A program made the position numbers and the translations under genes. From Methanolobus vulcani (GTDB lineage Archaea; Halobacteriota; Methanosarcinia; Methanosarcinales; Methanosarcinaceae), in assembly GCF_900100715.1 (NCBI RefSeq), contig NZ_FNCA01000010.1:1-64000 (forward strand): a DNA stretch of 64,000 bases, in the 5' to 3' direction. Position 1 is the stretch's first letter; each line of letters opens with the position of its first letter. The notes beneath the pieces were generated by a model that was not told where the DNA came from, did no database searches, and saw nothing but the letters and a program-made list of their open reading frames with translations. This document shows, in pieces, positions 1 through 64,000 of this stretch.

Positions 1-323
1 CAAGAACCAGACCATTGGAAGTGCTTGCGGATTCTGCTTATGATGAGATACAAATCAGGAAATATCTGAGACGCAGAGCGATCAAAAGTAATATTCCTGT
101 TAATATCAGGAATAGGAAATATCCTAAAAGAGGAAGACCTACAAGACTTGAATATGAGTCATATCGGAAAAGAGGGACAATTGAACGATTCTTTGCATGG
201 TTGAAAATGGGATTCAGGAAAATAGCAAGTCGATATGAAAGGCTTAATGTTGTTTTCAAAGGACTACTGGATATTGCATGTTTTCTACTATGCTGGAAAA
301 AGTTTCAAGAGGCGTTTTGAGAT
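1..323 (+). mobile_element. Right end of an IS5-family insertion sequence, cut by the window edge
   Basis: Only the 3' part of the element is in the window. It holds the end of a DDE transposase gene, and the transposase stop codon lies inside the likely terminal inverted repeat at 313-323, whose reverse complement is ATCTCAAAACG. The decayed relative at 3786-4347 has matching ends (ATATCAAAACT on the left; ATTTCAAAACT as the complement of the right), which is how the end was placed. Sequence homologous to a histidine kinase starts at about 324-331, so the element sits inside that gene. The exact end and any target duplication cannot be fixed without the left end. Confidence 0.8.
3..320 (+). 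CDS. IS5-family DDE transposase, C-terminal part (partial)
   Basis: The frame is open to the left edge, so the N-terminal half is outside the window. The visible part has the pattern LADSAYD (second catalytic Asp of the DDE triad), then RGRP, then RGTIERFFAWLK containing the catalytic Glu in the usual Y-(2)-R-(3)-E-type arrangement, followed by RIASRYERL-like residues typical of IS5-group transposases. It catalyses cut-and-paste movement of its element. The C-terminus is intact and ends in the terminal repeat. Activity cannot be judged because the first Asp is not visible. Confidence 0.85.
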   Translation, partial: RTRPLEVLADSAYDEIQIRKYLRRRAIKSNIPVNIRNRKYPKRGRPTRLEYESYRKRGTIERFFAWLKMGFRKIASRYERLNVVFKGLLDIACFLLCWKKFQEAF

Positions 324-330
324 AGGTTCT

Positions 331-1701
331 TTCATTAATCTCACCAGCTACCTGGCTCATCAGTACGTCTGCAAACCCAATAACAGAATTAAGAGGTGTG
401 CGCAGCTCGTGACTTATATTGGCAAGAAACTCGGTCTTTGTTCTGTTTGCAGCTTCCGCATGGATCTTTGACTGAATTATTTCCTCTTCTGCTTTTTTCC
501 TTTCCGTAATATCTGTGCACATTGTAAGAATACGATTATCCGGTATTACCAGGGCTTCGATTACAAGATAAAGTTGATTTCCATTCTTGTTTTCCACTGC
601 AAACTCACCAGTAAATCTACCATTAAGTTTCAGTTGCTTGAAATCATTTTCATAATGGATCTTTTCATTTTTAGGGAACAATTCATAGAAATGCATATTA
701 AGTATATTTTTTCTGGAATATCCTGTAATTCTACAAGCTACAGGATTCACATCTATGCATTTTCCTTCAAAATCAAGAATAAAAATAGGTTGAGGTGAGG
801 CATTTACATATGTCCTGTACTTTTCCTCGCTTTCCTGCAACGCTTTTTGTGCTATTCTTTCCCTGTGAATGTCGACAGCCATCTCGAATCTGACCATGCG
901 TCCGTCAGGCCATTCAATAGCTTTGTCGATGCAGCGATACCAGCGTTTATTTTTACTATTCTGTGTTTCCCAGACATGGGCTTTTCCAGTATTTTCTCCG
1001 AAAATCAAATGATTTGTACAGAATGAGCATGGAAAATCAATTCCCTGAAGGGCTTTGTAGCATTTTTCACCTACAATATCGTCTCCCATATCTTTTTTAA
1101 TTGCCCGGTTAGCAAAAAGAAGTTCGTAGGTAGCAGGGTCAGCAACGTATGCTGGGTCATCGAATGCTTCTATTACTGAAAGAAGCTGTTCATGCGCTCT
1201 GGCAAGGTCCTCCTCTTCTTTTCTTTGAAGAGTAATGTCCCTGCTTATTCCCATAGTGCCAATGAATTCATTTTTTTCAGTATAAAGAGGTGCCTTATAA
1301 GTTTCAAAGAACCTTTTTATTCCATCAGGAAAAGTAACCCACTCTTCATTTCGATTGGGTTGTTTTTCCATGATGACTTTTTTATCAATTATTCGAACTG
1401 AATCAGCATCATCTTTGCTGAGGAAATCGTAATCTGTTTTGCCGATAATATCTTCTATTTTCATTCCGAATGATTTTGCCAATTCAGAGTTACAAAGAAG
1501 ATATTTTCCATTTTCATCTTTCCAATAGACAAGTTCAGGTACTGATTTTAATAGTCCTTCAAGCAAGACATTTTTCCGGGTCAATTCCTCTTCTTTATCT
1601 TTTTTAAAGGTATCAAAGGATAACTCTAACTCATTAACCAGTTTCTTAAGATCTTGATTCTCTTTCTCAAGTTTTCCATCCGATAATTCATCCGTTGTCA
1701 T
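331..1701 (-). pseudogene. Multi-PAS sensor histidine kinase truncated by an IS insertion
   Basis: Starts at ATG 1701. Residues 10-50 look coiled-coil; PAS1 is about 50-160, PAS2 about 170-285, PAS3 about 295-400, and a HisKA dimerisation domain begins at about 415 with the phospho-accepting His431 in ISHELRTPLN. PAS2 carries a CX10CX2C cluster (C214, C225, C228). After GEINE (about residue 457) the homology stops; the frame runs on into the IS element and stops near 256 after about 24 foreign residues. The whole HATPase domain is missing, so autophosphorylation from this gene product is not expected. The intact kinase at 42.4-44.1 kb shows what should follow the H-box. Sensory ligand unknown. 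Confidence 0.88.
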
Positions 1702-1728
1702 AGTAATTCCGGGAATAAAATTTATAGC

Positions 1729-2637
1729 CTATTTCTTTATGAAATCGATTATTTCGATGACAAGTTCCATTGTTTCTTCAATTTTAAGAGCCTGAATGTT
1801 TTCTCTTTTAGGGATAGCTCCGAAGCTATGAGATTCCGGTTTTTTCTTAGGTTCCATCGGAATAATAAGTTCTATCAAATAATCGATAGCTTCAGGGTTT
1901 ATATCGAAGTCCTGTTTTTTTTCAGAGAGCGCTTTTAGCAATTCTTCTGTACCCCTGAAATCTTTTTTCAGATAATCGTAGTAAAGTGACCTGTGGCCTT
2001 CACTTGGAAGGGGAAAATTACTTCTGATGAGGTCTACCAGAAGGCTATTTATGAGTCTTTTTGATAATTCAAGACTTGCCATGTAAAATCCCTGTTTAAA
2101 ACAGGTGTTTATTTCTGTGCGGATAGAATTGTAATGCTCATCAAAAAAATCAAGATCTATCAATTTATTCTGTCTTATAATTGATGATGAGTCCACTCTA
2201 TGTATCGGGTTAATTTTGACAAAACTTTCCATGTCGAAAGTAAAATCGCTAGTTCTTGCAACGGATGCCTGTAAAATGGATATCTGCTCATTCACTCTTT
2301 TAGAGATTATAGTATCTGTATAGTTTTTTGGTCTGTCCTTAAAATAGATTCCATGGATATAGTCCTGTACAGTATATGTGTATTCATTCATTCCTGAACG
2401 TTTGTTAGTATGATACAGACTTTCAAATCTGGTAGCCTTGTCCGGCACCATACTACGAATAAGCGGAAGGCATTTGTTATACCATTTTACATATTCCGAA
2501 GTGAAGATATTACGATTTTTCTGGTATTCATACTCGTTATTAGCAGACATCTCTTCAAGCAGTTCCAGCAGCCTTTCTCCTGTATTCAAAAGACCAGAGA
2601 TATCTTTTCTTGACATGTCGATCGAGTTCTGTCCCAT
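1729..2637 (-). CDS. Conserved hypothetical protein, possibly co-transcribed with the kinase
   Basis: About 302 residues, no signal peptide or membrane segment, rich in charged residues and predicted mostly helical. I recognise no domain. The N-terminal third (LERLLELLEEM-like) and the C-terminus (ETMELVIEIIDFIKK) look like amphipathic helices. It lies 27 bp upstream of the broken histidine kinase on the same strand, which suggests one transcript and perhaps a role linked to that signalling protein. Two adjacent ATGs at 2640 and 2637 are possible; neither has a strong ribosome site. An AT-only stretch (2641-2675) upstream could hold the promoter. Function unknown. Confidence 0.7.
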   Translation of the reverse strand: MGQNSIDMSRKDISGLLNTGERLLELLEEMSANNEYEYQKNRNIFTSEYVKWYNKCLPLIRSMVPDKATRFESLYHTNKRSGMNEYTYTVQDYIHGIYFKDRPKNYTDTIISKRVNEQISILQASVARTSDFTFDMESFVKINPIHRVDSSSIIRQNKLIDLDFFDEHYNSIRTEINTCFKQGFYMASLELSKRLINSLLVDLIRSNFPLPSEGHRSLYYDYLKKDFRGTEELLKALSEKKQDFDINPEAIDYLIELIIPMEPKKKPESHSFGAIPKRENIQALKIEETMELVIEIIDFIKK

Positions 2638-2759
2638 CACATAATATATTACATTTCTTATAATATATAATATATATTCACTAAAAAAAGAATGAACAGA
2701 GTTTTATTCTATCATACCAACATATTTCATATATTTTGAATAGAAGGAGTGTTGTGGAA

Positions 2760-3740
2760 ATGGATGTTCTTTGGCTTGACCAGTCTGATGTCAGAAGTGT
2801 TATAGATATGCCTCTTACCCTGTCTGCTGTGGAGAATGGTTTCAGGGAGCATGGCCTTAAAAAAGTGCAGATGCCTCCGAAATCCTATCTTTATTTTGAG
2901 AAGCACAATGGTGATCTGCGTACCATGCCATCGTTTATGGAAGAAAAGGACATTGCAGGTGTCAAAATTGTCAACGTTCACCCTGATAACCGTGAAAAAG
3001 GTCTTCCAACGGTGATGGCTGTGATAGTTCTCAATTCCACAGAAACCGGTGCTCCTCTTGCGATCATGGACGGTACGCATGTAACTGATATGAGAACCGG
3101 TGCTGCAGGCGGAGTTGCTGCAAAATATCTTGCACGCAAAGATTCACATGTGGTCGGAATGGTTGGCACAGGAGGCCAGGCCAGAACTCAACTGCTGGCA
3201 TTGTCAGAAGTTATGGATGTAGAGGAAGTTAAGATCACCTGCAGGAATATTGCTCACTGTGAGTCCTTTGAAAAGGATATGAAAAAAGTGGTCAATTGTG
3301 ACTTTACTCGAAAGGAAAGTATTAAGGATGTATGTAACTGTGATGTCCTTGTAACGACCACTCCTGTGAGAGAACCGGTTGTGAAGGCCGAATGGATCCA
3401 TGAAGGCACACATATCAATGCCATAGGTGCTGACGCCATGGGTAAGCAGGAACTTGAATCCTCAATTATGAAAAAAGCAAGGATAATTGTTGACGATATT
3501 GTCCAGGCATCCCATTCAGGAGAGGTGAATGTACCGCTGTCTCAGGGAATTATCTCTGAATCAGATATCCATGCCGAACTTGGTGAAGTGGTCGCAGGAG
3601 TAAAAAAAGGTCGTCTTTCTGATGAGGATATTACTATATTTGATTCAACGGGGCTTGCAGTGCAGGATCTTGTGACTGCAAATATTGCTTATACAAAAGC
3701 TGTGGAGCTGGGTATCGGGAAAAAGATGAAGTTGTTCTGA
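2760..3740 (+). CDS. Ornithine cyclodeaminase / mu-crystallin family dehydrogenase (archaeal alanine dehydrogenase-like)
   Basis: About 326 residues of the NAD-dependent ornithine cyclodeaminase/mu-crystallin family. Members include archaeal alanine dehydrogenase (pyruvate plus ammonia to alanine) and ornithine cyclodeaminase (ornithine to proline plus ammonia). Visible marks: GVKIVN with the likely catalytic Lys69, MDGTHVTDMRTGAAGG at about 104-118, and the Rossmann motif GTGGQA at 136-141. The ATG at 2760 is chosen because GGAG at 2746-2749 is spaced 10 bases from it; an in-frame TTG at 2736 lacks such a site. It is transcribed away from the kinase pair. Substrate is unresolved; alanine dehydrogenase is the better guess for a methanogen. 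Confidence 0.85.
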   Translation: MDVLWLDQSDVRSVIDMPLTLSAVENGFREHGLKKVQMPPKSYLYFEKHNGDLRTMPSFMEEKDIAGVKIVNVHPDNREKGLPTVMAVIVLNSTETGAPLAIMDGTHVTDMRTGAAGGVAAKYLARKDSHVVGMVGTGGQARTQLLALSEVMDVEEVKITCRNIAHCESFEKDMKKVVNCDFTRKESIKDVCNCDVLVTTTPVREPVVKAEWIHEGTHINAIGADAMGKQELESSIMKKARIIVDDIVQASHSGEVNVPLSQGIISESDIHAELGEVVAGVKKGRLSDEDITIFDSTGLAVQDLVTANIAYTKAVELGIGKKMKLF

Positions 3741-3785
3741 TCACTGTTGATTGGAAAACGATATTTTCTATTTTTTATTGAACTC

Positions 3786-4347
3786 ATATCAAAACTATAA
3801 ATGCTATTTCACAGGATTTTATTGTGGAAATACTAGTGGAATTCAGAGAACTCTCTGATGAGTAATGGAAGCTTATTCGACTGCATTTACCACCATAACC
3901 AATAAATGAGAGAAAGAGAGCTGATGACCATAAGGTCATCAATGGTATTCTCTTAATTCTAATAACTAGATGGAGATGGGGGAGATATGCCAACTAGTTA
4001 TGCTTCTCTCCAGTCATTGACTTGAAAAAGTTTAAAAGATAGTCAAAAGTAGGAGTATGGAGTGAGATAATAGAATACCTAAAGGATTGTCACTTATCAG
4101 AAAGGTAAGTTTTCTATGGATATTGTTTGTGTTGATAGTGTTTCATGGAAATTAAAAATGGGAGAGAATTCCTAATGCAATGCATACAAAAAAGAAGGGA
4201 CAATAGAACTATTCTTTGCATGGTTGAAAAAGGTATTCAGGAAAATAGCAAGCAGATACTAGAAGGCTAAATATGGTTTTCAGAGGACTGCCGGACATTA
4301 CATGTTTTTTACTGTATTGGTATAAATTTCAAAAAGAGTTTTGAAAT
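3786..4347 (+). mobile_element. Decayed IS5-family element, related to the copy at the left edge
   Basis: A degenerate relative of the edge element. The ends ATATCAAAACT (3786-3796) and the complement of ATTTCAAAACT (4337-4347) match in 10 of 11 bases. Inside, three blocks of transposase coding sequence can be read in order: an N-terminal block from 3839 (RELSDE-stop-WKLIRLHLPP, then RADDHKVINGIL), a middle block near 4116 (MDIVCVDSVS, around the first catalytic Asp) and a C-terminal block from about 4187 (EGTIELFFAWLKK). Stops at 3863, 3896 and 3995, frame changes and an internal deletion make it non-functional. The last 150 bases are about 80 percent identical to the edge copy by eye. Confidence 0.8.
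3839..4343 (+). pseudogene. IS5-family transposase remnant
   Basis: Transposase pseudogene of the decayed element. The N-terminal domain is readable in one frame apart from TAA at 3863, TAA at 3896 and TAG at 3995. The block with the first DDE aspartate (VCVDSVS) is in another frame near 4116-4145. The segment containing the second Asp is deleted, and the C-terminal block with the catalytic Glu (about 4187-4343) has a further in-frame stop near 4260. It explains why this 700-bp stretch has no intact gene. Confidence 0.75.
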
Positions 4348-4514
4348 TGGTTCGAGTAATAGTTGGTTAATTCAGTAACAGTTTGATAATATGGCCATAA
4401 GTTTTATTATAAATTGTGTAAATCTTTTTTTGCTGTATTATAAATACAGTGGGGTTGTTGTCGACTGACAAATCCATAAAAAACCTTCTCTGTATGAAAA
4501 TCTATAAAGTTATG

Positions 4515-4574
4515 GGTTTTTGTCAAAGAGGTATGGGGTACTAAGGTTTTTGTCAAAGAGGTATGGGGTACTAA
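4515..4574 (+). repeat. Perfect 30-bp tandem duplication directly upstream of the protease start
   Basis: Two identical 30-bp units, 4515-4544 and 4545-4574, ending two bases before the ATG at 4577. Each unit carries the purine-rich segment AAAGAGGTATGGGG that could serve as a ribosome site, so the leader of the protease gene has it twice. A recent slippage event or contingency repeat is possible. Confidence 0.95.
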
Positions 4575-4576
4575 AT

Positions 4577-5464
4577 ATGAATACAAAGAAAACAACTTTA
4601 AGCACACTGCTTGTTATTATGCTTGTTTTGGGCACTGTATTAATTCCAGCAGTAAGCGCAAAAAACACAAGTAAAGAAAAGAACCAAGAATCCAATATAA
4701 TATTGGATAAAGACGAAATTGATATAAGTAAACTTTCAACAGATGAAATTCGTGAACTAGCGAAAACAAATGAAAGTGTGAGAAAACTTGTTGAAGAGGA
4801 TATGAAAATTCAACTTGTCAACATCGAAAGCTTTGAAGATATAAGCTGTCTTCCTGATAACTATCCTGAAGACCTCAAAAACCAATCCATAACTCAAATG
4901 AAATCAGATCAACTGGCAAATTCTGATATTTCAACAAGAAGCACAATTAATGTTTATGTATGGATTGTCGCAGACGAAGAATACAGGAGTTATTTTGGTG
5001 ACGACTGGCAAAGCAAAGCATACAACACAATCGAAGGCGCAGACGATGCATTCTATAGTAATCATGACATTAACTTCATAGTTCAGAAATACTCTGAATG
5101 GGATAGTTCATATACAACTGATACATTAGAATTAATGGCAGAAGCACAAAGCGAAATGGGTTGGGATTCTAATCAACAGGGTTGTGATATGATGGCCATT
5201 TTCACAAACCAATATATCGATCATTGGGGTCGTGCAGAATCTATCAATTACTATGGAGGCGACGCATGGATAATGAAACATCAAGGAACTGCCTCAACAG
5301 ATTGGCATCTAGCACAGCATGAAGCTTCTCATAACTATGGTTGTCCAGACCATGGATATGTCACTAGCCCAACTTGCATAATGACCTATACGTACATGTT
5401 CTTAACAGATGACTGGTGCAGTACTTGTGATAGTACTATCGAAACAAACAGAAACCACCTTTAA
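4577..5464 (+). CDS. Secreted zinc metalloprotease (metzincin-like) with Cys-rich active-site region
   Basis: 295 residues. Residues 1-27 are a signal peptide (Lys-rich start, hydrophobic core, cleavage after AVSA), so the protein is exported. A charged pro-region of about 110 residues precedes the catalytic domain. The zinc site is H248-E-A-S-H252-N-Y-G255-C-P-D258-H259, that is HEXXHXXG with D258 or H259 as third ligand, followed by a Met-turn candidate C267-I-M269. Four cysteines (256, 267, 281, 284) crowd this region, in a spacing that recalls archaemetzincins but with Asp-His in the third ligand place as in snapalysin-type enzymes. ATG 4577 is preferred over an upstream TTG because the signal peptide starts there. 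Substrate unknown. Confidence 0.85.
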   Translation: MNTKKTTLSTLLVIMLVLGTVLIPAVSAKNTSKEKNQESNIILDKDEIDISKLSTDEIRELAKTNESVRKLVEEDMKIQLVNIESFEDISCLPDNYPEDLKNQSITQMKSDQLANSDISTRSTINVYVWIVADEEYRSYFGDDWQSKAYNTIEGADDAFYSNHDINFIVQKYSEWDSSYTTDTLELMAEAQSEMGWDSNQQGCDMMAIFTNQYIDHWGRAESINYYGGDAWIMKHQGTASTDWHLAQHEASHNYGCPDHGYVTSPTCIMTYTYMFLTDDWCSTCDSTIETNRNHL

Positions 5465-5472
5465 AACCTTTT

Positions 5473-5501
5473 TGATGTAGAACCCTCTACATCATATTTT
5501 T
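5473..5501 (+). terminator. Hairpin plus T-run after the protease gene
   Basis: A 9-bp perfect stem (5473-5481 with 5486-5494) with a 4-base loop is followed by a T-rich stretch at 5497-5501. It begins 8 bases after the protease stop codon. Confidence 0.75.
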
Positions 5502-5623
5502 ATAAAGTATTGCCAATAATTATGTATCATAATAAATAAAAGAACAAACATTTTGTAAATTCCATCAAAAAAAACATGTATGATGTTTAAACATATTTCC
5601 TTTTTATATGTGAGGGTAACAAA

Positions 5624-5971
5624 ATGACAAACAGAAATTTAAAAATCATTATAATCGGGATTATAGTCGTTATTTTATTATTGTTTGTTTTTCTGGCAAT
5701 ACACAATTCAAACCCTGGTCTTTCAATTAAAGCAAAACAACTCTCGGAAGAACCAAGTTCTTTCTTAGAATTAACGCCTGATGAACTAAATACCTACCCC
5801 TATATACAAAAAGCGATATCCTCGCCAGGAGAAGAAATTAAAGTACCAATAAAAGATCAAGAAGCCATTAATAGAGTCGAGAATTTTGGCTCCCTCTTAG
5901 AAGACAATAATACTCATTTTATCAAAGTTAATGATAAATATTATACTCTTTATGTTGGGTGGGCAACTTAG
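5624..5971 (+). CDS. Small membrane-anchored hypothetical protein
   Basis: 115 residues. A single strongly hydrophobic segment (residues 8-26) follows a short basic N-terminus, so it is an N-terminally anchored protein with an external domain of about 85 residues, ending in an aromatic stretch (YYTLYVGW). GAGGGT at 5613-5618 gives a ribosome site. It is separated from the protease by a terminator and 130 bp. No family was recognised. The external domain contains LTPDELN and several Glu/Asp residues. Function unknown. Confidence 0.7.
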   Translation: MTNRNLKIIIIGIIVVILLLFVFLAIHNSNPGLSIKAKQLSEEPSSFLELTPDELNTYPYIQKAISSPGEEIKVPIKDQEAINRVENFGSLLEDNNTHFIKVNDKYYTLYVGWAT

Positions 5972-6081
5972 TCACTATATTTAAATCATATATTGGAAAG
6001 ATATAGATTCTCATGTTTTCCTGTCAAAACAATGCATAAATTTAAAACTATAAAAAACATTGAATATGATGGTAAATATTC

Positions 6082-6399
6082 TTATACTTTTTCATACGTG
6101 TCTCCTGTAGAAAGGTTCTCGATCTTATAAGCTATCATTACTTTTCCATTGATACCTATATTTCCTCCATATTCCATTGAACCGGCAATACGGAGTCTGT
6201 CATTTCTCACCACAGGGCAGATGCCATAATATAATACAACAAGCCTGTGCGCATCATGTTCAACTGAAAAGATGCTCACATATTTGTTTTTAAGCCATCC
6301 AAATACTATTATTATCGGAATCCCCCAAAAATATGATATTCTATAGATTATATTAGAGTCTGTGACTGCATAGGCTTCTATTGGTTCGTCTTCATTCAT
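6082..6399 (-). CDS. Small hypothetical protein with one hydrophobic segment
   Basis: 105 residues. A hydrophobic stretch at about 20-36 (YFWGIPIIIVFGWLK) could be a membrane segment; the rest is predicted to be beta-rich (RLVVLYYGICPVVRNDRLRI). No family was recognised. It is alone on its strand between two plus-strand genes. Base composition is similar to its neighbours. Start at ATG 6399 without a clear ribosome site. Confidence 0.55.
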   Translation of the reverse strand: MNEDEPIEAYAVTDSNIIYRISYFWGIPIIIVFGWLKNKYVSIFSVEHDAHRLVVLYYGICPVVRNDRLRIAGSMEYGGNIGINGKVMIAYKIENLSTGDTYEKV

Positions 6400-6529
6400 A
6401 ATTTTTCATCTACGGAGTTTACTTTTTATCAGAAGATGTATGTAAATCATCATTTATAAAATAATTTATTGATTATGCTAATTATTTACATTTATCTTTT
6501 TTTTGTGTTTCTTTCAGATTTTCTGATGC

Positions 6530-7204
6530 ATGAAATACTTATACAAAAAACAAACTATGATTATTGTGGAAGAACCTGAAGAAGATAATGAAGAGGATTT
6601 CGAAACTGAAAACTTCTCAGAACTTATTAAATATACACTTCCCGGATATGTTGTGGGTTTGATTGCAGGGGTACTTCTGGATGTATATGGTTACCAGCGA
6701 AGTCCTGTAGGACAATGGCTGGTAAGGACCCTGGCAGGTGAAGGAGAAAGTATATTCGAGGGAATCTATTCCATACGCCAACATTTCAAACCCAGCAGTC
6801 AGACAATGGCAGAAGCTTATGGATGGGGTAAACTTTTTGGTATTGCTGTTCCCTGGGTAATTGATCTTGGAAGCCGGCTTGCAGGGGTTGATGTCTACGG
6901 CATTGAAGGATTCTACATACCTTATTTCTATGCTCTCAGTGATCAGATAGGAGCTAACATATCAGGCATGTTTTTCTTGAAAAGAAAGGAAGGTTCATGG
7001 AATGAAGCTTTTAACAGATACATTCATCATCCGGTTATGCTTGCAAGTCTTGGTGTTATATTAATTGTCCCGATAGGTCTTTTAAGTGCACGTTTTCTCG
7101 GATTCAGTCCTACTACACAGACTTTTACAGCTCTGGAAACAATCACAGCTAACCTCTGCTGGATCCCACCTCTTGTAGGTTGGTATATAGAACGGCAAAA
7201 ATAA
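6530..7204 (+). CDS. Conserved hypothetical membrane protein
   Basis: 224 residues. An acidic N-terminal segment (about residues 14-30, many Glu/Asp) precedes three to four hydrophobic segments at about 40-60, 107-125, 165-188 and 200-218. It contains [14 protein letters not shown] and a Gly-rich helix [14 protein letters not shown] do not recognise a named family. ATG at 6530 and an in-frame ATG nine codons later are both possible starts. No partner genes in the same orientation are close enough to suggest an operon. Confidence 0.65.
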
Positions 7205-7289
7205 TACATTTTCATGCTTTTTTGTAATCTAATTAACCTCTTTTTCCATAACTGCTAAAAACAGGTATAAATTTGCAGTTAAACATAAT

Positions 7290-7297
7290 CTTTATAT
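7290..7297 (+). promoter_or_regulatory. TATA box of the secreted PepSY-like/ArsR locus
   Basis: CTTTATAT-type box about 27 bases before the centre of the palindrome at 7312-7337, which would place transcription start inside that palindrome. Confidence 0.6.
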
Positions 7298-7311
7298 ACT
7301 CATCTATCATA

Positions 7312-7337
7312 CATATGTAGCATCAAGGCTACATATG
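7312..7337. promoter_or_regulatory. Perfect 10-bp inverted repeat, likely repressor operator
   Basis: CATATGTAGC (7312-7321) and GCTACATATG (7328-7337) are exact inverted copies separated by 6 bases. The site sits where the TATA box at 7290 predicts transcription to begin, and 39 bases before the first codon of the secreted protein. That is a standard position for repression in archaea. The natural candidate for the binding protein is the winged-helix regulator encoded at 8257-8550. Confidence 0.7.
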
Positions 7338-7376
7338 CAGGATGATATATTTCTGCAATTCATGAAGGTGTAAAAA

Positions 7377-7880
7377 ATGAGAAAAACTACAACAATACTC
7401 CTTGCTGGAATGCTCATTGCAGCAATTGCAGGGATTGGAATGGCAAGTGCAGCAACAGATGAGAACGGTGACACTACTTTCTTCGGGCAGATGTATGGAT
7501 GGGCAGGACAATGTGTCGGATATGCTAACGGATATATGAACGGTTATGGATATGCTGACTGTCCGGTATACGGAGCATATGCAACTGACGGGGAAGCAGT
7601 TGATATTGCAGTAGGCAATGTCAATGATGCTATTGCGATCGCAGAAGATACAACAGGACAGGCAATATCAGAATCCGATGTCTACCAGATGGGCAGATGG
7701 TGGGTATTTTCCTATACTGAAAATGATACTGTCAAGCAGGGCCGTATCGATGCGTATACCGGTGATGTCATAGAAGATTTCTATGCAGGTTCCACATATC
7801 AGGGTCAGTACTATCAGGGCGGACGTGGAATGCGTGGGAGCAGCTATGGTGGATACGGTGGCTGTGGTTATAGATACTGA
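7377..7880 (+). CDS. Secreted Gly/Tyr-rich protein with a PepSY-like domain
   Basis: 167 residues. Signal peptide at 1-25 with cleavage after ASA. The mature protein begins with a Gly/Tyr-rich segment containing two Cys, then a segment of about 75 residues that looks like a PepSY domain (A-regular helix AVDIAVGNVNDAIAIAEDTT, then WWVFSYTENDTVKQGRIDAYTGDVI), and ends in a Gly/Tyr tail (GGYGGCGY). PepSY domains occur in secreted proteins and protease pro-regions and often bind or inhibit partners. Ribosome site GGTG at 7367-7370. It leads a three-gene group with a small membrane protein and an ArsR-type regulator, all downstream of one operator. Confidence 0.75.
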   Translation: MRKTTTILLAGMLIAAIAGIGMASAATDENGDTTFFGQMYGWAGQCVGYANGYMNGYGYADCPVYGAYATDGEAVDIAVGNVNDAIAIAEDTTGQAISESDVYQMGRWWVFSYTENDTVKQGRIDAYTGDVIEDFYAGSTYQGQYYQGGRGMRGSSYGGYGGCGYRY

Positions 7881-7987
7881 TTCTTGCCTGTCGATTCAAT
7901 AAACGAGTGTGGAAGGCCAAAAAGTAGTAATACTTTTCTTTCCATATACTCTTTGTTAATAATATAATTTTTAAAGGTGAAAATTAA

Positions 7988-8200
7988 ATGATGGGCAGCA
8001 GCATGTATGGTTACGGAATATGGGGTCTTCTTTTGAACATACTGATCATCATTGCCATTGTATGGGTGGTGGTTGCAGTTCTCAATAAATCCGATTCCGG
8101 AAGTTCTGATAATAATGATCGTCTGGCAAGGGTTGAAAAAGATGTGGAAGACGTAAAGAAGATGGTTCAGGACATTAAAGAAAAACTTGATGAGATCTAG
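7988..8200 (+). CDS. Small membrane protein with C-terminal coiled coil
   Basis: 70 residues. A short Gly/Tyr-containing start (MMGSSMYGYGIWG) echoes the tail of the preceding secreted protein. Residues 12-32 form a transmembrane segment, followed by a Ser/Asp/Asn linker and a heptad-like helix at 42-70 (RLARVEKDVEDVKKMVQDIK). Ribosome site AAGGTGA at 7974-7980. It lies between the secreted protein and the regulator and is probably co-transcribed. It may act as a membrane anchor or multimerising partner; that is a guess. Confidence 0.75.
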   Translation: MMGSSMYGYGIWGLLLNILIIIAIVWVVVAVLNKSDSGSSDNNDRLARVEKDVEDVKKMVQDIKEKLDEI

Positions 8201-8256
8201 GTCTATTATCTATTCTCTAATTCAACATTACAGAACTAAGTACAGCAGGTTCTCAA

Positions 8257-8550
8257 ATGGCAAAAACACTTCAGCAAATAATAACTATCGGAGAGGCGAT
8301 TTCTCATCCGGTCAGGTTAAAACTCCTGTATCTGCTCTCGGAGAGAGAGAGATACATATATGATCTGGCGAAGGATCTTGAAATTTCCCGTCAGGTTGTC
8401 CAGCTGCATCTGAAAAGACTGGAAAAGGCCGGGTTTGTTGAAAGTGATCTGAGACTTGAGGATAACGACAACCGCGCCAAGAAGTTCTACAAGCTGAAAG
8501 AATTCGATGTTGATATCTGCCTCAAAGACCTGAATGAAATATTTGCTTGA
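8257..8550 (+). CDS. ArsR-type winged-helix transcription regulator
   Basis: 97 residues. A compact winged-helix protein: ISHPVRLKLLYLLSE (helix 1-2 with the common HPVRLKLL motif), YDLAKDLEISRQVVQLHLKRLEKAGFV (helix-turn-helix), then the wing and a C-terminal helix. No Cys-based metal site is seen. It is the last gene of the 7377-8550 group and probably autoregulates through the palindrome at 7312-7337. The effector is unknown. Confidence 0.85.
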   Translation: MAKTLQQIITIGEAISHPVRLKLLYLLSERERYIYDLAKDLEISRQVVQLHLKRLEKAGFVESDLRLEDNDNRAKKFYKLKEFDVDICLKDLNEIFA

Positions 8551-8551
8551 T

Positions 8552-9151
8552 TTAAGGTCTTGATTTTATCAATCTGAAAACATCTTTCAGGGCCATATTT
8601 TTAACATCAACAACATTAAGACCTGCTTTTTTCACATTCTCTACAGTTTCTCTGTTGATATTCACACCTGTCATTGCAACAGTAAGCGGATTGAGCAGGT
8701 CTTCAATGAAAGCAATAGTCCTGTTATCACTTTTCATGTGCTCCAGATTGATGACCATTCCATCAGGTTTGCATACACGTTTCATTTCTTTTAATGCAGA
8801 AACAGGATCTGGTATCGAGCACAGGACAAAGGTAGTGATCACATAATCAAAGCTGTCATCCTCAAATCCCAGTTTTTCAGCATCCATCTGGAACAAGGAG
8901 ATGTTATCCTTATGAGTAGCTTTTTCCTTTGCATGGGAAAGCATCATGTCACTGATGTCAACACCAACAATTTCGCATTCATCCGAATAATAGGGTATAT
9001 TTTTCCCGGTTCCAATACCTACATCTAGCACTCTTCCAGACAATCCGGATAAAATATCTTTTCTCCATTTACTGAACCATATGTATTCCATAGGAATTTC
9101 CATGATATCAAAAACATAGGATACACGGTTGTACTTGGAGATAATTGACAT
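8552..9151 (-). CDS. Class I SAM-dependent methyltransferase
   Basis: About 199 residues from ATG 9151. The N-terminus (KYNRVSYVFDIME) matches the start of UbiE/Methyltransf_11-type enzymes; motif I is GRVLDVGIGTGKN, motif II follows with VGVDIS, and LGFEDDSFDYVITTFVLCSI covers motif IV. It transfers a methyl group from S-adenosylmethionine to an unidentified small molecule. An upstream ATG at 9256 would add 35 residues that do not fit the family; neither start has a good ribosome site. It converges on the ArsR gene with only 1 bp between them. Confidence 0.8.
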   Translation of the reverse strand: MSIISKYNRVSYVFDIMEIPMEYIWFSKWRKDILSGLSGRVLDVGIGTGKNIPYYSDECEIVGVDISDMMLSHAKEKATHKDNISLFQMDAEKLGFEDDSFDYVITTFVLCSIPDPVSALKEMKRVCKPDGMVINLEHMKSDNRTIAFIEDLLNPLTVAMTGVNINRETVENVKKAGLNVVDVKNMALKDVFRLIKSRP

Positions 9152-9373
9152 ATAATTTTCTTTGATGTTATTACTTAAACAATCTATGCTTGCTTTGTTT
9201 CTGATGTTCTGGCATATGAAACCATACTGATCTTTAAGGTGTCTGCTTTCATGCAAACATTCAAATGCTATTTCTGCTGCATTTAATGTAATGAAAGTTT
9301 CAGGAAACTTCCAGTTTTGTTAACTTCCCTGCAGAACCGAGTCAGTTGTCTGTTGAGATACGTGAGGAATATT

Positions 9374-10039
9374 ATGAAGATAATCGGTATACAATCAAGC
9401 CCAAGAGGCAGGAACAGTAATACTTTGAAATTGTTGAATGCAGCCCTTGAAGGAGCAGCTGCGGCAGGAGCAGATACTGAGATTATCGATGTTGCAAAGC
9501 TGAATATCAAATACTGCATAGCATGTGACGCCTGTCATAAGAGCGGTATCTGCCCTATAAAAGATGATTATAATGCTGTAATGGGAAAACTGCTTGAAGC
9601 AGACGGGATAATCTGCAGCAGTCCTAATTACATTACAAACGTAACGGCACAACTTAAAACACTATTTGACAGAAGTCCTCTTGTTATTCATGAACAGCTT
9701 TTTGAAGAAAAGTATGGCTTTTCTTTGACTACTGCAGGCAGCCTGAATGTGGATTTTGTGCTTGACATCATGAATGCGTTCCTGAAAAGCTGTGGTGCCA
9801 TTGTCACCGGAGGTGTTGGTTGTGCCATGGTACAGGGTCCTGATGAACTGAAAGCTGCTGTAAGCAGATCGCATGAGATGGGCATGGACCTTGTGGAGGC
9901 CATCCGGGAAAAAAGACAGTATCCTGAACAGGAAGCAGAACACAGAGCCTGGAGAGAAGGATTCAAAAATGTAATAATGGCAAACAGGGAAAAATGGCCT
10001 CATAATGTGGAACACTGGACGGAAAGAGGCTGGCTGTAA
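9374..10039 (+). CDS. Iron-sulfur flavoprotein (Isf-type), NAD(P)H-dependent FMN reductase fold
   Basis: 221 residues. Flavodoxin-like N-terminus (GIQSSPRGRNSNT, FMN phosphate loop), then the compact [4Fe-4S] motif C48-X2-C51-X2-C54-X5-C60 that defines archaeal Isf proteins, and SSPNYITNVTAQLKTLFDR, typical of the family. Isf proteins take electrons from ferredoxin and reduce O2, peroxide or other acceptors in methanogens. ATG 9374 is chosen because GAGG lies about 9 bases upstream. The DUF169 gene follows after 44 bp on the same strand and may be co-transcribed. Confidence 0.88.
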   Translation: MKIIGIQSSPRGRNSNTLKLLNAALEGAAAAGADTEIIDVAKLNIKYCIACDACHKSGICPIKDDYNAVMGKLLEADGIICSSPNYITNVTAQLKTLFDRSPLVIHEQLFEEKYGFSLTTAGSLNVDFVLDIMNAFLKSCGAIVTGGVGCAMVQGPDELKAAVSRSHEMGMDLVEAIREKRQYPEQEAEHRAWREGFKNVIMANREKWPHNVEHWTERGWL

Positions 10040-10083
10040 GATAATATTTACTCAGGGAATATTTGCTCAGAGGAGCGGGTTTT

Positions 10084-10887
10084 ATGTATAAAGATGCCAT
10101 GTTGAGTGTTCGGGAACTTGGAAACTGGCTTGTGGAGGCAGGAAGATTGAAACTCCGGCCGTTGTGTGTGTATGGTACGGATGAGATTCCGCAGGGAGCC
10201 ATACCTTCATACAAAATAGATCGCTGTATACCGAAGGTCGCCTATACTGCATCACTGATTGAAAAAACGCCTCCTGTATATATAGAGGCGGGTCATAAGC
10301 AGTGTTGTGGCGGTGGGCTGGTCTGGATGGGGTTTGCTGAGCCACATCCGAAACTGAAGTATTTCGTAACTGTGGGCACACCGGACTTCCATGGCGGTGC
10401 TGCCGAACATCTGAAGGCAACAGCGGAACTATTCGATGAGCAGAAACAGCGTGCCGGAAAGATTACTCCTCCCGGCAGGTACATCGTCCTGGCTCCGTAC
10501 ACCGATAACATACCATCAGATGCTGTAAGGTCGGTAATACTCTTTGCAGGTGCCGAACAGATAAGAAATCTATGCGGCCTGGCACAGTTTCGCAGTTCAG
10601 ATCCCTTTTTCAGAACACTGGTTCCAGCTGGTTCCACTTGTGCTATGATGATAACTTTCCCGGCGGGAATGGCAGAAAATGCGCCGAAGGATTCAGCTTA
10701 TGTAGGTTCTACTGACCCCACGGGTAATCTATGGCTTCCGCATGATCTGATGATCATGGGTATTCCGGCATCTGTAGCCTGGCAAATGGCTGCGGATAAA
10801 GATGATTCTTTCATAGGCAAAAGGAATAAATTGACATATCCTGATAAACGTATTGAAGTCAATATGAAGGATATAGAACATGTTTGA
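10084..10887 (+). CDS. DUF169 family protein
   Basis: 267 residues of the DUF169 family, found mainly in methanogens and other anaerobes. Visible features: a conserved Cys pair in HKQCCGGG (about 78-85) and RYIVLAPYTDNIPSDA in the middle. The cysteines and the gene's place after an iron-sulfur flavoprotein suggest a metal or redox-related role, but no reaction is known. Ribosome site GAGGAGCGGG (10070-10079) sits 4-8 bases before ATG 10084. Confidence 0.8.
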   Translation: MYKDAMLSVRELGNWLVEAGRLKLRPLCVYGTDEIPQGAIPSYKIDRCIPKVAYTASLIEKTPPVYIEAGHKQCCGGGLVWMGFAEPHPKLKYFVTVGTPDFHGGAAEHLKATAELFDEQKQRAGKITPPGRYIVLAPYTDNIPSDAVRSVILFAGAEQIRNLCGLAQFRSSDPFFRTLVPAGSTCAMMITFPAGMAENAPKDSAYVGSTDPTGNLWLPHDLMIMGIPASVAWQMAADKDDSFIGKRNKLTYPDKRIEVNMKDIEHV

Positions 10888-11349
10888 AAATATATGAATG
10901 CTGTAAAGGCTTTATAGAAAACGCTTGCTATTTCACTATTTTGTATATTTATTAATATTCGTTATTTTCTTTGTCAGATAGTTAGGTTAGTGCATTATCT
11001 TTCATCTGGACTTGATTTTTATTTTTTGTTGGAGTAATAATGTCATTCAAAACCGGATATTTTTTATACCATTATGTTTGTTTGAACATAACGCATGAAG
11101 TGCGGAAAGTCAGGCACACAATGCTATGAATGTAAAAAGGGTACGATATTTCTGACATTGCTTTACTTCTGGCCGTGACATCGTGCATATGCATGTAACC
11201 GGCAGACCAGCGGGTTATGCAGGATACAGAATATGCTTAGAGCAACAGTGGAAGCTATAATGCACTTCCTGTTCTCTTGCAGATGCTCAAGTCCATTCAT
11301 TGCAGATTGCAGACTTACAGGTATAAATTACTTGGAAGGTGGAATCTAT
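10888..11349 (+). other. Long, potentially structured leader before the ABC importer operon
   Basis: 462 bp without a protein gene. A TATA-like TTTATA at about 11063-11068 could start a leader of about 250 bases. Several short helices can be drawn: CGCA 11092-11095 with TGCG 11101-11104; GTCAG 11109-11113 with CTGAC 11152-11156; GCAT/AACC at 11191-11200 with GGGTTATGC at 11212-11220; AAGTC 11289-11293 with GACTT 11312-11316. None matches a riboswitch I know, including the cobalamin class. A ribosome site GGAAGGTGG lies at 11334-11342. Confidence 0.35.
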
Positions 11350-12666
11350 ATGAATAAAGAAACAAAAGTTCTTCTGATAACCATAATGATGGTAGTTGCA
11401 GTCTTTTTTAGTGGCTGTGTGGATAGTAAGTTGGTAAATGAAAGTGATCCAGTTTCTGATAAGATCACAGAAAACAATGATTATGTAGTTGAAAAGGAAA
11501 ACAGTACAGATCAAAAAATGATGAGTGTCAGAGATGATATTGAGACTGATAAGAATACTACAGACTTTTCTTTAAATAATACCACTTCTGATTATACATC
11601 TGCCTCTTCTTATTACACAAGCAGTGGCAGTTCATCCAGTTCCAGTAAATCCACTTCTGATGAAACTGTGTCAAGTGATAATTCTACTACTACAGATAAT
11701 AGTACGACAACCTGGAATATTACTGATATGGCAGGAAGAACATCAGAGATCCCAACCCCTGAAAATCTTCAGAAAGTAAGCTGCTTGCATCCGATCCCTA
11801 CTTATATGACATGGAGGCTGGCACCGGAGAAACTTATCAGCATCGATATGGTCTTTAATGCAAACCCTCGTCTTGTGCCTGATGATGCGAATGATTTCCT
11901 ACATAATCTTCCCGTAACGGGAGTCTATTTTAAAGGCATGAATCAGGAACAGATGCTGGCACTTGATCCGGATGTAATAGTATCCATGACCAAGGATCCA
12001 AACATAGATCAGGAACAGATGGACTATGACGCAACAATTGTTGCCATATCCAAAGATAGACTTGGATATTACGAAGAGTCTTTTAGATTCATGGGGGTAT
12101 TACTTGGTAATGAGGGAGAAGCGAATGAACTTGCAGACTACTGGAACAGTTCAATCACAAAAGTGACGGACATCACATCAGAGATACCTGAGGAACAGCG
12201 TCTGAAAGTCTATTATGCATCCCACGACGGCCCTCTTTCAACTGTTGGTCCGGAGACAGTAATGAACTCGATTATCAACCTTGCAGGAGGTACTGGTTTA
12301 TATGACACGAACAGTTCACTAACATCTGCCGATCTGGTAAACGAGCATCTGGCTGTTAACATCGAGCAGATTATTCTGTGGAATCCTGATGTTATCATTA
12401 CAAAAACAGAGACAGAGAAAAATTCGATTCTTAATGACACTCAGTGGGAACCTATAACTGCCGTGCAGAATGGCCGTGTCTATGCAGCTCCTCGCTGGGA
12501 ATCATTGGATGGTGTACAATCTATCATGGGTCTTATGTGGACGGCAGAAACTCTGTATCCGAGCGAGGTTACATTTGATTTCAATACCGAGACACGTGAT
12601 TTCTATTCAAAGTTCTACCTCTACGACAACATGACTGATGAACAGATCGCGGAGACGGTAGCATGA
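11350..12666 (+). CDS. ABC importer substrate-binding lipoprotein, iron-chelate/corrinoid class
   Basis: 438 residues. Lipoprotein signal with FFSGC, lipid-modified Cys23. A low-complexity Ser/Thr/Asn-rich linker fills about residues 30-125, then comes a Peripla_BP_2 (BtuF/FepB-like) domain starting with WNITDMAGRTSEIP and containing the class-typical segments LDPDVIVSM and WNPDVIITK. It binds a metal chelate or cobamide outside the membrane and delivers it to the permease at 13784. ATG 11350 is chosen for the ribosome site GGAAGGTGG and the signal peptide. The stop overlaps the start of the radical SAM gene (ATGA), so the two are translationally coupled. Confidence 0.88.
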   Translation: MNKETKVLLITIMMVVAVFFSGCVDSKLVNESDPVSDKITENNDYVVEKENSTDQKMMSVRDDIETDKNTTDFSLNNTTSDYTSASSYYTSSGSSSSSSKSTSDETVSSDNSTTTDNSTTTWNITDMAGRTSEIPTPENLQKVSCLHPIPTYMTWRLAPEKLISIDMVFNANPRLVPDDANDFLHNLPVTGVYFKGMNQEQMLALDPDVIVSMTKDPNIDQEQMDYDATIVAISKDRLGYYEESFRFMGVLLGNEGEANELADYWNSSITKVTDITSEIPEEQRLKVYYASHDGPLSTVGPETVMNSIINLAGGTGLYDTNSSLTSADLVNEHLAVNIEQIILWNPDVIITKTETEKNSILNDTQWEPITAVQNGRVYAAPRWESLDGVQSIMGLMWTAETLYPSEVTFDFNTETRDFYSKFYLYDNMTDEQIAETVA

Positions 12667-13709
12667 CGGATCTGGCAATGGACTACACAAAGATTCTTCA
12701 GAAAGCTCTTGATGAGCCCATTGATTACGATGAGGCTCTTTACCTTTTTAAAGAGACTGAGAATGCTGTAAAGGCACAGGATCTTTTCCGAACCGCACTG
12801 GCTGTAAGGAATGCAGAGATCGGTAACACTTTCAGGTGGAGCGGTGGGATAGCCTCTGTTCTTCCATGTAAACTGCAGCCTTTATGTTCGTATTGTCCAT
12901 ACTGGACAAAGGACACAACACAGCCACTGACAATTGATGAGATCAAGATTGGCGTGCAATATATAGAAGAGCAGGGTTTGAAGGAATTCCATCTAAGCGG
13001 TGGCACAGACCGTCGTTCAGATGGCAGGGACATTGTAGATATAGTAAGGACAATCGCACCAATGACATCAGCTGACATAACAGTGAATGTAGGTGCTGCC
13101 ATATCAGAGGCAAACATTCAAGAATTGAAACGACTTGGTGTGAAGCGCATAGGTGCTTCTTTTGAAACTGTTAACCGTGATCTTTTCCGTAAGGTAAAGG
13201 CAGGAGATAGTTTTGATGCCAAGGTGGAGCTGGCAGAGATGATCAGCGATGCCGGGCTGGAATTTGGTACGGGAATGCTTGCCGGACTTACAACAGGTCC
13301 TGAACGTTACAAGGACTATGCGGATTTCATGTTCTTTGTCCGTCAGTTCAGGAATCTGAAAAGCGTTTATGTAAGCCGTTTCTTCCCTGTCACAGGAACT
13401 CCAATGGCAGATCATCCGCGCTGCTCGACAATAGAAGGCTCACGTATAATCGCGATAATGCGTCTTATTCTAAGGAATATTGATATTGGCCCGGCAGCAG
13501 GTTGGAGCTACGATGATATTCCCATGTGGGTCATGGCTGGTGGTGGTAATCGCATAGGTGGTGTGCATATCAATCGTGTTCCCGGGTACAAGAATAACTG
13601 GTTCCTGCACTCGGCACTAGAATATCGTGACCGTATGGAGTATCGCAATACTATCGCAACTGCTGAAAAGCTACTGAAAGAAGCAGGTATTGAAGAGGTT
13701 GTTTATTGA
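12663..13709 (+). CDS. Radical SAM protein of the BioB/HydE/HcgA group with a CX5CX2C cluster motif
   Basis: 348 residues. A radical SAM TIM-barrel of the biotin synthase-like group (HydE, PylB, BioB, HcgA). The cluster motif is C69-X5-C75-X2-C78, not the usual CX3CX2C; CX5CX2C is the form known from HcgA, the FeGP-cofactor enzyme. Further marks are HLSGGTDRR (SAM-binding GGE-like region), VGAAISEANIQELKRLGVKRIGAS, and GMLAGLTTGPERY. It overlaps the binding-protein gene by 4 bp and precedes the permease, so it is part of the importer operon. It may modify or build the imported cofactor, or an organometallic centre; this is inferred from context only. No other hcg genes are nearby. Confidence 0.85.
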   Translation: MTDLAMDYTKILQKALDEPIDYDEALYLFKETENAVKAQDLFRTALAVRNAEIGNTFRWSGGIASVLPCKLQPLCSYCPYWTKDTTQPLTIDEIKIGVQYIEEQGLKEFHLSGGTDRRSDGRDIVDIVRTIAPMTSADITVNVGAAISEANIQELKRLGVKRIGASFETVNRDLFRKVKAGDSFDAKVELAEMISDAGLEFGTGMLAGLTTGPERYKDYADFMFFVRQFRNLKSVYVSRFFPVTGTPMADHPRCSTIEGSRIIAIMRLILRNIDIGPAAGWSYDDIPMWVMAGGGNRIGGVHINRVPGYKNNWFLHSALEYRDRMEYRNTIATAEKLLKEAGIEEVVY

Positions 13710-13783
13710 AAATACTTTTTGATAAATGAACATTGATTTTCAGATATAGCTCAGAAATCATGGGACAAGTGGAAATGATAAAT

Positions 13784-14908
13784 ATGAAAAAAACGTGGAG
13801 CCTGTGTAACGTTACTCTGATCAACCGAGTGAAACTTACTTCACATCTGAGTAAAGCACCTATCAATTTCACTTTGTTCCTGTTGCTTTTATGTGTTCTC
13901 ATCATAGCTCTCTTTGTTGGCAGATATCCAATAGACCCGGTCACAGTGGTGATTATTCTGGTTGCCGGTATCATGGAATGGATAGGAAATATGATAGCGG
14001 TCATTACAGGTGTGAAGGTATCCTTCTTCTGGTCGATACGGCATACATGGCCAACAGCTATGAACACTGTTGTCTGGGATGTGAGATTACCCCGGGCGAT
14101 GGCTGTCATTCTGGCAGGATCAGGACTTTCAGTGTCGGGTGCGACCTATCAGGGTGTTTTCCGCAATCCTCTTGTCTCAGAGTCCATTCTTGGTGTTTCT
14201 GCCGGTGCCGGGGTCGGTGCAGCTCTCGCGATTCTGATGGATCAGGGGAACAGCGTCATCCAGTTATCAGCATTCATATTCGGGCTGCTGGCCGTTGGTA
14301 TGACCTTTGCAATAAGCCGTGTCTATCGCAGTAATCCTACGCTGGTTCTCGTGCTGGCAGGAATCATCGTGGGTGGTCTGTTTTCCGCAATCATTTCCCT
14401 CATGAAATTCGTTGCTGATCCATATAGCAAGCTTCCAGATATAGTATTCTGGCTTATGGGTTCTTTCTCAAAGGCTTCTTCTGCAAATCTACTTCCTATC
14501 ATGCCGATTTTCATAATTGCTATGCTTATAATCATTTTACTGCGATGGCAACTTAATGTCCTTTCAATGGGTGATGAAGAGGCAAGGTCATTGGGAATCG
14601 ATACGAAACGTTTTCGTCCAATAGTTATTGTTTGTTCCACTCTTCTGACAGCAGCTGCAGTTTGTATAGGGGGTGTGATCGGCTGGGTGGGACTTATAAT
14701 TCCTCATATTTCCAGAATGGTTGTCGGTCCTGACCACAAAGATATGATAATTGCATCCATACTGCTGGGAGGTTCCTATCTGCTTGCTGTAGACACAATA
14801 TGCAGGACATTGGCATCTGTGGAGATACCCATCAGTATAATCACTTCTATCCTAGGTGCTCCGATATTCCTGTATTTGTTATATAAAGCTAAAAAGACGT
14901 GGTCATGA
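13784..14908 (+). CDS. FecCD/BtuC-family ABC permease
   Basis: About 374 residues with nine to ten hydrophobic segments. Family marks: VRLPRAMAVILAGSGLSVSGATYQGVFRNPLVSE (split here: RLPRAMAVILAGSGLSVSG and NPLVSESILGVSAG), and GWVGLIIPHISRM near the C-terminus, which is the coupling-helix region. It forms the membrane channel for the ligand bound by the lipoprotein at 11350. Possible starts are ATGs at 13760, 13775 and 13784; 13784 has GTGGA 10 bases upstream. The stop overlaps the ATPase start (ATGATG). Confidence 0.88.
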   Translation: MKKTWSLCNVTLINRVKLTSHLSKAPINFTLFLLLLCVLIIALFVGRYPIDPVTVVIILVAGIMEWIGNMIAVITGVKVSFFWSIRHTWPTAMNTVVWDVRLPRAMAVILAGSGLSVSGATYQGVFRNPLVSESILGVSAGAGVGAALAILMDQGNSVIQLSAFIFGLLAVGMTFAISRVYRSNPTLVLVLAGIIVGGLFSAIISLMKFVADPYSKLPDIVFWLMGSFSKASSANLLPIMPIFIIAMLIIILLRWQLNVLSMGDEEARSLGIDTKRFRPIVIVCSTLLTAAAVCIGGVIGWVGLIIPHISRMVVGPDHKDMIIASILLGGSYLLAVDTICRTLASVEIPISIITSILGAPIFLYLLYKAKKTWS

Positions 14909-15696
14909 TGTGTGCAAGACTTGAAGTAAAGAATGCCACTTTTTCCTACGACGGCAAAAGGAATATCTTTGAGGATATCTCCTTCTCTGTCGACCCGGGA
15001 GACGTGTTCTGCATTCTGGGAACAAATGGTACCGGTAAATCCACATTGCTTCGCTGCTTATGTAATTTATATAAATTGAATGCAGGCAGTATATGTATCG
15101 ATGGAAAGGAGATAACTACATATGCACCTAAAACCCTGGCCCGGAAGATAGGTTTCATTCCTCAGATCCACACACCCACTTTTCCATATTCGGTACTGCA
15201 GGTGGTCATGATGGGCAGAACACCACATCTGAATACTTTTGCAACGCCTTCAATGAATGATATGGATATTGCACTGGAAGCTCTCAGAACGGTAAACATC
15301 GAACATATAAAAGACAAACCATATACCGAACTCAGCGGTGGACAAATGCAACTTGTGCTCATGGCCCGTGTGCTTGCCCAGGAACCCGAGATCCTGCTGC
15401 TTGATGAACCGACTTCTCATCTGGATGTGGGTAATCAGATCAGTACTATTGAAATGGTCCGCAAATTATCACGTAAAGGTCTGTCTCTGATTATGACTTC
15501 ACATTTTCCAGACCACACTTTCCTTTCATCCAGTAAGGTTGGCATCATGAAGGATAAAAAATTCCTTGCCATGGGGCATGCCGATGAGGTTGTCACCGAA
15601 GAAAACCTGCAGGAAACCTATGGAGTACCTATAAAAATTGTCAGAATTGACGGAGAGATCAATCGCAAGATTGCAGTACCGGTAATAAGAGAATAA
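14905..15696 (+). CDS. ABC importer ATP-binding subunit (BtuD/FepC-like)
   Basis: About 263 residues. Walker A LGTNGTGKST, Q-loop GFIPQ, signature ELSGGQMQ, Walker B EILLLDEPTSHLD and the switch His in TSHFP are all present. It powers uptake with the permease it overlaps by 4 bp. The C-terminal extension (about 220-263) is typical of the iron/cobamide class. Last gene of the 11350-15696 operon; the next gene is 100 bp downstream. Confidence 0.9.
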   Translation: MMCARLEVKNATFSYDGKRNIFEDISFSVDPGDVFCILGTNGTGKSTLLRCLCNLYKLNAGSICIDGKEITTYAPKTLARKIGFIPQIHTPTFPYSVLQVVMMGRTPHLNTFATPSMNDMDIALEALRTVNIEHIKDKPYTELSGGQMQLVLMARVLAQEPEILLLDEPTSHLDVGNQISTIEMVRKLSRKGLSLIMTSHFPDHTFLSSSKVGIMKDKKFLAMGHADEVVTEENLQETYGVPIKIVRIDGEINRKIAVPVIRE

Positions 15697-15797
15697 AGCC
15701 GTAACTATGTTCATTATTATTTTTTAAAAATCCTTTTTGAAAAAGAACTTAAACCATCAGATAATTGGTTTGTTTGCATAATTTCAGGAAGGATAGC

Positions 15798-16226
15798 ATG
15801 GTTACAAAGCAGGAAGAATTCTGGAAAAGAGACAATTTCCTTGTTATAACAGATGGTACAAAGCCTGCCATCAAGTGGACAATAGATGAACTCAGGAAAA
15901 AAGGAAAAAGTGTATGTGTACTTGATTACTCTGATAAGCCCCTTGAAGGCTCAGTTCAGGATACATCAGAGGTTCCAGAAAGCGTGGAAAATGCAATAAT
16001 TGGCATTACAAAAAGAGAACCTGCCAGAATAATTGAAAAGCTGGCTGAAAAAGGTATTGTTAACTTTTGGGTTCACTGGAGAACAGATACTTGTGATGTC
16101 AATCATCTGGAGTATAAGCAGGATCTGAAGATAATAACTGGAAGATGTCCGATGATGTATCTTGGCAGTAGTGGAAGTATTCACGGTTTCCACAGGTTTG
16201 TTTCGAAAGCTCTTGGAAAATACTGA
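15798..16226 (+). CDS. CoA-binding domain protein (YccU-like)
   Basis: 142 residues, a single Rossmann-like CoA_binding_2 domain: VITDGTKPAIKWTIDELRKKGKSV, then VDYSDKP-like second strand, and a family-typical C-terminal portion with NFWVHWRTDT and ITGRCPMMYLG. Such proteins bind CoA; their role is not established. ATG 15798 has AGGAAGGAT at 15786-15794. It follows the importer operon in the same direction and may or may not share its transcript. Confidence 0.75.
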   Translation: MVTKQEEFWKRDNFLVITDGTKPAIKWTIDELRKKGKSVCVLDYSDKPLEGSVQDTSEVPESVENAIIGITKREPARIIEKLAEKGIVNFWVHWRTDTCDVNHLEYKQDLKIITGRCPMMYLGSSGSIHGFHRFVSKALGKY

Positions 16227-16303
16227 GTTAATTAATCATCCAGCACCCTGCAAAAATATAAAAAGAAATAGTGCCATCTTTTATACTGGGTGAGGATGAC
16301 AGG

Positions 16304-17410
16304 ATGGTAAATACACTGTCCCATCTGGGAATCGGGTTACTGATAGCATCAGTTGCAGGGTTTAATAGACGACAGATCAAGATAGTTGCTTTTATGTCAA
16401 TACTGCCTGATCTGGATTTCATATTGAATGCATTGTTCCTTGCAATAGATGGACACCTTGATCACCAGATGTATAATGGTCTCTACTACATGATGGGTCA
16501 CAGAGAGTTCATGCATTCACTCATTTTTGCTTTGATCGTAACTTTCTATATCTGGTATAGAGAAAAGGATCGCATGCTTACTATCGCTTCCGGTGCTGCC
16601 ATATTCAGCCATATTTATCTGGATTATGTCACAAGCTGGAAAATGAGGCCATTTTTTCCTTTCATAAAAGAAACTTCAACGATAGGTGCAATTGATTTCT
16701 TTGATCCCATGGTTACGGTCATCTCATTTATACCATTGTACTATATTCTGGCAGGCCGTGTCCGTGAAAGCAAAAACAATGGTGTTCTAAATGGGAATAA
16801 TATCTCTTCGCAAGTAAATGGTCATATTAGCGCATTTTTTCAGGGCAATGGTAGCTGGCTTACCGGTATTTCAAAAGGTGAACACAGATCACTGTACAGG
16901 AAAATGCTGGTGATCTTTGTAATATGGTGTGCTTTTAATCCATTGGCAAAAGCAGTTTTAATATCAGATATTGAAAGAGCAGAAGGTCATGATATTAGCT
17001 ATCAGGATTCTTATCCTATATTACCGGGGATCTTTCTCTCGGCCTATGAATTCAATGATACTACATACAGGATATTGACTTTCAGCTACTGGTCTGGTGT
17101 AGAGAAAGAAGGATTTGTGGAAAAATGTTATTGTGACAATGCTTCTTCTGAGCCATACATACAAAGGACACAATTCCTGTACAGTTCCAGTCTTCCGGGT
17201 GAGGTGGATTATCCGGTTTATAATGTGTCTAATTATGGTTCTAATGTCACAGTGGTACTTAGCGATGCCCGCAACCCATTTGCTCAGTACTGGGCATACT
17301 TTAAAACTGAATATATATTTGTATTTGATACTGCTAGTGAAAATTATGAAGTTTATGTGAAAAGGGATGTTCACTATAGTAAACCAATGCCTAAAGGCAT
17401 GTTCGAATGA
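16304..17410 (+). CDS. Membrane-bound metal-dependent hydrolase, YdjM/LexA-regulated family
   Basis: 368 residues. The N-terminal half is the YdjM-type domain: SHLGIGLLI (His), SILPDLDFI (Asp-Asp), GHREFMHSL (two His) and HIYLDYVTS (His/Asp), with several membrane helices; these conserved acidic and His residues are the presumed metal site. The C-terminal portion (about 200-368) is predicted outside the membrane after a hydrophobic helix (KMLVIFVIWCAFNPLAKAVLI). Enzymatic activity of the family is unproven. ATG 16304 is preceded by GAGGATG. Confidence 0.8.
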   Translation: MVNTLSHLGIGLLIASVAGFNRRQIKIVAFMSILPDLDFILNALFLAIDGHLDHQMYNGLYYMMGHREFMHSLIFALIVTFYIWYREKDRMLTIASGAAIFSHIYLDYVTSWKMRPFFPFIKETSTIGAIDFFDPMVTVISFIPLYYILAGRVRESKNNGVLNGNNISSQVNGHISAFFQGNGSWLTGISKGEHRSLYRKMLVIFVIWCAFNPLAKAVLISDIERAEGHDISYQDSYPILPGIFLSAYEFNDTTYRILTFSYWSGVEKEGFVEKCYCDNASSEPYIQRTQFLYSSSLPGEVDYPVYNVSNYGSNVTVVLSDARNPFAQYWAYFKTEYIFVFDTASENYEVYVKRDVHYSKPMPKGMFE

Positions 17411-17546
17411 TTCTGTGAACATGATATTCCGTATTAAGTACATGCTAATTTTATTCGTGTACATCATTCTATATATAATAACAAACTACTTTTATATGAG
17501 TTCATGCAATGTAGTGATTGCAATCAATTACAAGGAGATTGTGACA

Positions 17547-17885
17547 TTGAGGGAAAATGAGAGCAATTTGGTTATGGATATTAAAATTCATGAGTTCGTT
17601 GACAAGGACACATGGCATTTGCATCTTGCCTTGCACGCAAACAATCTGTTGCTTGGCGTAGCATTTGCAAACCTTGGCAATTCGAAGTATGATAACGAAA
17701 CCGTGGTAGCGGCAATACAGAGCCTTAAGAATGAATATTACAAGGCTATCGGATCTCCTATGAGATACAAGAATGGAAGTCTTATATTCCTGCCTGCTGA
17801 CCCGGGAATCGTCGCAAAAGAGTCACAAAAAGCATCTGAAATGGAGATAAAACATGTCTGCCATCCGGAAAAAGCAGTGGCTTGA
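17547..17885 (+). CDS. Small hypothetical protein with probable TTG start
   Basis: About 113 residues. The reading frame extends upstream to 17367 but would overlap the previous gene and add an unrelated hydrophobic stretch. AAGGAG at 17532-17537 is 9 bases before TTG 17547, which I take as the start; ATG 17574 is an alternative. The sequence (DIKIHEFVDKDTWHLHLALH, then LKNEYYKAIGSP) suggests a small cytoplasmic alpha/beta protein. No family recognised. Confidence 0.6.
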   Translation: MRENESNLVMDIKIHEFVDKDTWHLHLALHANNLLLGVAFANLGNSKYDNETVVAAIQSLKNEYYKAIGSPMRYKNGSLIFLPADPGIVAKESQKASEMEIKHVCHPEKAVA

Positions 17886-17892
17886 TCACATT

Positions 17893-17988
17893 AATATAAA
17901 TGCTGGCACCAACGATCCCCTCAGATAAAATGCACCCTCTTGCATTAACAAAATTGTTTGCTTTCAACAACAAGCCAGCATTTATATT
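17893..17988. repeat. 96-bp element bounded by perfect 15-bp inverted repeats
   Basis: AATATAAATGCTGGC (17893-17907) and its exact reverse complement (17974-17988) enclose 66 bases. The interior can form two smaller hairpins: AATGCA/TGCATT around a 7-base loop and AACAA/TTGTT. It lies in a 288-bp intergenic stretch, 8 bases after a gene end. It could be a structured RNA, a bulky terminator or a MITE-like insertion; no target duplication is visible. Confidence 0.7.
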
Positions 17989-18173
17989 CTCCTAAATATT
18001 AAAGGAATATGAAAGCAAGCACCTGAATTATTTTCAATGAATTATTATGGATCTGATTTTCTAGATATTCTATTCTGTGGCTTCTGATCACATCCCGTTC
18101 CATCATTCAAAAGTATTTCCTGCACAACACTTTTTACACTATACTTGCATACTGAAATTAGGAGGAGTAGGAA

Positions 18174-18467
18174 ATGCTGGATGATGATCTTGATGACTTG
18201 CCTGATGTACAGCCTTCTGAAAGAGAACGGGTCAAAGCAGAGCATGAGCTTGCCCACAAGGCAGCTTCACACCCAATCAGGCGCCAGCTTATAAGAGCTA
18301 TCGGCGCATTCGGAGCTACAAGGAGTGAACTTCTGGAAAGTACAGAACTTGATGAAAAGGTGTTCAAGTATCACACAGAGTTCCTTATTAATGGGGAATT
18401 TCTAAACATAATCGAGGATAAATATTTCCTGAGTGACAGGGGAATAGAACTTCTTGACTGCATTTGA
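18174..18467 (+). CDS. Small winged-helix regulator
   Basis: 97 residues. An acidic start (DDDLDDLPD) is followed by AHKAASHPIRRQLIRAIGAFG and TRSELLESTELDEKVFKYHTEFLINGEFL, a winged-helix pattern close to archaeal ArsR-like regulators, then a short wing and YFLSDRGIELLD. Ribosome site GGAGGAG at 18160-18166. It is 15 bp upstream of the molybdopterin-domain lipoprotein and probably co-transcribed with it. Confidence 0.75.
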   Translation: MLDDDLDDLPDVQPSERERVKAEHELAHKAASHPIRRQLIRAIGAFGATRSELLESTELDEKVFKYHTEFLINGEFLNIIEDKYFLSDRGIELLDCI

Positions 18468-18482
18468 ACCGGAGGTTAGTTC

Positions 18483-19154
18483 ATGGCTCAACTCAGGCAA
18501 TATAGTTTCTTAATTTACTGTCTAGTAGCCTTAATTCTTGTTTTAGCTGGCGGATGCGTTGAAAATTCACCCCAGGAGGTTAATACTTCCGGCGAAGCTA
18601 CCGTTTTTGAAGGACAGGAACTGACCCCTATCTCAGAACAGAGAAATAATGCTATTCAAGGTACTCAGTACATAGATCCGGATACATATGAGCTAAGAAT
18701 TTATGGCCTGGTTGATAATCCTGTCAACCTGAGCTATGATCAGTTGCTTGCATATCCTTCAGTTTCAAGATTCGTGCGCATGGACTGTGTTGAAGGCTGG
18801 GGATTCGATGCAAAATGGACCGGTGTTACGCTGAACACATTGTTCAATGAAACTGGCATCAACAGTAGTGCAACGACGGTCGTATTCTATTGTACAGACG
18901 GCTATTCAACTTCACTTGAGCTGGATTATCTTGTGGACAATGACATCATGCTTGCCTATAAACTCAATGACATAACCCTGCCTGCAGACAGAGGATTCCC
19001 TCTGCAGCTTGTGGCCGAGGATAAGTATGGTTACAAGTGGGCAAAATGGATTACTGCCATTGAAGTTATCAATGAACCCTACAAGGGATACTGGGAAAGC
19101 GTGGGTTACAACAACAACGCGGATGTTGGTGGTCCAGCGTTTGAGAGAAAATAA
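18483..19154 (+). CDS. Lipoprotein with a sulfite-oxidase-type molybdopterin domain
   Basis: 223 residues. Lipobox LAGGC with Cys25 as the lipidated residue, then an Oxidored_molyb domain: DTYELRIYGLVDNPVNLSYDQL, FVRMDCVEGWGFDAKWTGV with the Cys that ligates molybdenum in this superfamily, and DRGFPLQLVAEDKYGYKWAKW. At this length it has only the cofactor-binding domain. It acts on the outer face of the membrane. Some archaeal members may lack cofactor. Ribosome site GGAGGT at 18472-18477. It precedes the Ccm-like genes, which would fit a redox role linked to cytochrome c. Confidence 0.82.
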   Translation: MAQLRQYSFLIYCLVALILVLAGGCVENSPQEVNTSGEATVFEGQELTPISEQRNNAIQGTQYIDPDTYELRIYGLVDNPVNLSYDQLLAYPSVSRFVRMDCVEGWGFDAKWTGVTLNTLFNETGINSSATTVVFYCTDGYSTSLELDYLVDNDIMLAYKLNDITLPADRGFPLQLVAEDKYGYKWAKWITAIEVINEPYKGYWESVGYNNNADVGGPAFERK

Positions 19155-19174
19155 TTCTGAAAATCAGTTTTTTC

Positions 19175-19210
19175 CGTTTTGTCCTGAAATCAACACTTCT
19201 GGACAAAACG
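19175..19210. promoter_or_regulatory. Perfect 10-bp inverted repeat between lipoprotein and ccmA-like genes
   Basis: CGTTTTGTCC (19175-19184) and GGACAAAACG (19201-19210) are exact inverted copies with a 16-base spacer. The site ends 6 bases before the TATA box of the next gene. It may be an activator site, or a terminator hairpin of the upstream gene, though no T-run follows. Confidence 0.55.
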
Positions 19211-19215
19211 TTAAT

Positions 19216-19223
19216 CTATATAA
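19216..19223 (+). promoter_or_regulatory. TATA box of ccmA-like gene, leaderless start likely
   Basis: CTATATAA about 23 bases before ATG 19242 and no ribosome site between them, so the transcript probably starts at or next to the initiation codon. Confidence 0.6.
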
Positions 19224-19241
19224 CCAATAAATATAGCTCCA

Positions 19242-19988
19242 ATGGACAGTATCATCTCTATCACCGGTCTTTCAAAGAGCTTTGGGCGAAGGCAAGCATT
19301 GAACAATATCGATCTTGAGATCAAAAAAGGTGAGTTCGTTGCCGTATTCGGTCCCAACGGGGCCGGAAAGACCACTATTCTAAAGATAATGTCCACGATC
19401 ATCAATCCTTCCAGAGGAAGTGTGCTTGTTAATGAAATTGACGCCAAAAAACACCCTGAGAAAATAAGGGGTATGATAGGTGCAATCTCTCATGAGACTT
19501 ACCTTTACGATGAACTGACAGCAAGAGAAAACCTTGTTTTTTTCGGACGCATGTATGGAATTGAGAACAATAATATTGATGAAAAAGTTGATTCCATACT
19601 CAAAAGTGTAAATCTCCTTCAGCGTGCAGATGAACGTGCCGGTTCATTTTCAAGAGGTATGAAACAGAGGCTTTCTATTGCAAGGGCATTGTTGCATAAG
19701 CCTGAGATTCTGCTCATGGATGAGCCATATACCGGACTTGATCAGCATGCTGCTGCTAATTTTGAGCGTGTGCTCATGAGTACCGGAGATTCTGATGTTA
19801 CAAGGATAATGATAACCCACAACATCGAGCGTGCCTTTGAACTATGCGACCGCATGCTCATAATGGATAAGGGAGAAATACGCTTTGATAAACTAAAAAC
19901 TGAAATTGAAAGCGTGGATGATTTCAGGGAACAGTACCTTTCCATAGTGGAAAAGGATACCGATGCAGAGGGAATAAGTAACGTTTAA
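19242..19988 (+). CDS. ccmA: ABC transporter ATPase, CcmA-like (cytochrome c maturation)
   Basis: 248 residues. Walker A FGPNGAGKTT, signature FSRGMKQRLSIARAL, Walker B EILLMDEPYTGLD, switch His in THNIERA. The match to CcmA rests on the next gene being CcmB-like and on a CcmC homologue downstream; alone it could be any ABC-2-type ATPase. In bacteria CcmA with CcmB and CcmC releases haem-loaded CcmE for cytochrome c assembly. Methanosarcinales with c-type cytochromes carry such genes. CcmB follows after 18 bp. Confidence 0.82.
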   Translation: MDSIISITGLSKSFGRRQALNNIDLEIKKGEFVAVFGPNGAGKTTILKIMSTIINPSRGSVLVNEIDAKKHPEKIRGMIGAISHETYLYDELTARENLVFFGRMYGIENNNIDEKVDSILKSVNLLQRADERAGSFSRGMKQRLSIARALLHKPEILLMDEPYTGLDQHAAANFERVLMSTGDSDVTRIMITHNIERAFELCDRMLIMDKGEIRFDKLKTEIESVDDFREQYLSIVEKDTDAEGISNV

Positions 19989-20006
19989 TCTGCCTGTGGT
20001 GAGATA

Positions 20007-20681
20007 ATGAAGAAAAGCCTCTACATTGCAGCAAAAGACCTGAAATACGAGTTTCGCACAAAACAGATGCTCAATTCCATGCTTATCTTCTCGCTTATCG
20101 TCATAGTTATTTTCAGCATCTCGTTCGTTGATGTTCTCAGTCAGACAGAACTTGTAGGAAAACTCGCACCTGGTGTTCTTTGGGTGGCTTTCACCTTTGC
20201 AGGCACTCTGGGACTTTCACGTTCCTTTGCAGGTGAGATGGAGAACGGCTGTCTTGAAGGTTTGAAACTTTCACCAATTGACAGGAGCTCGATCTACATC
20301 GGGAAGACAATATCAAATGCTGTCCTGATGTTCATTGTGGAATTGCTCACAATACCAATCTTCATAGTTTTGTTCAACTACAATATCAGTGGCATTCCGG
20401 GACTTGCACTTGTAATTTTTCTGGGAACGTTTGGTTTTGTCAGTGTGGGAACCCTGCTTTCAGCATTGTCAGCAAGCACAAGGGCAAGGGAGATCATGCT
20501 TCCGGTGCTTCTGCTTCCGTTAATTATTCCTGTGATCATTCCTGCTGTTATGGCAACCGGGACGATACTCACAGATGGCGGAATTAGTAGTATTTCTTCG
20601 GAACTCAGGTTGCTTATAGTGTATGATCTGATATTCTTCGTTGTAGGACAGCTTGTGTTCGAATATACTGTGATGGATTAA
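20007..20681 (+). CDS. ccmB: CcmB-family membrane protein (haem export/cytochrome c maturation)
   Basis: 224 residues with six hydrophobic segments. The start (AAKDLKYEFRTKQMLNSMLIF) and the stretch LGLSRSFAGEMENGCLEGLKLSP are typical of CcmB, as is the helix near SALSASTRAREIMLPVLLLP. It is the membrane partner of CcmA. Ribosome site GGTGAG 4 bases before ATG. No CcmE, CcmF or CcmH gene is visible in the window. Confidence 0.87.
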   Translation: MKKSLYIAAKDLKYEFRTKQMLNSMLIFSLIVIVIFSISFVDVLSQTELVGKLAPGVLWVAFTFAGTLGLSRSFAGEMENGCLEGLKLSPIDRSSIYIGKTISNAVLMFIVELLTIPIFIVLFNYNISGIPGLALVIFLGTFGFVSVGTLLSALSASTRAREIMLPVLLLPLIIPVIIPAVMATGTILTDGGISSISSELRLLIVYDLIFFVVGQLVFEYTVMD

Positions 20682-20839
20682 GACACTCTGAAATTCACTT
20701 TCAAAAGCCTGAGAAGCAAATGTCATTTACACATACCTTACAATCGTTCCGATTAGTTGTCATATAGGTTCAAACGCTACCAATATTAATTAATGGATAC
20801 AATATCTCTAGTAATGGGGTAAAAGGGAGGATTATGGTT

Positions 20840-21028
20840 ATGGCTGAAAGCAATTGTGCAAACTGTAAGTTGAGACAAAAATATGATGAAAAATCAAAGT
20901 CGTTTCTAGGACGATTCTGGCGCTGGCACATTAACTTTTGTCCTGGCTGGAAAAAGTATTTTACTTCACTTCCATCAGAGGAAAAATCGAAAATTGCTGT
21001 TAAATACTATTTTAATAAGTACCAATAA
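20840..21028 (+). CDS. Small protein with N-terminal CX2C, between ccmB and ccmC homologues
   Basis: 62 residues from ATG 20840 (GGGAGG at 20825-20830 is spaced 9 bases; ATG 20834 is too close). CANCKLRQKYDEK gives a CX2C pair, followed by SFLGRFWRWHINFCPGWKKYF with a third Cys and many aromatic and basic residues. I have no named family for it. Lying inside a cytochrome c maturation locus, the CX2C and conserved His/Cys suggest metal or haem handling, but this is inference. Confidence 0.75.
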   Translation: MAESNCANCKLRQKYDEKSKSFLGRFWRWHINFCPGWKKYFTSLPSEEKSKIAVKYYFNKYQ

Positions 21029-21048
21029 TAAATCACACCTGATCTGTT

Positions 21049-21082
21049 AAGTGACTCTAATCAGAGTCACTTTTCATTTTAT
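21049..21082 (+). terminator. Hairpin plus T-rich tail after the small CX2C gene
   Basis: A perfect 10-bp stem (21049-21058 with 21063-21072) with a 4-base loop is followed by TTTTCATTTTATT. It lies 21 bases after the stop codon. Confidence 0.8.
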
Positions 21083-21132
21083 TCAGAGTTCTTGTTGTAT
21101 CTGCCGTTTAAGTTAAAATTCATGGAGGAAAA

Positions 21133-21477
21133 ATGGAAAACAATCTGATATATTCCGATAAACTTGTAGACGTAGATGATAAAGGTATACGTCTTAAGAA
21201 ATACTATTTTCCATTAGGACAGGCAAAGTTCGTGAAGTTCCAGGATATTTTTAAGATGGAGAAAAGACAGGCAACTTTAACTACCGGTAAATGGCGAATT
21301 TGGGGATCCGGCAATCTTATGACCTGGTTCCCTCTGGATTGGTTAAGGCCAAAGAGAGATATCATATTCTTTATCCAGATGGCAACTCAAAGTACACGAA
21401 TTGGTTTTACTGTAGAGAATACAAAGGCTTTTATTGAAGCTGTTGAGTCAAAGGACATTAGGATCGAAAATTCATAA
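21133..21477 (+). CDS. Hypothetical protein, possibly PH-like fold
   Basis: 114 residues, cytoplasmic, mostly beta strands with a C-terminal helix (TVENTKAFIEAVES), a layout seen in bacterial PH-like domains. It is rich in Trp and basic residues around WRIWGSGNLMTWFPLDWL. Ribosome site GGAGG at 21124-21128. It sits between a terminator and the ccmC homologue, so any link to cytochrome maturation is positional only. Confidence 0.65.
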   Translation: MENNLIYSDKLVDVDDKGIRLKKYYFPLGQAKFVKFQDIFKMEKRQATLTTGKWRIWGSGNLMTWFPLDWLRPKRDIIFFIQMATQSTRIGFTVENTKAFIEAVESKDIRIENS

Positions 21478-21572
21478 CAAGCTATTTTGAGAATCTTCAA
21501 TAATTTTCTGACTCATGTTTGATGTATGAAAAGCATTTAAACAAGGAGTTTTAATAAGGCAGAAGAACAACC

Positions 21573-22283
21573 ATGCTCATTGACAGGAAAAAAGAACGGA
21601 TACTTGCAATCATCACAGCTCCTGTTATGCTAATTGCCATCGGGATGATCTTTTTCTATCTGCCCCAGATGAAAGGCAATGCCAGTGAGATACTTGACAG
21701 CAGTTTCAAGATATTCTATTTCCACCTGCCAATAGCTATGGTATCATATCTTGCGTTCACTGTTGTTTTTATTGCCAGTATAATGCACCTTAAAGGAAAC
21801 AGCAGCAAATGGGACATCGTTGCCCATTCTGCCGCTGAGGTAGGCGTAGTATTTGCATTCCTCGTACTTGTCACAGGTTCGATATGGGCCAAAGCAACAT
21901 GGGGCTGGTACTGGATATGGGAGCCGAGGCTTACAACTTCACTTGCACTGTTCCTTGTATATCTTGCCTACCTGATGCTGCGTCAGGCACTTGAGGAACC
22001 TGAAAAAAGAGCTCGTCTTGCGGCTGTATTTGGAATTGTAGGATTTATCTCTGTCCCACTTAGTTTCCTGTCTATCAGATTGTGGCGTTCAGCCCACCCA
22101 CTGATGTTCGGTGGTTCTTCATACGGAAGCAGCGGCGGTGGACTTGAAGGAACTTCACTTCAGCTTACACTTGCTGTTAATATGCTGGCTTTTGGTTTGC
22201 TATTTGCATCAATGCTTGTTTACAGGATCAACAATGAATCATTGAAGGAAGAGCTTGAAGAAATGAAGTACAGCTCTTCTTAA
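21573..22283 (+). CDS. ccmC: CcmC-family haem-handling membrane protein
   Basis: 236 residues with six transmembrane helices. The diagnostic tryptophan-rich motif WGWYWIWEPRLT lies at about 109-120, with conserved His residues in FYFHLPIAM (about 50-58) and SAHPLMFG. CcmC binds haem and passes it to the chaperone CcmE. Together with the CcmA and CcmB homologues it makes the core of a system I cytochrome c maturation set. The C-terminus ends in a charged helix. Confidence 0.88.
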   Translation: MLIDRKKERILAIITAPVMLIAIGMIFFYLPQMKGNASEILDSSFKIFYFHLPIAMVSYLAFTVVFIASIMHLKGNSSKWDIVAHSAAEVGVVFAFLVLVTGSIWAKATWGWYWIWEPRLTTSLALFLVYLAYLMLRQALEEPEKRARLAAVFGIVGFISVPLSFLSIRLWRSAHPLMFGGSSYGSSGGGLEGTSLQLTLAVNMLAFGLLFASMLVYRINNESLKEELEEMKYSSS

Positions 22284-22295
22284 GCTAAGAAAAAG

Positions 22296-22303
22296 CATAT
22301 AAG
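22296..22303 (+). promoter_or_regulatory. TATA box of OYE-family gene, leaderless start likely
   Basis: CATATAAG lies 23-30 bases before ATG 22326 and no ribosome site is present. Confidence 0.55.
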
Positions 22304-22325
22304 CTCCTGCTATCAATATTCCTGC

Positions 22326-23426
22326 ATGTTGTTCGAACCTATTATGCTGGGGAATATGGAAGTTCCCAATCGTTTTGTACGTTCTGCTACCCATGAGTGG
22401 ATGGCAGAGCCCGATGGCACGCCAACCGACAGGATTGGTGACATGTATGAAGAGCTTGCCCGTGGAGAAGTGGGGCTTATAATCACCGGATATGCATATG
22501 TCAATCCTAATGGGAAAAGTGATACTCTTCAGCAGGGAATCTATGATGATAAGTTCATAGAGCCTTACAGGAAGATCGTCTCAAGGGTACATGAGCACGG
22601 AAGCAAGATCGTTATCCAGATAGTTCACGGTGGCAGGCAGACCATGATGACTGCGGATAATCCCGTGATTCTTGCACCATCTGCTGTGACCAATAAAAAG
22701 AACGGTGTGACCCCTGAGGAAATGACCGAAGAGGAAGTTCTTCAGACGATCGAAGACTTTGCCAACGCTGCAAGGAGAGCAAAGGAAGCAGGTTTTGATG
22801 GTGTTCAGTTACATGTTGCTCATGGTTTCCTGCTCAGCAATTTCATTTCTCCATACACGAACAGGCGTAAGGACAGGTGGGGAGGTTCCACAGAGAAGAG
22901 AACACAAATCATCCTTGACATTATCGACAGGATACACGAGATGATAGGTGATGAGTTCCCGATACTTGTCAAGCTCAATGCAACCGATGGTTTTCCTAAA
23001 GGAACGAAGAATGTCCTTGATGCTCCTGAATGCGTTGAGATTGCGAAGATACTTGCTGCAAATGGTGTGTGTGCAATAGAGGTCAGCGGTGGAATTGTCG
23101 AAGCAGGACAGGAGATGTTCAGGACTAAAATAAAGAGTACTGATGCAGAGGCTTATTACAAGGACTATTCCAAAATGATAAAGGAAGCAGTAGATGTTCC
23201 TGTAATGGTTGTAGGCGGTATACGCTCAAAGGCTGTCATGGAACAGATGCTTGATGAAGGATATGCCGATATGGTATCTCTTTGCAGACCTCTTATTTGT
23301 GAACCTGACCTTGTGGCAAAGATTAAAAATGGCGAGACAGAGGTCGCAAAATGTGTATCATGCAACCTTTGTTCCGATGAGAGTGGTATAAAGTGCAATT
23401 ATAATTTTAACCGTGCACAATCATAA
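22326..23426 (+). CDS. NADH:flavin oxidoreductase / Old Yellow Enzyme family
   Basis: 366 residues. FMN-binding TIM barrel of the OYE family: start LFEPIMLGNMEVPNRFVRSA, catalytic segment QLHVAHGFLLSNFISP (His pair typical of OYE), NRRKDRWGG and VVGGIRSK (phosphate site). A Cys cluster near the end (CVSCNLCSDESGIKC) resembles the iron-sulfur motif of the larger 2,4-dienoyl-CoA reductases, although the C-terminal NADH domain is missing. It reduces activated C=C bonds or related substrates. The 3' end overlaps the convergent HAD gene by 28 bp. Confidence 0.88.
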   Translation: MLFEPIMLGNMEVPNRFVRSATHEWMAEPDGTPTDRIGDMYEELARGEVGLIITGYAYVNPNGKSDTLQQGIYDDKFIEPYRKIVSRVHEHGSKIVIQIVHGGRQTMMTADNPVILAPSAVTNKKNGVTPEEMTEEEVLQTIEDFANAARRAKEAGFDGVQLHVAHGFLLSNFISPYTNRRKDRWGGSTEKRTQIILDIIDRIHEMIGDEFPILVKLNATDGFPKGTKNVLDAPECVEIAKILAANGVCAIEVSGGIVEAGQEMFRTKIKSTDAEAYYKDYSKMIKEAVDVPVMVVGGIRSKAVMEQMLDEGYADMVSLCRPLICEPDLVAKIKNGETEVAKCVSCNLCSDESGIKCNYNFNRAQS

Positions 23427-24070
23427 GACGGTTCCAGTTCATTCAGGAACTCTAAAAGGCGGGTGTGGTTCTCAATGACCATGTCTGCCTGATGGAATTT
23501 TTCAGCATCAAGGTATGTGGGAACTGCCAGACAACACAAGCCTGCTTTTTTGGCAGACTCAACTCCCATGGGTGCATTTTCGATAACAATAGCTTCATGG
23601 CTTGAAATCCCTAGCATTTCTATTGCTTTTAGGTATGGATCCGGGTCTGGTTTTCCACGCTGTACATCATCGGCTGTGACAAGTTCTCTGAAAATTCCGG
23701 GATATTCGGATTGAATGATATCCTGAACAATAGGTTTGTCAGAACCTGATACTACTGCAAGGTTGAATTTATCTTTAAGACCGAGGAGACACTCCGGCAT
23801 CCCTTCAAAAACCCTGAATTCTGCTATCCTGTTAAATTCTGCAATGTATCTCTCAACGATATCCAATATGTTAAACCTGGATGCATCTGCGCTTCCTTTC
23901 TCAAGCAGGAATCTCATGATGTCAACAGTTCTTTCTCCTTCTCTCTCATAGATATCCTGTTTATCCATTTCAACGCCAATTTCGTCAAAAATATGCTGGA
24001 CAGCTTCTGCATGATCTGACATAGAATCAACAAGCACACCATCCATATCGAATATTACAGCCTTTAACAA
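23399..24070 (-). CDS. HAD-superfamily hydrolase, beta-phosphoglucomutase-like
   Basis: 223 residues. Motif I IFDMDGVLVDS at 5-15 with the nucleophile Asp, motif II VVSGS, a conserved Lys in RGKPDPDPYLKA (motif III) and the motif IV region in IVIENAPMGVESAKKAG. The cap between motifs I and II is alpha-helical, as in phosphoglucomutase-like HADs. It probably hydrolyses or isomerises a sugar phosphate. It begins with TTG at 24070, with GGTGATGAT just upstream, a good match to the archaeal 16S tail. Confidence 0.85.
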   Translation of the reverse strand: MLKAVIFDMDGVLVDSMSDHAEAVQHIFDEIGVEMDKQDIYEREGERTVDIMRFLLEKGSADASRFNILDIVERYIAEFNRIAEFRVFEGMPECLLGLKDKFNLAVVSGSDKPIVQDIIQSEYPGIFRELVTADDVQRGKPDPDPYLKAIEMLGISSHEAIVIENAPMGVESAKKAGLCCLAVPTYLDAEKFHQADMVIENHTRLLEFLNELEPSYDCARLKL

Positions 24071-24106
24071 ATCATCACCATTGTGGATGAAGCATCGGTT
24101 TGCATT

Positions 24107-25039
24107 CTATAAACTTGTTTTGTCATTGTCAGATGACCAGTAAGCAGCAAGAGCAGACCCTGCAATATTATGCCATATACTAAACAAAGCACCCGGAAGA
24201 GCTGCAAGCGAAGAGAAATACTTTACTGCAAGTGCAACGCTCAGCCCGGAATTCTGCATTCCAACTTCAATTGCTATGGTTCTTGCATCCTTCTCGTCAA
24301 GTCCCAGTGTCTTTGAGAACAGGTAACCGCTGGCAAATCCAAATCCGTTGTGCAGTATGACTGCAACTATTACCAGTTTTCCGGCAACAAGTATGTTGTC
24401 TTTGTTCAGGGCGATTATAATTGCAATAATGAAGACTATCGTAGCTACTGACAATGCAGGGAATGCGTGTCTGAATCTTTCGATGTGTTTGCCGAAGAAT
24501 GTGTTCAGGAATATTCCAAGTGCCACAGGCACAAGTACTATTTTCACAATACTCAGCATCATGCTTCCAACTTCTACGGGCACTGCCTGGCCTATGTAAA
24601 GCCAGGTGAGTGCAGGTGTTAGTATGAATGCAAGCAGTGTGGACACCGATGTGAGTGTAATTGACAGTGCTACATCTCCCTTTGCAAGATAGCATATCAC
24701 ATTTGATGCAGTTCCTCCGGGGCAGGTTCCAAGCAGCACCATTCCTGCCATTATTTCAAGAGGGAGGTTCAGGGCGTATGAAAGGATGAATGCGATAAGC
24801 GGCATCAGGATATATTGCAATGCGGTTCCGATAACAATCACTTTTGGTCTTTTGAGTACCAGCAGGAAATCATTTGCAGAAAGGGTGATGCCCATTCCGA
24901 ACATTACAACTCCCAGCAGTGGGGTTATAGCATCCTTATATGGTGAGAAGATGGAAGGATAAGCAAAGGCCACAACCGAAAGCAGGACCGCCCATAATGG
25001 GAAGAGTGAAGTGAATTTCTTTATCATAGTATTGTTCAT
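24107..25039 (-). CDS. Bile acid:sodium symporter (BASS) family transporter
   Basis: 310 residues, about nine to ten hydrophobic segments. Family marks: FGMGITLSANDF, GMVLLGTCPGGTASNVICYLAKGD (the crossover region that binds Na+), and IEVGMQNSGLSVALA. The substrate is an organic anion, possibly a keto acid or vitamin precursor, taken up with Na+. It shares its strand with the HAD gene but with 36 bp and a start codon change between them. An internal ATG at 25027 is an alternative start. Confidence 0.87.
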   Translation of the reverse strand: MNNTMIKKFTSLFPLWAVLLSVVAFAYPSIFSPYKDAITPLLGVVMFGMGITLSANDFLLVLKRPKVIVIGTALQYILMPLIAFILSYALNLPLEIMAGMVLLGTCPGGTASNVICYLAKGDVALSITLTSVSTLLAFILTPALTWLYIGQAVPVEVGSMMLSIVKIVLVPVALGIFLNTFFGKHIERFRHAFPALSVATIVFIIAIIIALNKDNILVAGKLVIVAVILHNGFGFASGYLFSKTLGLDEKDARTIAIEVGMQNSGLSVALAVKYFSSLAALPGALFSIWHNIAGSALAAYWSSDNDKTSL

Positions 25040-25088
25040 GAGAACCGCATCTCTGAGTAAAATTTACCGATATAGTCTGGAACTGATA

Positions 25089-25097
25089 CTATAAATA
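25089..25097 (+). promoter_or_regulatory. TATA box of the S4/FtsJ gene, leaderless start likely
   Basis: CTATAAATA lies 25-33 bases before ATG 25122 with no ribosome site between. Confidence 0.65.
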
Positions 25098-25121
25098 GTA
25101 CGTTTCCTTATTAATTGAACC

Positions 25122-25778
25122 ATGAGACTGGACGCATACCTTGTTGAAGCAGGACTCTTTAAGTCACGTGGGCGGGCCAAGACCGCCATACTCAACGGAA
25201 GTGTCAGGGTTGACGGCACAGTCGTCAAGAAACCATCAAAGGACATCAGTGCTGATTCTGAGGTTGATGTGGATGAGGGGCTTGATATGCCACGTGGTTA
25301 CTTCAAGCTCAAAAGGATACAGGATGCAACAGGTGTGATATCTCCGGGTGACCGGGTGCTTGACCTGGGTTCCAGTGCAGGAGGATTCCTTATGATGGCA
25401 TCTGAGATAGCCTCATCTGTGAAGGGTGTGGAGTTTAGCAGGGATTTTGATGACGAACTTGGCAAAGTTGTCAGTGAAAAGGAAAATGTCGCTGTGATGT
25501 TTGGCGATGTGTTCCGGATTCCTCTGGATGAAATGTCACCGGAGCTTGTTGATGTGATTCTCAGTGACATGACACTTGAACCAATGGACTCACTGGCAGC
25601 TCTTGAAAGAGTGTTGCCGCTTCTAAGGGACAATGGTAAATTACTTCAGGTCATCAAAATGGGGAAAGAGAAGAACAGTAAACCCATAATTGCTAAAATT
25701 GAGTCTCTTGGTGTAAAGATACTGGACATTCTGGGATCTGACAGGCAGGAGATATACATAATAGCACAGAAAAAATAG
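25122..25778 (+). CDS. S4-domain plus FtsJ/TlyA-like RNA methyltransferase
   Basis: 218 residues. An S4 RNA-binding domain at about 1-60 (MRLDAYLVEAGLFKSRGRAK, INGSVRVDG-like) is followed by a Rossmann methyltransferase domain with motif I RVLDLGSSAGGFL. The combination is that of TlyA-type 2'-O-methyltransferases that act on ribosomal RNA, and of related archaeal proteins. Length is shorter than bacterial TlyA (about 250-270). SAM-dependent RNA methylation is the likely reaction; the target site is not known. Confidence 0.82.
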   Translation: MRLDAYLVEAGLFKSRGRAKTAILNGSVRVDGTVVKKPSKDISADSEVDVDEGLDMPRGYFKLKRIQDATGVISPGDRVLDLGSSAGGFLMMASEIASSVKGVEFSRDFDDELGKVVSEKENVAVMFGDVFRIPLDEMSPELVDVILSDMTLEPMDSLAALERVLPLLRDNGKLLQVIKMGKEKNSKPIIAKIESLGVKILDILGSDRQEIYIIAQKK

Positions 25779-25841
25779 CACAGAAAAAAGTGCGATCATC
25801 AGAGAATGGATCTGAAGTATTAAACATAAGTTGAGGTCAAT

Positions 25842-26438
25842 ATGACATACAGGATACTTGGAGAAGGAAAACCTGTCAGGTTATTTGTGGCGGGCCTGCA
25901 TGGTGATGAGTGGAAAGATACTTCAGACATCCTTGAAAGTATAGAAGCACCGCAAAAAGGTACTCTCGCTGTAATTCCGCTTGTGAATAATGGGAACTAT
26001 GTCTCTACTCTTGATGACAGTTATTTTACTGATATAGGAACAGTTATCATAGAAGCTGTGGAAGAACTGGAGCCTGAAGTCTACATTGAGATTCATTCCT
26101 ATTCTGCTGAAAACCTCGAAAAACTGACCGGTGCTGAAAGACTGCAGCGCATCGGTGTGCCAGCATTCAGCAAACTTGACCATGATGTGCTTCTTGGCTC
26201 AGTGGCACCTTATATCCGCAGGAAATACTTCCCACAGGATGCACTTTGTCTTACTTTTGAGATTCAGAAAGAGAATCCTTCATCAAAGGAATATGCAACA
26301 AAGATTATCAACAGGATGAAAGAATTCACTACAAGGGATGAGTTCCTTAGTTGCATGCTTGAAAAGTATCCTAAGCAGGCAAAAAAAGCAATTGATGATT
26401 ATAAGAAGTTCTATGGTCTTTCAGATGATCAGATATGA
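25842..26438 (+). CDS. DUF2119 family protein, carboxypeptidase/aspartoacylase-like
   Basis: 198 residues of DUF2119, a family I know mainly from methanogens. The sequence shows features of zinc carboxypeptidase/aspartoacylase folds: GLHGDEW at about 18-24 (HXXE zinc ligands), EIHSY (third His ligand) and a late Glu in LTFEIQKEN (general base place). A hydrolase acting on an amide or peptide is possible. Ribosome site GAGGTC at 25832-25837. Confidence 0.75.
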   Translation: MTYRILGEGKPVRLFVAGLHGDEWKDTSDILESIEAPQKGTLAVIPLVNNGNYVSTLDDSYFTDIGTVIIEAVEELEPEVYIEIHSYSAENLEKLTGAERLQRIGVPAFSKLDHDVLLGSVAPYIRRKYFPQDALCLTFEIQKENPSSKEYATKIINRMKEFTTRDEFLSCMLEKYPKQAKKAIDDYKKFYGLSDDQI

Positions 26439-26531
26439 TATATTAAATCAATTAATACCAATTAATGTTTTTATGGTTCCCAGTTTGGCCAAAGTGGGTT
26501 TGGAGGAAAGAAATTATTGTAATTAAAATGT

Positions 26532-26563
26532 CTTCATGGCAGATTCGAGATCATGCCATGAAG
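26532..26563 (-). terminator. Perfect 10-bp hairpin at the end of a small minus-strand gene
   Basis: CTTCATGGCA (26532-26541) and TGCCATGAAG (26554-26563), with a 12-base loop holding the stop codon of the small ORF at 26551-26655. On the minus strand it is followed by GACATTTTA, a weak T-tract. Confidence 0.5.
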
Positions 26564-26655
26564 GAATAGTATCCTACCATCGTAGCGGCAAGAGCTGTCA
26601 ACATCGCTGCAAACTTACTGAGATTTATGTTGTTGTTGTAGTAGTGTTCTGTCAT
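26551..26655 (-). CDS. Candidate small membrane protein of 34 residues
   Basis: ATG 26655 to TGA 26551. The peptide starts MTEHYYNNNINLSKFAAM and continues as a hydrophobic Ala/Thr/Met-rich helix ending YYSFMA, so a single short membrane segment with a polar Asn-rich N-terminus. On the minus strand a TATA-like run (26685-26693, read as GTATATATA) is about 30-38 bases before the ATG and no ribosome site is seen, so a nearly leaderless transcript is plausible; a hairpin ends the gene. It would fill an otherwise empty 548-bp gap. Length and lack of homology evidence keep confidence moderate. Confidence 0.45.
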   Translation of the reverse strand: MTEHYYNNNINLSKFAAMLTALAATMVGYYSFMA

Positions 26656-26986
26656 GATTTATCATGATATACTACATATCAATAGTATATATACGTTTCG
26701 CCATTTATCATGATTAATCATTTTAGTCATGTGTTCTAATAATTTCAACCGCCTATTGCTATCGATTCAATGAAAGGTTAATGTTTCTTAAATCCTGAAA
26801 CAGGGATAATCAATATGAGAGTCAGGAAGTTCCAGGCGAATCTAAAATGGACACCACTATCCAAACTATCAATCGGTTGTCTTCAGAAGAAGGCTTAGCC
26901 TGTTTTTTACATTGGACAAATAGGAACTGAATAACTGATAAGAAAAAGAAAAGAGAAAAAGAAAGAATGTAAGAGGGCTAACCTCT
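26656..26986. other. Intergenic stretch between the small ORF and the thermosome gene
   Basis: No established gene. ATTTATCATGAT occurs twice (26657-26668 and 26703-26714). On the plus strand a 27-codon ORF starts at ATG 26815 and ends at TAG 26896-26898, inside a small hairpin AGGC-TTA-GCCT (26891-26901) followed by six Ts. This could be a tiny transcript with a terminator; coding evidence is weak. Confidence 0.3.
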
Positions 26987-28624
26987 TTACAACATTCCTG
27001 CCATATCGTAGTTGTGTACGTTGTGCTCAGGCTTGACATCCATCATGGCCTGTTCCTTTGCGCGGAGCATATCATCAACACGAAGCACAATAATTGCTGC
27101 TTCTGATGCGGACTTGATAGCCTGTGTCTTGACTCTGAGAGGATCTATAATGCCTTTATCCAGCATGTCAACAACATCTCCGGTCTCAATGTCCAGACCT
27201 GCGTTCTTCACAGTACCGTGTTTTGCACGGAGATCGATAATAGTGTCAATTGTGTCGAAACCACAGTTCTCAGCAATTGCTTTTGGAAGCTCTTCAATTG
27301 CATCAGCAAATGCACTGATAGCAAGTTGTTCACGACCTTCAACACTTGATGCATATTTCCTGAGTGCCTGTGCAACCTCTATCTCAGAAGCACCGCCACC
27401 AGCTACGATAGTACCGTCCTCGTAGACTGATTTGACCACATGGAGCGCATCATCGAACACACGCTCGATGTTGTCGGTAACATGCTCAGAACCTCCTTTA
27501 ATGAGGATTGTCATGGTCCTTGCATCCTTGAAGCCCTTAATGTAGGTCTTCTCCTCATGCTCGTCTTCCTGTTCAACAAGTTCTGCGTATCCAAGGTCAT
27601 CAGCTGTGATCTCATTGACATTTCTCACAAGAGCTGCGCCGGTTGAGTATGAAAGTATTTCCATATCCTCATCCTTGACACGTCTTGTTGCATACATGTT
27701 AGCTTCCTTAAAGAAGTGAAGCGCGTAATCGTCCATCTTCTTTGAACAGAATACAACGTTTGCTCCTGTGTCTATGATCTTCTGGATAACTGCCCTGAAG
27801 TTTGCTTTTTCCTGTTCCTTGAAATCGAACAATTGTTCAGCACTGTCAACATGCAGTTTTGAAGTTGTGTTTGTCTTAGCAAATACAAGTTCAGTGTCAA
27901 TAAGAGCGATCTTTGCATTCTCGATGCGGCGTGGCATCTCATTGTGAAGTGCTTCTTTCCTGATGGAAATACCGTTAATGAGCTCAGTGTCGTGAATGGT
28001 TCCGCCGACTTCCTTTGCCATTACAATGTCCTTATCAACATCAACCTGTCCTTCATGCTCAATGGCATAGATAGCATCAACACATATCTTTGCAAGATGG
28101 TCGCCTGCCATTTCGGATGCTTTTCCTGTGATGGATGTGTTTGCGATCTTCTCAAGCATTTCCCTGTCTGTTTTCTCAACGGTGACTGCGTAGTTCTTGA
28201 GTGTTTCAAGGGCTTTCTCGGTTGCCATTGTGTAACCTTTCACAAGGACTGTTGGGTGAACACCGGTCTCAATGAGTTTCTGTGCTTTGTCAAGAAGTGC
28301 GCCTGCCATTACAACAGCACTGGTTGTACCGTCACCTGCCATCTTTTCCTGTGTCTTTGCAACCTCGACGATCATTCTTGCGGTTGGGTGTTCGATCTCC
28401 ATTTCCTCAAGAATTGTTGCACCGTCGTTTGTCAGTGTAATGTCACCCATGATGTTTACCATCATCTTGTCCATACCTTTTGGACCAAGGGTTGTTTTCA
28501 CAATACTTGCAACTGCTTTTGCAGAGGCAATATTCATTGATAATGCGTCTTTACCTGTTGTGCGCTCTTTACTTGGATCAACGATAATGATTGGTTGCTG
28601 TTGTTGATTACCATATCCTGCCAT
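26987..28624 (-). CDS. thsA: Thermosome subunit (group II chaperonin)
   Basis: 545 residues, full family length. Marks of the Cpn60/TCP-1 family: [33 protein letters not shown], and the ATPase motif GDGTTSAVV, with GGASEIE near the C-terminus. The usual archaeal Gly/Met tail is replaced by a short NYDMAGML end. It folds proteins in the cytoplasm as a double-ring complex. A strong ribosome site (GGAGGTCC, complement near 28626-28633) and TATA-like stretches upstream (28640-28690) fit high expression. Which paralogue (alpha, beta or gamma) it is cannot be told here. Confidence 0.97.
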
Positions 28625-28849
28625 GACTTCGGACCTCCAATAGTATAAATAAATTATAGTAGTGTAATTTGTCAGTATAGTATTATATACGAGTGAAACT
28701 AACTGTATGTAGTTCTATAAAAACATTGCGACTCTTGTTTTCATTTACACTCACTCAACTGCCTCTCAGGCTACACATCTATAGTTCTTTAATTGTTCCC
28801 TGTGCATTCTCAAAGCATTTATCACATAAGGACATATCTGCGGATTATG

Positions 28850-29650
28850 CTCACTTTCATAGGACTTGGCCTTTTTGACGAGAAAGATATCTCCCTGAAA
28901 GGACTTGAAGCTATAAAAAATGCTGATATGGTATTTGCTGAATTCTACACATCAAGACTGATGGGTAGCTCACCGGAAGAACTTGAATCACTATACGGGA
29001 AAAAGGTCAATCTACTTTCCAGGGAAGACGTGGAAATCTCTCCTGACTGGCTTTCAGAGGCTAAAGATAAGAATGTGGCTTTCCTCACAGGAGGGGACAC
29101 CATGGTTTCCACAACCCATGTTGACCTGAGACTGCGTGCAAAGAACCTTGATATCGAGACCAAACTTATACATGGTTCATCTATTGCCTCAGCTATCTGT
29201 GGACTCTCGTGTCTCCAGAACTATCGATTTGGAAAAGCATCAACAATTCCCCATCCATATACCAGCAGTCGTGGAGTCACAGTAGTATCCGAAACACCTT
29301 ATGATACTATTAAGCTTAACAAAGAGAACAATATGCATACCCTTGTTTTCCTTGACATCGACAAGGATAAAGGTTACATGACAGTTAACCAGGCACTTTC
29401 ATTGCTTCTTCAGGTAGAGGACAAACGAGGCGAAGGCATCATGGAGAATGCAATTGCTGTGGGTATTGCCAGAGCAGGTTCAGAAGCTCCAATTGTTAAG
29501 GCAGGGTATGCTCATGCTTTAAAGGACGAGGACTTCGGAGAACCTCTTCACATACTGGTCATCCCTGCATCTCTTCATTTTATCGAAGCAGAAGCCCTTG
29601 TGGAATTACTTGGAGCACCAGCTGAGATACTTGAAGGTCTTGATGACTGA
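28850..29650 (+). CDS. dphB: Diphthine synthase (DphB)
   Basis: 266 residues from ATG 28850, the family's normal length; an upstream start at 28793 would add 19 unlikely residues. SAM-dependent methylase of the tetrapyrrole methylase fold: MLTFIGLGLFDEKDISLKGL, FYTSRLMGS, FLTGGDTMVSTTH (SAM site) and HGSSIASAICGLSCLQNYRFGK. It trimethylates the aminocarboxypropyl-His on elongation factor 2 in diphthamide synthesis. The HerA-like gene follows after 62 bp. Confidence 0.95.
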   Translation, partial: LTFIGLGLFDEKDISLKGLEAIKNADMVFAEFYTSRLMGSSPEELESLYGKKVNLLSREDVEISPDWLSEAKDKNVAFLTGGDTMVSTTHVDLRLRAKNLDIETKLIHGSSIASAICGLSCLQNYRFGKASTIPHPYTSSRGVTVVSETPYDTIKLNKENNMHTLVFLDIDKDKGYMTVNQALSLLLQVEDKRGEGIMENAIAVGIARAGSEAPIVKAGYAHALKDEDFGEPLHILVIPASLHFIEAEALVELLGAPAEILEGLDD

Positions 29651-29712
29651 GGGAAGATATAATAATACATAATAAACATAATACCGAAGACCATGAATTT
29701 GAGGGATGAAAA

Positions 29713-31476
29713 ATGGTAAGAGGTTCAGTAGGCGTTATTTTTGGAGAAACAGGAACCTTTGAGTTCAAAGTAATGGTTTTTGACAGTTCCAAAGTATACA
29801 GGGGCGCATACGTCAAAGTATGGCATGATGCGTCATCGGACGAGAAAGATCACACATGGGTACTTGGTCAGGTAATGGCCATCAAACGATACAGTGATTC
29901 ATTTTCTATCGAAGAAGCCATGAAGGGGCAGCGTGCTGATAAAAGCGATGATAAAATAGTTGCCGAGGTAGTGATCATCGGTTCAAGGGATGAGACCGGA
30001 ATGCTTCGTGCACCTGTGATCCCATTCAGTCCGGGAAGCCCTATATTTGCAGCAGACGAGGGACTTACAAGATCAGTGCTCGGACTTACAGGCAACGAAA
30101 TGAATATCGGTATGCTTGAAGGTACCAATATCAAAGTACAGTTAAGTGTCAACAGTCTTGTGCAGAAGCATTGTAGTATCCTTGCAAAGACCGGAAGTGG
30201 TAAGTCCTATACAGCATCCGTACTGCTGGAAGAGCTGCTCGATCATAATATTCCAATGCTTATTCTGGATCCTCATAGTGAATATTCATCTTTGAAAGTA
30301 GAAGGTGAAGGCAGTTCTGAGGATTTCGCTCGGTTCGGTGTCAAACCAAAAGGTTACGGCAACAGTATTAAAGTATATACTCCTGCAAGCAAGGCAATAA
30401 ACCCTGATGCTGATGAGCTTTTCAGACTTAATGGAATGAACCTTACTGTAAGGGACCTGACATCAATTTTCCCTGATAATTTCTCTACCACGCATACCGG
30501 AATATTGTATGAAGCTATACAGAAACTACGTGTGGAAATGGAGACATATACCATCGAGGATATTATTTTCGAAGTGGGCAACGACAAGAGCAAGGCAAAG
30601 TGGAATGTTATCAATGTTCTTGAACAGATAAGGGATACAAATATCCTATCGCCAAATCCTACTTCCATAACCGAGTTGTTCCAGAAAGGAAAAGCTGCTG
30701 TAATAGACTTTAAGGGAGTTGCTCCTGAACTGCAGAGTATGATAGTTGCCAGCCTTTGTTCAAGTCTTTTTGAGGCTCGTAAGCTGAATCAGATCCCACC
30801 TGGAATGCTTGTTGTTGAGGAAGCTCACAACTATGCACCTGAAAAAGGTTTCAGCAAGACGAGCAGTACGGATATTCTCAGGACTATTGCATCCGAGGGA
30901 CGTAAATTTGGTCTTGGAATGATGGTTATATCCCAAAGACCTGCCAGGGTTGACAAGAATGTGCTCTCACAGTGTGGAACGCAGGTAATAATGAAGGTAA
31001 CAAACCCTAACGACCTTAAGGCTATAAGCAAGGGTCTGGAGGGTGTTACATCCTATGTTGAGGAAGAACTTATGCGTCTGCCTCCCGGCGTTGCCATGCT
31101 TGTGAGCAATGAAATAGAAAGGCCAGTGCTTGTTGATATCAGAATTAGAAAATCCAAGCATGGTGGTGAATCTGTCAATGTTCTCAAGGCCGCAAGGACT
31201 CCAACTCCCCCACCCCCTGAGTTTGCAGCAAACCAAATCCCTGAACCGGTAACTCCTACTCCGGTTCGCAGGCCTGTACCGGCTGTAAACACAGTTGAGA
31301 TACATGAACATGATGTTCTGGACATTCCAGTAGTCGATTCTCCGGGACAGGACACAAATTTCACACCTCCTCCTAAGAGACAACCTTCAAGACCACCACG
31401 GGTTGAAGCCACAAATGGTGAAGAGTCTGAGGGTGGAGGTAAATTGTTCAAGAAGCTTTTCCGGGCGAACAGATAA
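29713..31476 (+). CDS. HerA-family ATPase (DUF87)
   Basis: 587 residues. An N-terminal HAS-barrel-like beta domain (about 1-120) is followed by the DUF87/RecA ATPase with Walker A LAKTGSGKSYTAS at about 157-169, Walker B MLVVEEAHNYAPE and an arginine-finger region RKFGLGMMVISQRPAR. The last 90 residues are a Pro-rich linker and a basic end. HerA works with the NurA nuclease in DNA end resection, but no nurA is adjacent, so this may be a different HerA-like motor. Ribosome site GAGGGATGA just before the ATG. It leads a run of five closely spaced genes. Confidence 0.88.
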   Translation: MVRGSVGVIFGETGTFEFKVMVFDSSKVYRGAYVKVWHDASSDEKDHTWVLGQVMAIKRYSDSFSIEEAMKGQRADKSDDKIVAEVVIIGSRDETGMLRAPVIPFSPGSPIFAADEGLTRSVLGLTGNEMNIGMLEGTNIKVQLSVNSLVQKHCSILAKTGSGKSYTASVLLEELLDHNIPMLILDPHSEYSSLKVEGEGSSEDFARFGVKPKGYGNSIKVYTPASKAINPDADELFRLNGMNLTVRDLTSIFPDNFSTTHTGILYEAIQKLRVEMETYTIEDIIFEVGNDKSKAKWNVINVLEQIRDTNILSPNPTSITELFQKGKAAVIDFKGVAPELQSMIVASLCSSLFEARKLNQIPPGMLVVEEAHNYAPEKGFSKTSSTDILRTIASEGRKFGLGMMVISQRPARVDKNVLSQCGTQVIMKVTNPNDLKAISKGLEGVTSYVEEELMRLPPGVAMLVSNEIERPVLVDIRIRKSKHGGESVNVLKAARTPTPPPPEFAANQIPEPVTPTPVRRPVPAVNTVEIHEHDVLDIPVVDSPGQDTNFTPPPKRQPSRPPRVEATNGEESEGGGKLFKKLFRANR

Positions 31477-31509
31477 TAACTATGAATACCGTTGAACAGG
31501 GTGATCGAT

Positions 31510-31791
31510 ATGGCTGCTGACCTGAATGAAAAAGTTAAGAGATATGAGCGACTATTAAGGGAAGCTCTGGAAAAGGCTAAAGTTGCCCCGATCCCGCAAT
31601 CTCATATGTATACAGTGGCCGGAGATTATCGTAATATGGCAAATTCATACTATAATGATGGTCTTCACTTTATTGAAATTGATGACCCTGTCAATGCCCT
31701 GGTCTGTTTCAGTTACGGACATGCATGGCTTGACGCAGGAGCAAGACTTGGCCTGTTTGACGTCGATGATGACGTGTTGTTTACGATATGA
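31510..31791 (+). CDS. DUF357 family protein
   Basis: 93 residues from ATG 31510, which has GGTGATC (31499-31505) immediately upstream; a TTG at 31492 is less likely. Helical protein of the archaeal DUF357 family, with LRGEALEKAKVAP-like first helix, DYRNMANSYYNDGLHF and FSYGHAWLDAGARLGL, a TPR-like pairing of helices. Function unknown. Placed between the HerA-like gene and the UPF0212 gene in the same direction. Confidence 0.88.
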   Translation: MAADLNEKVKRYERLLREALEKAKVAPIPQSHMYTVAGDYRNMANSYYNDGLHFIEIDDPVNALVCFSYGHAWLDAGARLGLFDVDDDVLFTI

Positions 31792-31836
31792 AATATTAAA
31801 TTGAAGAAGAAATGAAGTATAAATCGGAGAGATCTA

Positions 31837-32178
31837 ATGTCAAATTATCATGTTACACTTGAAGCCGCCTGGTTGGTTAGAGACGTAAAATCAGCAGATG
31901 ATGCAATAGGAGTTGCTATTTCTGAAGCAGGAAAGCGCCTAAATCCTAAACTGGATTACGTGGAAGTGGATATAGGAACAACCTTCTGTTCTGCGTGTGA
32001 AGAACCATTAAGCAGTGTTTTTATTGTTGCCAACACTGCAATTGTCGGTCTTGTTCTTGAAATGAAGGTATTTGATGCTGAAAGCCCTGAGCATGCATCA
32101 AGGATTGCAAAATCCGTCATCGGCCGTGCATTAAGAGATGTTCCTCTTGCCGTTGTCGATGTTCAGGAATTCGAGTAA
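31837..32178 (+). CDS. UPF0212 (DUF555) family protein
   Basis: 113 residues of the archaeal UPF0212 family. Marks: [34 protein letters not shown] with a CX2C pair, and [16 protein letters not shown]. The CX2C suggests metal binding, but no function has been shown. Ribosome site GGAGAG at 31826-31831. Ten bases separate it from the kinase gene. Confidence 0.93.
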
Positions 32179-32187
32179 GGTGTTCAC

Positions 32188-33087
32188 ATGGACCGGGCAA
32201 TCACTGTTGTAGGACATGCAGCTATTGATCTTCTTTTTGATGTAGAGAATATTGCAGTCCACAATGAATCCCATCCTATAATAGATTACAACCAGTACTA
32301 TGGGGGCGGAGCTGCCAATATTGCAGTTGCAATAGCAATACTTGGCGGAAATGCCCAGCTTATATCCGCTGTTGGAGGTGATTTTGCTTCTTCAGGATAT
32401 GAGGCTGAATTTGAGAAATACGGTGTTGATCTTTCACTTCTCTACAAATTCCCTGAGCACAAAAGCACAAGAGCTTTCGTGTTCACTGACAGAGAGCACA
32501 ATCAGAGCACATATTTCCACTGGGGAGCATCCATTAAGCTAAAGGAACTGGAACCACCGGAAGTGGATTTCGTACATCTTGCAACATCAGATTCAACATA
32601 CAATGCAAGGATTGCTAAAAAGGCAAAGTTCGTTTCATTTGATCCGGGACAGGATCTTATAACATATTCAAGAGAAAACCTTGAGAGCATTCTTGAGAAC
32701 ACCAATATCCTTTTTACGAACAAGCATGAGATTCAGCGCGTCTGTGACATGACCGAAAAGTCCATGGACGATATTCTCAGCATGATCGAGACTGTAGTTG
32801 TCACTTATGATGCAAGTGGCAGTAAGATCTACAACAAAGGAACTGAAGTAACGATTCCTGTGGTCGCCGTGAAAGCACTCGACCCAACAGGTGCAGGCGA
32901 CGCTTATAGAGCCGGATTCCTGCTTGCTTATACACGTGGCTACCCACTGGAAGTATGTGGCAAGATCGGTTCCACAGTTGCTTCTTTCGCTGTTCAGAGC
33001 ATCGGATGCCAGACCGACCTTCCAACATGGGATGTCATGAAGGCACGTTACGAAGAGAATTTCGGCAAACTTGAACTTCCGGCTTAA
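32188..33087 (+). CDS. PfkB/ribokinase-family kinase
   Basis: 299 residues. PfkB signature 1 in YYGGGAANIAVAIAILGG and signature 2 in DPTGAGDAYRAGFLLAY with the catalytic Asp. The lid strand region (FVFTDREHNQSTYFHWG) is typical of archaeal sugar or nucleoside kinases. It phosphorylates a sugar, sugar phosphate or nucleoside using ATP; the substrate cannot be told from sequence alone. Ribosome site AAGGTG at 32178-32183. Confidence 0.9.
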   Translation: MDRAITVVGHAAIDLLFDVENIAVHNESHPIIDYNQYYGGGAANIAVAIAILGGNAQLISAVGGDFASSGYEAEFEKYGVDLSLLYKFPEHKSTRAFVFTDREHNQSTYFHWGASIKLKELEPPEVDFVHLATSDSTYNARIAKKAKFVSFDPGQDLITYSRENLESILENTNILFTNKHEIQRVCDMTEKSMDDILSMIETVVVTYDASGSKIYNKGTEVTIPVVAVKALDPTGAGDAYRAGFLLAYTRGYPLEVCGKIGSTVASFAVQSIGCQTDLPTWDVMKARYEENFGKLELPA

Positions 33088-33177
33088 TTTCAGGATAGTT
33101 CTTTTTATTTTCCTTTTTACTCTTTTTTAATCCACATTTATGCTTTTTTATGCAGTCTGTAAATTAAAACATCAATG

Positions 33178-33189
33178 TTACATATGTAA
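33178..33189. promoter_or_regulatory. 12-bp perfect palindrome upstream of a secreted protein gene
   Basis: TTACATATGTAA, 11 bases upstream of a TATA-like TTTAAATA at about 33205-33212. The position fits an activator site or chance; AT-rich palindromes of this length are not rare. Confidence 0.3.
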
Positions 33190-33257
33190 TTTATTCCGGG
33201 CATATTTAAATAATTTCAACTTACTATTTACTTCATTGTAGTGTGGAGTGGAGTTAA

Positions 33258-34055
33258 ATAACATCTAAAAATATTCCTTTTTCCTTAATTGCAATTGTAT
33301 TGGTCATATTTGCAGTTTCAGGACTTTTATACACAAATTTCTCACCTGAAAATAAAATCATCAATGATGCAGATTATATGATAGCTGAAGAAGATGTGCA
33401 AGCTAATTGGGACGAATATAAAGCCGTTACTGTGGATGTTGACAGGTTAAGGGAATCATTGGATAGTGGCAATTTTAGTCTCATGCTGCTGGATGAGGAT
33501 GTAAATATTATGATCTTTAAATCTGACAAAACAGAAGGTTACTACCGTGGATATGCCAATGGGGTGGCTGCCAATGAAGCTGAATTTTACTGTGGAGATA
33601 ATTTATGCTCTTGCTATGTTGATTTTGGTACACATTTCTATCAGATATCACCTACTGGAGACACGGCTGGTAATGAAACAATATACGTTCTTTACATGAC
33701 CGATTATGAGAAAGAAAAGCAAAGGCATGACAAGTATCCTATCGATCCGTTGACTTTTGAGATAAGCAATGAGGATAGTCTGGGACATAATATTTCCATT
33801 GAGATATTCGATCCTTCAAACTCATTGATATTCAGTGAGAATTATTCCATATCTCCGGATGAGATTATAGTATCTCCAGATATTAGTGAAGTTCTGGGAA
33901 GACATCGATATGTTGTGATATTAGATGATGATCACAGATTTGAGGAATTTGCAACCGTAGCCAGAGCTGCAGAACTGGTTTCATCTGAGAAATTATACTT
34001 CAATATCGTCAATAATTCGGAATCTCCTATGGACGTGGCTGTTGCAATAGCTTGA
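33258..34055 (+). CDS. Signal-anchored hypothetical protein, unusual start codon
   Basis: About 265 residues. The N-terminus reads as a signal anchor (SKNIPFSLIAIVLVIFAVSG), but the frame has no ATG, GTG or TTG before it: after an in-frame TAA at 33255 the first codon is ATA at 33258, placed 4 bases after GGAG (33250-33253). TTG 33300 lies inside the hydrophobic core. So the start is either AUA, or the gene has lost its start. The external part contains two Cys in YCGDNLCSCYVDFG and a C-terminal beta domain. No family recognised. It precedes the pilus operon by 84 bp and may be a surface protein. Confidence 0.65.
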   Translation: MTSKNIPFSLIAIVLVIFAVSGLLYTNFSPENKIINDADYMIAEEDVQANWDEYKAVTVDVDRLRESLDSGNFSLMLLDEDVNIMIFKSDKTEGYYRGYANGVAANEAEFYCGDNLCSCYVDFGTHFYQISPTGDTAGNETIYVLYMTDYEKEKQRHDKYPIDPLTFEISNEDSLGHNISIEIFDPSNSLIFSENYSISPDEIIVSPDISEVLGRHRYVVILDDDHRFEEFATVARAAELVSSEKLYFNIVNNSESPMDVAVAIA

Positions 34056-34111
34056 TCATTTGATAATAAATCCATTCCACAATGATTATAATAATAAATA
34101 ACAAAGACTTT

Positions 34112-34119
34112 TTATATAC
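34112..34119 (+). promoter_or_regulatory. TATA box of the pilus operon, leaderless start likely
   Basis: TTATATAC-type box about 24 bases before ATG 34140, without a ribosome site. Confidence 0.6.
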
Positions 34120-34139
34120 TAGGGATTATATAATAATCG

Positions 34140-35831
34140 ATGATGGAACCCCGGGATCTAATTATTGAGGAAACAATTCCAGTTGAAAACGAAGAAGTCT
34201 ATAAAAGAGAAAAAGACCCTTCCAGATTATCCACTTTAGTTACTAATATCAAGTCGGGAATCCATTCAATCAGACACCCACGTACCAGGCTTCCTGATTA
34301 TGATCCTGAATTACATGGACCTTTAGTGGAATTTGAAGTTCCTGATGGCTATCAAGAGGTTGAACGTTACTGGGTAAATGAACCTTATTCATTCATCATT
34401 ATATTAGAACGAGGAAACATCAATTATTATCATGTGATTGAGCCAAAGCTAACCTTATATGAAAAGGACATTCTTGAAAGGGTATATGATGATCTTCAGG
34501 ACATTCTCAGTCTTGGAGGTGTCAGCACAGATAGAAACAAAGAAACCGTGCTCATTGAACATGCTCTAACTCTTTTCAACAGGTATCATGCAAGTCTGGA
34601 AATATCTTCAGCTTACAAAATATTCTATTATCTGAAACGTAATTTCCTTGGTCATGACCGTATAAACTCACTGATGCTGGATCCTGGTATAGAGGATATC
34701 TCATGTGATGGAATAGATATCCCGGTTTTCATGTATCATAACAAGTACCGCAATATCAAAACAAACATTTCTTTTAGCGAAGAGGAACTTAATTCTCTTG
34801 TAATAAAGCTCTGCCAGAAAAGTGGTAAGCATATCTCTGTTGGTGAACCAATGGTAGATGCAACCCTTCCTGATGGTTCTCGTCTTCAGGCAACACTTGG
34901 AAAAGAGATCACAACAAGAGGCAGCTCTTTTACTATCAGGAAATTCCGTGGCGATCCTATCACACCTATCGATCTTGTAAATTATAATACATGTAACATT
35001 GAAATGATGGCATATTTCTGGCTTGCAATGGAAAACGGTGATTGTGCCATATTCGCAGGGGGTACCGCATCAGGAAAAACATCTCTGCTCAATGCAGTTT
35101 CGCTATTTGTCCCGCCTTTATCAAAAGTTGTATCTATTGAAGATACGAGAGAACTCACACTTCATCACGATAACTGGATAGCAGGTGTCACACGTAAACC
35201 ATTGAATGCAAACAGTGCAGGCGAGATATCCATGTATGACCTGTTGCGTTCAGCCCTCAGGCAAAGGCCGGAATACATACTTGTGGGAGAGATCAGGGGA
35301 GAAGAAGCCCTCACATTGTTCCAGGCCATATCCACAGGACATGCAACTTATTCCACAATGCACGCAGGTGATGTCCAGACCGTTGTCAACAGGCTTGACA
35401 GTCCACCGCTTAATGTTCCTCATGTGATGCTTCAATCACTTGATATCCTGAGTATCCAGATGCAGACATTCGTGAATAATAAAAGGGTTCGCAGAACACA
35501 GAGTCTTGTGGAATTTACAGGTATAGATGCCAAGACCGGCTACATAAGAATAAACGAACTCTATCGCTGGGACCCAATTAGTGATACTTTCATTAAGACC
35601 GGCGATTCGTACACCCTGAACAAGGTTATGATCGCCAGGGGATGGGACAGGAACAGACTTGCAGATGAACTGGATAATAGAGTCCGCATCCTCACGTATC
35701 TTCGCGAGAAGAACATGAGGGATTATGTAAGAATATCTCTTGTAGTGCAGGCTTATGATGCAAATCCTGATAGTGTTATTGAAGCCATGGAAGCAGATAC
35801 CCTGCAGACAATGATAGAACAGAACATGTAG
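34140..35831 (+). CDS. Type II/IV secretion-system ATPase (archaeal pilus assembly, GspE/PilB-like)
   Basis: 563 residues. The N-terminal 200 residues are family-specific; the ATPase has Walker A FAGGTASGKTSLL, Asp box VSIEDTRELTLHHDNW, Walker B YILVGEIRGEEA and His box STMHAGDVQ. It drives assembly of type IV pili or related surface filaments at the cytoplasmic membrane. It starts a four-gene operon with a membrane platform protein and two pilin-like proteins. There are no flagellin, FlaH or FlaF/G genes, so this is a pilus rather than an archaellum system. Confidence 0.9.
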   Translation: MMEPRDLIIEETIPVENEEVYKREKDPSRLSTLVTNIKSGIHSIRHPRTRLPDYDPELHGPLVEFEVPDGYQEVERYWVNEPYSFIIILERGNINYYHVIEPKLTLYEKDILERVYDDLQDILSLGGVSTDRNKETVLIEHALTLFNRYHASLEISSAYKIFYYLKRNFLGHDRINSLMLDPGIEDISCDGIDIPVFMYHNKYRNIKTNISFSEEELNSLVIKLCQKSGKHISVGEPMVDATLPDGSRLQATLGKEITTRGSSFTIRKFRGDPITPIDLVNYNTCNIEMMAYFWLAMENGDCAIFAGGTASGKTSLLNAVSLFVPPLSKVVSIEDTRELTLHHDNWIAGVTRKPLNANSAGEISMYDLLRSALRQRPEYILVGEIRGEEALTLFQAISTGHATYSTMHAGDVQTVVNRLDSPPLNVPHVMLQSLDILSIQMQTFVNNKRVRRTQSLVEFTGIDAKTGYIRINELYRWDPISDTFIKTGDSYTLNKVMIARGWDRNRLADELDNRVRILTYLREKNMRDYVRISLVVQAYDANPDSVIEAMEADTLQTMIEQNM

Positions 35832-35842
35832 GAGATTCTGGT

Positions 35843-37789
35843 ATGGATATCATTGACTCAACTGCCCACTTTATATTTGGAAAATATGTGAGGAGAAACA
35901 TCGATCGATATGAAGACCAGCGTTTGTTGATACGCAAAGCAGGACTGGGTATGCTTGTTGAGCAATATATTGCCCAGACCTATTTCTTTTCCCTTGTCAT
36001 GGCACTGTTTGCAGGTTTTGTAGGGCTGTTTGCCGGATACTATCTTCTTGGGAACGTAAGGCCATATATGTTAGGTATTGGAACTGGAATTCCATGGATC
36101 TGGTCCAATTTCCATTTGTTGCTAAGTATAGGAATGGCTGCTCTTTTTTCTGTGATAGCCTGCTCATTGACATATTACATTTTCATGTCTATACCTGAAG
36201 TTCAGGCAAATGTAAGAAGCTCTCTTATAAATCAGTCCCTTCCCCACACAACTGCATATCTTTATGCAATGAGCCACGGCGGTGGAATGAATCTTATTGA
36301 TATTATGAAATCACTGGCACAGAACTATTACATATATGGTGCTGCAGCAGAAGAAGTTGGTTATATTGTAAAGGATATGGAATACTATGGGACCGATCTT
36401 CTTCATGCTTTTGACCGTGCAGGACAGAGAAGTCCTTCCAAGAAATTCAAGGACTTCCTGGATGGAATGACATCCATTGTGAACAGTGGTGGTGATGTAA
36501 CCTCATATCTCAAGGCTAAGAATGACCAGTATCGTCTCACAGCTACAAAGGAACAGAAAATATTCTTTGAGACTCTTAGTGTACTTGCAGAAGTATACAT
36601 CTCAGCTTTTGTTGCAGGTCCGCTATTCTTGATAACTATCCTTGTAGTTCTTGGACTTATTAATTCAAGTTCAGCCGGCATTCTTAATCTAATAGTTTAT
36701 CTGATAATCCCAATTGGAACAGTGATATTCCTTCTTCTGTTAAATTCACTTACAAATGATAATCCCAAGATTCCCGATTTCTATATGGTAGAAAAGAAAC
36801 TTGATGTTTTTTTCCATGTGGAATTAATGGAGGGTGAACCTGATGAGGAAGTTAAAAGGAAAAAGATGCGCAATTATGCCAGGATCGTAAAGTTCATGGA
36901 CAAAGTCACTCATCCGCTGGCACTTTTCACAAATAATCCCTCTTATGTCCTATTAGTCACTGTACCTGCTTCACTATTGTACTTGTTCTATACAGTTAAT
37001 CAATACATAAATATTGCAAATATTCTCTATATCAACAGCTTCAATGTTCTGACATTAAGCATAGTCGATGATCAGATATTTATTGCCCTCATCATTCTGC
37101 TTGTGCCTTACATCATATTTGATGAGTTACGGAATTATCGCGTAAACCAGATAGAAGCTCATATTCCGGATTTTCTCAATAATCTTGCAAGTATAAATGA
37201 GGCTGGAATTCTTCTTGTTGATGCTATTGTCATGAGTATGCAGCTTAAGATAGGAATCCTCCATTCAGAAGTAAAACGTCTTGTCAATGATATTTCATGG
37301 GGAGCAAAACTTGATGATGCATTGAAAAAATTCGAGTTCCGGATACGCACTGAAATGACCAGACGCATCATTAACCTGATAATTAAAGCCAATGAGGCAA
37401 CCGGTGACATAAAAAGCGTACTTGCAATTGCAGCTCATGATGCTGATATTCAAAGACAGCTTAAAAAAGAACGTAATGCAGAGATGTTTGTTTACGTTTT
37501 TATTATCTACATTGCTTTTATGGTCTTCCTGTTCATTGTTTATATACTGGCAGCTTATTTCCTGCCGGCAATGCCCGCATCTACTGAAGGTACTATTTCA
37601 GGTTTGAGTCTGTCAAATGCTTTTGACCTTGAAAAATACACTTTGATATTTTTCCATGCTGCTATGATACAGGGTTTCTGTTCAGGTCTGGTAGCAGGAA
37701 AAATGGGAGGGGGAACCATTCATTCAGGTTACAAGCATTCCATCATGATGATGTCTATTGCTTACCTGCTGTTTGCATTCTTCATCTGA
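35843..37789 (+). CDS. TadC/FlaJ-like membrane platform protein with two T2SSF domains
   Basis: 648 residues, about nine hydrophobic segments. Two T2SSF domains can be seen: one around residues 125-290 (LPHTTAYLYAMSHGGGMNLIDIMKSLAQ) and one around 435-600 (DFLNNLASINEAGILLVDAIVMS). The duplication and length match archaeal pilus platform proteins paired with GspE-type ATPases. It anchors the ATPase and takes part in pilin extraction. Starts 11 bp after the ATPase gene; ribosome site GGAG at 35831-35834. Confidence 0.9.
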   Translation: MDIIDSTAHFIFGKYVRRNIDRYEDQRLLIRKAGLGMLVEQYIAQTYFFSLVMALFAGFVGLFAGYYLLGNVRPYMLGIGTGIPWIWSNFHLLLSIGMAALFSVIACSLTYYIFMSIPEVQANVRSSLINQSLPHTTAYLYAMSHGGGMNLIDIMKSLAQNYYIYGAAAEEVGYIVKDMEYYGTDLLHAFDRAGQRSPSKKFKDFLDGMTSIVNSGGDVTSYLKAKNDQYRLTATKEQKIFFETLSVLAEVYISAFVAGPLFLITILVVLGLINSSSAGILNLIVYLIIPIGTVIFLLLLNSLTNDNPKIPDFYMVEKKLDVFFHVELMEGEPDEEVKRKKMRNYARIVKFMDKVTHPLALFTNNPSYVLLVTVPASLLYLFYTVNQYINIANILYINSFNVLTLSIVDDQIFIALIILLVPYIIFDELRNYRVNQIEAHIPDFLNNLASINEAGILLVDAIVMSMQLKIGILHSEVKRLVNDISWGAKLDDALKKFEFRIRTEMTRRIINLIIKANEATGDIKSVLAIAAHDADIQRQLKKERNAEMFVYVFIIYIAFMVFLFIVYILAAYFLPAMPASTEGTISGLSLSNAFDLEKYTLIFFHAAMIQGFCSGLVAGKMGGGTIHSGYKHSIMMMSIAYLLFAFFI

Positions 37790-37799
37790 GGTGAAATAC

Positions 37800-39743
37800 A
37801 TGGGAGCACAGCTTGATAATGTAAAATCCAAAGTCATGGAAATCTTCCATGATGAAAATGCAGTATCCGAAATAATCGGTGAGGTTCTTTTGACAGCCAT
37901 AGCCGTGCTTGCATTTTCAGTAATAGCTGTATTCGTGTTCTCATATCTTCATGCAGATAATGTAGTGCATGCAGATGTTGATGGTTGGGTGGATGTCAAT
38001 TCAGATACTGTCTACCTGAGACATTCAGGCGGTGAGAATATTGACCTCAATAAAGTGAAAATAATTCTCAATCTGAACGGTACACGCAGGGACATGTCCT
38101 CATCTCAGCTTAAACAGATAACAGGGGACAATAGCTGGCATCTTGGACAGACAATAGCTATTGATACGGATGTCCTGTGGAATACCACGATCAATGAAAA
38201 TGATTATGTTGGAATGATACTACTTCAGACCGATTCAAATACCATTATTGAAAGCGGTTCTCTTCTTGGAGAAGAAATAGGAATGGTTTCAGGATCAAAT
38301 GGAAATGTAACTGGGCAACAATATGCTCCAGTTGCTGATTTTACATATTCACCTTCAAACCCCGGCACATTTGAAACAGTTACCTTCACCGATCGGTCAT
38401 CTGATGCTGATGGAACTGTTGTTGGCTGGTCATGGAACTTTGGTGACGGAGGAACTTCCATCAGCCAGTATCCTTCATATCATTATTCTTCAGCGGGAAC
38501 CTATACAATAACTCTTACTGTTACTGATAATGATGGCAAGACAGATGTTACTTCTCAGAATGTGGTTGTAGTGGCTCCTCCAGGTATCTTTGCAAACCAG
38601 ATAACCCTGAACAAACCATCAAAGGGTGGTGTAATTAAAAATGGAGGATATATCAGTTTTACAAATGATGGTAATTACCGATATGTAGACATAGACAGCA
38701 TCAGGTATAATTTGAACCAAAACGATGAGGTCAAACTTGAAGTTGTAAATGACCAAACATCAGGTACCATTTCTATGAGTATCACTAATTCCCAGATATC
38801 AACATTTGATCTGAATGTTAATCTGTACATAAATGGTGTTTTGCAGGATACAGGCCAGGTTACTAATATCTATGTCCAGCCAATATCAAATTACTATTCA
38901 ACTTTAAAGTATGAGCTTCCATCTGATTCCAGCCAGACTTATCTTGAAGCAGAAGGTAATACGATCATTAACTGGGAAACCAATAATTCCGCGATTAACA
39001 TTTCGAATATAGGTTTCTATGGTTCAGGCAACACTCAGGTCAATTTCAATCCTTCAAGCACATATATTAAGTGCAGTGGCTATTACGAGCTTTCATCTCC
39101 TGAAGTGTTGGCAACACCATCAGTTATTCCTGTTTCAAGATGGAAGTTCGATGAGAATTCAGGTTCTATTGCTTATGACAGTGTTGATGGTAACGATGCA
39201 TATATCAACAATGCTCATTGGTCCAGTACAGCAATAAACGGAACCTCTATGAGGTTTGACGGAAATGGTGCCTATCTTGTGGTCTCCGATAATGATTCAC
39301 TGGATTTCGATCAGAATATGAGTCTGGTTTTCTGGTTGAGGCTTAATACCAACAATGATGTGTGCTTAATTGGAAAGGGAATGGATGAAGTGGATAATTT
39401 TGACCTTTTTGCCACAGGTGGAGAACTCTATTTCGAGTGGACAAATGCAGGATATCATTATATACAGACATCAGCTATGAACCTTCAGAAAAATGTCTGG
39501 TATCAGATTGGTGTTGTTGTTGATGGAAGCGATGTGAAATTTTACAAAGATGCTACATTTGTCGAATCACTTTCAATGGACGGTTTCCCTCTTGTACCCA
39601 ATAATCACGATCTTTGGATGGGGAGGCAGAACTATGGCAACAATGACTATTATTTACGCGGTTATCTTGATGAGGTCGAGATATACAATGTAACGCTGAG
39701 TGAGTCTGATATGGCTGCTTATTATGCGAGGACGAACCCATGA
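37800..39743 (+). CDS. Large pilin-like adhesin with PKD and LamG domains
   Basis: 647 residues from ATG 37800 (GAGGTG 5-6 bases upstream). Residues 20-50 (NAVSEIIGEVLLTAIAVLAF) are an archaeal type IV pilin N-terminus: a charged start, then the hydrophobic helix that packs into the filament. About 175-262 is a PKD domain (PVADFTYSPSNPGTFETVTF and SWNFGDGG), and about 450-640 a concanavalin A-like LamG domain (SRWKFDENSGSIAYDS to the end). Pilins are usually below 200 residues, so this is a filament-tip or wall-linked adhesin candidate that could bind sugars or other cells. Overlaps the next gene by 4 bp. Confidence 0.85.
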   Translation: MGAQLDNVKSKVMEIFHDENAVSEIIGEVLLTAIAVLAFSVIAVFVFSYLHADNVVHADVDGWVDVNSDTVYLRHSGGENIDLNKVKIILNLNGTRRDMSSSQLKQITGDNSWHLGQTIAIDTDVLWNTTINENDYVGMILLQTDSNTIIESGSLLGEEIGMVSGSNGNVTGQQYAPVADFTYSPSNPGTFETVTFTDRSSDADGTVVGWSWNFGDGGTSISQYPSYHYSSAGTYTITLTVTDNDGKTDVTSQNVVVVAPPGIFANQITLNKPSKGGVIKNGGYISFTNDGNYRYVDIDSIRYNLNQNDEVKLEVVNDQTSGTISMSITNSQISTFDLNVNLYINGVLQDTGQVTNIYVQPISNYYSTLKYELPSDSSQTYLEAEGNTIINWETNNSAINISNIGFYGSGNTQVNFNPSSTYIKCSGYYELSSPEVLATPSVIPVSRWKFDENSGSIAYDSVDGNDAYINNAHWSSTAINGTSMRFDGNGAYLVVSDNDSLDFDQNMSLVFWLRLNTNNDVCLIGKGMDEVDNFDLFATGGELYFEWTNAGYHYIQTSAMNLQKNVWYQIGVVVDGSDVKFYKDATFVESLSMDGFPLVPNNHDLWMGRQNYGNNDYYLRGYLDEVEIYNVTLSESDMAAYYARTNP

Positions 39744-40669
39744 GTAAAATGGAAAATGATTCTTGTAGGAGCAAGCAAATGGGTGTGAAAGATTTCCTGT
39801 CCAGTGAACAAGCAATCTCTGCTGCTGTCTCTGCTGTCCTTCTATTTGGTATAGTGGTATCTGTGATCACACTTGTTTATGTCCAGTACATACCTGAATG
39901 GAAAACCTCTGCCGAGCAGTCACATATGGATGATGTCTTTTATGATATGTCAGGAATGAAAAATGAACTGGATATCCTTTCAGGTTATGCCAGGACTGAT
40001 CCTTACATAAGTCTTTCTGTAAGTGTTCCGATTAAAATGGGTGGAGCTTCATTGCCCATATTCAGCCCGGAAAAATCGAGTGGAAGACTCACTGTGAATG
40101 AGGATAATTTTGGAATTAATATTGTGGGAACTACTCCAGGAATAGATTATAATAGTGATTCTCTGCTACTTAACCTTGGAACCGTGAGTTACAAGTCTGA
40201 CAATAATTATTTTGTCAATCAGAAATATGCTTATGAGGGTGGCTCTCTCATTCTGGCACAGAACAGTTACTCTTTGATGCGTCTTGGTCCCCAGATGGAT
40301 ATCAGAAGGACTGATAATTCCACCAATATTACTGTGGAATTTAATGTAATTGATCTGAATGGTCCAAGAAAAGCTATCAGTAGTAATTCTATAGAGGAGG
40401 TTAATTTCAGAACAAATGGTTCTGATTCCCTGTATTGGGATGGTGTCATGTTTACTGATATGACAATGACAATCCAGACCTTATATCCTTCTTCCTGGAA
40501 AAGTTATTTTGAAACTTTGGCTGCTGATGCAGGACTTGGCGATACAGAATACTCTGTCAGTTCTAATGACACAGCAGTTGTATTTTTTCTGGCGGGAAGT
40601 TCCGGGGAAGATATCAAAATAAATGTTACAAAGACCTTTTTTGATGCAAGGCTGAATCTTTTGTCCTGA
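39740..40669 (+). CDS. Second pilin-like protein
   Basis: 309 residues. After about 25 polar and basic residues, SSEQAISAAVSAVLLFGIVVS forms a pilin-type hydrophobic helix (about 23-48), followed by a beta-rich external domain with repeats of Asn/Ser-rich loops and many N-glycosylation-type NXS/T sites. It is likely a minor pilin that works with the PKD/LamG protein. Start overlaps the stop of the preceding gene (ATGA), giving translational coupling. Last gene of the operon. Confidence 0.8.
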   Translation: MSKMENDSCRSKQMGVKDFLSSEQAISAAVSAVLLFGIVVSVITLVYVQYIPEWKTSAEQSHMDDVFYDMSGMKNELDILSGYARTDPYISLSVSVPIKMGGASLPIFSPEKSSGRLTVNEDNFGINIVGTTPGIDYNSDSLLLNLGTVSYKSDNNYFVNQKYAYEGGSLILAQNSYSLMRLGPQMDIRRTDNSTNITVEFNVIDLNGPRKAISSNSIEEVNFRTNGSDSLYWDGVMFTDMTMTIQTLYPSSWKSYFETLAADAGLGDTEYSVSSNDTAVVFFLAGSSGEDIKINVTKTFFDARLNLLS

Positions 40670-40765
40670 TGATTTATTTATGATTCCCGATCTTAGGCAA
40701 CGATTAGTTTTGGAAATACTTAGTTTCATCAATGATGAGATCAAATATTTAAATGGGGATTTTTG

Positions 40766-41782
40766 ATGATAAAGGAAGCTATGCTCTATGAGAAACTTGA
40801 TGACGATAAGGTCCAGTGCAAACTATGTGCTCACAGGTGCAGGATATCACCTGAGAAACGTGGTTTTTGCGCAGTGAGAGAAAACCGCGAAGGAACTCTT
40901 TATACGCTGAATTATAATGTGGTCTCAAGTGAAGCTCTTGATCCTATTGAGAAAAAACCTTTGTATCATTTTTACCCTGGTTCAGTTGTTTATTCTCTTG
41001 GGACGATCGGATGCAATTTCAGGTGTAAGCACTGCCAGAACTGGACAATTTCACAGATAAGCATAGATGAGGCAGATGCTATTGAGATTACTCCTGAAAT
41101 GGCTGTAAGAAGGGCAGTAGCTTCCGGTGCAAGATCAATAGCATGGACTTATAATGAGCCGACAATATGGTTTGAGTACACCTATGATTGTGCCAGGCTT
41201 GCAAAGGAAGCGGGACTTGCTACAGTTTATGTTACAAACGGATACATCACTCAGGAAGCTCTGGAAACGATTGCTCCATATCTTGATGCTTTCAGGGTGG
41301 ATATCAAGGCTTTTACTGAGAATTTCTACAGGGATATTACAAGTGCAAAGCTTGCTCCGGTTCTTGAGTCTGCAAAACTTGCAAAGGAGCTTGGAATGCA
41401 TGTGGAAGTTGTGAATCTGGTTATTCCAACTCTTAATGATTCTGAGATTGAGATACGTGAAATGTCTAAGTGGATCTTTGAGAACCTGGGCGCAGACACT
41501 CCTATCCATTTTACACGTTTCCATCCATACTACAAGTTGCAGGATATTCGCTCCACCCCTCTGGAGACACTTGAGATGGCTTATTCTGTTGCCAGGGAAG
41601 AAGGCATGAGATATGTGTACATAGGCAATGTCCCGGGAAATGGTCACGAGCATACTTTCTGTCCAGAATGCGGAGAACTTCTTATAAAACGAGGAACGTT
41701 TGGGCTGGACACATACAAACTGACAGGTAAGGGTACTTGCCCACGTTGCGGCACTCCAATCAGTGTTGTGTTGGATGATTAG
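40766..41782 (+). CDS. amrS: AmmeMemoRadiSam-system radical SAM enzyme (AmrS-like)
   Basis: 338 residues from ATG 40766, with GGGGAT 5-10 bases upstream. A Cys-rich N-terminus (CKLCAHRC, RGFC) precedes the radical SAM motif C83-X3-C87-X2-C90 (GCNFRCKHCQNW). The sequence continues with TIWFEYTYDCARLAKEAGL and VDIKAFTENFYRDIT, and ends in a zinc ribbon (CPECGELL, CPRCGTP). The group usually occurs with AMMECR1 and MEMO proteins; neither is nearby. Function is not settled; a protein or RNA modification is likely. It resembles pyruvate formate-lyase activases. Confidence 0.9.
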   Translation: MIKEAMLYEKLDDDKVQCKLCAHRCRISPEKRGFCAVRENREGTLYTLNYNVVSSEALDPIEKKPLYHFYPGSVVYSLGTIGCNFRCKHCQNWTISQISIDEADAIEITPEMAVRRAVASGARSIAWTYNEPTIWFEYTYDCARLAKEAGLATVYVTNGYITQEALETIAPYLDAFRVDIKAFTENFYRDITSAKLAPVLESAKLAKELGMHVEVVNLVIPTLNDSEIEIREMSKWIFENLGADTPIHFTRFHPYYKLQDIRSTPLETLEMAYSVAREEGMRYVYIGNVPGNGHEHTFCPECGELLIKRGTFGLDTYKLTGKGTCPRCGTPISVVLDD

Positions 41783-42076
41783 AGCAGGTTAGGGCATTTT
41801 CTCTAATATTATCTTTGTGAAAATAATGTTCCTGTAACTGTATGGTGTTACTGTATATTAATACTATACTGCTCTCGACCCCTTTGTTTCTACTGGAACA
41901 TATATTTTGTATGATATATAATCATTATCATAATGATGAAGTAAAATTTACGGATAAATATTGAATGAAAATTGGGTCAAAAATGGTTCAAAATAGGACC
42001 AAAAAAGCCCTGCAATCAAAAGGTTTAAAAGCAATAAGTGCATTAGAAGGATTCGCGCGTGAGCGCCATGCTGAGA
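41783..42076. other. Intergenic stretch before the tRNA genes
   Basis: No protein gene seen. A near-perfect palindrome TCATTAT-C-ATAATGA lies at 41922-41936. A TATA-like TTTAAAA at about 42023-42030 is a possible tRNA promoter. Confidence 0.4.
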
Positions 42077-42149
42077 GCCGCAATAACTCAGTTGGTAGAG
42101 TGTCTGGCTGTTAACCAGAATGTCACAGGTTCGAGCCCTGTTTGCGGCG
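42077..42149 (+). tRNA. tRNA-Asn (GUU)
   Basis: 73 nt. Acceptor GCCGCAA pairs with TTGCGGC, D stem ACTC/GAGT, anticodon stem TCTGG/CCAGA with loop CTGTTAA (anticodon GTT), T stem ACAGG/CCTGT with TTCGAGC loop. Discriminator G. CCA is not encoded. Confidence 0.96.
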
Positions 42150-42169
42150 CTTCAAACTTTTCTCGTATT

Positions 42170-42244
42170 GGGCCTGTAGCTTAGCCAGGTTAGAGCGCTC
42201 GGCTCATAACCGAGCGGTCACCGGTTCGAATCCGGTTAGGCCCA
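42170..42244 (+). tRNA. tRNA with CAU anticodon (Met or Ile2)
   Basis: 75 nt. Acceptor GGGCCTG pairs with TAGGCCC, anticodon stem CTCGG/CCGAG with loop CTCATAA (anticodon CAT), T stem CCGG/CCGG-type with TTCGAAT loop, discriminator A. It lies 20 nt after tRNA-Asn and is probably co-transcribed. The GGGCC start and A73 look more like the Ile2 tRNA, whose wobble C is converted to agmatidine, than like elongator Met, but I cannot exclude Met. It is not the initiator. Confidence 0.93.
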
Positions 42245-42365
42245 CTTAAAAACATTATATTCTCTCTTAATAATTGTGTTACTCGCTTTTTTCAATTAAA
42301 TAAAATTACAAAATGAGCATTCTACAGAGTTTACGCAGAGAAGGACCAATTCATATACAAAACGC

Positions 42366-44069
42366 TTAATATGTAAGTTCATCCAATGGAAGAGAAATTG
42401 TGAAAGTACTGCCTTTTCCAACTTCACTTTCTACCTGAAGAGTTCCTCCATGCATCTTTACATATTCTTTTACAAGAGTAAGTCCAAGTCCAGCACCTCC
42501 ATATTTGCGTGTGGTTGAATCATCTGCCTGTACAAATGGCATGAATATCTTCTTTATATCTTCATCTGTGATGCCAATTCCACTATCTATTACGGATATT
42601 TCAAGGCTGTTATCTTTTTTTCTAACAATGATATTAACCCTGCCATCTTCCGGTGTGAACTTAATAGCATTCTCGACCAGATTAAAAATGATGCCTCTGA
42701 ACTTGTTGAAATCAGCTTTTATAATAGGTATATTTTCTTCGATGCTGCTATCTATTGATATGTTCTTTTTTGAAGATAAGAATTTAGCTCTTTTTTGTAC
42801 GTCTTCGATAACATTCTTGATAGTAATCAATTCTGGTTTGAATTCCAGACTTCCACATTCGATCTCAGATAGATCAAGTACCTGATTAACAAGATTTAAT
42901 AGTGATTTTCCACTGTTATATATTATCTGAAGGTATTTCTCCTGTTCTTTATTAAGTTCTCCAGTAGTTCCTTCTATCATAATATCTGAAAAGCCTAATA
43001 TGGAATTAAGAGGGGTCCTTAATTCATGGTTCATGTTCGATAAAAGATGTGATTTAAATCTGTTTGCATCTTCAGCACTTATTCTTGCAAGCAACATTTG
43101 TTTCTCTGCTTGCTTACGCTCAGTGATATCAAAAACGAAACCATCAACTATGAAAGAATCTCCATTTCTTTCATCACTCATCTTTATGTTGATCAGTATC
43201 CAAATTTGTTTTCCATCTGCCCTTAAAGCCTCATATTCATAATTTTCTACAAATCCCTGTTCTTTAAGTATGCCCAATATTTCTGTTCGAGACCTTGAGT
43301 TGTGATCTATTTTTCCCATATATTCTAAATAATCAATAGTTTCTTCAATAGTATCCAGCCCTAGAATTTTTGTCATTTCAGGATTTATCTGGATTATTGT
43401 ACCATCTGAATTTATGCGAAACATGCCTACTGGAACATTATTGATAAAATCCTGAAGCATACTCTCTTTTTCTTTTAGAGCATCCTGTGTTATCCTACGG
43501 GATAAATGATTCTTCAAAAGATTTCCTAGTAACATTGTTCCAATAGGATATATCAACATCACTGGAAAACTTATATTTTTTAAGACTTCAAATGCAAATG
43601 GCCAGGGTAACAATAACATGCAAAAGAGCATGACTATGTGAACAAGAAGACCAAAAACGTAGAAATCAAAAATACCTAAATATTTTTGTAATTTCTCATT
43701 GTTTCGCTTCCAAAACAATCCAAGTATCACAGAGGTCAATGTTACGGAAATACCAGCTAGTGTTCCCACACCACCCAGGTAAAGACGATATAGGGCTATG
43801 ATCAGTGCTCCTGTTATAGCAGGAACAAAGCCAAAAAAGAGACTTACGACAGATAATAGAATAGAGCGTGTATCGAAGAATAATCCAAAGGAAAGTTCCC
43901 ATGGATTTAGCATCAATGCAATACCTATCAGGCCAATAAGAATGCCAGAAATTATACTTTTCAAATGAGTATTGATCTCCACATTGGAGACAAAAACATC
44001 ATATAGAACACCTATGGAAAGAAGTAATGCTGCATTATTTATTAGTGCGATTATCATTTCGGAATTCAT
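42366..44069 (-). CDS. Membrane sensor histidine kinase with 5TM-LYT and PAS domains
   Basis: 567 residues from ATG 44069 (AAGGAT upstream; the frame extends to TTG 44090). Residues 1-190 hold five to six membrane helices with LYRLYLGGVGTLAG, the LYT-type sensor domain. A PAS domain covers about 205-325, HisKA about 335-405 with His in MNHELRTPLN, and HATPase about 445-560 with N-box LVENAIKFTP, DSGIGIT and GGAGLGLTLV. It senses an unknown signal at the membrane and phosphorylates a partner; no response regulator gene is near. It is complete, unlike the kinase at 331-1701. Confidence 0.93.
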   Translation of the reverse strand: MNSEMIIALINNAALLLSIGVLYDVFVSNVEINTHLKSIISGILIGLIGIALMLNPWELSFGLFFDTRSILLSVVSLFFGFVPAITGALIIALYRLYLGGVGTLAGISVTLTSVILGLFWKRNNEKLQKYLGIFDFYVFGLLVHIVMLFCMLLLPWPFAFEVLKNISFPVMLIYPIGTMLLGNLLKNHLSRRITQDALKEKESMLQDFINNVPVGMFRINSDGTIIQINPEMTKILGLDTIEETIDYLEYMGKIDHNSRSRTEILGILKEQGFVENYEYEALRADGKQIWILINIKMSDERNGDSFIVDGFVFDITERKQAEKQMLLARISAEDANRFKSHLLSNMNHELRTPLNSILGFSDIMIEGTTGELNKEQEKYLQIIYNSGKSLLNLVNQVLDLSEIECGSLEFKPELITIKNVIEDVQKRAKFLSSKKNISIDSSIEENIPIIKADFNKFRGIIFNLVENAIKFTPEDGRVNIIVRKKDNSLEISVIDSGIGITDEDIKKIFMPFVQADDSTTRKYGGAGLGLTLVKEYVKMHGGTLQVESEVGKGSTFTISLPLDELTY

Positions 44070-44090
44070 AATAATCCTTGTTTTGAACAA

Positions 44091-44717
44091 AATTAAGAAT
44101 CCAATATTTTTTTATGTATATACATTTTATTATCATTTATTGGATATATTCTATAGTTAGCATGAAGTTTTTAATTTAAATAGTAATATGTTATATTATA
44201 CATTTTCCGTAAAAACCAAATAACTTTTTCCAGAGTCGAAGATTACTCAATGATTACTCATATTCCAAAAAAATGATAGCCAATACATATGTGGACCTTA
44301 ATCCTTAGTTAGTATAACATTGGCATAAACAGGTGAAATAACTCATGTTGCAGGGAACTGTTCATTATCCAGATAGTAACTGACGTAATCCACGATTCTT
44401 ACATCTGCTTTACAATTTGAAAAGCACGATCTACTTCCACAATAGGAGGATTGGCCAATTTTAATGGAAGGTCTTGGTACATGAATTGGCCAATATCAAC
44501 AGGTCAAACAAAGCAGTTACGCTTGAACTGCCTGATTTGTTATACAGAATATATTTCGGAGAACTTTCTAGTTATTGTTGTAGTAGTGCTTGACATGTCT
44601 AGTTGTTAATAGGAATTCTTTGTATATCAATATTACGAATCTCTTAAAAAATAACAACTAATAACTATTTATTAGTTTAAGTTATTACTAACAATCGTAA
44701 ATCAAATGGTGATACAT
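44091..44717. other. Long intergenic stretch with no established gene
   Basis: About 630 bp of AT-rich DNA. Short minus-strand reading frames near 44410-44480 and 44540-44600 (one begins MSSTTTTITRKF) are too short and lack support. The only firm structure is a perfect 9-bp inverted repeat at 44656-44677, just before the flavin reductase gene. Confidence 0.4.
44656..44677. promoter_or_regulatory. Perfect 9-bp inverted repeat upstream of the flavin reductase-like gene
   Basis: AACTAATAA (44656-44664) and TTATTAGTT (44669-44677), 4-base spacer, ending 40 bases before ATG 44718. Placed where a regulator could act on this single-gene transcript. Confidence 0.5.
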
Positions 44718-45338
44718 ATGGAATTAAAACCATTCAAAAGAGAATCAGTAATGCCTCTGCCAGTTGCTTTTATCTCTACAAAAAGCACGGATGGGGTAAG
44801 GAATATCGCTCCCTATGGCTGCGTTATGCCGGTGCTCAGGCCTCTTGACCTTATATGCATAGCAACAGCAAAAAGAAGGGACACACTTGACAACATCAGG
44901 GAGACCGGAGAATTTGTTGTTAACCTTGCAGGCGCAGACTTTGCAGACAAGGTTATACCAACTGCAAAAGCTATTCCTGCAGACCAGGATGAGTTTGAAT
45001 TTGCAGGTCTTGAGGAAAAAAGCTCAAAAAAGATCAGTGCTCCCGGAATAAAAGGATGTTATGTCTGGATGGAATGTGAACTTTTCAAGCTGTATGAAGA
45101 ACCCAGCTACATACTTATCATGGGTAAAGTTGTCCATCTGGAAGTTGCAGATGAAGTATATGGTGAAGACGGATTATGCAATGTGGACAAAGCCCGGCCT
45201 TTAATGATGATGGGTGCTGATAATGGCATGCATTTCTGCACGGTTGAAGAAATCGGCAAATTTGAGCCTTTTGCTGCAATGTTCCCTGAAGGAAAAGACC
45301 CGCTTGCCAAAATGTATAAGGAAAACGATTCTGTTTAA
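44718..45338 (+). CDS. Flavin reductase-like FMN-binding protein
   Basis: 206 residues from ATG 44718, with GGTGAT (44708-44713) 4 bases upstream. Split-barrel FMN-binding domain: [37 protein letters not shown] and [22 protein letters not shown], typical of the flavin reductase-like family common in methanogens. It probably binds FMN and reduces an unknown acceptor or takes part in oxygen detoxification. Single-gene unit with an inverted repeat in its promoter region. Confidence 0.88.
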
Positions 45339-45553
45339 TATTTCCTGAAATTGTTTTAGCCATTTACACTTTTTACCTTTCTTTTTATTGGTATTTTAGT
45401 AAATTACAATATTACTGATGTCACATTATTTGCTTTATCATATGATGAATTCCATTTGAAGTCCGATTATAGTTGTCATTATAATATTCACGTAGAAACA
45501 AATAACACAAAAAGTATTATATGTATTACTACATTTTACAGTCAGTGATTATC

Positions 45554-46195
45554 ATGTCATCAGATTGTTCTACCGAAAATACAACAAGAGAATTTGCTTC
45601 TTTTGAAGATGCTGCAAAGTTCCACGGACATGTCTGTCCAGGCCTTACTATTGGTTACATTGCAGCAAAAGCAGGTATTGAGAAACTGGAAACAGAAAGG
45701 GATATTGACGAGGAACTTGTAACCATCGTAGAAAACGATGCCTGCGGAGTAGATGCAGTACAGGTACTTACAGGCTGCACAATAGGCAAAGGCAACCTCA
45801 TCTACAAGGACCATGCCAAACAGGTATTCACATTCATCTGTCGTGAAAGCAAAAAAGCCGTAAGAGTCGCTCTCAAAGCCAGTTTTAATATTGACAGCAT
45901 CGATCCAAAGGTCAGCGAACTTCGTCCTAAGGTAATGTCAGGCACTGCAACCGAGGAAGAAGTAAAAGAGTTCAGGGAAAGAATGGATGGCATCTCCGTA
46001 ACAATGCGGAACACTCCTGTTGAAGAGATGTTCGAGGTCAAATTTGTTGATGCAAAGATTCCTGGAAAAGCAAGGATATTCAATTCTCTTCAGTGCGCCA
46101 AATGCGGTGAAATGATGGCAGAATCACGGACCAGAGTCCAGAATGGTGAATATATCTGCATCCCATGCTATGAAGAATATAACAGAGGATGGTAA
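45554..46195 (+). CDS. FmdE-domain protein with C-terminal zinc ribbon
   Basis: 213 residues from ATG 45554. FmdE domain: FHGHVCPGLTIGYIAAKAG at 23-41 (metal-ligand His/Cys) and NDACGVDAVQVLTGCTIGKG at 61-80 with two more Cys. The C-terminal ribbon has CAKCGEMM and CIPCYEEY (CX2C pairs). FmdE was named from a formylmethanofuran dehydrogenase locus, but stand-alone copies like this are common and are thought to handle metals. No fmd or fwd subunit genes are present. It is 2 bp upstream of the Opp-type binding protein and so belongs to that operon. Confidence 0.92.
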   Translation: MSSDCSTENTTREFASFEDAAKFHGHVCPGLTIGYIAAKAGIEKLETERDIDEELVTIVENDACGVDAVQVLTGCTIGKGNLIYKDHAKQVFTFICRESKKAVRVALKASFNIDSIDPKVSELRPKVMSGTATEEEVKEFRERMDGISVTMRNTPVEEMFEVKFVDAKIPGKARIFNSLQCAKCGEMMAESRTRVQNGEYICIPCYEEYNRGW

Positions 46196-46197
46196 GG

Positions 46198-47928
46198 ATG
46201 AAATTGAGTGAACGATCAATTTCTCTTTTCATATCATTACTTCTGGTCAGTACAATATTATTCGTACCTGCATCCGCTTCAAGTGAAGACAGTAGTGAAG
46301 AAAGAGTATTTACAGCCAGCTGGGGCACAAGTTCAACAGCTGACTGGGGTTTTCCTTCCCCATTGACATTCTATCCACGTGGTCCCGGATACATCATGAC
46401 AAGCTATTGTTTTGATGCACTCGTATGGCCTGAAGAATCAGGAGATTTCACGGGTCTTCTAGCGGAGTCATGGGAAAGTTCCGATGACGGCCTTGAATGG
46501 ACATTCCACCTGAGAGAAGGAGTTACCTGGCATGACGGCGAACCTTTCACAGCAGATGATGTTGTTTTCACAATGGATTACATCAAAGATAAGGCTGCCA
46601 TAAGTCCGATAGGCTCAAGCTGGTACAATACTGCGGTAATTAAAAGCGTTGAAGCTACTGATGATTATACCGTAGTAATTACCCTGAATTACCAATATGC
46701 ACCTTTCATACAGCAGGTTGCAGCAGTCATCCCTATCATGCCAAAACACATATGGGAAAATGTAGAAGACCCAAGCAAATACATGGAAGATGAGGCTGCA
46801 ATAGGTACAGGACCTTTCATTCTTGAAGATTATGATACGGATCAGCAGTCTTACAAATACACAGCAAACAAAGACTACTTCCTTGGCGAACCGATCATAG
46901 ACACACTCATCTATGTCAAAACATCCGATGCTGTTATTTCCCTGAAAACCGGGGAAATAGATGAATCAGGTCTGACTCTTGATCAGGTCCAGGCACTTGA
47001 CGAATCTGATAACATGGAAGTTATCAGCGGACCAGGATACTGGGTTTACCGCCTGAGGTTCAATATTCCTTCAAACACAATACTAAATGATACAACAGTT
47101 AGGCAGGCAATCTATTATTCACTGAATTGTTCTGATATCGAGAGCAGAGTACTCCACGGTGGTGGAATCGGAGGAAACCCCGGATATGTTCCTCCTTATT
47201 CAAGCTGGTATAACCCAGATGTAACTCAGTACGAATATGATATCAATAAAGCCAATCAGATGCTCGATGATGCAGGCTATTCCGAAACTAACAGTGATGG
47301 AATAAGATTGGATTCAGAAGGAAATCCACTTGAGTTCCAGCTGTTGTATTCATCTGATCAGCAGAGCCAGAGGATCGCGGAACTTGTCCAGACCTACCTG
47401 AAAAAAATAGGTATTGGAATCACTCTTAAACCGGGAGATACCAAGACCGTTGACGGACTTGTCACAGCAGGCAACTTTGATCTGGCAATATACTCACATG
47501 GTACATCCACTGACCCTGCCAGAATGCTGAACTCATTCCCGACATCAACCGGATGGAACAATTCAGAGTTCATGGCTCTTGCAGAAGAGCAGATGAGCAC
47601 AATGGATGAGAACAAGCGCAAGGAACTGGTTGATGAGATGCAGGTCCTTATCGCTGACAACGTGCCAACAATCCCACTCATGTACAGAAACGTTTACAGT
47701 GCAAGCAGCAAGGACACAGTAACCGGTTTCTTCTACACGGATGGTGGAGTAGGTGGCGGTGTGCCAACCGAATACAACAAACTTGTTTTCATCTATGGAA
47801 CCTGGAACGGGGACAGTGATGAAACGACTACAACGAACACAGAGAATTCAGTTGACAGCATAGGAATACTTGAATCAGTTGCAATTCTTGCATGTGCTTT
47901 TATCCTGATACTCCACGGGAAACGCTAA
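46198..47928 (+). CDS. Opp/Nik-type substrate-binding protein with C-terminal membrane anchor
   Basis: 576 residues from ATG 46198. Signal peptide at 1-27 (cleavage after ASA, not a lipobox). SBP_bac_5 domain with WTFHLREGVTWHDGEPFTADD and, early on, the unusual segment TFYPRGPG, shared with the second binding protein at 59894. An Asn/Thr-rich linker and a C-terminal hydrophobic helix (SVAILACAFILILHGKR) anchor it in the membrane. It captures the ligand for the permeases at 47959-49781; family members bind peptides, nickel or nickel chelates. The ligand is unknown. Confidence 0.9.
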   Translation: MKLSERSISLFISLLLVSTILFVPASASSEDSSEERVFTASWGTSSTADWGFPSPLTFYPRGPGYIMTSYCFDALVWPEESGDFTGLLAESWESSDDGLEWTFHLREGVTWHDGEPFTADDVVFTMDYIKDKAAISPIGSSWYNTAVIKSVEATDDYTVVITLNYQYAPFIQQVAAVIPIMPKHIWENVEDPSKYMEDEAAIGTGPFILEDYDTDQQSYKYTANKDYFLGEPIIDTLIYVKTSDAVISLKTGEIDESGLTLDQVQALDESDNMEVISGPGYWVYRLRFNIPSNTILNDTTVRQAIYYSLNCSDIESRVLHGGGIGGNPGYVPPYSSWYNPDVTQYEYDINKANQMLDDAGYSETNSDGIRLDSEGNPLEFQLLYSSDQQSQRIAELVQTYLKKIGIGITLKPGDTKTVDGLVTAGNFDLAIYSHGTSTDPARMLNSFPTSTGWNNSEFMALAEEQMSTMDENKRKELVDEMQVLIADNVPTIPLMYRNVYSASSKDTVTGFFYTDGGVGGGVPTEYNKLVFIYGTWNGDSDETTTTNTENSVDSIGILESVAILACAFILILHGKR

Positions 47929-47958
47929 ACAGGGAAAACGCAAGGGAGATTAAGAACA

Positions 47959-48954
47959 ATGGACAGGAAAAGGTCTGGGCATATAATATCCAGAGGGTTG
48001 GAGTATGCCATCACTTTTTTCCTGATCCTTGCAATCAATTTTTTTCTTCCCCGGGTAATGCCCGGCGGACCACTACTCAGTATCACAGGCAGCCAGAGTT
48101 CTGATCTTCCTGTGGTCATTGACGAAGAAACAAAATACAAGCTGATGGAATACTATCATCTTAATGACCCTCTTCATATCCAGTTCATACATTACATCTC
48201 AGATGCGTTGCATCTTGATTTCGGTTATTCTATTTTCTATAATGTGCCTGTAGTTGACATTCTGGTGGGAAGGCTTCCCTGGACCATACTTCTCATGGGT
48301 ACTGCTCTTGTATTTTCAACTATTTTCGGGATTATAATTGGTCTTGAATCTGCCTGGAAACGCGGGGAAAAACTGGACCATGCACTACTTGTAATAATGC
48401 CATTCTTCAGGTCGATACCTGCATTCTTCCTTGGCGCTATAATGATATTTGTCTTCGGATACAAAACCGGGTGGTTCCCGACGTCAGGTTCAATGACTCC
48501 GTATATGAATTATGCAGGATTCATAGATCATGCACTGGATATCATTTCCCATCTTGCACTGCCGATGCTCTGCCTTGCCGCCTTTGAAATGCCGGGTACA
48601 TACCTGCTTGTGAGAAATATCTGTGTCCAGCAACTCGGAAAACCGTATGTATTGATGGCAGAAGCCAGGGGACTTAAAGAGAGAACAATAAAAAAACATG
48701 TGCTTATCAATTCAATTGTTCCCGTGATAAACCAGATAGCAGCGATGCTTGGTTTTATGGTGGCAGGTACAGTATTCATAGAAACCGTATTCTCATATCC
48801 GGGAATGGGAATGCTGGTATACAATTCTTTCATAGAACGTGATTATCCGGTACTGCAGGGAGCTTTCATATTCATGTCACTGGTGGTGCTGGCATGTAAC
48901 TATGTAGCTGACATTGCATGTTCATATATTGATGGAAGAACGGGGCAGGAGTGA
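47959..48954 (+). CDS. Opp/Dpp-type ABC permease, DppB class
   Basis: 331 residues. Six membrane segments with the start AITFFLILAINFFLPRVMPGGP (split here: FLILAINFFLPRVMPGGP), the long periplasmic loop typical of DppB, and the coupling motif region EARGLKERTIKKHVLINS. It forms the channel with the DppC-class protein that overlaps it. Starts 30 bp after the binding-protein gene with GGGAGAT upstream. Confidence 0.92.
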   Translation: MDRKRSGHIISRGLEYAITFFLILAINFFLPRVMPGGPLLSITGSQSSDLPVVIDEETKYKLMEYYHLNDPLHIQFIHYISDALHLDFGYSIFYNVPVVDILVGRLPWTILLMGTALVFSTIFGIIIGLESAWKRGEKLDHALLVIMPFFRSIPAFFLGAIMIFVFGYKTGWFPTSGSMTPYMNYAGFIDHALDIISHLALPMLCLAAFEMPGTYLLVRNICVQQLGKPYVLMAEARGLKERTIKKHVLINSIVPVINQIAAMLGFMVAGTVFIETVFSYPGMGMLVYNSFIERDYPVLQGAFIFMSLVVLACNYVADIACSYIDGRTGQE

Positions 48955-48956
48955 AA

Positions 48957-49781
48957 ATGCACGAAAAAACGCTGTTTCAGAGATTGAAAAGTCCGAAAGG
49001 TATTACCGGACTTGCCATACTTTGCTTTTTCATTTTTATTGCCGTAGCAGCACCGTTTATAACATCTTATTCACCTGCCGACGTGTCCAGCAGTCCTTTA
49101 CTTGAACCAGGCAGTGAACATCCTCTTGGCACCGATGATGTTGGAAAAGATATATTTTCCAATCTCGTCTACGGGTCGAGAACTTCGCTGATGGTTGCCC
49201 TGCTGGTTTCTTTCGGCGTGCTCATCATTGGTACTCTTGCAGGTGTATTTTCAGGTTATACAGGAGGGAATCTTGACAGGGTCATGATGCGAGGAGTTGA
49301 TATTTTCCTCATGATACCTGACCTCCCGCTCATTCTTATCCTTGCAGCGTACCTGAGTCCAAGTCTCTGGAATATTATTTTCATTCTTATCTTAATGGGA
49401 TGGCCGGTTGGCGCAAGAATCACCAGAGCACAGACAAAAACATTAAGAGTATCAGGTCACGTGGACTTTGCCAGGGTCTCAGGTGCAGGTAACTGGTATG
49501 TAATCAAAAAACACATTATTCCTGACCTGTATCCGATTATGATTACAACAGTTGTCATGCAATCTATCCGGGCCATACTTTCCGAATCAGGACTTGCATT
49601 CCTTGGGCTTGGAGACCCTTCGTATCCAAGCTGGGGAACCATGATAAAATATGCTATTTCGTATCCGCTGGTATTTTTCACGGATGCATGGATGTGGTGG
49701 CTAATGCCTGCCGGATTATGCATCACTTTGCTTGTACTCTCTTTTGTGCTTGTGGGACAGGCACTGGAAGGTGATAAATGA
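48957..49781 (+). CDS. Opp/Dpp-type ABC permease, DppC class
   Basis: 274 residues. Typical DppC order: a first helix (FFIFIAVAAPFITSY), the loop LLEPGSEHPLGTDDVGKDIFS, and the conserved ESGLAFLGLGDPSYPSWG near the C-terminus. AGGAGTGA overlaps the end of the upstream gene and lies 3-10 bases before ATG 48957, so translation is coupled. It pairs with the DppB-class permease. Confidence 0.93.
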   Translation: MHEKTLFQRLKSPKGITGLAILCFFIFIAVAAPFITSYSPADVSSSPLLEPGSEHPLGTDDVGKDIFSNLVYGSRTSLMVALLVSFGVLIIGTLAGVFSGYTGGNLDRVMMRGVDIFLMIPDLPLILILAAYLSPSLWNIIFILILMGWPVGARITRAQTKTLRVSGHVDFARVSGAGNWYVIKKHIIPDLYPIMITTVVMQSIRAILSESGLAFLGLGDPSYPSWGTMIKYAISYPLVFFTDAWMWWLMPAGLCITLLVLSFVLVGQALEGDK

Positions 49782-50746
49782 TGTCATTACTCGATGTTCA
49801 GGGATTAACTGTAAATTTCTCAACAAAGGAGGGCATACATTATGTTCTCAAAAATGTGGATTTCAACATAAACAAAGGCGAAATTGTAGGTCTTATCGGT
49901 GAGTCCGGTTCTGGAAAATCCACACTTGCCATGACAATTCTGGATATAAATTCCCGCAGTCGGGAGATGTCAGGAAATATTAGCTTCAGTGGAGAGAAAA
50001 TCGATAATATCAAAAAGGAAAAGATGCGTCAGCTCAGAGGAAAACGCATCGGATTTGTGCCACAGTCTTCCATGAATGCACTTAATCCACTTGTTAAAAT
50101 AAAGTCACAATTCTTTGAAAGTATTAAAGCCCATACAAATATGTCACGGGAGGAAATGCTTTCTTTAACTACAAGATCACTTGAAATGGTAGGTATCACT
50201 CCTTCAAGGATGAATTCATGTCCCTATGAATTCAGTGGAGGACAGCGACAGAGGATAATGATTGCACTTTCAATGCTCCTTTCGCCTGAACTCATAATTG
50301 CTGATGAGCCAACTACCGCGCTGGATGCAACGGTACAACTGAAGATAATCGAGTTACTAAAAAATGTGGTACAGCAAAAACAAACTTCCATGCTTGTGAT
50401 TTCCCATGACCTGCATACGATTTCCAAAATCTGTGATCGGATTTACATCATGTATGCAGGAAGAATCGTTGAAACGGGTACAAGGGACGAAATTCTTAAC
50501 AATCCTGTTCATCCGTACACCCAAAAACTTCTGGCTTCGAGATTGCCACTGATGTGTGAGCCTGTGCGGGTAAAAGGAATATCAGGCACTCCGCCTTCAA
50601 CTTTGAAGAAGTATGAAGTCTGCGAGTTCATGGAACGTTGTGACAGGGTTTCAGAAATATGCCGGACAGTCAGGCCTCCTGAGTGTACAGGTAGTATGAA
50701 AGTGGCCTGCCATCTGGGGTGTAATTTAGAGTGCCATCCGGAGTGA
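49778..50746 (+). CDS. Opp/Dpp-type ATPase, DppD class
   Basis: 322 residues. Walker A GESGSGKSTLAMT, signature EFSGGQRQRI, Walker B ELIIADEPTTALD. The C-terminal oligo-HPY region has the Cys-rich pattern CEFMERCDRVSEICR and more Cys to the end (CHLGCNLECHPE), which in some DppD proteins binds an iron-sulfur cluster. Extra cysteines at the very end are unusual and may be a metal sensor. Overlaps the DppC stop (ATGATG). Confidence 0.92.
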   Translation: MMSLLDVQGLTVNFSTKEGIHYVLKNVDFNINKGEIVGLIGESGSGKSTLAMTILDINSRSREMSGNISFSGEKIDNIKKEKMRQLRGKRIGFVPQSSMNALNPLVKIKSQFFESIKAHTNMSREEMLSLTTRSLEMVGITPSRMNSCPYEFSGGQRQRIMIALSMLLSPELIIADEPTTALDATVQLKIIELLKNVVQQKQTSMLVISHDLHTISKICDRIYIMYAGRIVETGTRDEILNNPVHPYTQKLLASRLPLMCEPVRVKGISGTPPSTLKKYEVCEFMERCDRVSEICRTVRPPECTGSMKVACHLGCNLECHPE

Positions 50747-50751
50747 TGATA

Positions 50752-51555
50752 ATGGACGATTTCTGGCTCATAAAAATAGACAACGTCAGTAAGGTGTTCA
50801 AAGGTAGAGGCATGTTCAGGAATGAACCTGAGGTTAAGGCTCTTGATAATGTTTCCCTTACTGTTAAAAAAGGTGAGGTGCTTGGAATTATTGGTGAAAG
50901 CGGAAGTGGCAAGACTACTCTTGGAAAACTGATACTGGGACTGCTGAAACCGACTTCGGGAAATATATCTTTTGCCGATATCAACAATAATTCTACAGAA
51001 AACAGAAAACCTCTTGTCCAGGTGATATTCCAGGACCCTTATGATTCACTGAGCCACATGATGACAGTTGAACAGCTTGTGGCAGAACCCTGTATTATCA
51101 ATAATGGCAAAAATGTTGACCGGAACAGGATTATTCGTGCTCTTGAATCGGTGGGGCTCACACCTGTTGAAAGTTTCCTTCGTAAATATCCACATACACT
51201 GAGCGGGGGGCAGCGTCAGAGGGTTGCGATAGCAAGGGCAATGATTAGCGAACCTGACATGATAATTGCCGATGAGCCTATATCCATGCTGGATGCATCC
51301 ATTGGAGTTGACATCCTCAACCTGATGCTTGATATGAAGGAAAGGACAGGTATCACTTTCCTGTTTATCACACATGATATTGCAGCGGCGGCGTATATAT
51401 CAGATAATATTGCTGTCATGAAAGAAGGAAAGATCGTTGAATACGGTTCCAGAAAACAGATCATTTCTGATTGCTGTCATGAGTATACGAAATCACTGCT
51501 CTTGTCTGCAACCGGTGCAGGAACAGAAAATGAATATTTCTGTTCTGAATTCTGA
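50752..51555 (+). CDS. Opp/Dpp-type ATPase, DppF class
   Basis: 267 residues from ATG 50752 (GGAGTGAT upstream, inside the end of the previous gene). Walker A GESGSGKTTLGKL, signature TLSGGQRQRVAIARAM, Walker B DMIIADEPISMLD. It lacks the C-terminal Cys-rich extension of the DppD-class partner. Last gene of the plus-strand operon 45554-51555. Confidence 0.93.
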   Translation: MDDFWLIKIDNVSKVFKGRGMFRNEPEVKALDNVSLTVKKGEVLGIIGESGSGKTTLGKLILGLLKPTSGNISFADINNNSTENRKPLVQVIFQDPYDSLSHMMTVEQLVAEPCIINNGKNVDRNRIIRALESVGLTPVESFLRKYPHTLSGGQRQRVAIARAMISEPDMIIADEPISMLDASIGVDILNLMLDMKERTGITFLFITHDIAAAAYISDNIAVMKEGKIVEYGSRKQIISDCCHEYTKSLLLSATGAGTENEYFCSEF

Positions 51556-51997
51556 TTTTGACGGTTTTTTAACCAGTATATCTATTTTCTAGTTATTTCC
51601 TTCCGCTTAAGTAAACAAATCTATGGCTCTGTAGAAATCCTACCATTAAAACTTTAAAGTAACTAAACCAGTTTTGTCATGTCAATAAATCTGTTCTATC
51701 GTAGGTCATGAATTACTAGAGTGATCCCGGAGGGTCCGGCGCAGCCGGCGCTTTCCCACAATACAAAACAAAATAATCTGCAAATCATTGTACTTTCTTC
51801 TCAGTACTTCTGTAGAATTCTCTGTAAAATACAATCTTCTTTGTAATTATCTTCTGTGCAGCAGCATTGGAATGTGCCGCCTTTGGCGGATGATTACTTT
51901 GTTTTTAGCTTGCAAGTTGTTTTTGTGTCACTGAAAAAGAGCAAAGTTTGTGTTACTTGTATAAACAGGAATTCTACATAGGCAAATCTATTGTTAT
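51556..51997. other. Convergent intergenic region with two GC-rich hairpins
   Basis: 442 bp between the ends of the two opposing operons, AT-rich except for two GC islands. CCGGC-GCA-GCCGG (51736-51748) lies within a 27-base GC patch; CCGCC-TTT-GGCGG (51877-51889) is the second. They may end transcription from both sides or be a small RNA. No ORF with support is present. Confidence 0.45.
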
Positions 51998-52785
51998 TTA
52001 ATCAAGCAACCTGCTAACAGACATTGAAGCAAGGACTATGAGGAAAAAAGTGATCACAGACAGAAATGCTATGTCGTTAGGGATATTTGAATAATCTCCT
52101 GTCAGAAGCAAGGCTCTGAGTGCGTCAACTACATAGGTTAACAGATTTAGTTTAGATATAGATTGGAGCCATGATGGCATCAGGTCTATAGGATAGATTG
52201 CGTTGCTGCCAAAAAAGAGCGGCATGGTTATCATCTGACCTATACCCATCATCTTTTCCCTTGTCTTAAAAAATGATGCAAGGCACATTGAGAAACTTGA
52301 GAAGCACATTGCAAGCAGGATAACTACAACAAAAACGCCTATCATATTCAAGAGATTGTGCCGCAGGTTCACACCAATAAACACTGCCAGGGTAAAGAAC
52401 ATTATTGCCTGGAATACGCCTCTTACACCTGCAGCCAGAGCTTTCCCAACTACTATTGAAGAACGGGGTGAGGGAGTTGAAAGCAATTTGGCCAATAATC
52501 CCACATCCTTTTCCCATACAAGGGTTATCCCATAGAATATTGCAATGAACAAAACAGACCAGACTGTGCCAATACGCCAGGAGTGAGAAACTGAATATAA
52601 TCATAACCAGGGATTGATAGGTCACGAACCCTGTTGAATACTTCACCAAATAAGAGAAGCCATAGGGCAGGCTGGACTCCTCTTGTCCAGAGTTCAGTTG
52701 AATCATGGCGGATTTTTCTTATCTCCATTTCAACTATTGAAAGAGAACTGTATGCAAAATTATAGATGTCATTTGTATAGTTCAT
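51998..52785 (-). pseudogene. ABC-2 type permease, frameshifted by a 5-bp duplication
   Basis: Two adjacent frames together make one ABC-2 membrane protein of about 260 residues. The first (52785 to 52525) has the N-terminal helix and ends QFLTPGVLAQSG, then leaves the family; the second (52552 to 51998) resumes with LFIAIFYGITLVWEKDVGLL. At the join the minus strand reads GTCTGGTCTG, a perfect duplication of GTCTG (plus strand CAGAC at 52555-52559 and 52560-52564). Removing one copy restores AQSVLFIAIF. The ATPase gene overlaps its start by 4 bp. The product would be an exporter half (DrrB-like). A sequencing error is possible. Confidence 0.85.
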
Positions 52786-53765
52786 CTTCCACGCCTCACA
52801 AAACTTCTGCGTACAGAGCGGATATCCTTCATGGAACTCTGGGACTGAAGGCTGGATTTTGCATACTTCATAAAAACATCGTCCAGTGTTTGTTTGTTAA
52901 CAGTTACAGAACTGACAACAATTCCATTGCCTTCAAAATGCCTTATTATCTTAGGAATAGCAGTTTCGGCATTGTCTGTAGAGATAAGGAGACGGTTATC
53001 ATCGTTGCCGATTATCATTCCTAAATCATCAGGAATCGATACATTCAGGGCACTTTCCATTAAGCTTAGCGATATAATATCTCCACCAATAGATTTCTTC
53101 AAAAGGAAAAGTGTATCTATCACTGCTATTTTCCCGGAATTCATTATAGCTATCCTGTGACAGAGTTCATCTGCTTCAAGCATATCATGGGTTGTAATAA
53201 CTACGGTCATTCCGAATTCTTCATTCAGTCTTTTAATGTATTTCCAGACCTGCCTTTTAGAAGAAGGGTCCAGTCCTATGCTTGGCTCATCAAGAAAAAG
53301 TACTTTAGGTCTGTTTACCAGAGCCTGGGCGATCTCAAGTCTTCTCATCATACCGCCTGAATAGTGTTTTACAAGATCATGACTTCTGTCTGAAAGGCCC
53401 ATGTACTCAAGGGCATTGTTTATCCTTTTGTCACGTTCATTCTTATTCACGTAGAATAATTTGGCAAATATGAGAAGGTTCTCATAACCTGTAAGGTCTC
53501 CATCTGCAGATACTGCCTGTGGAACATATCCAAACATCTTCCTGGCTTGCTTTGGTGATCTTACAACATCTATACCAAAAGCTGTGATCGAACCAGAACT
53601 TGGCTTTCCTAAAGTTGTTATTGCTTTGAGGGTTGTAGTTTTACCAGCGCCATTTGGTCCCAGAAGACCAAAAATTTCACCACGATTAATATGAAATGAG
53701 ACATCATCCACTGCAGTGAAATCCCCGAATTTTTTAGTCAGGCCGTTAATTGATATTGTATTCAT
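52782..53765 (-). CDS. ABC-2 type exporter ATPase (DrrA-like)
   Basis: 327 residues from ATG 53765 (the frame continues upstream into the previous gene but the family starts here with NTISINGLTKKFGDFTAVDD). Walker A GPNGAGKTTTLK, signature HYSGGMMRRLEIAQAL, Walker B VLFLDEPSIGLDP, and a C-terminal extension of the DrrA/daunorubicin-resistance class. It should power the ABC-2 permease next to it, moving a small molecule out of the cell. Co-transcribed with the importer genes upstream. Confidence 0.9.
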   Translation of the reverse strand: MNTISINGLTKKFGDFTAVDDVSFHINRGEIFGLLGPNGAGKTTTLKAITTLGKPSSGSITAFGIDVVRSPKQARKMFGYVPQAVSADGDLTGYENLLIFAKLFYVNKNERDKRINNALEYMGLSDRSHDLVKHYSGGMMRRLEIAQALVNRPKVLFLDEPSIGLDPSSKRQVWKYIKRLNEEFGMTVVITTHDMLEADELCHRIAIMNSGKIAVIDTLFLLKKSIGGDIISLSLMESALNVSIPDDLGMIIGNDDNRLLISTDNAETAIPKIIRHFEGNGIVVSSVTVNKQTLDDVFMKYAKSSLQSQSSMKDIRSVRRSFVRRGR

Positions 53766-53778
53766 ATTAAGCAAGACG

Positions 53779-55485
53779 TTAAACAGAGATCTTTGAACCA
53801 ACAAGTCTTTTTGTGTACTCATGGGAAGGTGAAAGCATCACATCATGGGAATTACCCATCTCTACGATCCTTCCATGATTCATAACACAGATTCTGTCAG
53901 CAATTTTCAGCGTCATAGACAGATCATGTGAGATATAAATCATTGCAAATCCTCTCCTGTTCTGAAGTCCCTTTAAAAGACGCATTACATTTGCAGATGT
54001 CGAAACATCCAGAGCTGAAGTAACCTCGTCTGCAATAAGGAGTTTTGGCTGCATTACCATGGCTCTTGCAAGTGCGACTCTCTGTCTCTGACCACCACTA
54101 AGTTCACCACAGTATTTACTGAGGAAAATATCATTATTCGGAAGATGAACAAGCTCAAGGCAGTCTTTTGCCATTTGTACCCGTTCTTCCTCAGATCCTA
54201 TCTTATTGATATCAAGAGGTTCTTTGATAGCATCAATCACGGTGAACCTGTTACTGGTTGAGTTGAACGGATCCTGAAATACAATCTGTACTCCATTAAG
54301 CCTGCTTCCATAATTTTCAGCGTTGGTGTTCTCACCCATGAACGATACGTTCCCTGTCGCTGGTTGTATCACGTTTGCAAGAATGTGTGCAAGCGTTGAT
54401 TTGCCTGAACCTGTCTGTCCGACAATTGCAAGCACCTCCCCTTCCATTATTTCCAGATCAACATCATCAACTGCTTTCAGGTATTGTCCGTCCGGGAGAC
54501 GATAACTGTAACTCAGGTCGCTTGCCTGCAAAAGTCCTGCTATTCCTCCCCGGTGGCAGGCGATTTCCCTTCCTCCGCCAACAGGGATCAGAGCAGGTGT
54601 TGTTTCATTGCATTTACTGGTCTTTTGTGTGCATCTTGAGAAGAATGGACAACCCTTGAAACCGCTTCCAGCAGAAATATCACCGGGAATTCCCCAGAGG
54701 TCTTTATATACAAAAATATCTGGTGTTGAATGTATGAGTCCTCTTGTATATGGGTGTCTGGGTGATATCAGAACATCCTTTACAGGACCTGTTTCCACGA
54801 CCTTTCCGGAATACATGACAACAACTCTGGATGCCACGGAAGAAACAAAAGTGATATCATGTGATATCATCAACATTGTGTACCCGTTCTTCTCCTGAAG
54901 TTCAACCAGAAGGTCCCTTATTTCCTTCCTTGTGAATGCATCAAGTGCTGAAGTCACTTCGTCAAGGATGAGTAATTTAGGATCACATGACAGGGCCATT
55001 GCCAGAATAACTCTCTGTCTCATGCCTCCTGAAAGCTGATGAGGATATGAATCCATCCATTTAGGGTCAAGATGAACGGTCGTGAACAGATCAGCACATT
55101 TGCTACGTGCTTCATCGGGACTGATATCGAGGTGCTTCAACATTGGTTCTATTACCTGAACCCCAACTCTCATAACAGGATTCAACACTTCAATCCCATT
55201 TTGAAAAACAATTGCAATATCCTTCCATCTGAATCTGTCCATTTCGGCTTCAGATAATGAGGAGATCACATTATCCTTGTAGGTTATTTCACCTGTAATC
55301 GCCGTGTTTTCCGGCAGAAGTCCCATGATACTAAGTGCAGCAGTGGTCTTTCCACTTCCTGATTCTCCCACAATGCCGAGAATCTCCCCTTCTTCTATTT
55401 CAAAAGAAACACCGTCAACTGCCTTTACAGTGTTGATCTCAGTTTGATAGTGACATTTAAGATCATTGATTTTAAGCAGACTCAT
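53779..55485 (-). CDS. Fused double ATPase, DppD-DppF class
   Basis: 568 residues holding two ABC domains in one chain. Domain 1 (about 1-260): GESGSGKTTAAL, LSGGMRQRVILAMAL, LLILDEVTSALD, then an oligo-HPY region with Cys pattern CPFFSRCTQKTSKC. Domain 2 (about 310-565): GQTGSGKSTLAH, LSGGQRQRVALARAM, LLIADEVTSALDV. Such fused forms serve peptide/nickel importers. In the first operon the same job is done by two separate genes. It is 3 bp downstream of the DppC-class permease. Confidence 0.93.
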   Translation of the reverse strand: MSLLKINDLKCHYQTEINTVKAVDGVSFEIEEGEILGIVGESGSGKTTAALSIMGLLPENTAITGEITYKDNVISSLSEAEMDRFRWKDIAIVFQNGIEVLNPVMRVGVQVIEPMLKHLDISPDEARSKCADLFTTVHLDPKWMDSYPHQLSGGMRQRVILAMALSCDPKLLILDEVTSALDAFTRKEIRDLLVELQEKNGYTMLMISHDITFVSSVASRVVVMYSGKVVETGPVKDVLISPRHPYTRGLIHSTPDIFVYKDLWGIPGDISAGSGFKGCPFFSRCTQKTSKCNETTPALIPVGGGREIACHRGGIAGLLQASDLSYSYRLPDGQYLKAVDDVDLEIMEGEVLAIVGQTGSGKSTLAHILANVIQPATGNVSFMGENTNAENYGSRLNGVQIVFQDPFNSTSNRFTVIDAIKEPLDINKIGSEEERVQMAKDCLELVHLPNNDIFLSKYCGELSGGQRQRVALARAMVMQPKLLIADEVTSALDVSTSANVMRLLKGLQNRRGFAMIYISHDLSMTLKIADRICVMNHGRIVEMGNSHDVMLSPSHEYTKRLVGSKISV

Positions 55486-55487
55486 GA

Positions 55488-56417
55488 TTAAACCCCTTTC
55501 TTTATCTTTAATTTGGGATCAAGTATTCTCTCCATATCCCTGCTAATAAACGCGAGACACAGCAGGAGGAAAATAAGTATGAATAGCGGAGGCAACAGCC
55601 ACCATTTCCAGTAAGGTGTGAAATATATCGCGCTAAAACCGGTTGCACTATTAAGCATCATACCCCAGCTCTTGGATGTTGGATCGCCCAGTCCCAGAAA
55701 TGCAAGTCCTGCCTCGGCTATGATTGCATGTGAGGATATGCCGATGATAAGCACGAACAGAACAGGCATAACCTCAGGGAAAATATGCCTGCGGAGAATG
55801 TAAAGTGGTTTTGCGCCGTAGTTTTTGGCAGCAATAATATAGCTGTTCTTCTTTATTGCTAGTGTCTGTGAGCGCGCGATACGTGCGGGTTTTGCCCAGC
55901 TGAATAGAACGAGTATAAGAATAACATTAAGAATGCTCGGCCCGAGAAAAGCAGATATTACGATCAGCAACGGAAAACTTGGAAGTGCCATTGTAACATC
56001 GATAATTCTCATAAGTGCCTGATCAACGTGTCCTCCGATATATCCGGCCAGTATACCGATAGCTCCGCCGCCAAAACCCGAGATAAATGCCACTGCAAGA
56101 CCTATTGTAAGGCTCATTCTTGCACCGTAGCATATCTGTGACCAGATATCCATTCCAAGCTCATCGGTACCGAGTATGTGAACCGATCCGGGTGATTCAA
56201 GGGAGTCGCCTGTGATCTTCTGTGGTGGATAAAGTGTTATCATTGGGGCAAAAACAGCCATCAGGATTATTACAAGAATTCCAAGGACGCCGATCTTACC
56301 TTCTGTACTGAACTTCGAGAATGTATTGTTCAGACTGAGACTGATTCTGTAAATACTCAAAGCCTGAATATAAACTATTATTCTGGCATACCCGGAGACA
56401 TTGACATTCTCGATCAT
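55488..56417 (-). CDS. Second Opp-type permease, DppC class
   Basis: 309 residues. Features as in other DppC proteins: LGTDELGMDIWSQICYGARMS, six helices, and ETV-loop-like AEAGLAFLGLGDPTSKSWG. An N-terminal extension of about 35 residues precedes the first helix. It overlaps the stop of the DppB-class gene by 4 bp. It works with the fused ATPase and the lipoprotein SBP at 59894. Confidence 0.93.
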   Translation of the reverse strand: MIENVNVSGYARIIVYIQALSIYRISLSLNNTFSKFSTEGKIGVLGILVIILMAVFAPMITLYPPQKITGDSLESPGSVHILGTDELGMDIWSQICYGARMSLTIGLAVAFISGFGGGAIGILAGYIGGHVDQALMRIIDVTMALPSFPLLIVISAFLGPSILNVILILVLFSWAKPARIARSQTLAIKKNSYIIAAKNYGAKPLYILRRHIFPEVMPVLFVLIIGISSHAIIAEAGLAFLGLGDPTSKSWGMMLNSATGFSAIYFTPYWKWWLLPPLFILIFLLLCLAFISRDMERILDPKLKIKKGV

Positions 56418-57397
56418 ATTGCAACCCTCGGATCAAGTTTACTGTATATTTTGTCAACCAGCAGGTTGCAGATAAGTATGGAAACTGCAATTACCAGTAG
56501 AATTCCCTGAATGAGCGGATAATCACGACCAACAACGGCACTTCGCAGTGTCATTCCAATTCCCGGATAAGAAAAAACACTCTCAACCAGCACAACACCT
56601 CCCATCATTATCCCAATCATAAATCCTGCTCTGGTCACCACCGGAAGCAGTGCGTTTCTGAGTGCATGCCTGGTCCATACAGTCTTTTCACCCAGTCCTT
56701 TGGCTCGTGCGGTTCGGATATAATCTTTCGTGGTTACTGTGATCAATGTATTTCTTGTGAGCAGGTAGACTCCGGTTAGCTGTGCCAGTGACAGGGTCAT
56801 AACAGGCAGGAAAGCATGGTATAAGATATCCCATAGCTGTTCCACAGGTCCGCTATAGTGTGCGAAGGGAGTAATAGCACCTGCAAGTGGAAATAATCTG
56901 AAATGTACGCTAAAGGCCAGAAGAAGTATCAGTCCGAGCAAAAATGAAGGAATCTCAGCAAAGGCTATCATGCCAGCCATCATTAGCCTGTCACTGCCTT
57001 TTTTACGGTTCTTTGCCGAAAATGTACCAAGAATCACACCGGCAACTGTGCTGATAACTGTTGATCCAAAGACTATCATCATAGTCCAGGGAAGATGCAG
57101 CATTATCACATCGCTGACCGGCATTTTGTAATATATGCTCCTGCCAAGGTCAGCCTTTAGCAGGTTCTTCAAATATACTAGGAATTGTTCGTGCACTGGT
57201 TTGTCCAGTCCGTAGTAGCTCATGTAATACAGTCGCTGTTCTTCTGTCATTATAATGACCTCATCTCCTGAATCATCTTCGGAAGTTGTGGAGAATGGGT
57301 CACCCGGCATAATTCGCGGAAGGAAGAAATTAATGGCAAGAATTACAAAAAGGGTTATCACTAACCTGAAAACAAATGAATTCCTGTCATTTTTCAT
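56414..57397 (-). CDS. Second Opp-type permease, DppB class
   Basis: 327 residues. Start VITLFVILAINFFLPRIMPG is very close to that of the first DppB (AINFFLPRVMPGG), suggesting the two importers share an origin. DppB loop and the coupling region ARAKGLGEKTVWTRHALRNA are present, as is ESVFSYPGIGMTLRSAV. It lies 15 bp after the methyltransferase gene. Confidence 0.93.
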   Translation of the reverse strand: MKNDRNSFVFRLVITLFVILAINFFLPRIMPGDPFSTTSEDDSGDEVIIMTEEQRLYYMSYYGLDKPVHEQFLVYLKNLLKADLGRSIYYKMPVSDVIMLHLPWTMMIVFGSTVISTVAGVILGTFSAKNRKKGSDRLMMAGMIAFAEIPSFLLGLILLLAFSVHFRLFPLAGAITPFAHYSGPVEQLWDILYHAFLPVMTLSLAQLTGVYLLTRNTLITVTTKDYIRTARAKGLGEKTVWTRHALRNALLPVVTRAGFMIGIMMGGVVLVESVFSYPGIGMTLRSAVVGRDYPLIQGILLVIAVSILICNLLVDKIYSKLDPRVAI

Positions 57398-57412
57398 AAT
57401 ATCATCCTGCCG

Positions 57413-58270
57413 TTAAACTTCCCAGACCATCATGCCAGTGTACACATCTGACTCTGAAAGGTACATTCCATCAGTCGCAGCGTTTTGATAATAATCCATT
57501 ATCTTTTGTTTTGTCTCATCATCAAAATCCCGGCCACGCCCAATGAAATCTATTGCACGGTCTGCTGTTTCCTGCCAGCTTGCTTCTTCTTTCCATTCGG
57601 CATGGTTGATTTTGACAGACGGCCTGTATCCTGCAAGATAGAGATACATGAAAGGGAAGTTCATTCCTCCATTCATATTGTTCTCTGAACTTTCGCCAAG
57701 TATTGAGCTTCGGATATCACGATATGCTTTATCTTCCTCTCTTCTCAGGAAGTTGCTGTAATAACAGAACTTCTTTGAGCAGGTCATCATCCGGTCAAAG
57801 TTCTCAGCATCCTTTATTCCAGGGGTCATGGAGGCAATTACAAGATCGAATTCATTCCTGAATCCAAGCTCATCTATGTCCGCGGTCCACCAGGAACATT
57901 CAATAATGTTTATAGGAAGTGATTCTTGCTTTACTGAATCTTTAAGTCTGTCAAGCATTCCGGAAGATATGTCAAGGGAAGTAACATCTGCTCCCATTCT
58001 TGAAAGAGGAAGGGAGAGGGTGCCGGGTCCGCACCCGATATCCAGAACCTTTGCTCCATCTGGCTCAAATCCACATTCATCAAGAAATTCAAGAATTTGG
58101 TCCGTTTTCTTCTGTCTTCTATCCTGTTCCATATTTCTGGCATAGCTCACTGAACGTTTGTTCCAGACCTCTGCCATCCTGCCTTCGTCCTGTATATTCT
58201 GACGGCTGCCGGAGGCTTTATTCCAGCAGTCGACCAGATTTTTGATATTATCTCTTTGCTGCAATTCCAT
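57413..58270 (-). CDS. Class I SAM methyltransferase inside the second importer operon
   Basis: About 285 residues. Helical N-terminal extension with [20 protein letters not shown], motif [18 protein letters not shown], motif [10 protein letters not shown], then [19 protein letters not shown]. The second methyltransferase (60942-61784) is a paralogue with the same layout (VLDIGAGPGRLSIPI, IASFSLGMPDIKDA). ATG 58270 overlaps the end of the binding-protein gene by 23 bp and uses a GAGAGGG ribosome site in it. It should methylate a small molecule; its place among transport genes suggests a metal ligand or chelate. Confidence 0.85.
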
Positions 58271-59894
58271 CCCTCTCAAGATATGATAGAATACTGTGTG
58301 TTCTTGCGTGATGGTCGTACATATTTATCCATCCGTCATAGGTAGAGATGCGCCATGCATCGTATTTTGTGGTGTAATAGAGTGGTATTGCAGGTATGTC
58401 CTCAGCAAGTACGGTCTGCATTTCGTAGACAATCTCCTTGCGTTTCTCATCGTCAAGTTCCTGCATCTCATGAGCTCCAAGAGCATTCAGGGTTTCATTG
58501 TGATAACCAAACACTGATGCGCCGGATGATACACTGTTTGTTTCTGTAGTGTCATCACAGTATCTTGTACGGAGGTAATCCGCATCTTTTCCCCATCCCC
58601 CAAAACCACTTATTGCAAGCTCGAAGTCTCCGGTTTTCAGATTTGCATCACGGGATTTACTTTCAAGAGCTTCGACCTGGACATCAATTCCTACTTCGAG
58701 GAGTCTTGCTTTTATAAGTTCTCCAATACGGACTTCGCTGCTTCCAAGTGACAATACATATGACAGTTTTTCACCATCTTTATCACGTATTCCGTCGCCG
58801 TCCGTATCGGTCCATCCTGCTTCGTCCAGCAATTCACCGGCTTTTTCAGGGTTGTATGCATATTCCGGTTGGTCAGGGTTGTACCAGATGTGGTCTTCAG
58901 AAAGTATACCCATTTTACCAGCTTTTCCTGCGCCTCTGCCAATCTTTTCCACAAGTTCTTCACGGTCAATTGCATAAGCAAATGCCTGTCTTATTTTTTT
59001 GTCATCAAGCTCTGTGCATTTGTTCATGTTGAAATAGAACTGGTATCCCCAGAAAGCAGGCTGCTGTTCAACTCTTATTTCAGGATCTGATGTGAAGCGT
59101 TCAAGAGTATCAGGTGATATACTTGTGAAATCGATCTCACCCTGTTCAAAAGATACCAGCGCATCACTGACAGGAACGAATTCGACTGCTTCAACAGCTG
59201 TGTCCGGCCCCCAGAAGTTCTCGTTTGTTACAAACCTGTATGTTCCATGCTCCTGATTATATTCCTCAAGAAGGAATGGCCCGGTACCTGTAACAGCTTC
59301 CGGCTCAAGGTAACTGGCAGGATCTGTTACATCTTCGTATATATGCTGAGGTATGATCCTAAAACCGGTCATCTTGTAAAGGAATGTGCAAACCGGCTGA
59401 GTAAGTATGAATTTGACAGTATTGTCGTCCACAACCTGGACGCTGTCTACAACTCCATTTTCCATACCGCCTGATATAGGCACATATTCCTGCTCATAAT
59501 CAAAAGTAAATTTAACGTCATTAGCTGTGAATGGCTCTCCATCACTCCAGGTTACGCCTTCGCGGAGATTGAATGTGTATTCTGTTCCGTCTTCATTAAC
59601 ATCCCAGCTTTCAGCCAGCCATGGAATTATGCCAACCTCATCTCTTTCTACCAGACTGTCGAAGATCATTCCAACCTTTGATGATCCAGGACCTCTCGGA
59701 TATATCGAGAATGGTTGCGGATAACCATAATCTCCACCGCTCAAACGAACAACATCCACTTTCTCTGATCCTGCATCAGTATCATAAGTCGTAATGCTGG
59801 ACTGAGTATCTTCCTGATCAACACAACCTGCTGTCATTAAGACCAAAGATATCAGGAATGCTGAAAATAGTACCAATAACCTTTTTTTATCCAT
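58248..59894 (-). CDS. Second Opp/Nik-type substrate-binding lipoprotein
   Basis: 548 residues. Lipoprotein signal with MTAGC, lipidated Cys24. SBP_bac_5 domain with [20 protein letters not shown] and the early segment SIYPRGPG shared with the first binding protein. Typical Asn/Tyr-rich ligand region ([20 protein letters not shown]). The lipoprotein anchor contrasts with the C-terminal anchor of the first. It starts the minus-strand operon running to 51998. Confidence 0.93.
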
Positions 59895-60165
59895 TATTTA
59901 AACACCTTGTATTTGTGATATATCTAAAAATCAACTGTAATTCTAATTGAACATATGAATGGGAGTTGATAATACATTCTTCTATAAAAGTATTACTTAT
60001 TAGCTACTAATTAGAATATTATGTGAATTAATAATTTTTCTAGTCAAACTATATCTACTTTTTACCGGCAAATATTTTCATTTTAACAATATTAAACCCA
60101 CATTTATATAATGAAAAATCTAAATCCCGAAAGAATTCGGGATGAAACGGCAATTTTGGAACTAC
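59895..60165. promoter_or_regulatory. Promoter region of the second importer operon
   Basis: AT-rich. On the minus strand a TATA-like CTTTTATAG (complement of 59982-59989) precedes the lipoprotein gene. The plus-strand stretch AAAAGTATTACT lies at 59986-59997; a similar AAAAGTATTA is in front of the FmdE operon at 45510-45519. The hairpin at 60124-60143 closes the cooC-like gene. Confidence 0.4.
60124..60143 (-). terminator. Hairpin after the cooC-like gene
   Basis: ATCCCGAA (60124-60131) and TTCGGGAT (60136-60143), 8-bp perfect stem, 4-base loop, 22 bases past the downstream stop codon at 60166; on the minus strand TTTA follows. Confidence 0.6.
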
Positions 60166-60930
60166 TTATTGTTCTTTCATTTCCATCAAAAAAGATGCAA
60201 TAGAGTTAACATCAGGTGAATCCACATCAAATTGTTCACCAAGCAGTCCTGCCTTAAAAACCGAAACCATTACAGGCAGGGTTGCCAGAATCCTTTCTTC
60301 CGGGATTTTTTCTCCAAGAATCGTTTTGCTTTCCCCTTCAACCCTGTTAAGTACATAGTAGAGGTCTTTTCAGGCAGTTTCTGCCAGACCGCTTATCTTT
60401 TCAGAAAGGCAGATTGATTCATAAGAAGGATCAATGACCATTAGCAGTGCATCGCAGCCTTCTTCCACTCCCCTGCCGAAATGTTCGATTCCGGCTTCAG
60501 TGTCAACTAAAACAATGTCGTTACTTCCGACATCTATATTCTTGAGAAGATGCTTAGAAAGAACTCCCATGGGGCAGGCACATCCTTCTCCAAAATCGTG
60601 TATTTTTCCAACAGCCATCAGTGAAATGTTATCTGTTTTTGAGACATACTCACCGGGTATGTCTGCAATCTCCCATCTTTTATCAAAGAACTTTACTTCT
60701 TCACCTGTTGAAAAAGAAGCTTTCATTCTTTCAACAAGGTCTTTTTTCCCGCCAAAGAAGTTCAGGAAATCTTCAGGCAGTTCGAGTCCCAATTGCCTGT
60801 GAAGTCCGAAATTGGATTCATCGTTGTCAACCACCAGTACATTATATCCTTCTCTGGACATTGTCTGTGCCAGTAAAGCTGTTAATGTACTTTTTCCGCA
60901 TCCGCCTTTTCCGCATATCAGTATTTTCAA
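60166..60930 (-). pseudogene. CooC-type nickel-insertion ATPase, interrupted by an in-frame TGA
   Basis: 254 residues in one frame except for TGA at 60370-60372 (codon 187). Deviant Walker A CGKGGCGKST at 6-15, the CXC metal motif C117-A-C119 (GEGCACPMG) and DTEAGIEHFGRG identify a CooC-family P-loop ATPase, which loads nickel into enzymes such as CO dehydrogenase. After the TGA the same frame continues with KDLYYVLNRVEGESK and runs to a normal stop at 60166, matching the expected C-terminal third. TTG start at 60930 with GGAGATGAT before it. The TGA probably replaced a Gly codon (GGA). It follows the methyltransferase by 11 bp. Confidence 0.85.
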
Positions 60931-60941
60931 AATATCATCTC

Positions 60942-61784
60942 CTAGTTGTTTTGTTTCTTTTCCCAGCAGATCCGCACGCGGGTTGAATTACCTTTTTCAG
61001 AGATCTGTCCGTTGTTCCATGAGAGTTCGTCCCTGAGGTAATTGTAAAGAATAGTTTCCTGCTCAGGTGTCTCGATCATGTATCGTGATCTGAAGAAATC
61101 CATGGCTTCATCCATGGATGCAAAATTGTTAGTGTATTCCAGAGGGAATACCTGCATATCAGGATATATTCCCATGTCGTAGAGAACGTTGTACAACACA
61201 TCGCATTTAGGACCACATGTATAATTAATTCCGTACAGGTATGGCCAGAGATTTACAGAATGCTCTTCCCATGGAGTTGTTCCTGCAAACCAGTAGAGAT
61301 AAACATGTTTTGAAGAAGCCTGTTCCATTTTCCGGATTGCATCTTTTATATCCGGCATACCAAGGGAGAATGATGCAATGACAATATCATAAGAACCATC
61401 GAGGTCATTCCCGACGTCGATATCTTCCCAGCGTTTGCTTACACAGTCCAGATTAGTTATTCCTTTTTCAGCGACATTTTCAAGGAGCAGATTTTTCATG
61501 CCTTCTGCAGGTTCTACAGCGGTTACATGTGCAACCCTTTCTGCAATAGGTATTGAAAGCCTTCCGGGTCCTGCGCCGATATCCAGTACTCTGGATTCTG
61601 GTGTAAGAGGAAGCTCTTCCAGAGTTAGCCGTGTTCTCTCTGAGTTTTCCTGTGTTCTTTTCCAGAACCTTTCTGCATTATCTTTTTTGTTCCACAGGTT
61701 CTTTTCTACTTCTTTGTTTGCTGCCTGCTGGGCAGCCATGAGTTTTTTCCATACTTCATTCCAGTCTATTTTTCCGTGTTCCAT
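60942..61784 (-). CDS. Class I SAM methyltransferase, paralogue upstream of the cooC-like gene
   Basis: 280 residues. Same architecture as the methyltransferase at 57413: helical N-terminus rich in Lys/Gln/Glu (MAAQQAANKEVEKNLWNKKD), motif I SRVLDIGAGPGRLSIPIA, then VTAVEPAEGM and YDIVIASFSLGM, with a Cys/Gly pair in YTCGPKCD. Ribosome site AAGGAT at about 61792-61797 (complement). It is in an operon with the cooC-like gene. Likely substrate: a small ligand linked to metal handling (inference). Confidence 0.85.
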   Translation of the reverse strand: MEHGKIDWNEVWKKLMAAQQAANKEVEKNLWNKKDNAERFWKRTQENSERTRLTLEELPLTPESRVLDIGAGPGRLSIPIAERVAHVTAVEPAEGMKNLLLENVAEKGITNLDCVSKRWEDIDVGNDLDGSYDIVIASFSLGMPDIKDAIRKMEQASSKHVYLYWFAGTTPWEEHSVNLWPYLYGINYTCGPKCDVLYNVLYDMGIYPDMQVFPLEYTNNFASMDEAMDFFRSRYMIETPEQETILYNYLRDELSWNNGQISEKGNSTRVRICWEKKQNN

Positions 61785-62101
61785 TTAGAAATCCTTCTTT
61801 TTGTTTTTATATTGAAATCGAGTAATGTTTGTTTTTCAGTATTATTAATATCAATAATATTCTATTTTCATGCTACTTTCTAAGTTATTCGTAGCACAAT
61901 ACATCATGTAATATATACTTATGTATTAACAACGTGAACCATAAAAAAATAATATTCAGTAATAAACAAAATAAAAGGACACTAAATTGAATATTTATTT
62001 TATATGTGGTAGCAAATACATGCAAAAAAGAATAAACTTCAGGATATAGTCCCTGAAGTCATACTGACAAAGTAAATTGAGATACTTCTTTAATAAATCA
62101 A
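61785..62101. other. Intergenic region before the M1 peptidase gene
   Basis: 317 bp, very AT-rich. AATACAT and ATGTATT form a 7-bp inverted repeat around the TATA-like stretch at about 61910-61937, upstream of the methyltransferase gene. No protein gene seen. Confidence 0.35.
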
Positions 62102-64000
62102 TTAACTCAGGTCAACTTTCCCATTTAGCTCCTCATACTTTGCCACAGCATTCGGAGTATTAAGCAATATCTTTCTTATCCTGTTATACACACTCGGGTT
62201 GTTCTCAGGGTCGAGCTTGTTCAGGAAACCAAGCATCATTTCCACAAGTGGAACATGATATTCTTCTTCCATCCTGTCGATGTTGGCAAGCACGTTGAGA
62301 GTGTTTACAGTATTATATTCATTCACCGTAGCCAGTTTTGGAATAATTTCAGTTAGAAGTTCCCTTCCTTTTTCAGTTTGCAGGGATCTCTTCCTGTTGA
62401 AAGAGAAACTTGCAAAAAGAGCTCTCTGGTCATTTGCCTGCTCAATCCTGAAAGTTTCCGATTTTTCAACCTGCCTTACAAGGTCAGTTACATCATCTCC
62501 GCTGCTGCTTCCAATAACTCTCAGGTAAGCTTCCCAGCTGACCGGATTCTTTTCAGCTTCTTTCTGGTAATTCTGCATAAGCCCAATTTTGTCAGATGCG
62601 GAACTATCAAGGTAAAGACCAAATGCCACCAACTTGTCAGTGGCATTTTGTGCAGTTTCGAACTGCTTTCTGATAATCTCATGGATGACCGGAGTATCAA
62701 GAGTTGAAAGAATAGACAGGCATTTGTTCTTCAATTGTCGACACTTGATTTCATGAACCTGCTGCTCAAGGTAATCTAAACTATCAACTATCTTTGCATT
62801 GCAAGCCTCATAGAGTGACATGAGACTATCTTCATGTTTGCTTGCTATTGCTTTGAGTAGTTTCTGTTTTACTTCATACAACAACTGGTAGCTGTGTGAG
62901 AACTTCTCATCTTCCACAGATTCAAAGATTGTCAGGAACTGTGCACCTGTCCTCTCCATCAGATCAAGATCCATAATGAGTTCGTGGAAAAGATCTGTGA
63001 ACTCTTCAGATGGCAAATCACTGCCATCTTTGATCAGCTTCATCTTCTCGGAATCTACTATCCTGTAGAACGCAAGGAACCTGTTAATAAGGTCTGAGTC
63101 TGTTTTAGCTTGCAGTATCAATTCATCGATAGTTGCATCATGAACGAGTTTTCCAAAGAACGAATAGTTACGGTTAAGGGACAGGAATGCAGGTTTATCA
63201 ACATTGTTGATAATAATTTCCTGTTCCTCGGCTGTCATGCGCTCCATGACTTCAGCAAGGTCATTACCGTTCTCATCCACAAGTGCAGCACATATTGGCA
63301 ATTCCCAGAAGGACGCTCCTTCCGGAACTTCCTGTTTAAAGGATAAGGTGCATTTTCTTTCCTCTTCACTGTATGAAGAATCAACATGAAGTACAGGGAA
63401 TTGTGTCTGTTTCAACCATATGTCCGCCATATCTTTGAAATCTATGCCGGAAACTTCTTTCATAACATCGATCCATTGCCAGCTTGTAGCATTAGAATGC
63501 TTATATCTGGAATGATAAGCATCCAGAGCTTTTACAAAAGTCTCTTTTCCCATCATGGTCTGTATCATATTCACAAATTCAGGAGCTTTGACATAGGTAA
63601 CTGAACTAATGAGATCATCAGGGTCATTGAACCCATCAGGGATGATAGGCATTGAAGCTGCTCCCCTGTCAAGTGCAAAAGTTCCGGAACCCGGTGCAAG
63701 AAGTGTAAGCACTTCACCAAGACGGCTGTATTCCTCTCCGAAATGATATGCATGGTACATTCTTTCAATATGGACGGTAACAGCTTCGTTTAGCCAGATT
63801 TCAAAAGGGCTCCATCCTGTGACTTCTGAACCGTTCAGGTTGTGGTAGAACTCATGCACCTTAACTCTCATGAGATATTCAAAAGCATTGTCTGTCATCG
63901 CAGGGAATGGCATAATACGATTGGTGCTGATTGTGGTATTTCCCACATTTTCCATTCCACCGAAATTAGAATTCTGCATGCCGATCTCTCTGTAAACAGT
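62102..64000 (-). CDS. M1-family aminopeptidase (partial, runs off the right edge)
   Basis: At least 632 residues; the frame is open at the window edge, so the N-terminal domain is missing. The visible part begins with GGMENVGN (substrate N-terminus recognition), then the zinc site H-E-F-Y-H followed by 18 residues and Glu (HEXXHX18E, gluzincin M1). A long C-terminal ERAP1-like helical domain (about 270-625) follows. It removes N-terminal amino acids from peptides in the cytoplasm. It is not obviously tied to the metal-uptake genes. Confidence 0.93.
   Translation of the reverse strand, partial: TVYREIGMQNSNFGGMENVGNTTISTNRIMPFPAMTDNAFEYLMRVKVHEFYHNLNGSEVTGWSPFEIWLNEAVTVHIERMYHAYHFGEEYSRLGEVLTLLAPGSGTFALDRGAASMPIIPDGFNDPDDLISSVTYVKAPEFVNMIQTMMGKETFVKALDAYHSRYKHSNATSWQWIDVMKEVSGIDFKDMADIWLKQTQFPVLHVDSSYSEEERKCTLSFKQEVPEGASFWELPICAALVDENGNDLAEVMERMTAEEQEIIINNVDKPAFLSLNRNYSFFGKLVHDATIDELILQAKTDSDLINRFLAFYRIVDSEKMKLIKDGSDLPSEEFTDLFHELIMDLDLMERTGAQFLTIFESVEDEKFSHSYQLLYEVKQKLLKAIASKHEDSLMSLYEACNAKIVDSLDYLEQQVHEIKCRQLKNKCLSILSTLDTPVIHEIIRKQFETAQNATDKLVAFGLYLDSSASDKIGLMQNYQKEAEKNPVSWEAYLRVIGSSSGDDVTDLVRQVEKSETFRIEQANDQRALFASFSFNRKRSLQTEKGRELLTEIIPKLATVNEYNTVNTLNVLANIDRMEEEYHVPLVEMMLGFLNKLDPENNPSVYNRIRKILLNTPNAVAKYEELNGKVDLS

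Follow-up and report, generated by a model that had tools for sequence, protein, structure and literature searches.

The four-gene operon at positions 11350-15696 of the window (the whole 64,000-nucleotide stretch of Methanolobus vulcani DNA analyzed here) places an HcgA-related radical SAM enzyme within a putative metal importer, and lies behind an operator palindrome of the molybdenum/tungsten (Mo/W) type. The operator, a new result absent from the sequence-only reading of this DNA, the genes that share it, the linkage of importer and enzyme, and the identities of the parts were read directly from the sequence, and from them we infer regulation, cargo and reaction. In the explanation that we favor, for which we see an even chance, this would be an uptake operon for Mo/W shortage that imports a metal-ligand complex whose ligand is made or processed by the radical enzyme.

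Operon parts and the radical SAM enzyme

The features of the locus are as follows:

11063..11070, + strand: TATA-like box TTTATACC, directly before the operator; presumed promoter element
11070..11093, no strand assigned: operator palindrome CATTATGTTTGTTTGAACATAACG, a ModE-type (Mo/W) site judged by sequence
11126..11205, + strand: decayed start of a sibling-type lipoprotein gene (captured 5' leader), with start codon, signal peptide, lipobox codons and a broken frame
11350..12666, + strand: substrate-binding lipoprotein (PF01497), of the class of MolA/YiuA/4pag
12663..13709, + strand: HcgA-like radical SAM enzyme, 348 aa, C69-X5-C75-X2-C78
12867..12896, + strand: codons for the CX5CX2C motif CKLQPLCSYC, position computed from residues 69-78
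13733..14908, + strand: FecCD-type permease (PF01032), closest to HI1471 (MolB) among solved structures; its exact start is uncertain
14899..15696, + strand: ABC ATPase, nearest solved structure HI1470 (MolC)

The four genes are arranged on one strand as one operon, in the order lipoprotein, radical SAM enzyme, FecCD permease and ATPase. The ATGA start of the radical SAM gene shares 4 bp with the stop of the lipoprotein gene, and both this overlap and the position of the enzyme gene ahead of the permease gene agree exactly with what the sequence-only reading had described. The lipoprotein start at 11350 is backed by three Methanosarcina orthologues; a longer reading frame from 11233, an in-frame ATG upstream, was rejected as an artefact. 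PF01497 (71.5 bits, cut-off 27.5), PF01032 (282.4, cut-off 26.5) and PF00005 (108.1, cut-off 25) were all detected above their cut-offs in this one operon, which assigns the importer to the BtuCD/FecCD class. The same four genes were found in the same order in three Methanosarcina genomes, and the window operon contains no methyltransferase gene. At 18483-20681, 3 kb past the operon, the window also encodes a lipoprotein with a molybdopterin-oxidoreductase domain and, after it, an ABC ATPase and a CcmB-like membrane protein; the operator site is absent there.

The enzyme belongs to the radical SAM superfamily, with a PF04055 score of 55.2 bits (cut-off 29.5) and a full barrel in its AlphaFold model (pLDDT 90.7), to which HydE, BioB and PylB are the nearest solved structures (TM 0.74-0.80; HydE approximately 0.79). 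Its CKLQPLCSYC motif starts at residue 69 and gives exactly the C69-X5-C75-X2-C78 spacing noted previously; the three cysteines were invariant in 27 of 27 aligned relatives, HcgA among them. The best curated family match was TIGR03957 (HcgA/HmdB) at 151.7 bits against a cut-off of 320.9, followed by BioB (74.5), PylB (65.0) and HydE (47.3). Genuine HcgA proteins of the same phylum scored 520-602 bits with TIGR03957.

In a tree of 34 rows, the window protein did not fall in a BioB-type clade and was also placed outside HcgA, which formed a clade of its own (99/98). It grouped in one clade (100/98) with the orthologues from Methanosarcina and with the enzyme of L118, distant at 33% identity; this clade joined the other importer-linked proteins and the L054-L056 clade at 96/96. 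A single clade of all importer-linked rows was not rejected (p-AU 0.151), which is short of monophyly shown by the tree. L054, L055 and L056 represent a further CX5CX2C radical SAM clade without an importer, and the gene next to the enzyme in L055 encodes a DeoC/LacD-type aldolase.

No hcg gene was recognized among the scanned neighbors (8.2 to 17.9 kb), in line with the sequence-only reading, and a search of the whole genome returned no protein above the HcgA cut-off. A true HcgA was ruled out on score, tree position and gene context. By these comparisons the enzyme is a member of an HcgA-related archaeal subfamily of patchy distribution, and not HcgA. The designation HcgA-like therefore holds for the best curated match and the motif but not for the score or the clade, and since several separate clades share CX5CX2C, this spacing loses the status of a hallmark of HcgA alone that had been given to it. 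Plasmids and viral contigs, searched for bacterial relatives, yielded no more than BioB, HydE and weak matches lacking annotation, or no match at all, and no literature on this subfamily was found among papers pairing 'radical SAM' with 'CX5CX2C'.

Importer linkage across the subfamily and the cargo

An importer component was encoded within 3.5 kb of the enzyme gene at all 21 subfamily loci, which are not all independent because four of them are near-identical operons (the window and three Methanosarcina). This count includes L105, where the importer is represented by a partial ATPase gene on the other strand, and excludes L053, where the locus ends at the contig end. Binding proteins or permeases of these kinds were present at none of five HcgA loci and none of the three loci of the L054-L056 clade, with one ABC-ATPase-like match nearby in L054. 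Judged by gene context, the link between importer and radical SAM enzyme is general in the subfamily and is not limited to this genome.

The class of importer differs by locus. Most are of the BtuCDF type, while Opp/NikA-like binding proteins occur in L045 (274 bits for the NikA-like proteins, cut-off 393) and L112, and an ECF-type system in L046 (CbiQ-like T component, ECF ATPases and a Trep_Strep-family membrane protein). The 4-bp overlap with the lipoprotein gene recurs in L047-L051 with the gene order reversed. Methyltransferase genes adjoin at seven of the 21 loci (L044, L045, L048, L049, L105, L114 and L116), PNPOx and cupin genes are found near the enzyme at some loci, and nitrogenase-like subunits or CobN/BchH-type chelatases are neighbors in L109, L114, L115 and L117. 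An obvious exporter was absent from most loci, the exceptions being L052, L109 and L112.

Some of these loci show further peculiarities. In L046 (8866-12718), the HcgA-like enzyme gene is located between that for the Trep_Strep-family membrane protein and those for the ECF T and A components. L045 encodes two tandem HcgA-like enzymes and, at 3174-6520, two DUF364-type proteins (described in Pfam as putative heavy-metal chelation) amid the Opp/NikA-like binding proteins. Uncharacterized nitrogenase-like HDK genes in L109 (5015-8581) and L117 (2171-3999) stand in operons that also encode the HcgA-like enzyme and MolA/BtuF-type lipoproteins, and BchH/CobN-type chelatases stand beside the enzyme and lipoproteins in L115 (2506-6306) and L114 (13596-17408), both from non-phototrophic archaea. 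The nitrogenase-like Isr system is also paired with a radical SAM enzyme, reported to be closest to BciD (PMC11423573).

With regard to the cargo, HI1471 was the solved structure closest to the permease (237.4 bits, runner-up 167.5) and HI1470 that closest to the ATPase (160.8 bits, runner-up 137.2); the binding protein of this importer was deposited as a molybdate binding protein (3psa). MolABC was the nearest match for the permease and the ATPase but not for the lipoprotein, whose family profile gave 163.6 bits with MolA, 175-204 with siderophore or unknown binders, approximately 67 with heme binders and approximately 58 with BtuF, and which also resembles the iron/siderophore binder YiuA. 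The likeness to MolB was taken as supporting evidence only, because the L048 permease, used as a control, matched FhuB slightly better than MolB. Taken together, Mo/W or a metal-ligand complex fits better than B12 as the predicted cargo. The iron/corrinoid importer of the sequence-only reading survives only as a generic family name: the solved structures nearest to the permease and ATPase are those of a molybdate-type importer, and the promoter bears a Mo/W-type operator.

The Mo/W-type operator and the origin of the promoter

The region upstream of the lipoprotein gene is conserved, with a core composed of TTTATACC followed by CATTATGTTTGTTTGAACATAACG, and the TATA-like TTTATACC is kept in five loci and ahead of sibling operons. 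When the 2.95-Mb genome was searched for CGTTATG-N10-CATAACG with up to two mismatches, five places were found, each with 0 or 1 mismatch. The loose site count alone is no argument, since the reversed control pattern gave six places at up to two mismatches. A degenerate consensus had four exact genome matches plus one at one mismatch, whereas 3 Mb of simulated sequence contained none that was exact; a Markov control expects about two places at up to one mismatch to this consensus. The five sites precede modABC, a Wtp/Mod-like ABC operon, a sibling operon, an S-layer gene (TIGR01567, 225.1 bits, cut-off 121.9) and the window operon, and only these; none precedes a nitrogenase operon. The sibling operon has the order lipoprotein-lipoprotein-methyltransferase-radical SAM, its radical SAM protein being AmmeMemoRadiSam-like (86.5 bits against a cut-off of 220).

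In 26 relatives, 85 operator sites were counted versus 10 control sites (sum of forward columns). Within the regions fetched from relatives, sites precede modABC in ten loci, Wtp-like operons in four, fmdE operons in four (PF02663, 109.6 bits), sibling operons in eight, S-layer genes in five and one Opp-type transporter, and in relatives they are also found before vanadium-type (VNFD, 1007.8 bits) and iron-type nitrogenase operons. At subfamily loci outside Methanosarcinaceae there was no convincing site, and a crude pattern scan of the fetched loci found no ModE gene. In Methanosarcinales, ModE controls modABC and the nitrogenase types (PMC9765008, which also refers to a survey of archaeal ModE elements). 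We read the site as a ModE-type operator because the downstream genes fit and ModE control is stated in that work. The set of sites matches the ModE (Mo/W) regulon, of which the window operon would be a member. Within the literature covered, to which the ModE survey cited in PMC9765008 does not belong, no report of radical SAM/lipoprotein operons or S-layer genes in a ModE regulon was found.

The sibling operon (L123, G000:C15:76001-89000; 1323-6084, - strand) encodes a pair of MolA-like lipoproteins, a methyltransferase and an AmmeMemoRadiSam-like radical SAM protein of 590 aa, and operons of this type are kept in relatives, Methanosarcina included. An S-layer gene lies directly behind the same type of operator in six genomes (L122, 5295-6649, - strand; L160, L161, L162, L167 and L169). 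Two or three operator sites per promoter region were observed in L180, L182, L165 and L113; behind these multi-site promoters lie operons for V- and Fe-type nitrogenases, one of the sibling type and, in UBA11020, the orthologous operon with the radical SAM gene.

The leader is 72-77% identical across five loci and is present even at L118. A riboswitch was ruled out, as the RNA fold had a z-score of -1.0 with little covariation, the sole Rfam match was far under its gathering threshold, and the leader matched sibling genes. A covariance model of the leader gave 39-67 bits at sibling lipoprotein genes, where it matched the promoter together with the first codons, and only about 27-34 bits where just the operator is common. 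Further, the start codon, signal peptide and lipobox codons are decayed in the leader alignment and the frame is broken early. These matches and the decayed codons indicate that the operon promoter was captured from a sibling-type operon, the leader being, on this alignment, a relic of the captured promoter and gene start.

Horizontal exchange is likely from sequence comparison. The enzymes of the window genome and M. spelaei share 88% identity and the ATPases 87%, compared with 67-69% for the sibling radical SAM protein, 56% for modA and 71% for modB in the same two genera, and no orthologue was found in any of 26 same-genus genomes searched. With the lipoprotein (65%) not unusually conserved, the case for exchange is built on enzyme, ATPase and distribution.

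Possible functions and comparison with known systems

In the favored explanation, a ModE-type protein would occupy the operator behind the TATA box and block transcription when Mo or W is plentiful, and the operon would be transcribed when they are short. The lipoprotein would capture a small metal-ligand complex, most likely of Mo or W, the permease and ATPase would carry it into the cell, and the HcgA-like enzyme would apply SAM radical chemistry to the organic ligand. A ModE-type switch at the importer promoter and an enzyme gene locked into the operon together make it probable that the enzyme produces or modifies a molecule that carries metal and is imported at Mo/W shortage; help in building the ligand is somewhat more likely than its dismantling to free the metal. 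The previous suggestion that an imported metal-organic compound may be the substrate or the product of the enzyme gains strength.

The pyridinol that HcgA forms from a small, unknown precursor is methylated by HcgC (PMC10100467). For an HcgA relative that occurs with exchangeable metal-complex importers, frequent methyltransferases and a Mo/W-type operator, the simplest role to suggest is making or modifying a small molecule that binds metal. More specifically, and tentatively enough to be called doubtful, the enzyme may help to make an archaeal Mo/W metallophore that is produced by radical SAM chemistry, perhaps pyridinol-like, released to bind Mo or W, and retaken by the importer recruited in each lineage. 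We know of no molybdophore in methanogens, nor of any radical SAM enzyme in this group that makes a metallophore. Against uptake of a metal-ligand complex at Mo/W shortage stand the confinement of the operator to Methanosarcinaceae loci, a regulator gene that was not located, the lack of an obvious exporter at most loci, the chelatases or nitrogenase-like subunits at some distant loci, which suggest tetrapyrroles, the non-specific similarity to MolB (L048 permease, FhuB) and the lack of a methyltransferase gene in the window operon.

The chelatase and nitrogenase-like neighbors in distant loci are the strongest competing clue. They point to salvage of a tetrapyrrole or corrinoid, which would be imported and remodeled by the radical SAM enzyme, joined in some lineages by methyltransferases, chelatases and nitrogenase-like reductases. 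The BchH/CobN-type chelatase at operon-like spacing in L115 (CobN is convergent in L114), the nitrogenase-like subunits in L109 and L117, the BtuCDF class of the importer and the weak similarity of adjoining methyltransferases to BchU, BchM and CbiT are all consistent with it. However, the lipoprotein family is distant from BtuF and heme binders, and the window and Methanosarcina operons carry the Mo/W-type operator and lack these chelatase and reductase genes, so that we regard tetrapyrrole salvage as unlikely. Even less probable is the import of Fe or V complexes as a substitute metal supply under Mo shortage, serving enzymes that need no Mo, e.g., alternative nitrogenases. The nitrogenase operons of V type (VNFD, 1007.8 bits) and Fe type behind the same operator type in relatives and the likeness of the lipoprotein to YiuA agree with it, whereas none of the five sites in the window genome precedes a nitrogenase operon and the main partners in the regulon are mod and Wtp-like operons rather than transporters for Fe or V.

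We attach the same low probability to import of bare molybdate or tungstate as by MolABC, with the radical SAM enzyme merely co-regulated for an unrelated Mo/W task, e.g., cofactor maturation. The regulon company of the operator and the proximity of permease and ATPase to HI1471 and HI1470 would be expected in that case, but the enzyme is also kept with ECF and Opp/NikA-like importers, which are not oxyanion transporters, and mere co-regulation is therefore unlikely. That the enzyme is a second HcgA, making the FeGP pyridinol or salvaging the FeGP cofactor, is very improbable: CX5CX2C is common to both and HmdB/HcgA is the best curated match, but the score is less than half of the curated cut-off, the clade is separate, hcg genes are absent nearby, no HcgA is above the cut-off genome-wide, and HcgA loci are without an importer.

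These results define, next to HcgA, a radical SAM subfamily with genes tied to systems for metal uptake, and provide it with a testable physiological setting, Mo/W shortage. Little is known of how methanogens acquire Mo and W beyond oxyanion transporters, and the second radical SAM/methyltransferase/lipoprotein operon of the regulon and its S-layer gene open the whole low-molybdenum response to experiment, Methanosarcina species with the operon (e.g., M. spelaei) being suitable hosts.

Compared with known systems, the window enzyme has the CX5CX2C motif, the fold group and the best curated family match in common with HcgA/HmdB, and differs in its C-terminal part and in having importer neighbors rather than hcg genes. 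HydE, PylB and BioB have the same full barrel but carry CX3CX2C and lie outside the CX5CX2C clade of the window protein. Among importers, MolABC (HI1470-HI1472) is the best structural match of the permease and ATPase, with 164 bits between the lipoprotein family and MolA, a likeness that is not exclusive (L048 permease, FhuB). To our knowledge, the crystallized MolABC importer includes no radical SAM gene. The staphylopine/nickelophore systems (Cnt, Nik) also place small-molecule enzymes beside a metal-complex importer, with NikA-like binding proteins in L045 as a further parallel, yet they employ other biosynthetic enzymes, in contrast with the radical SAM chemistry and mostly no obvious exporter here. 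Lastly, as in the ModE regulon of Methanosarcinales, an operator is common to the window operon and to modABC, Wtp-like, fmdE and alternative nitrogenase operons, while the members here differ in that they include radical SAM/lipoprotein operons and S-layer genes.
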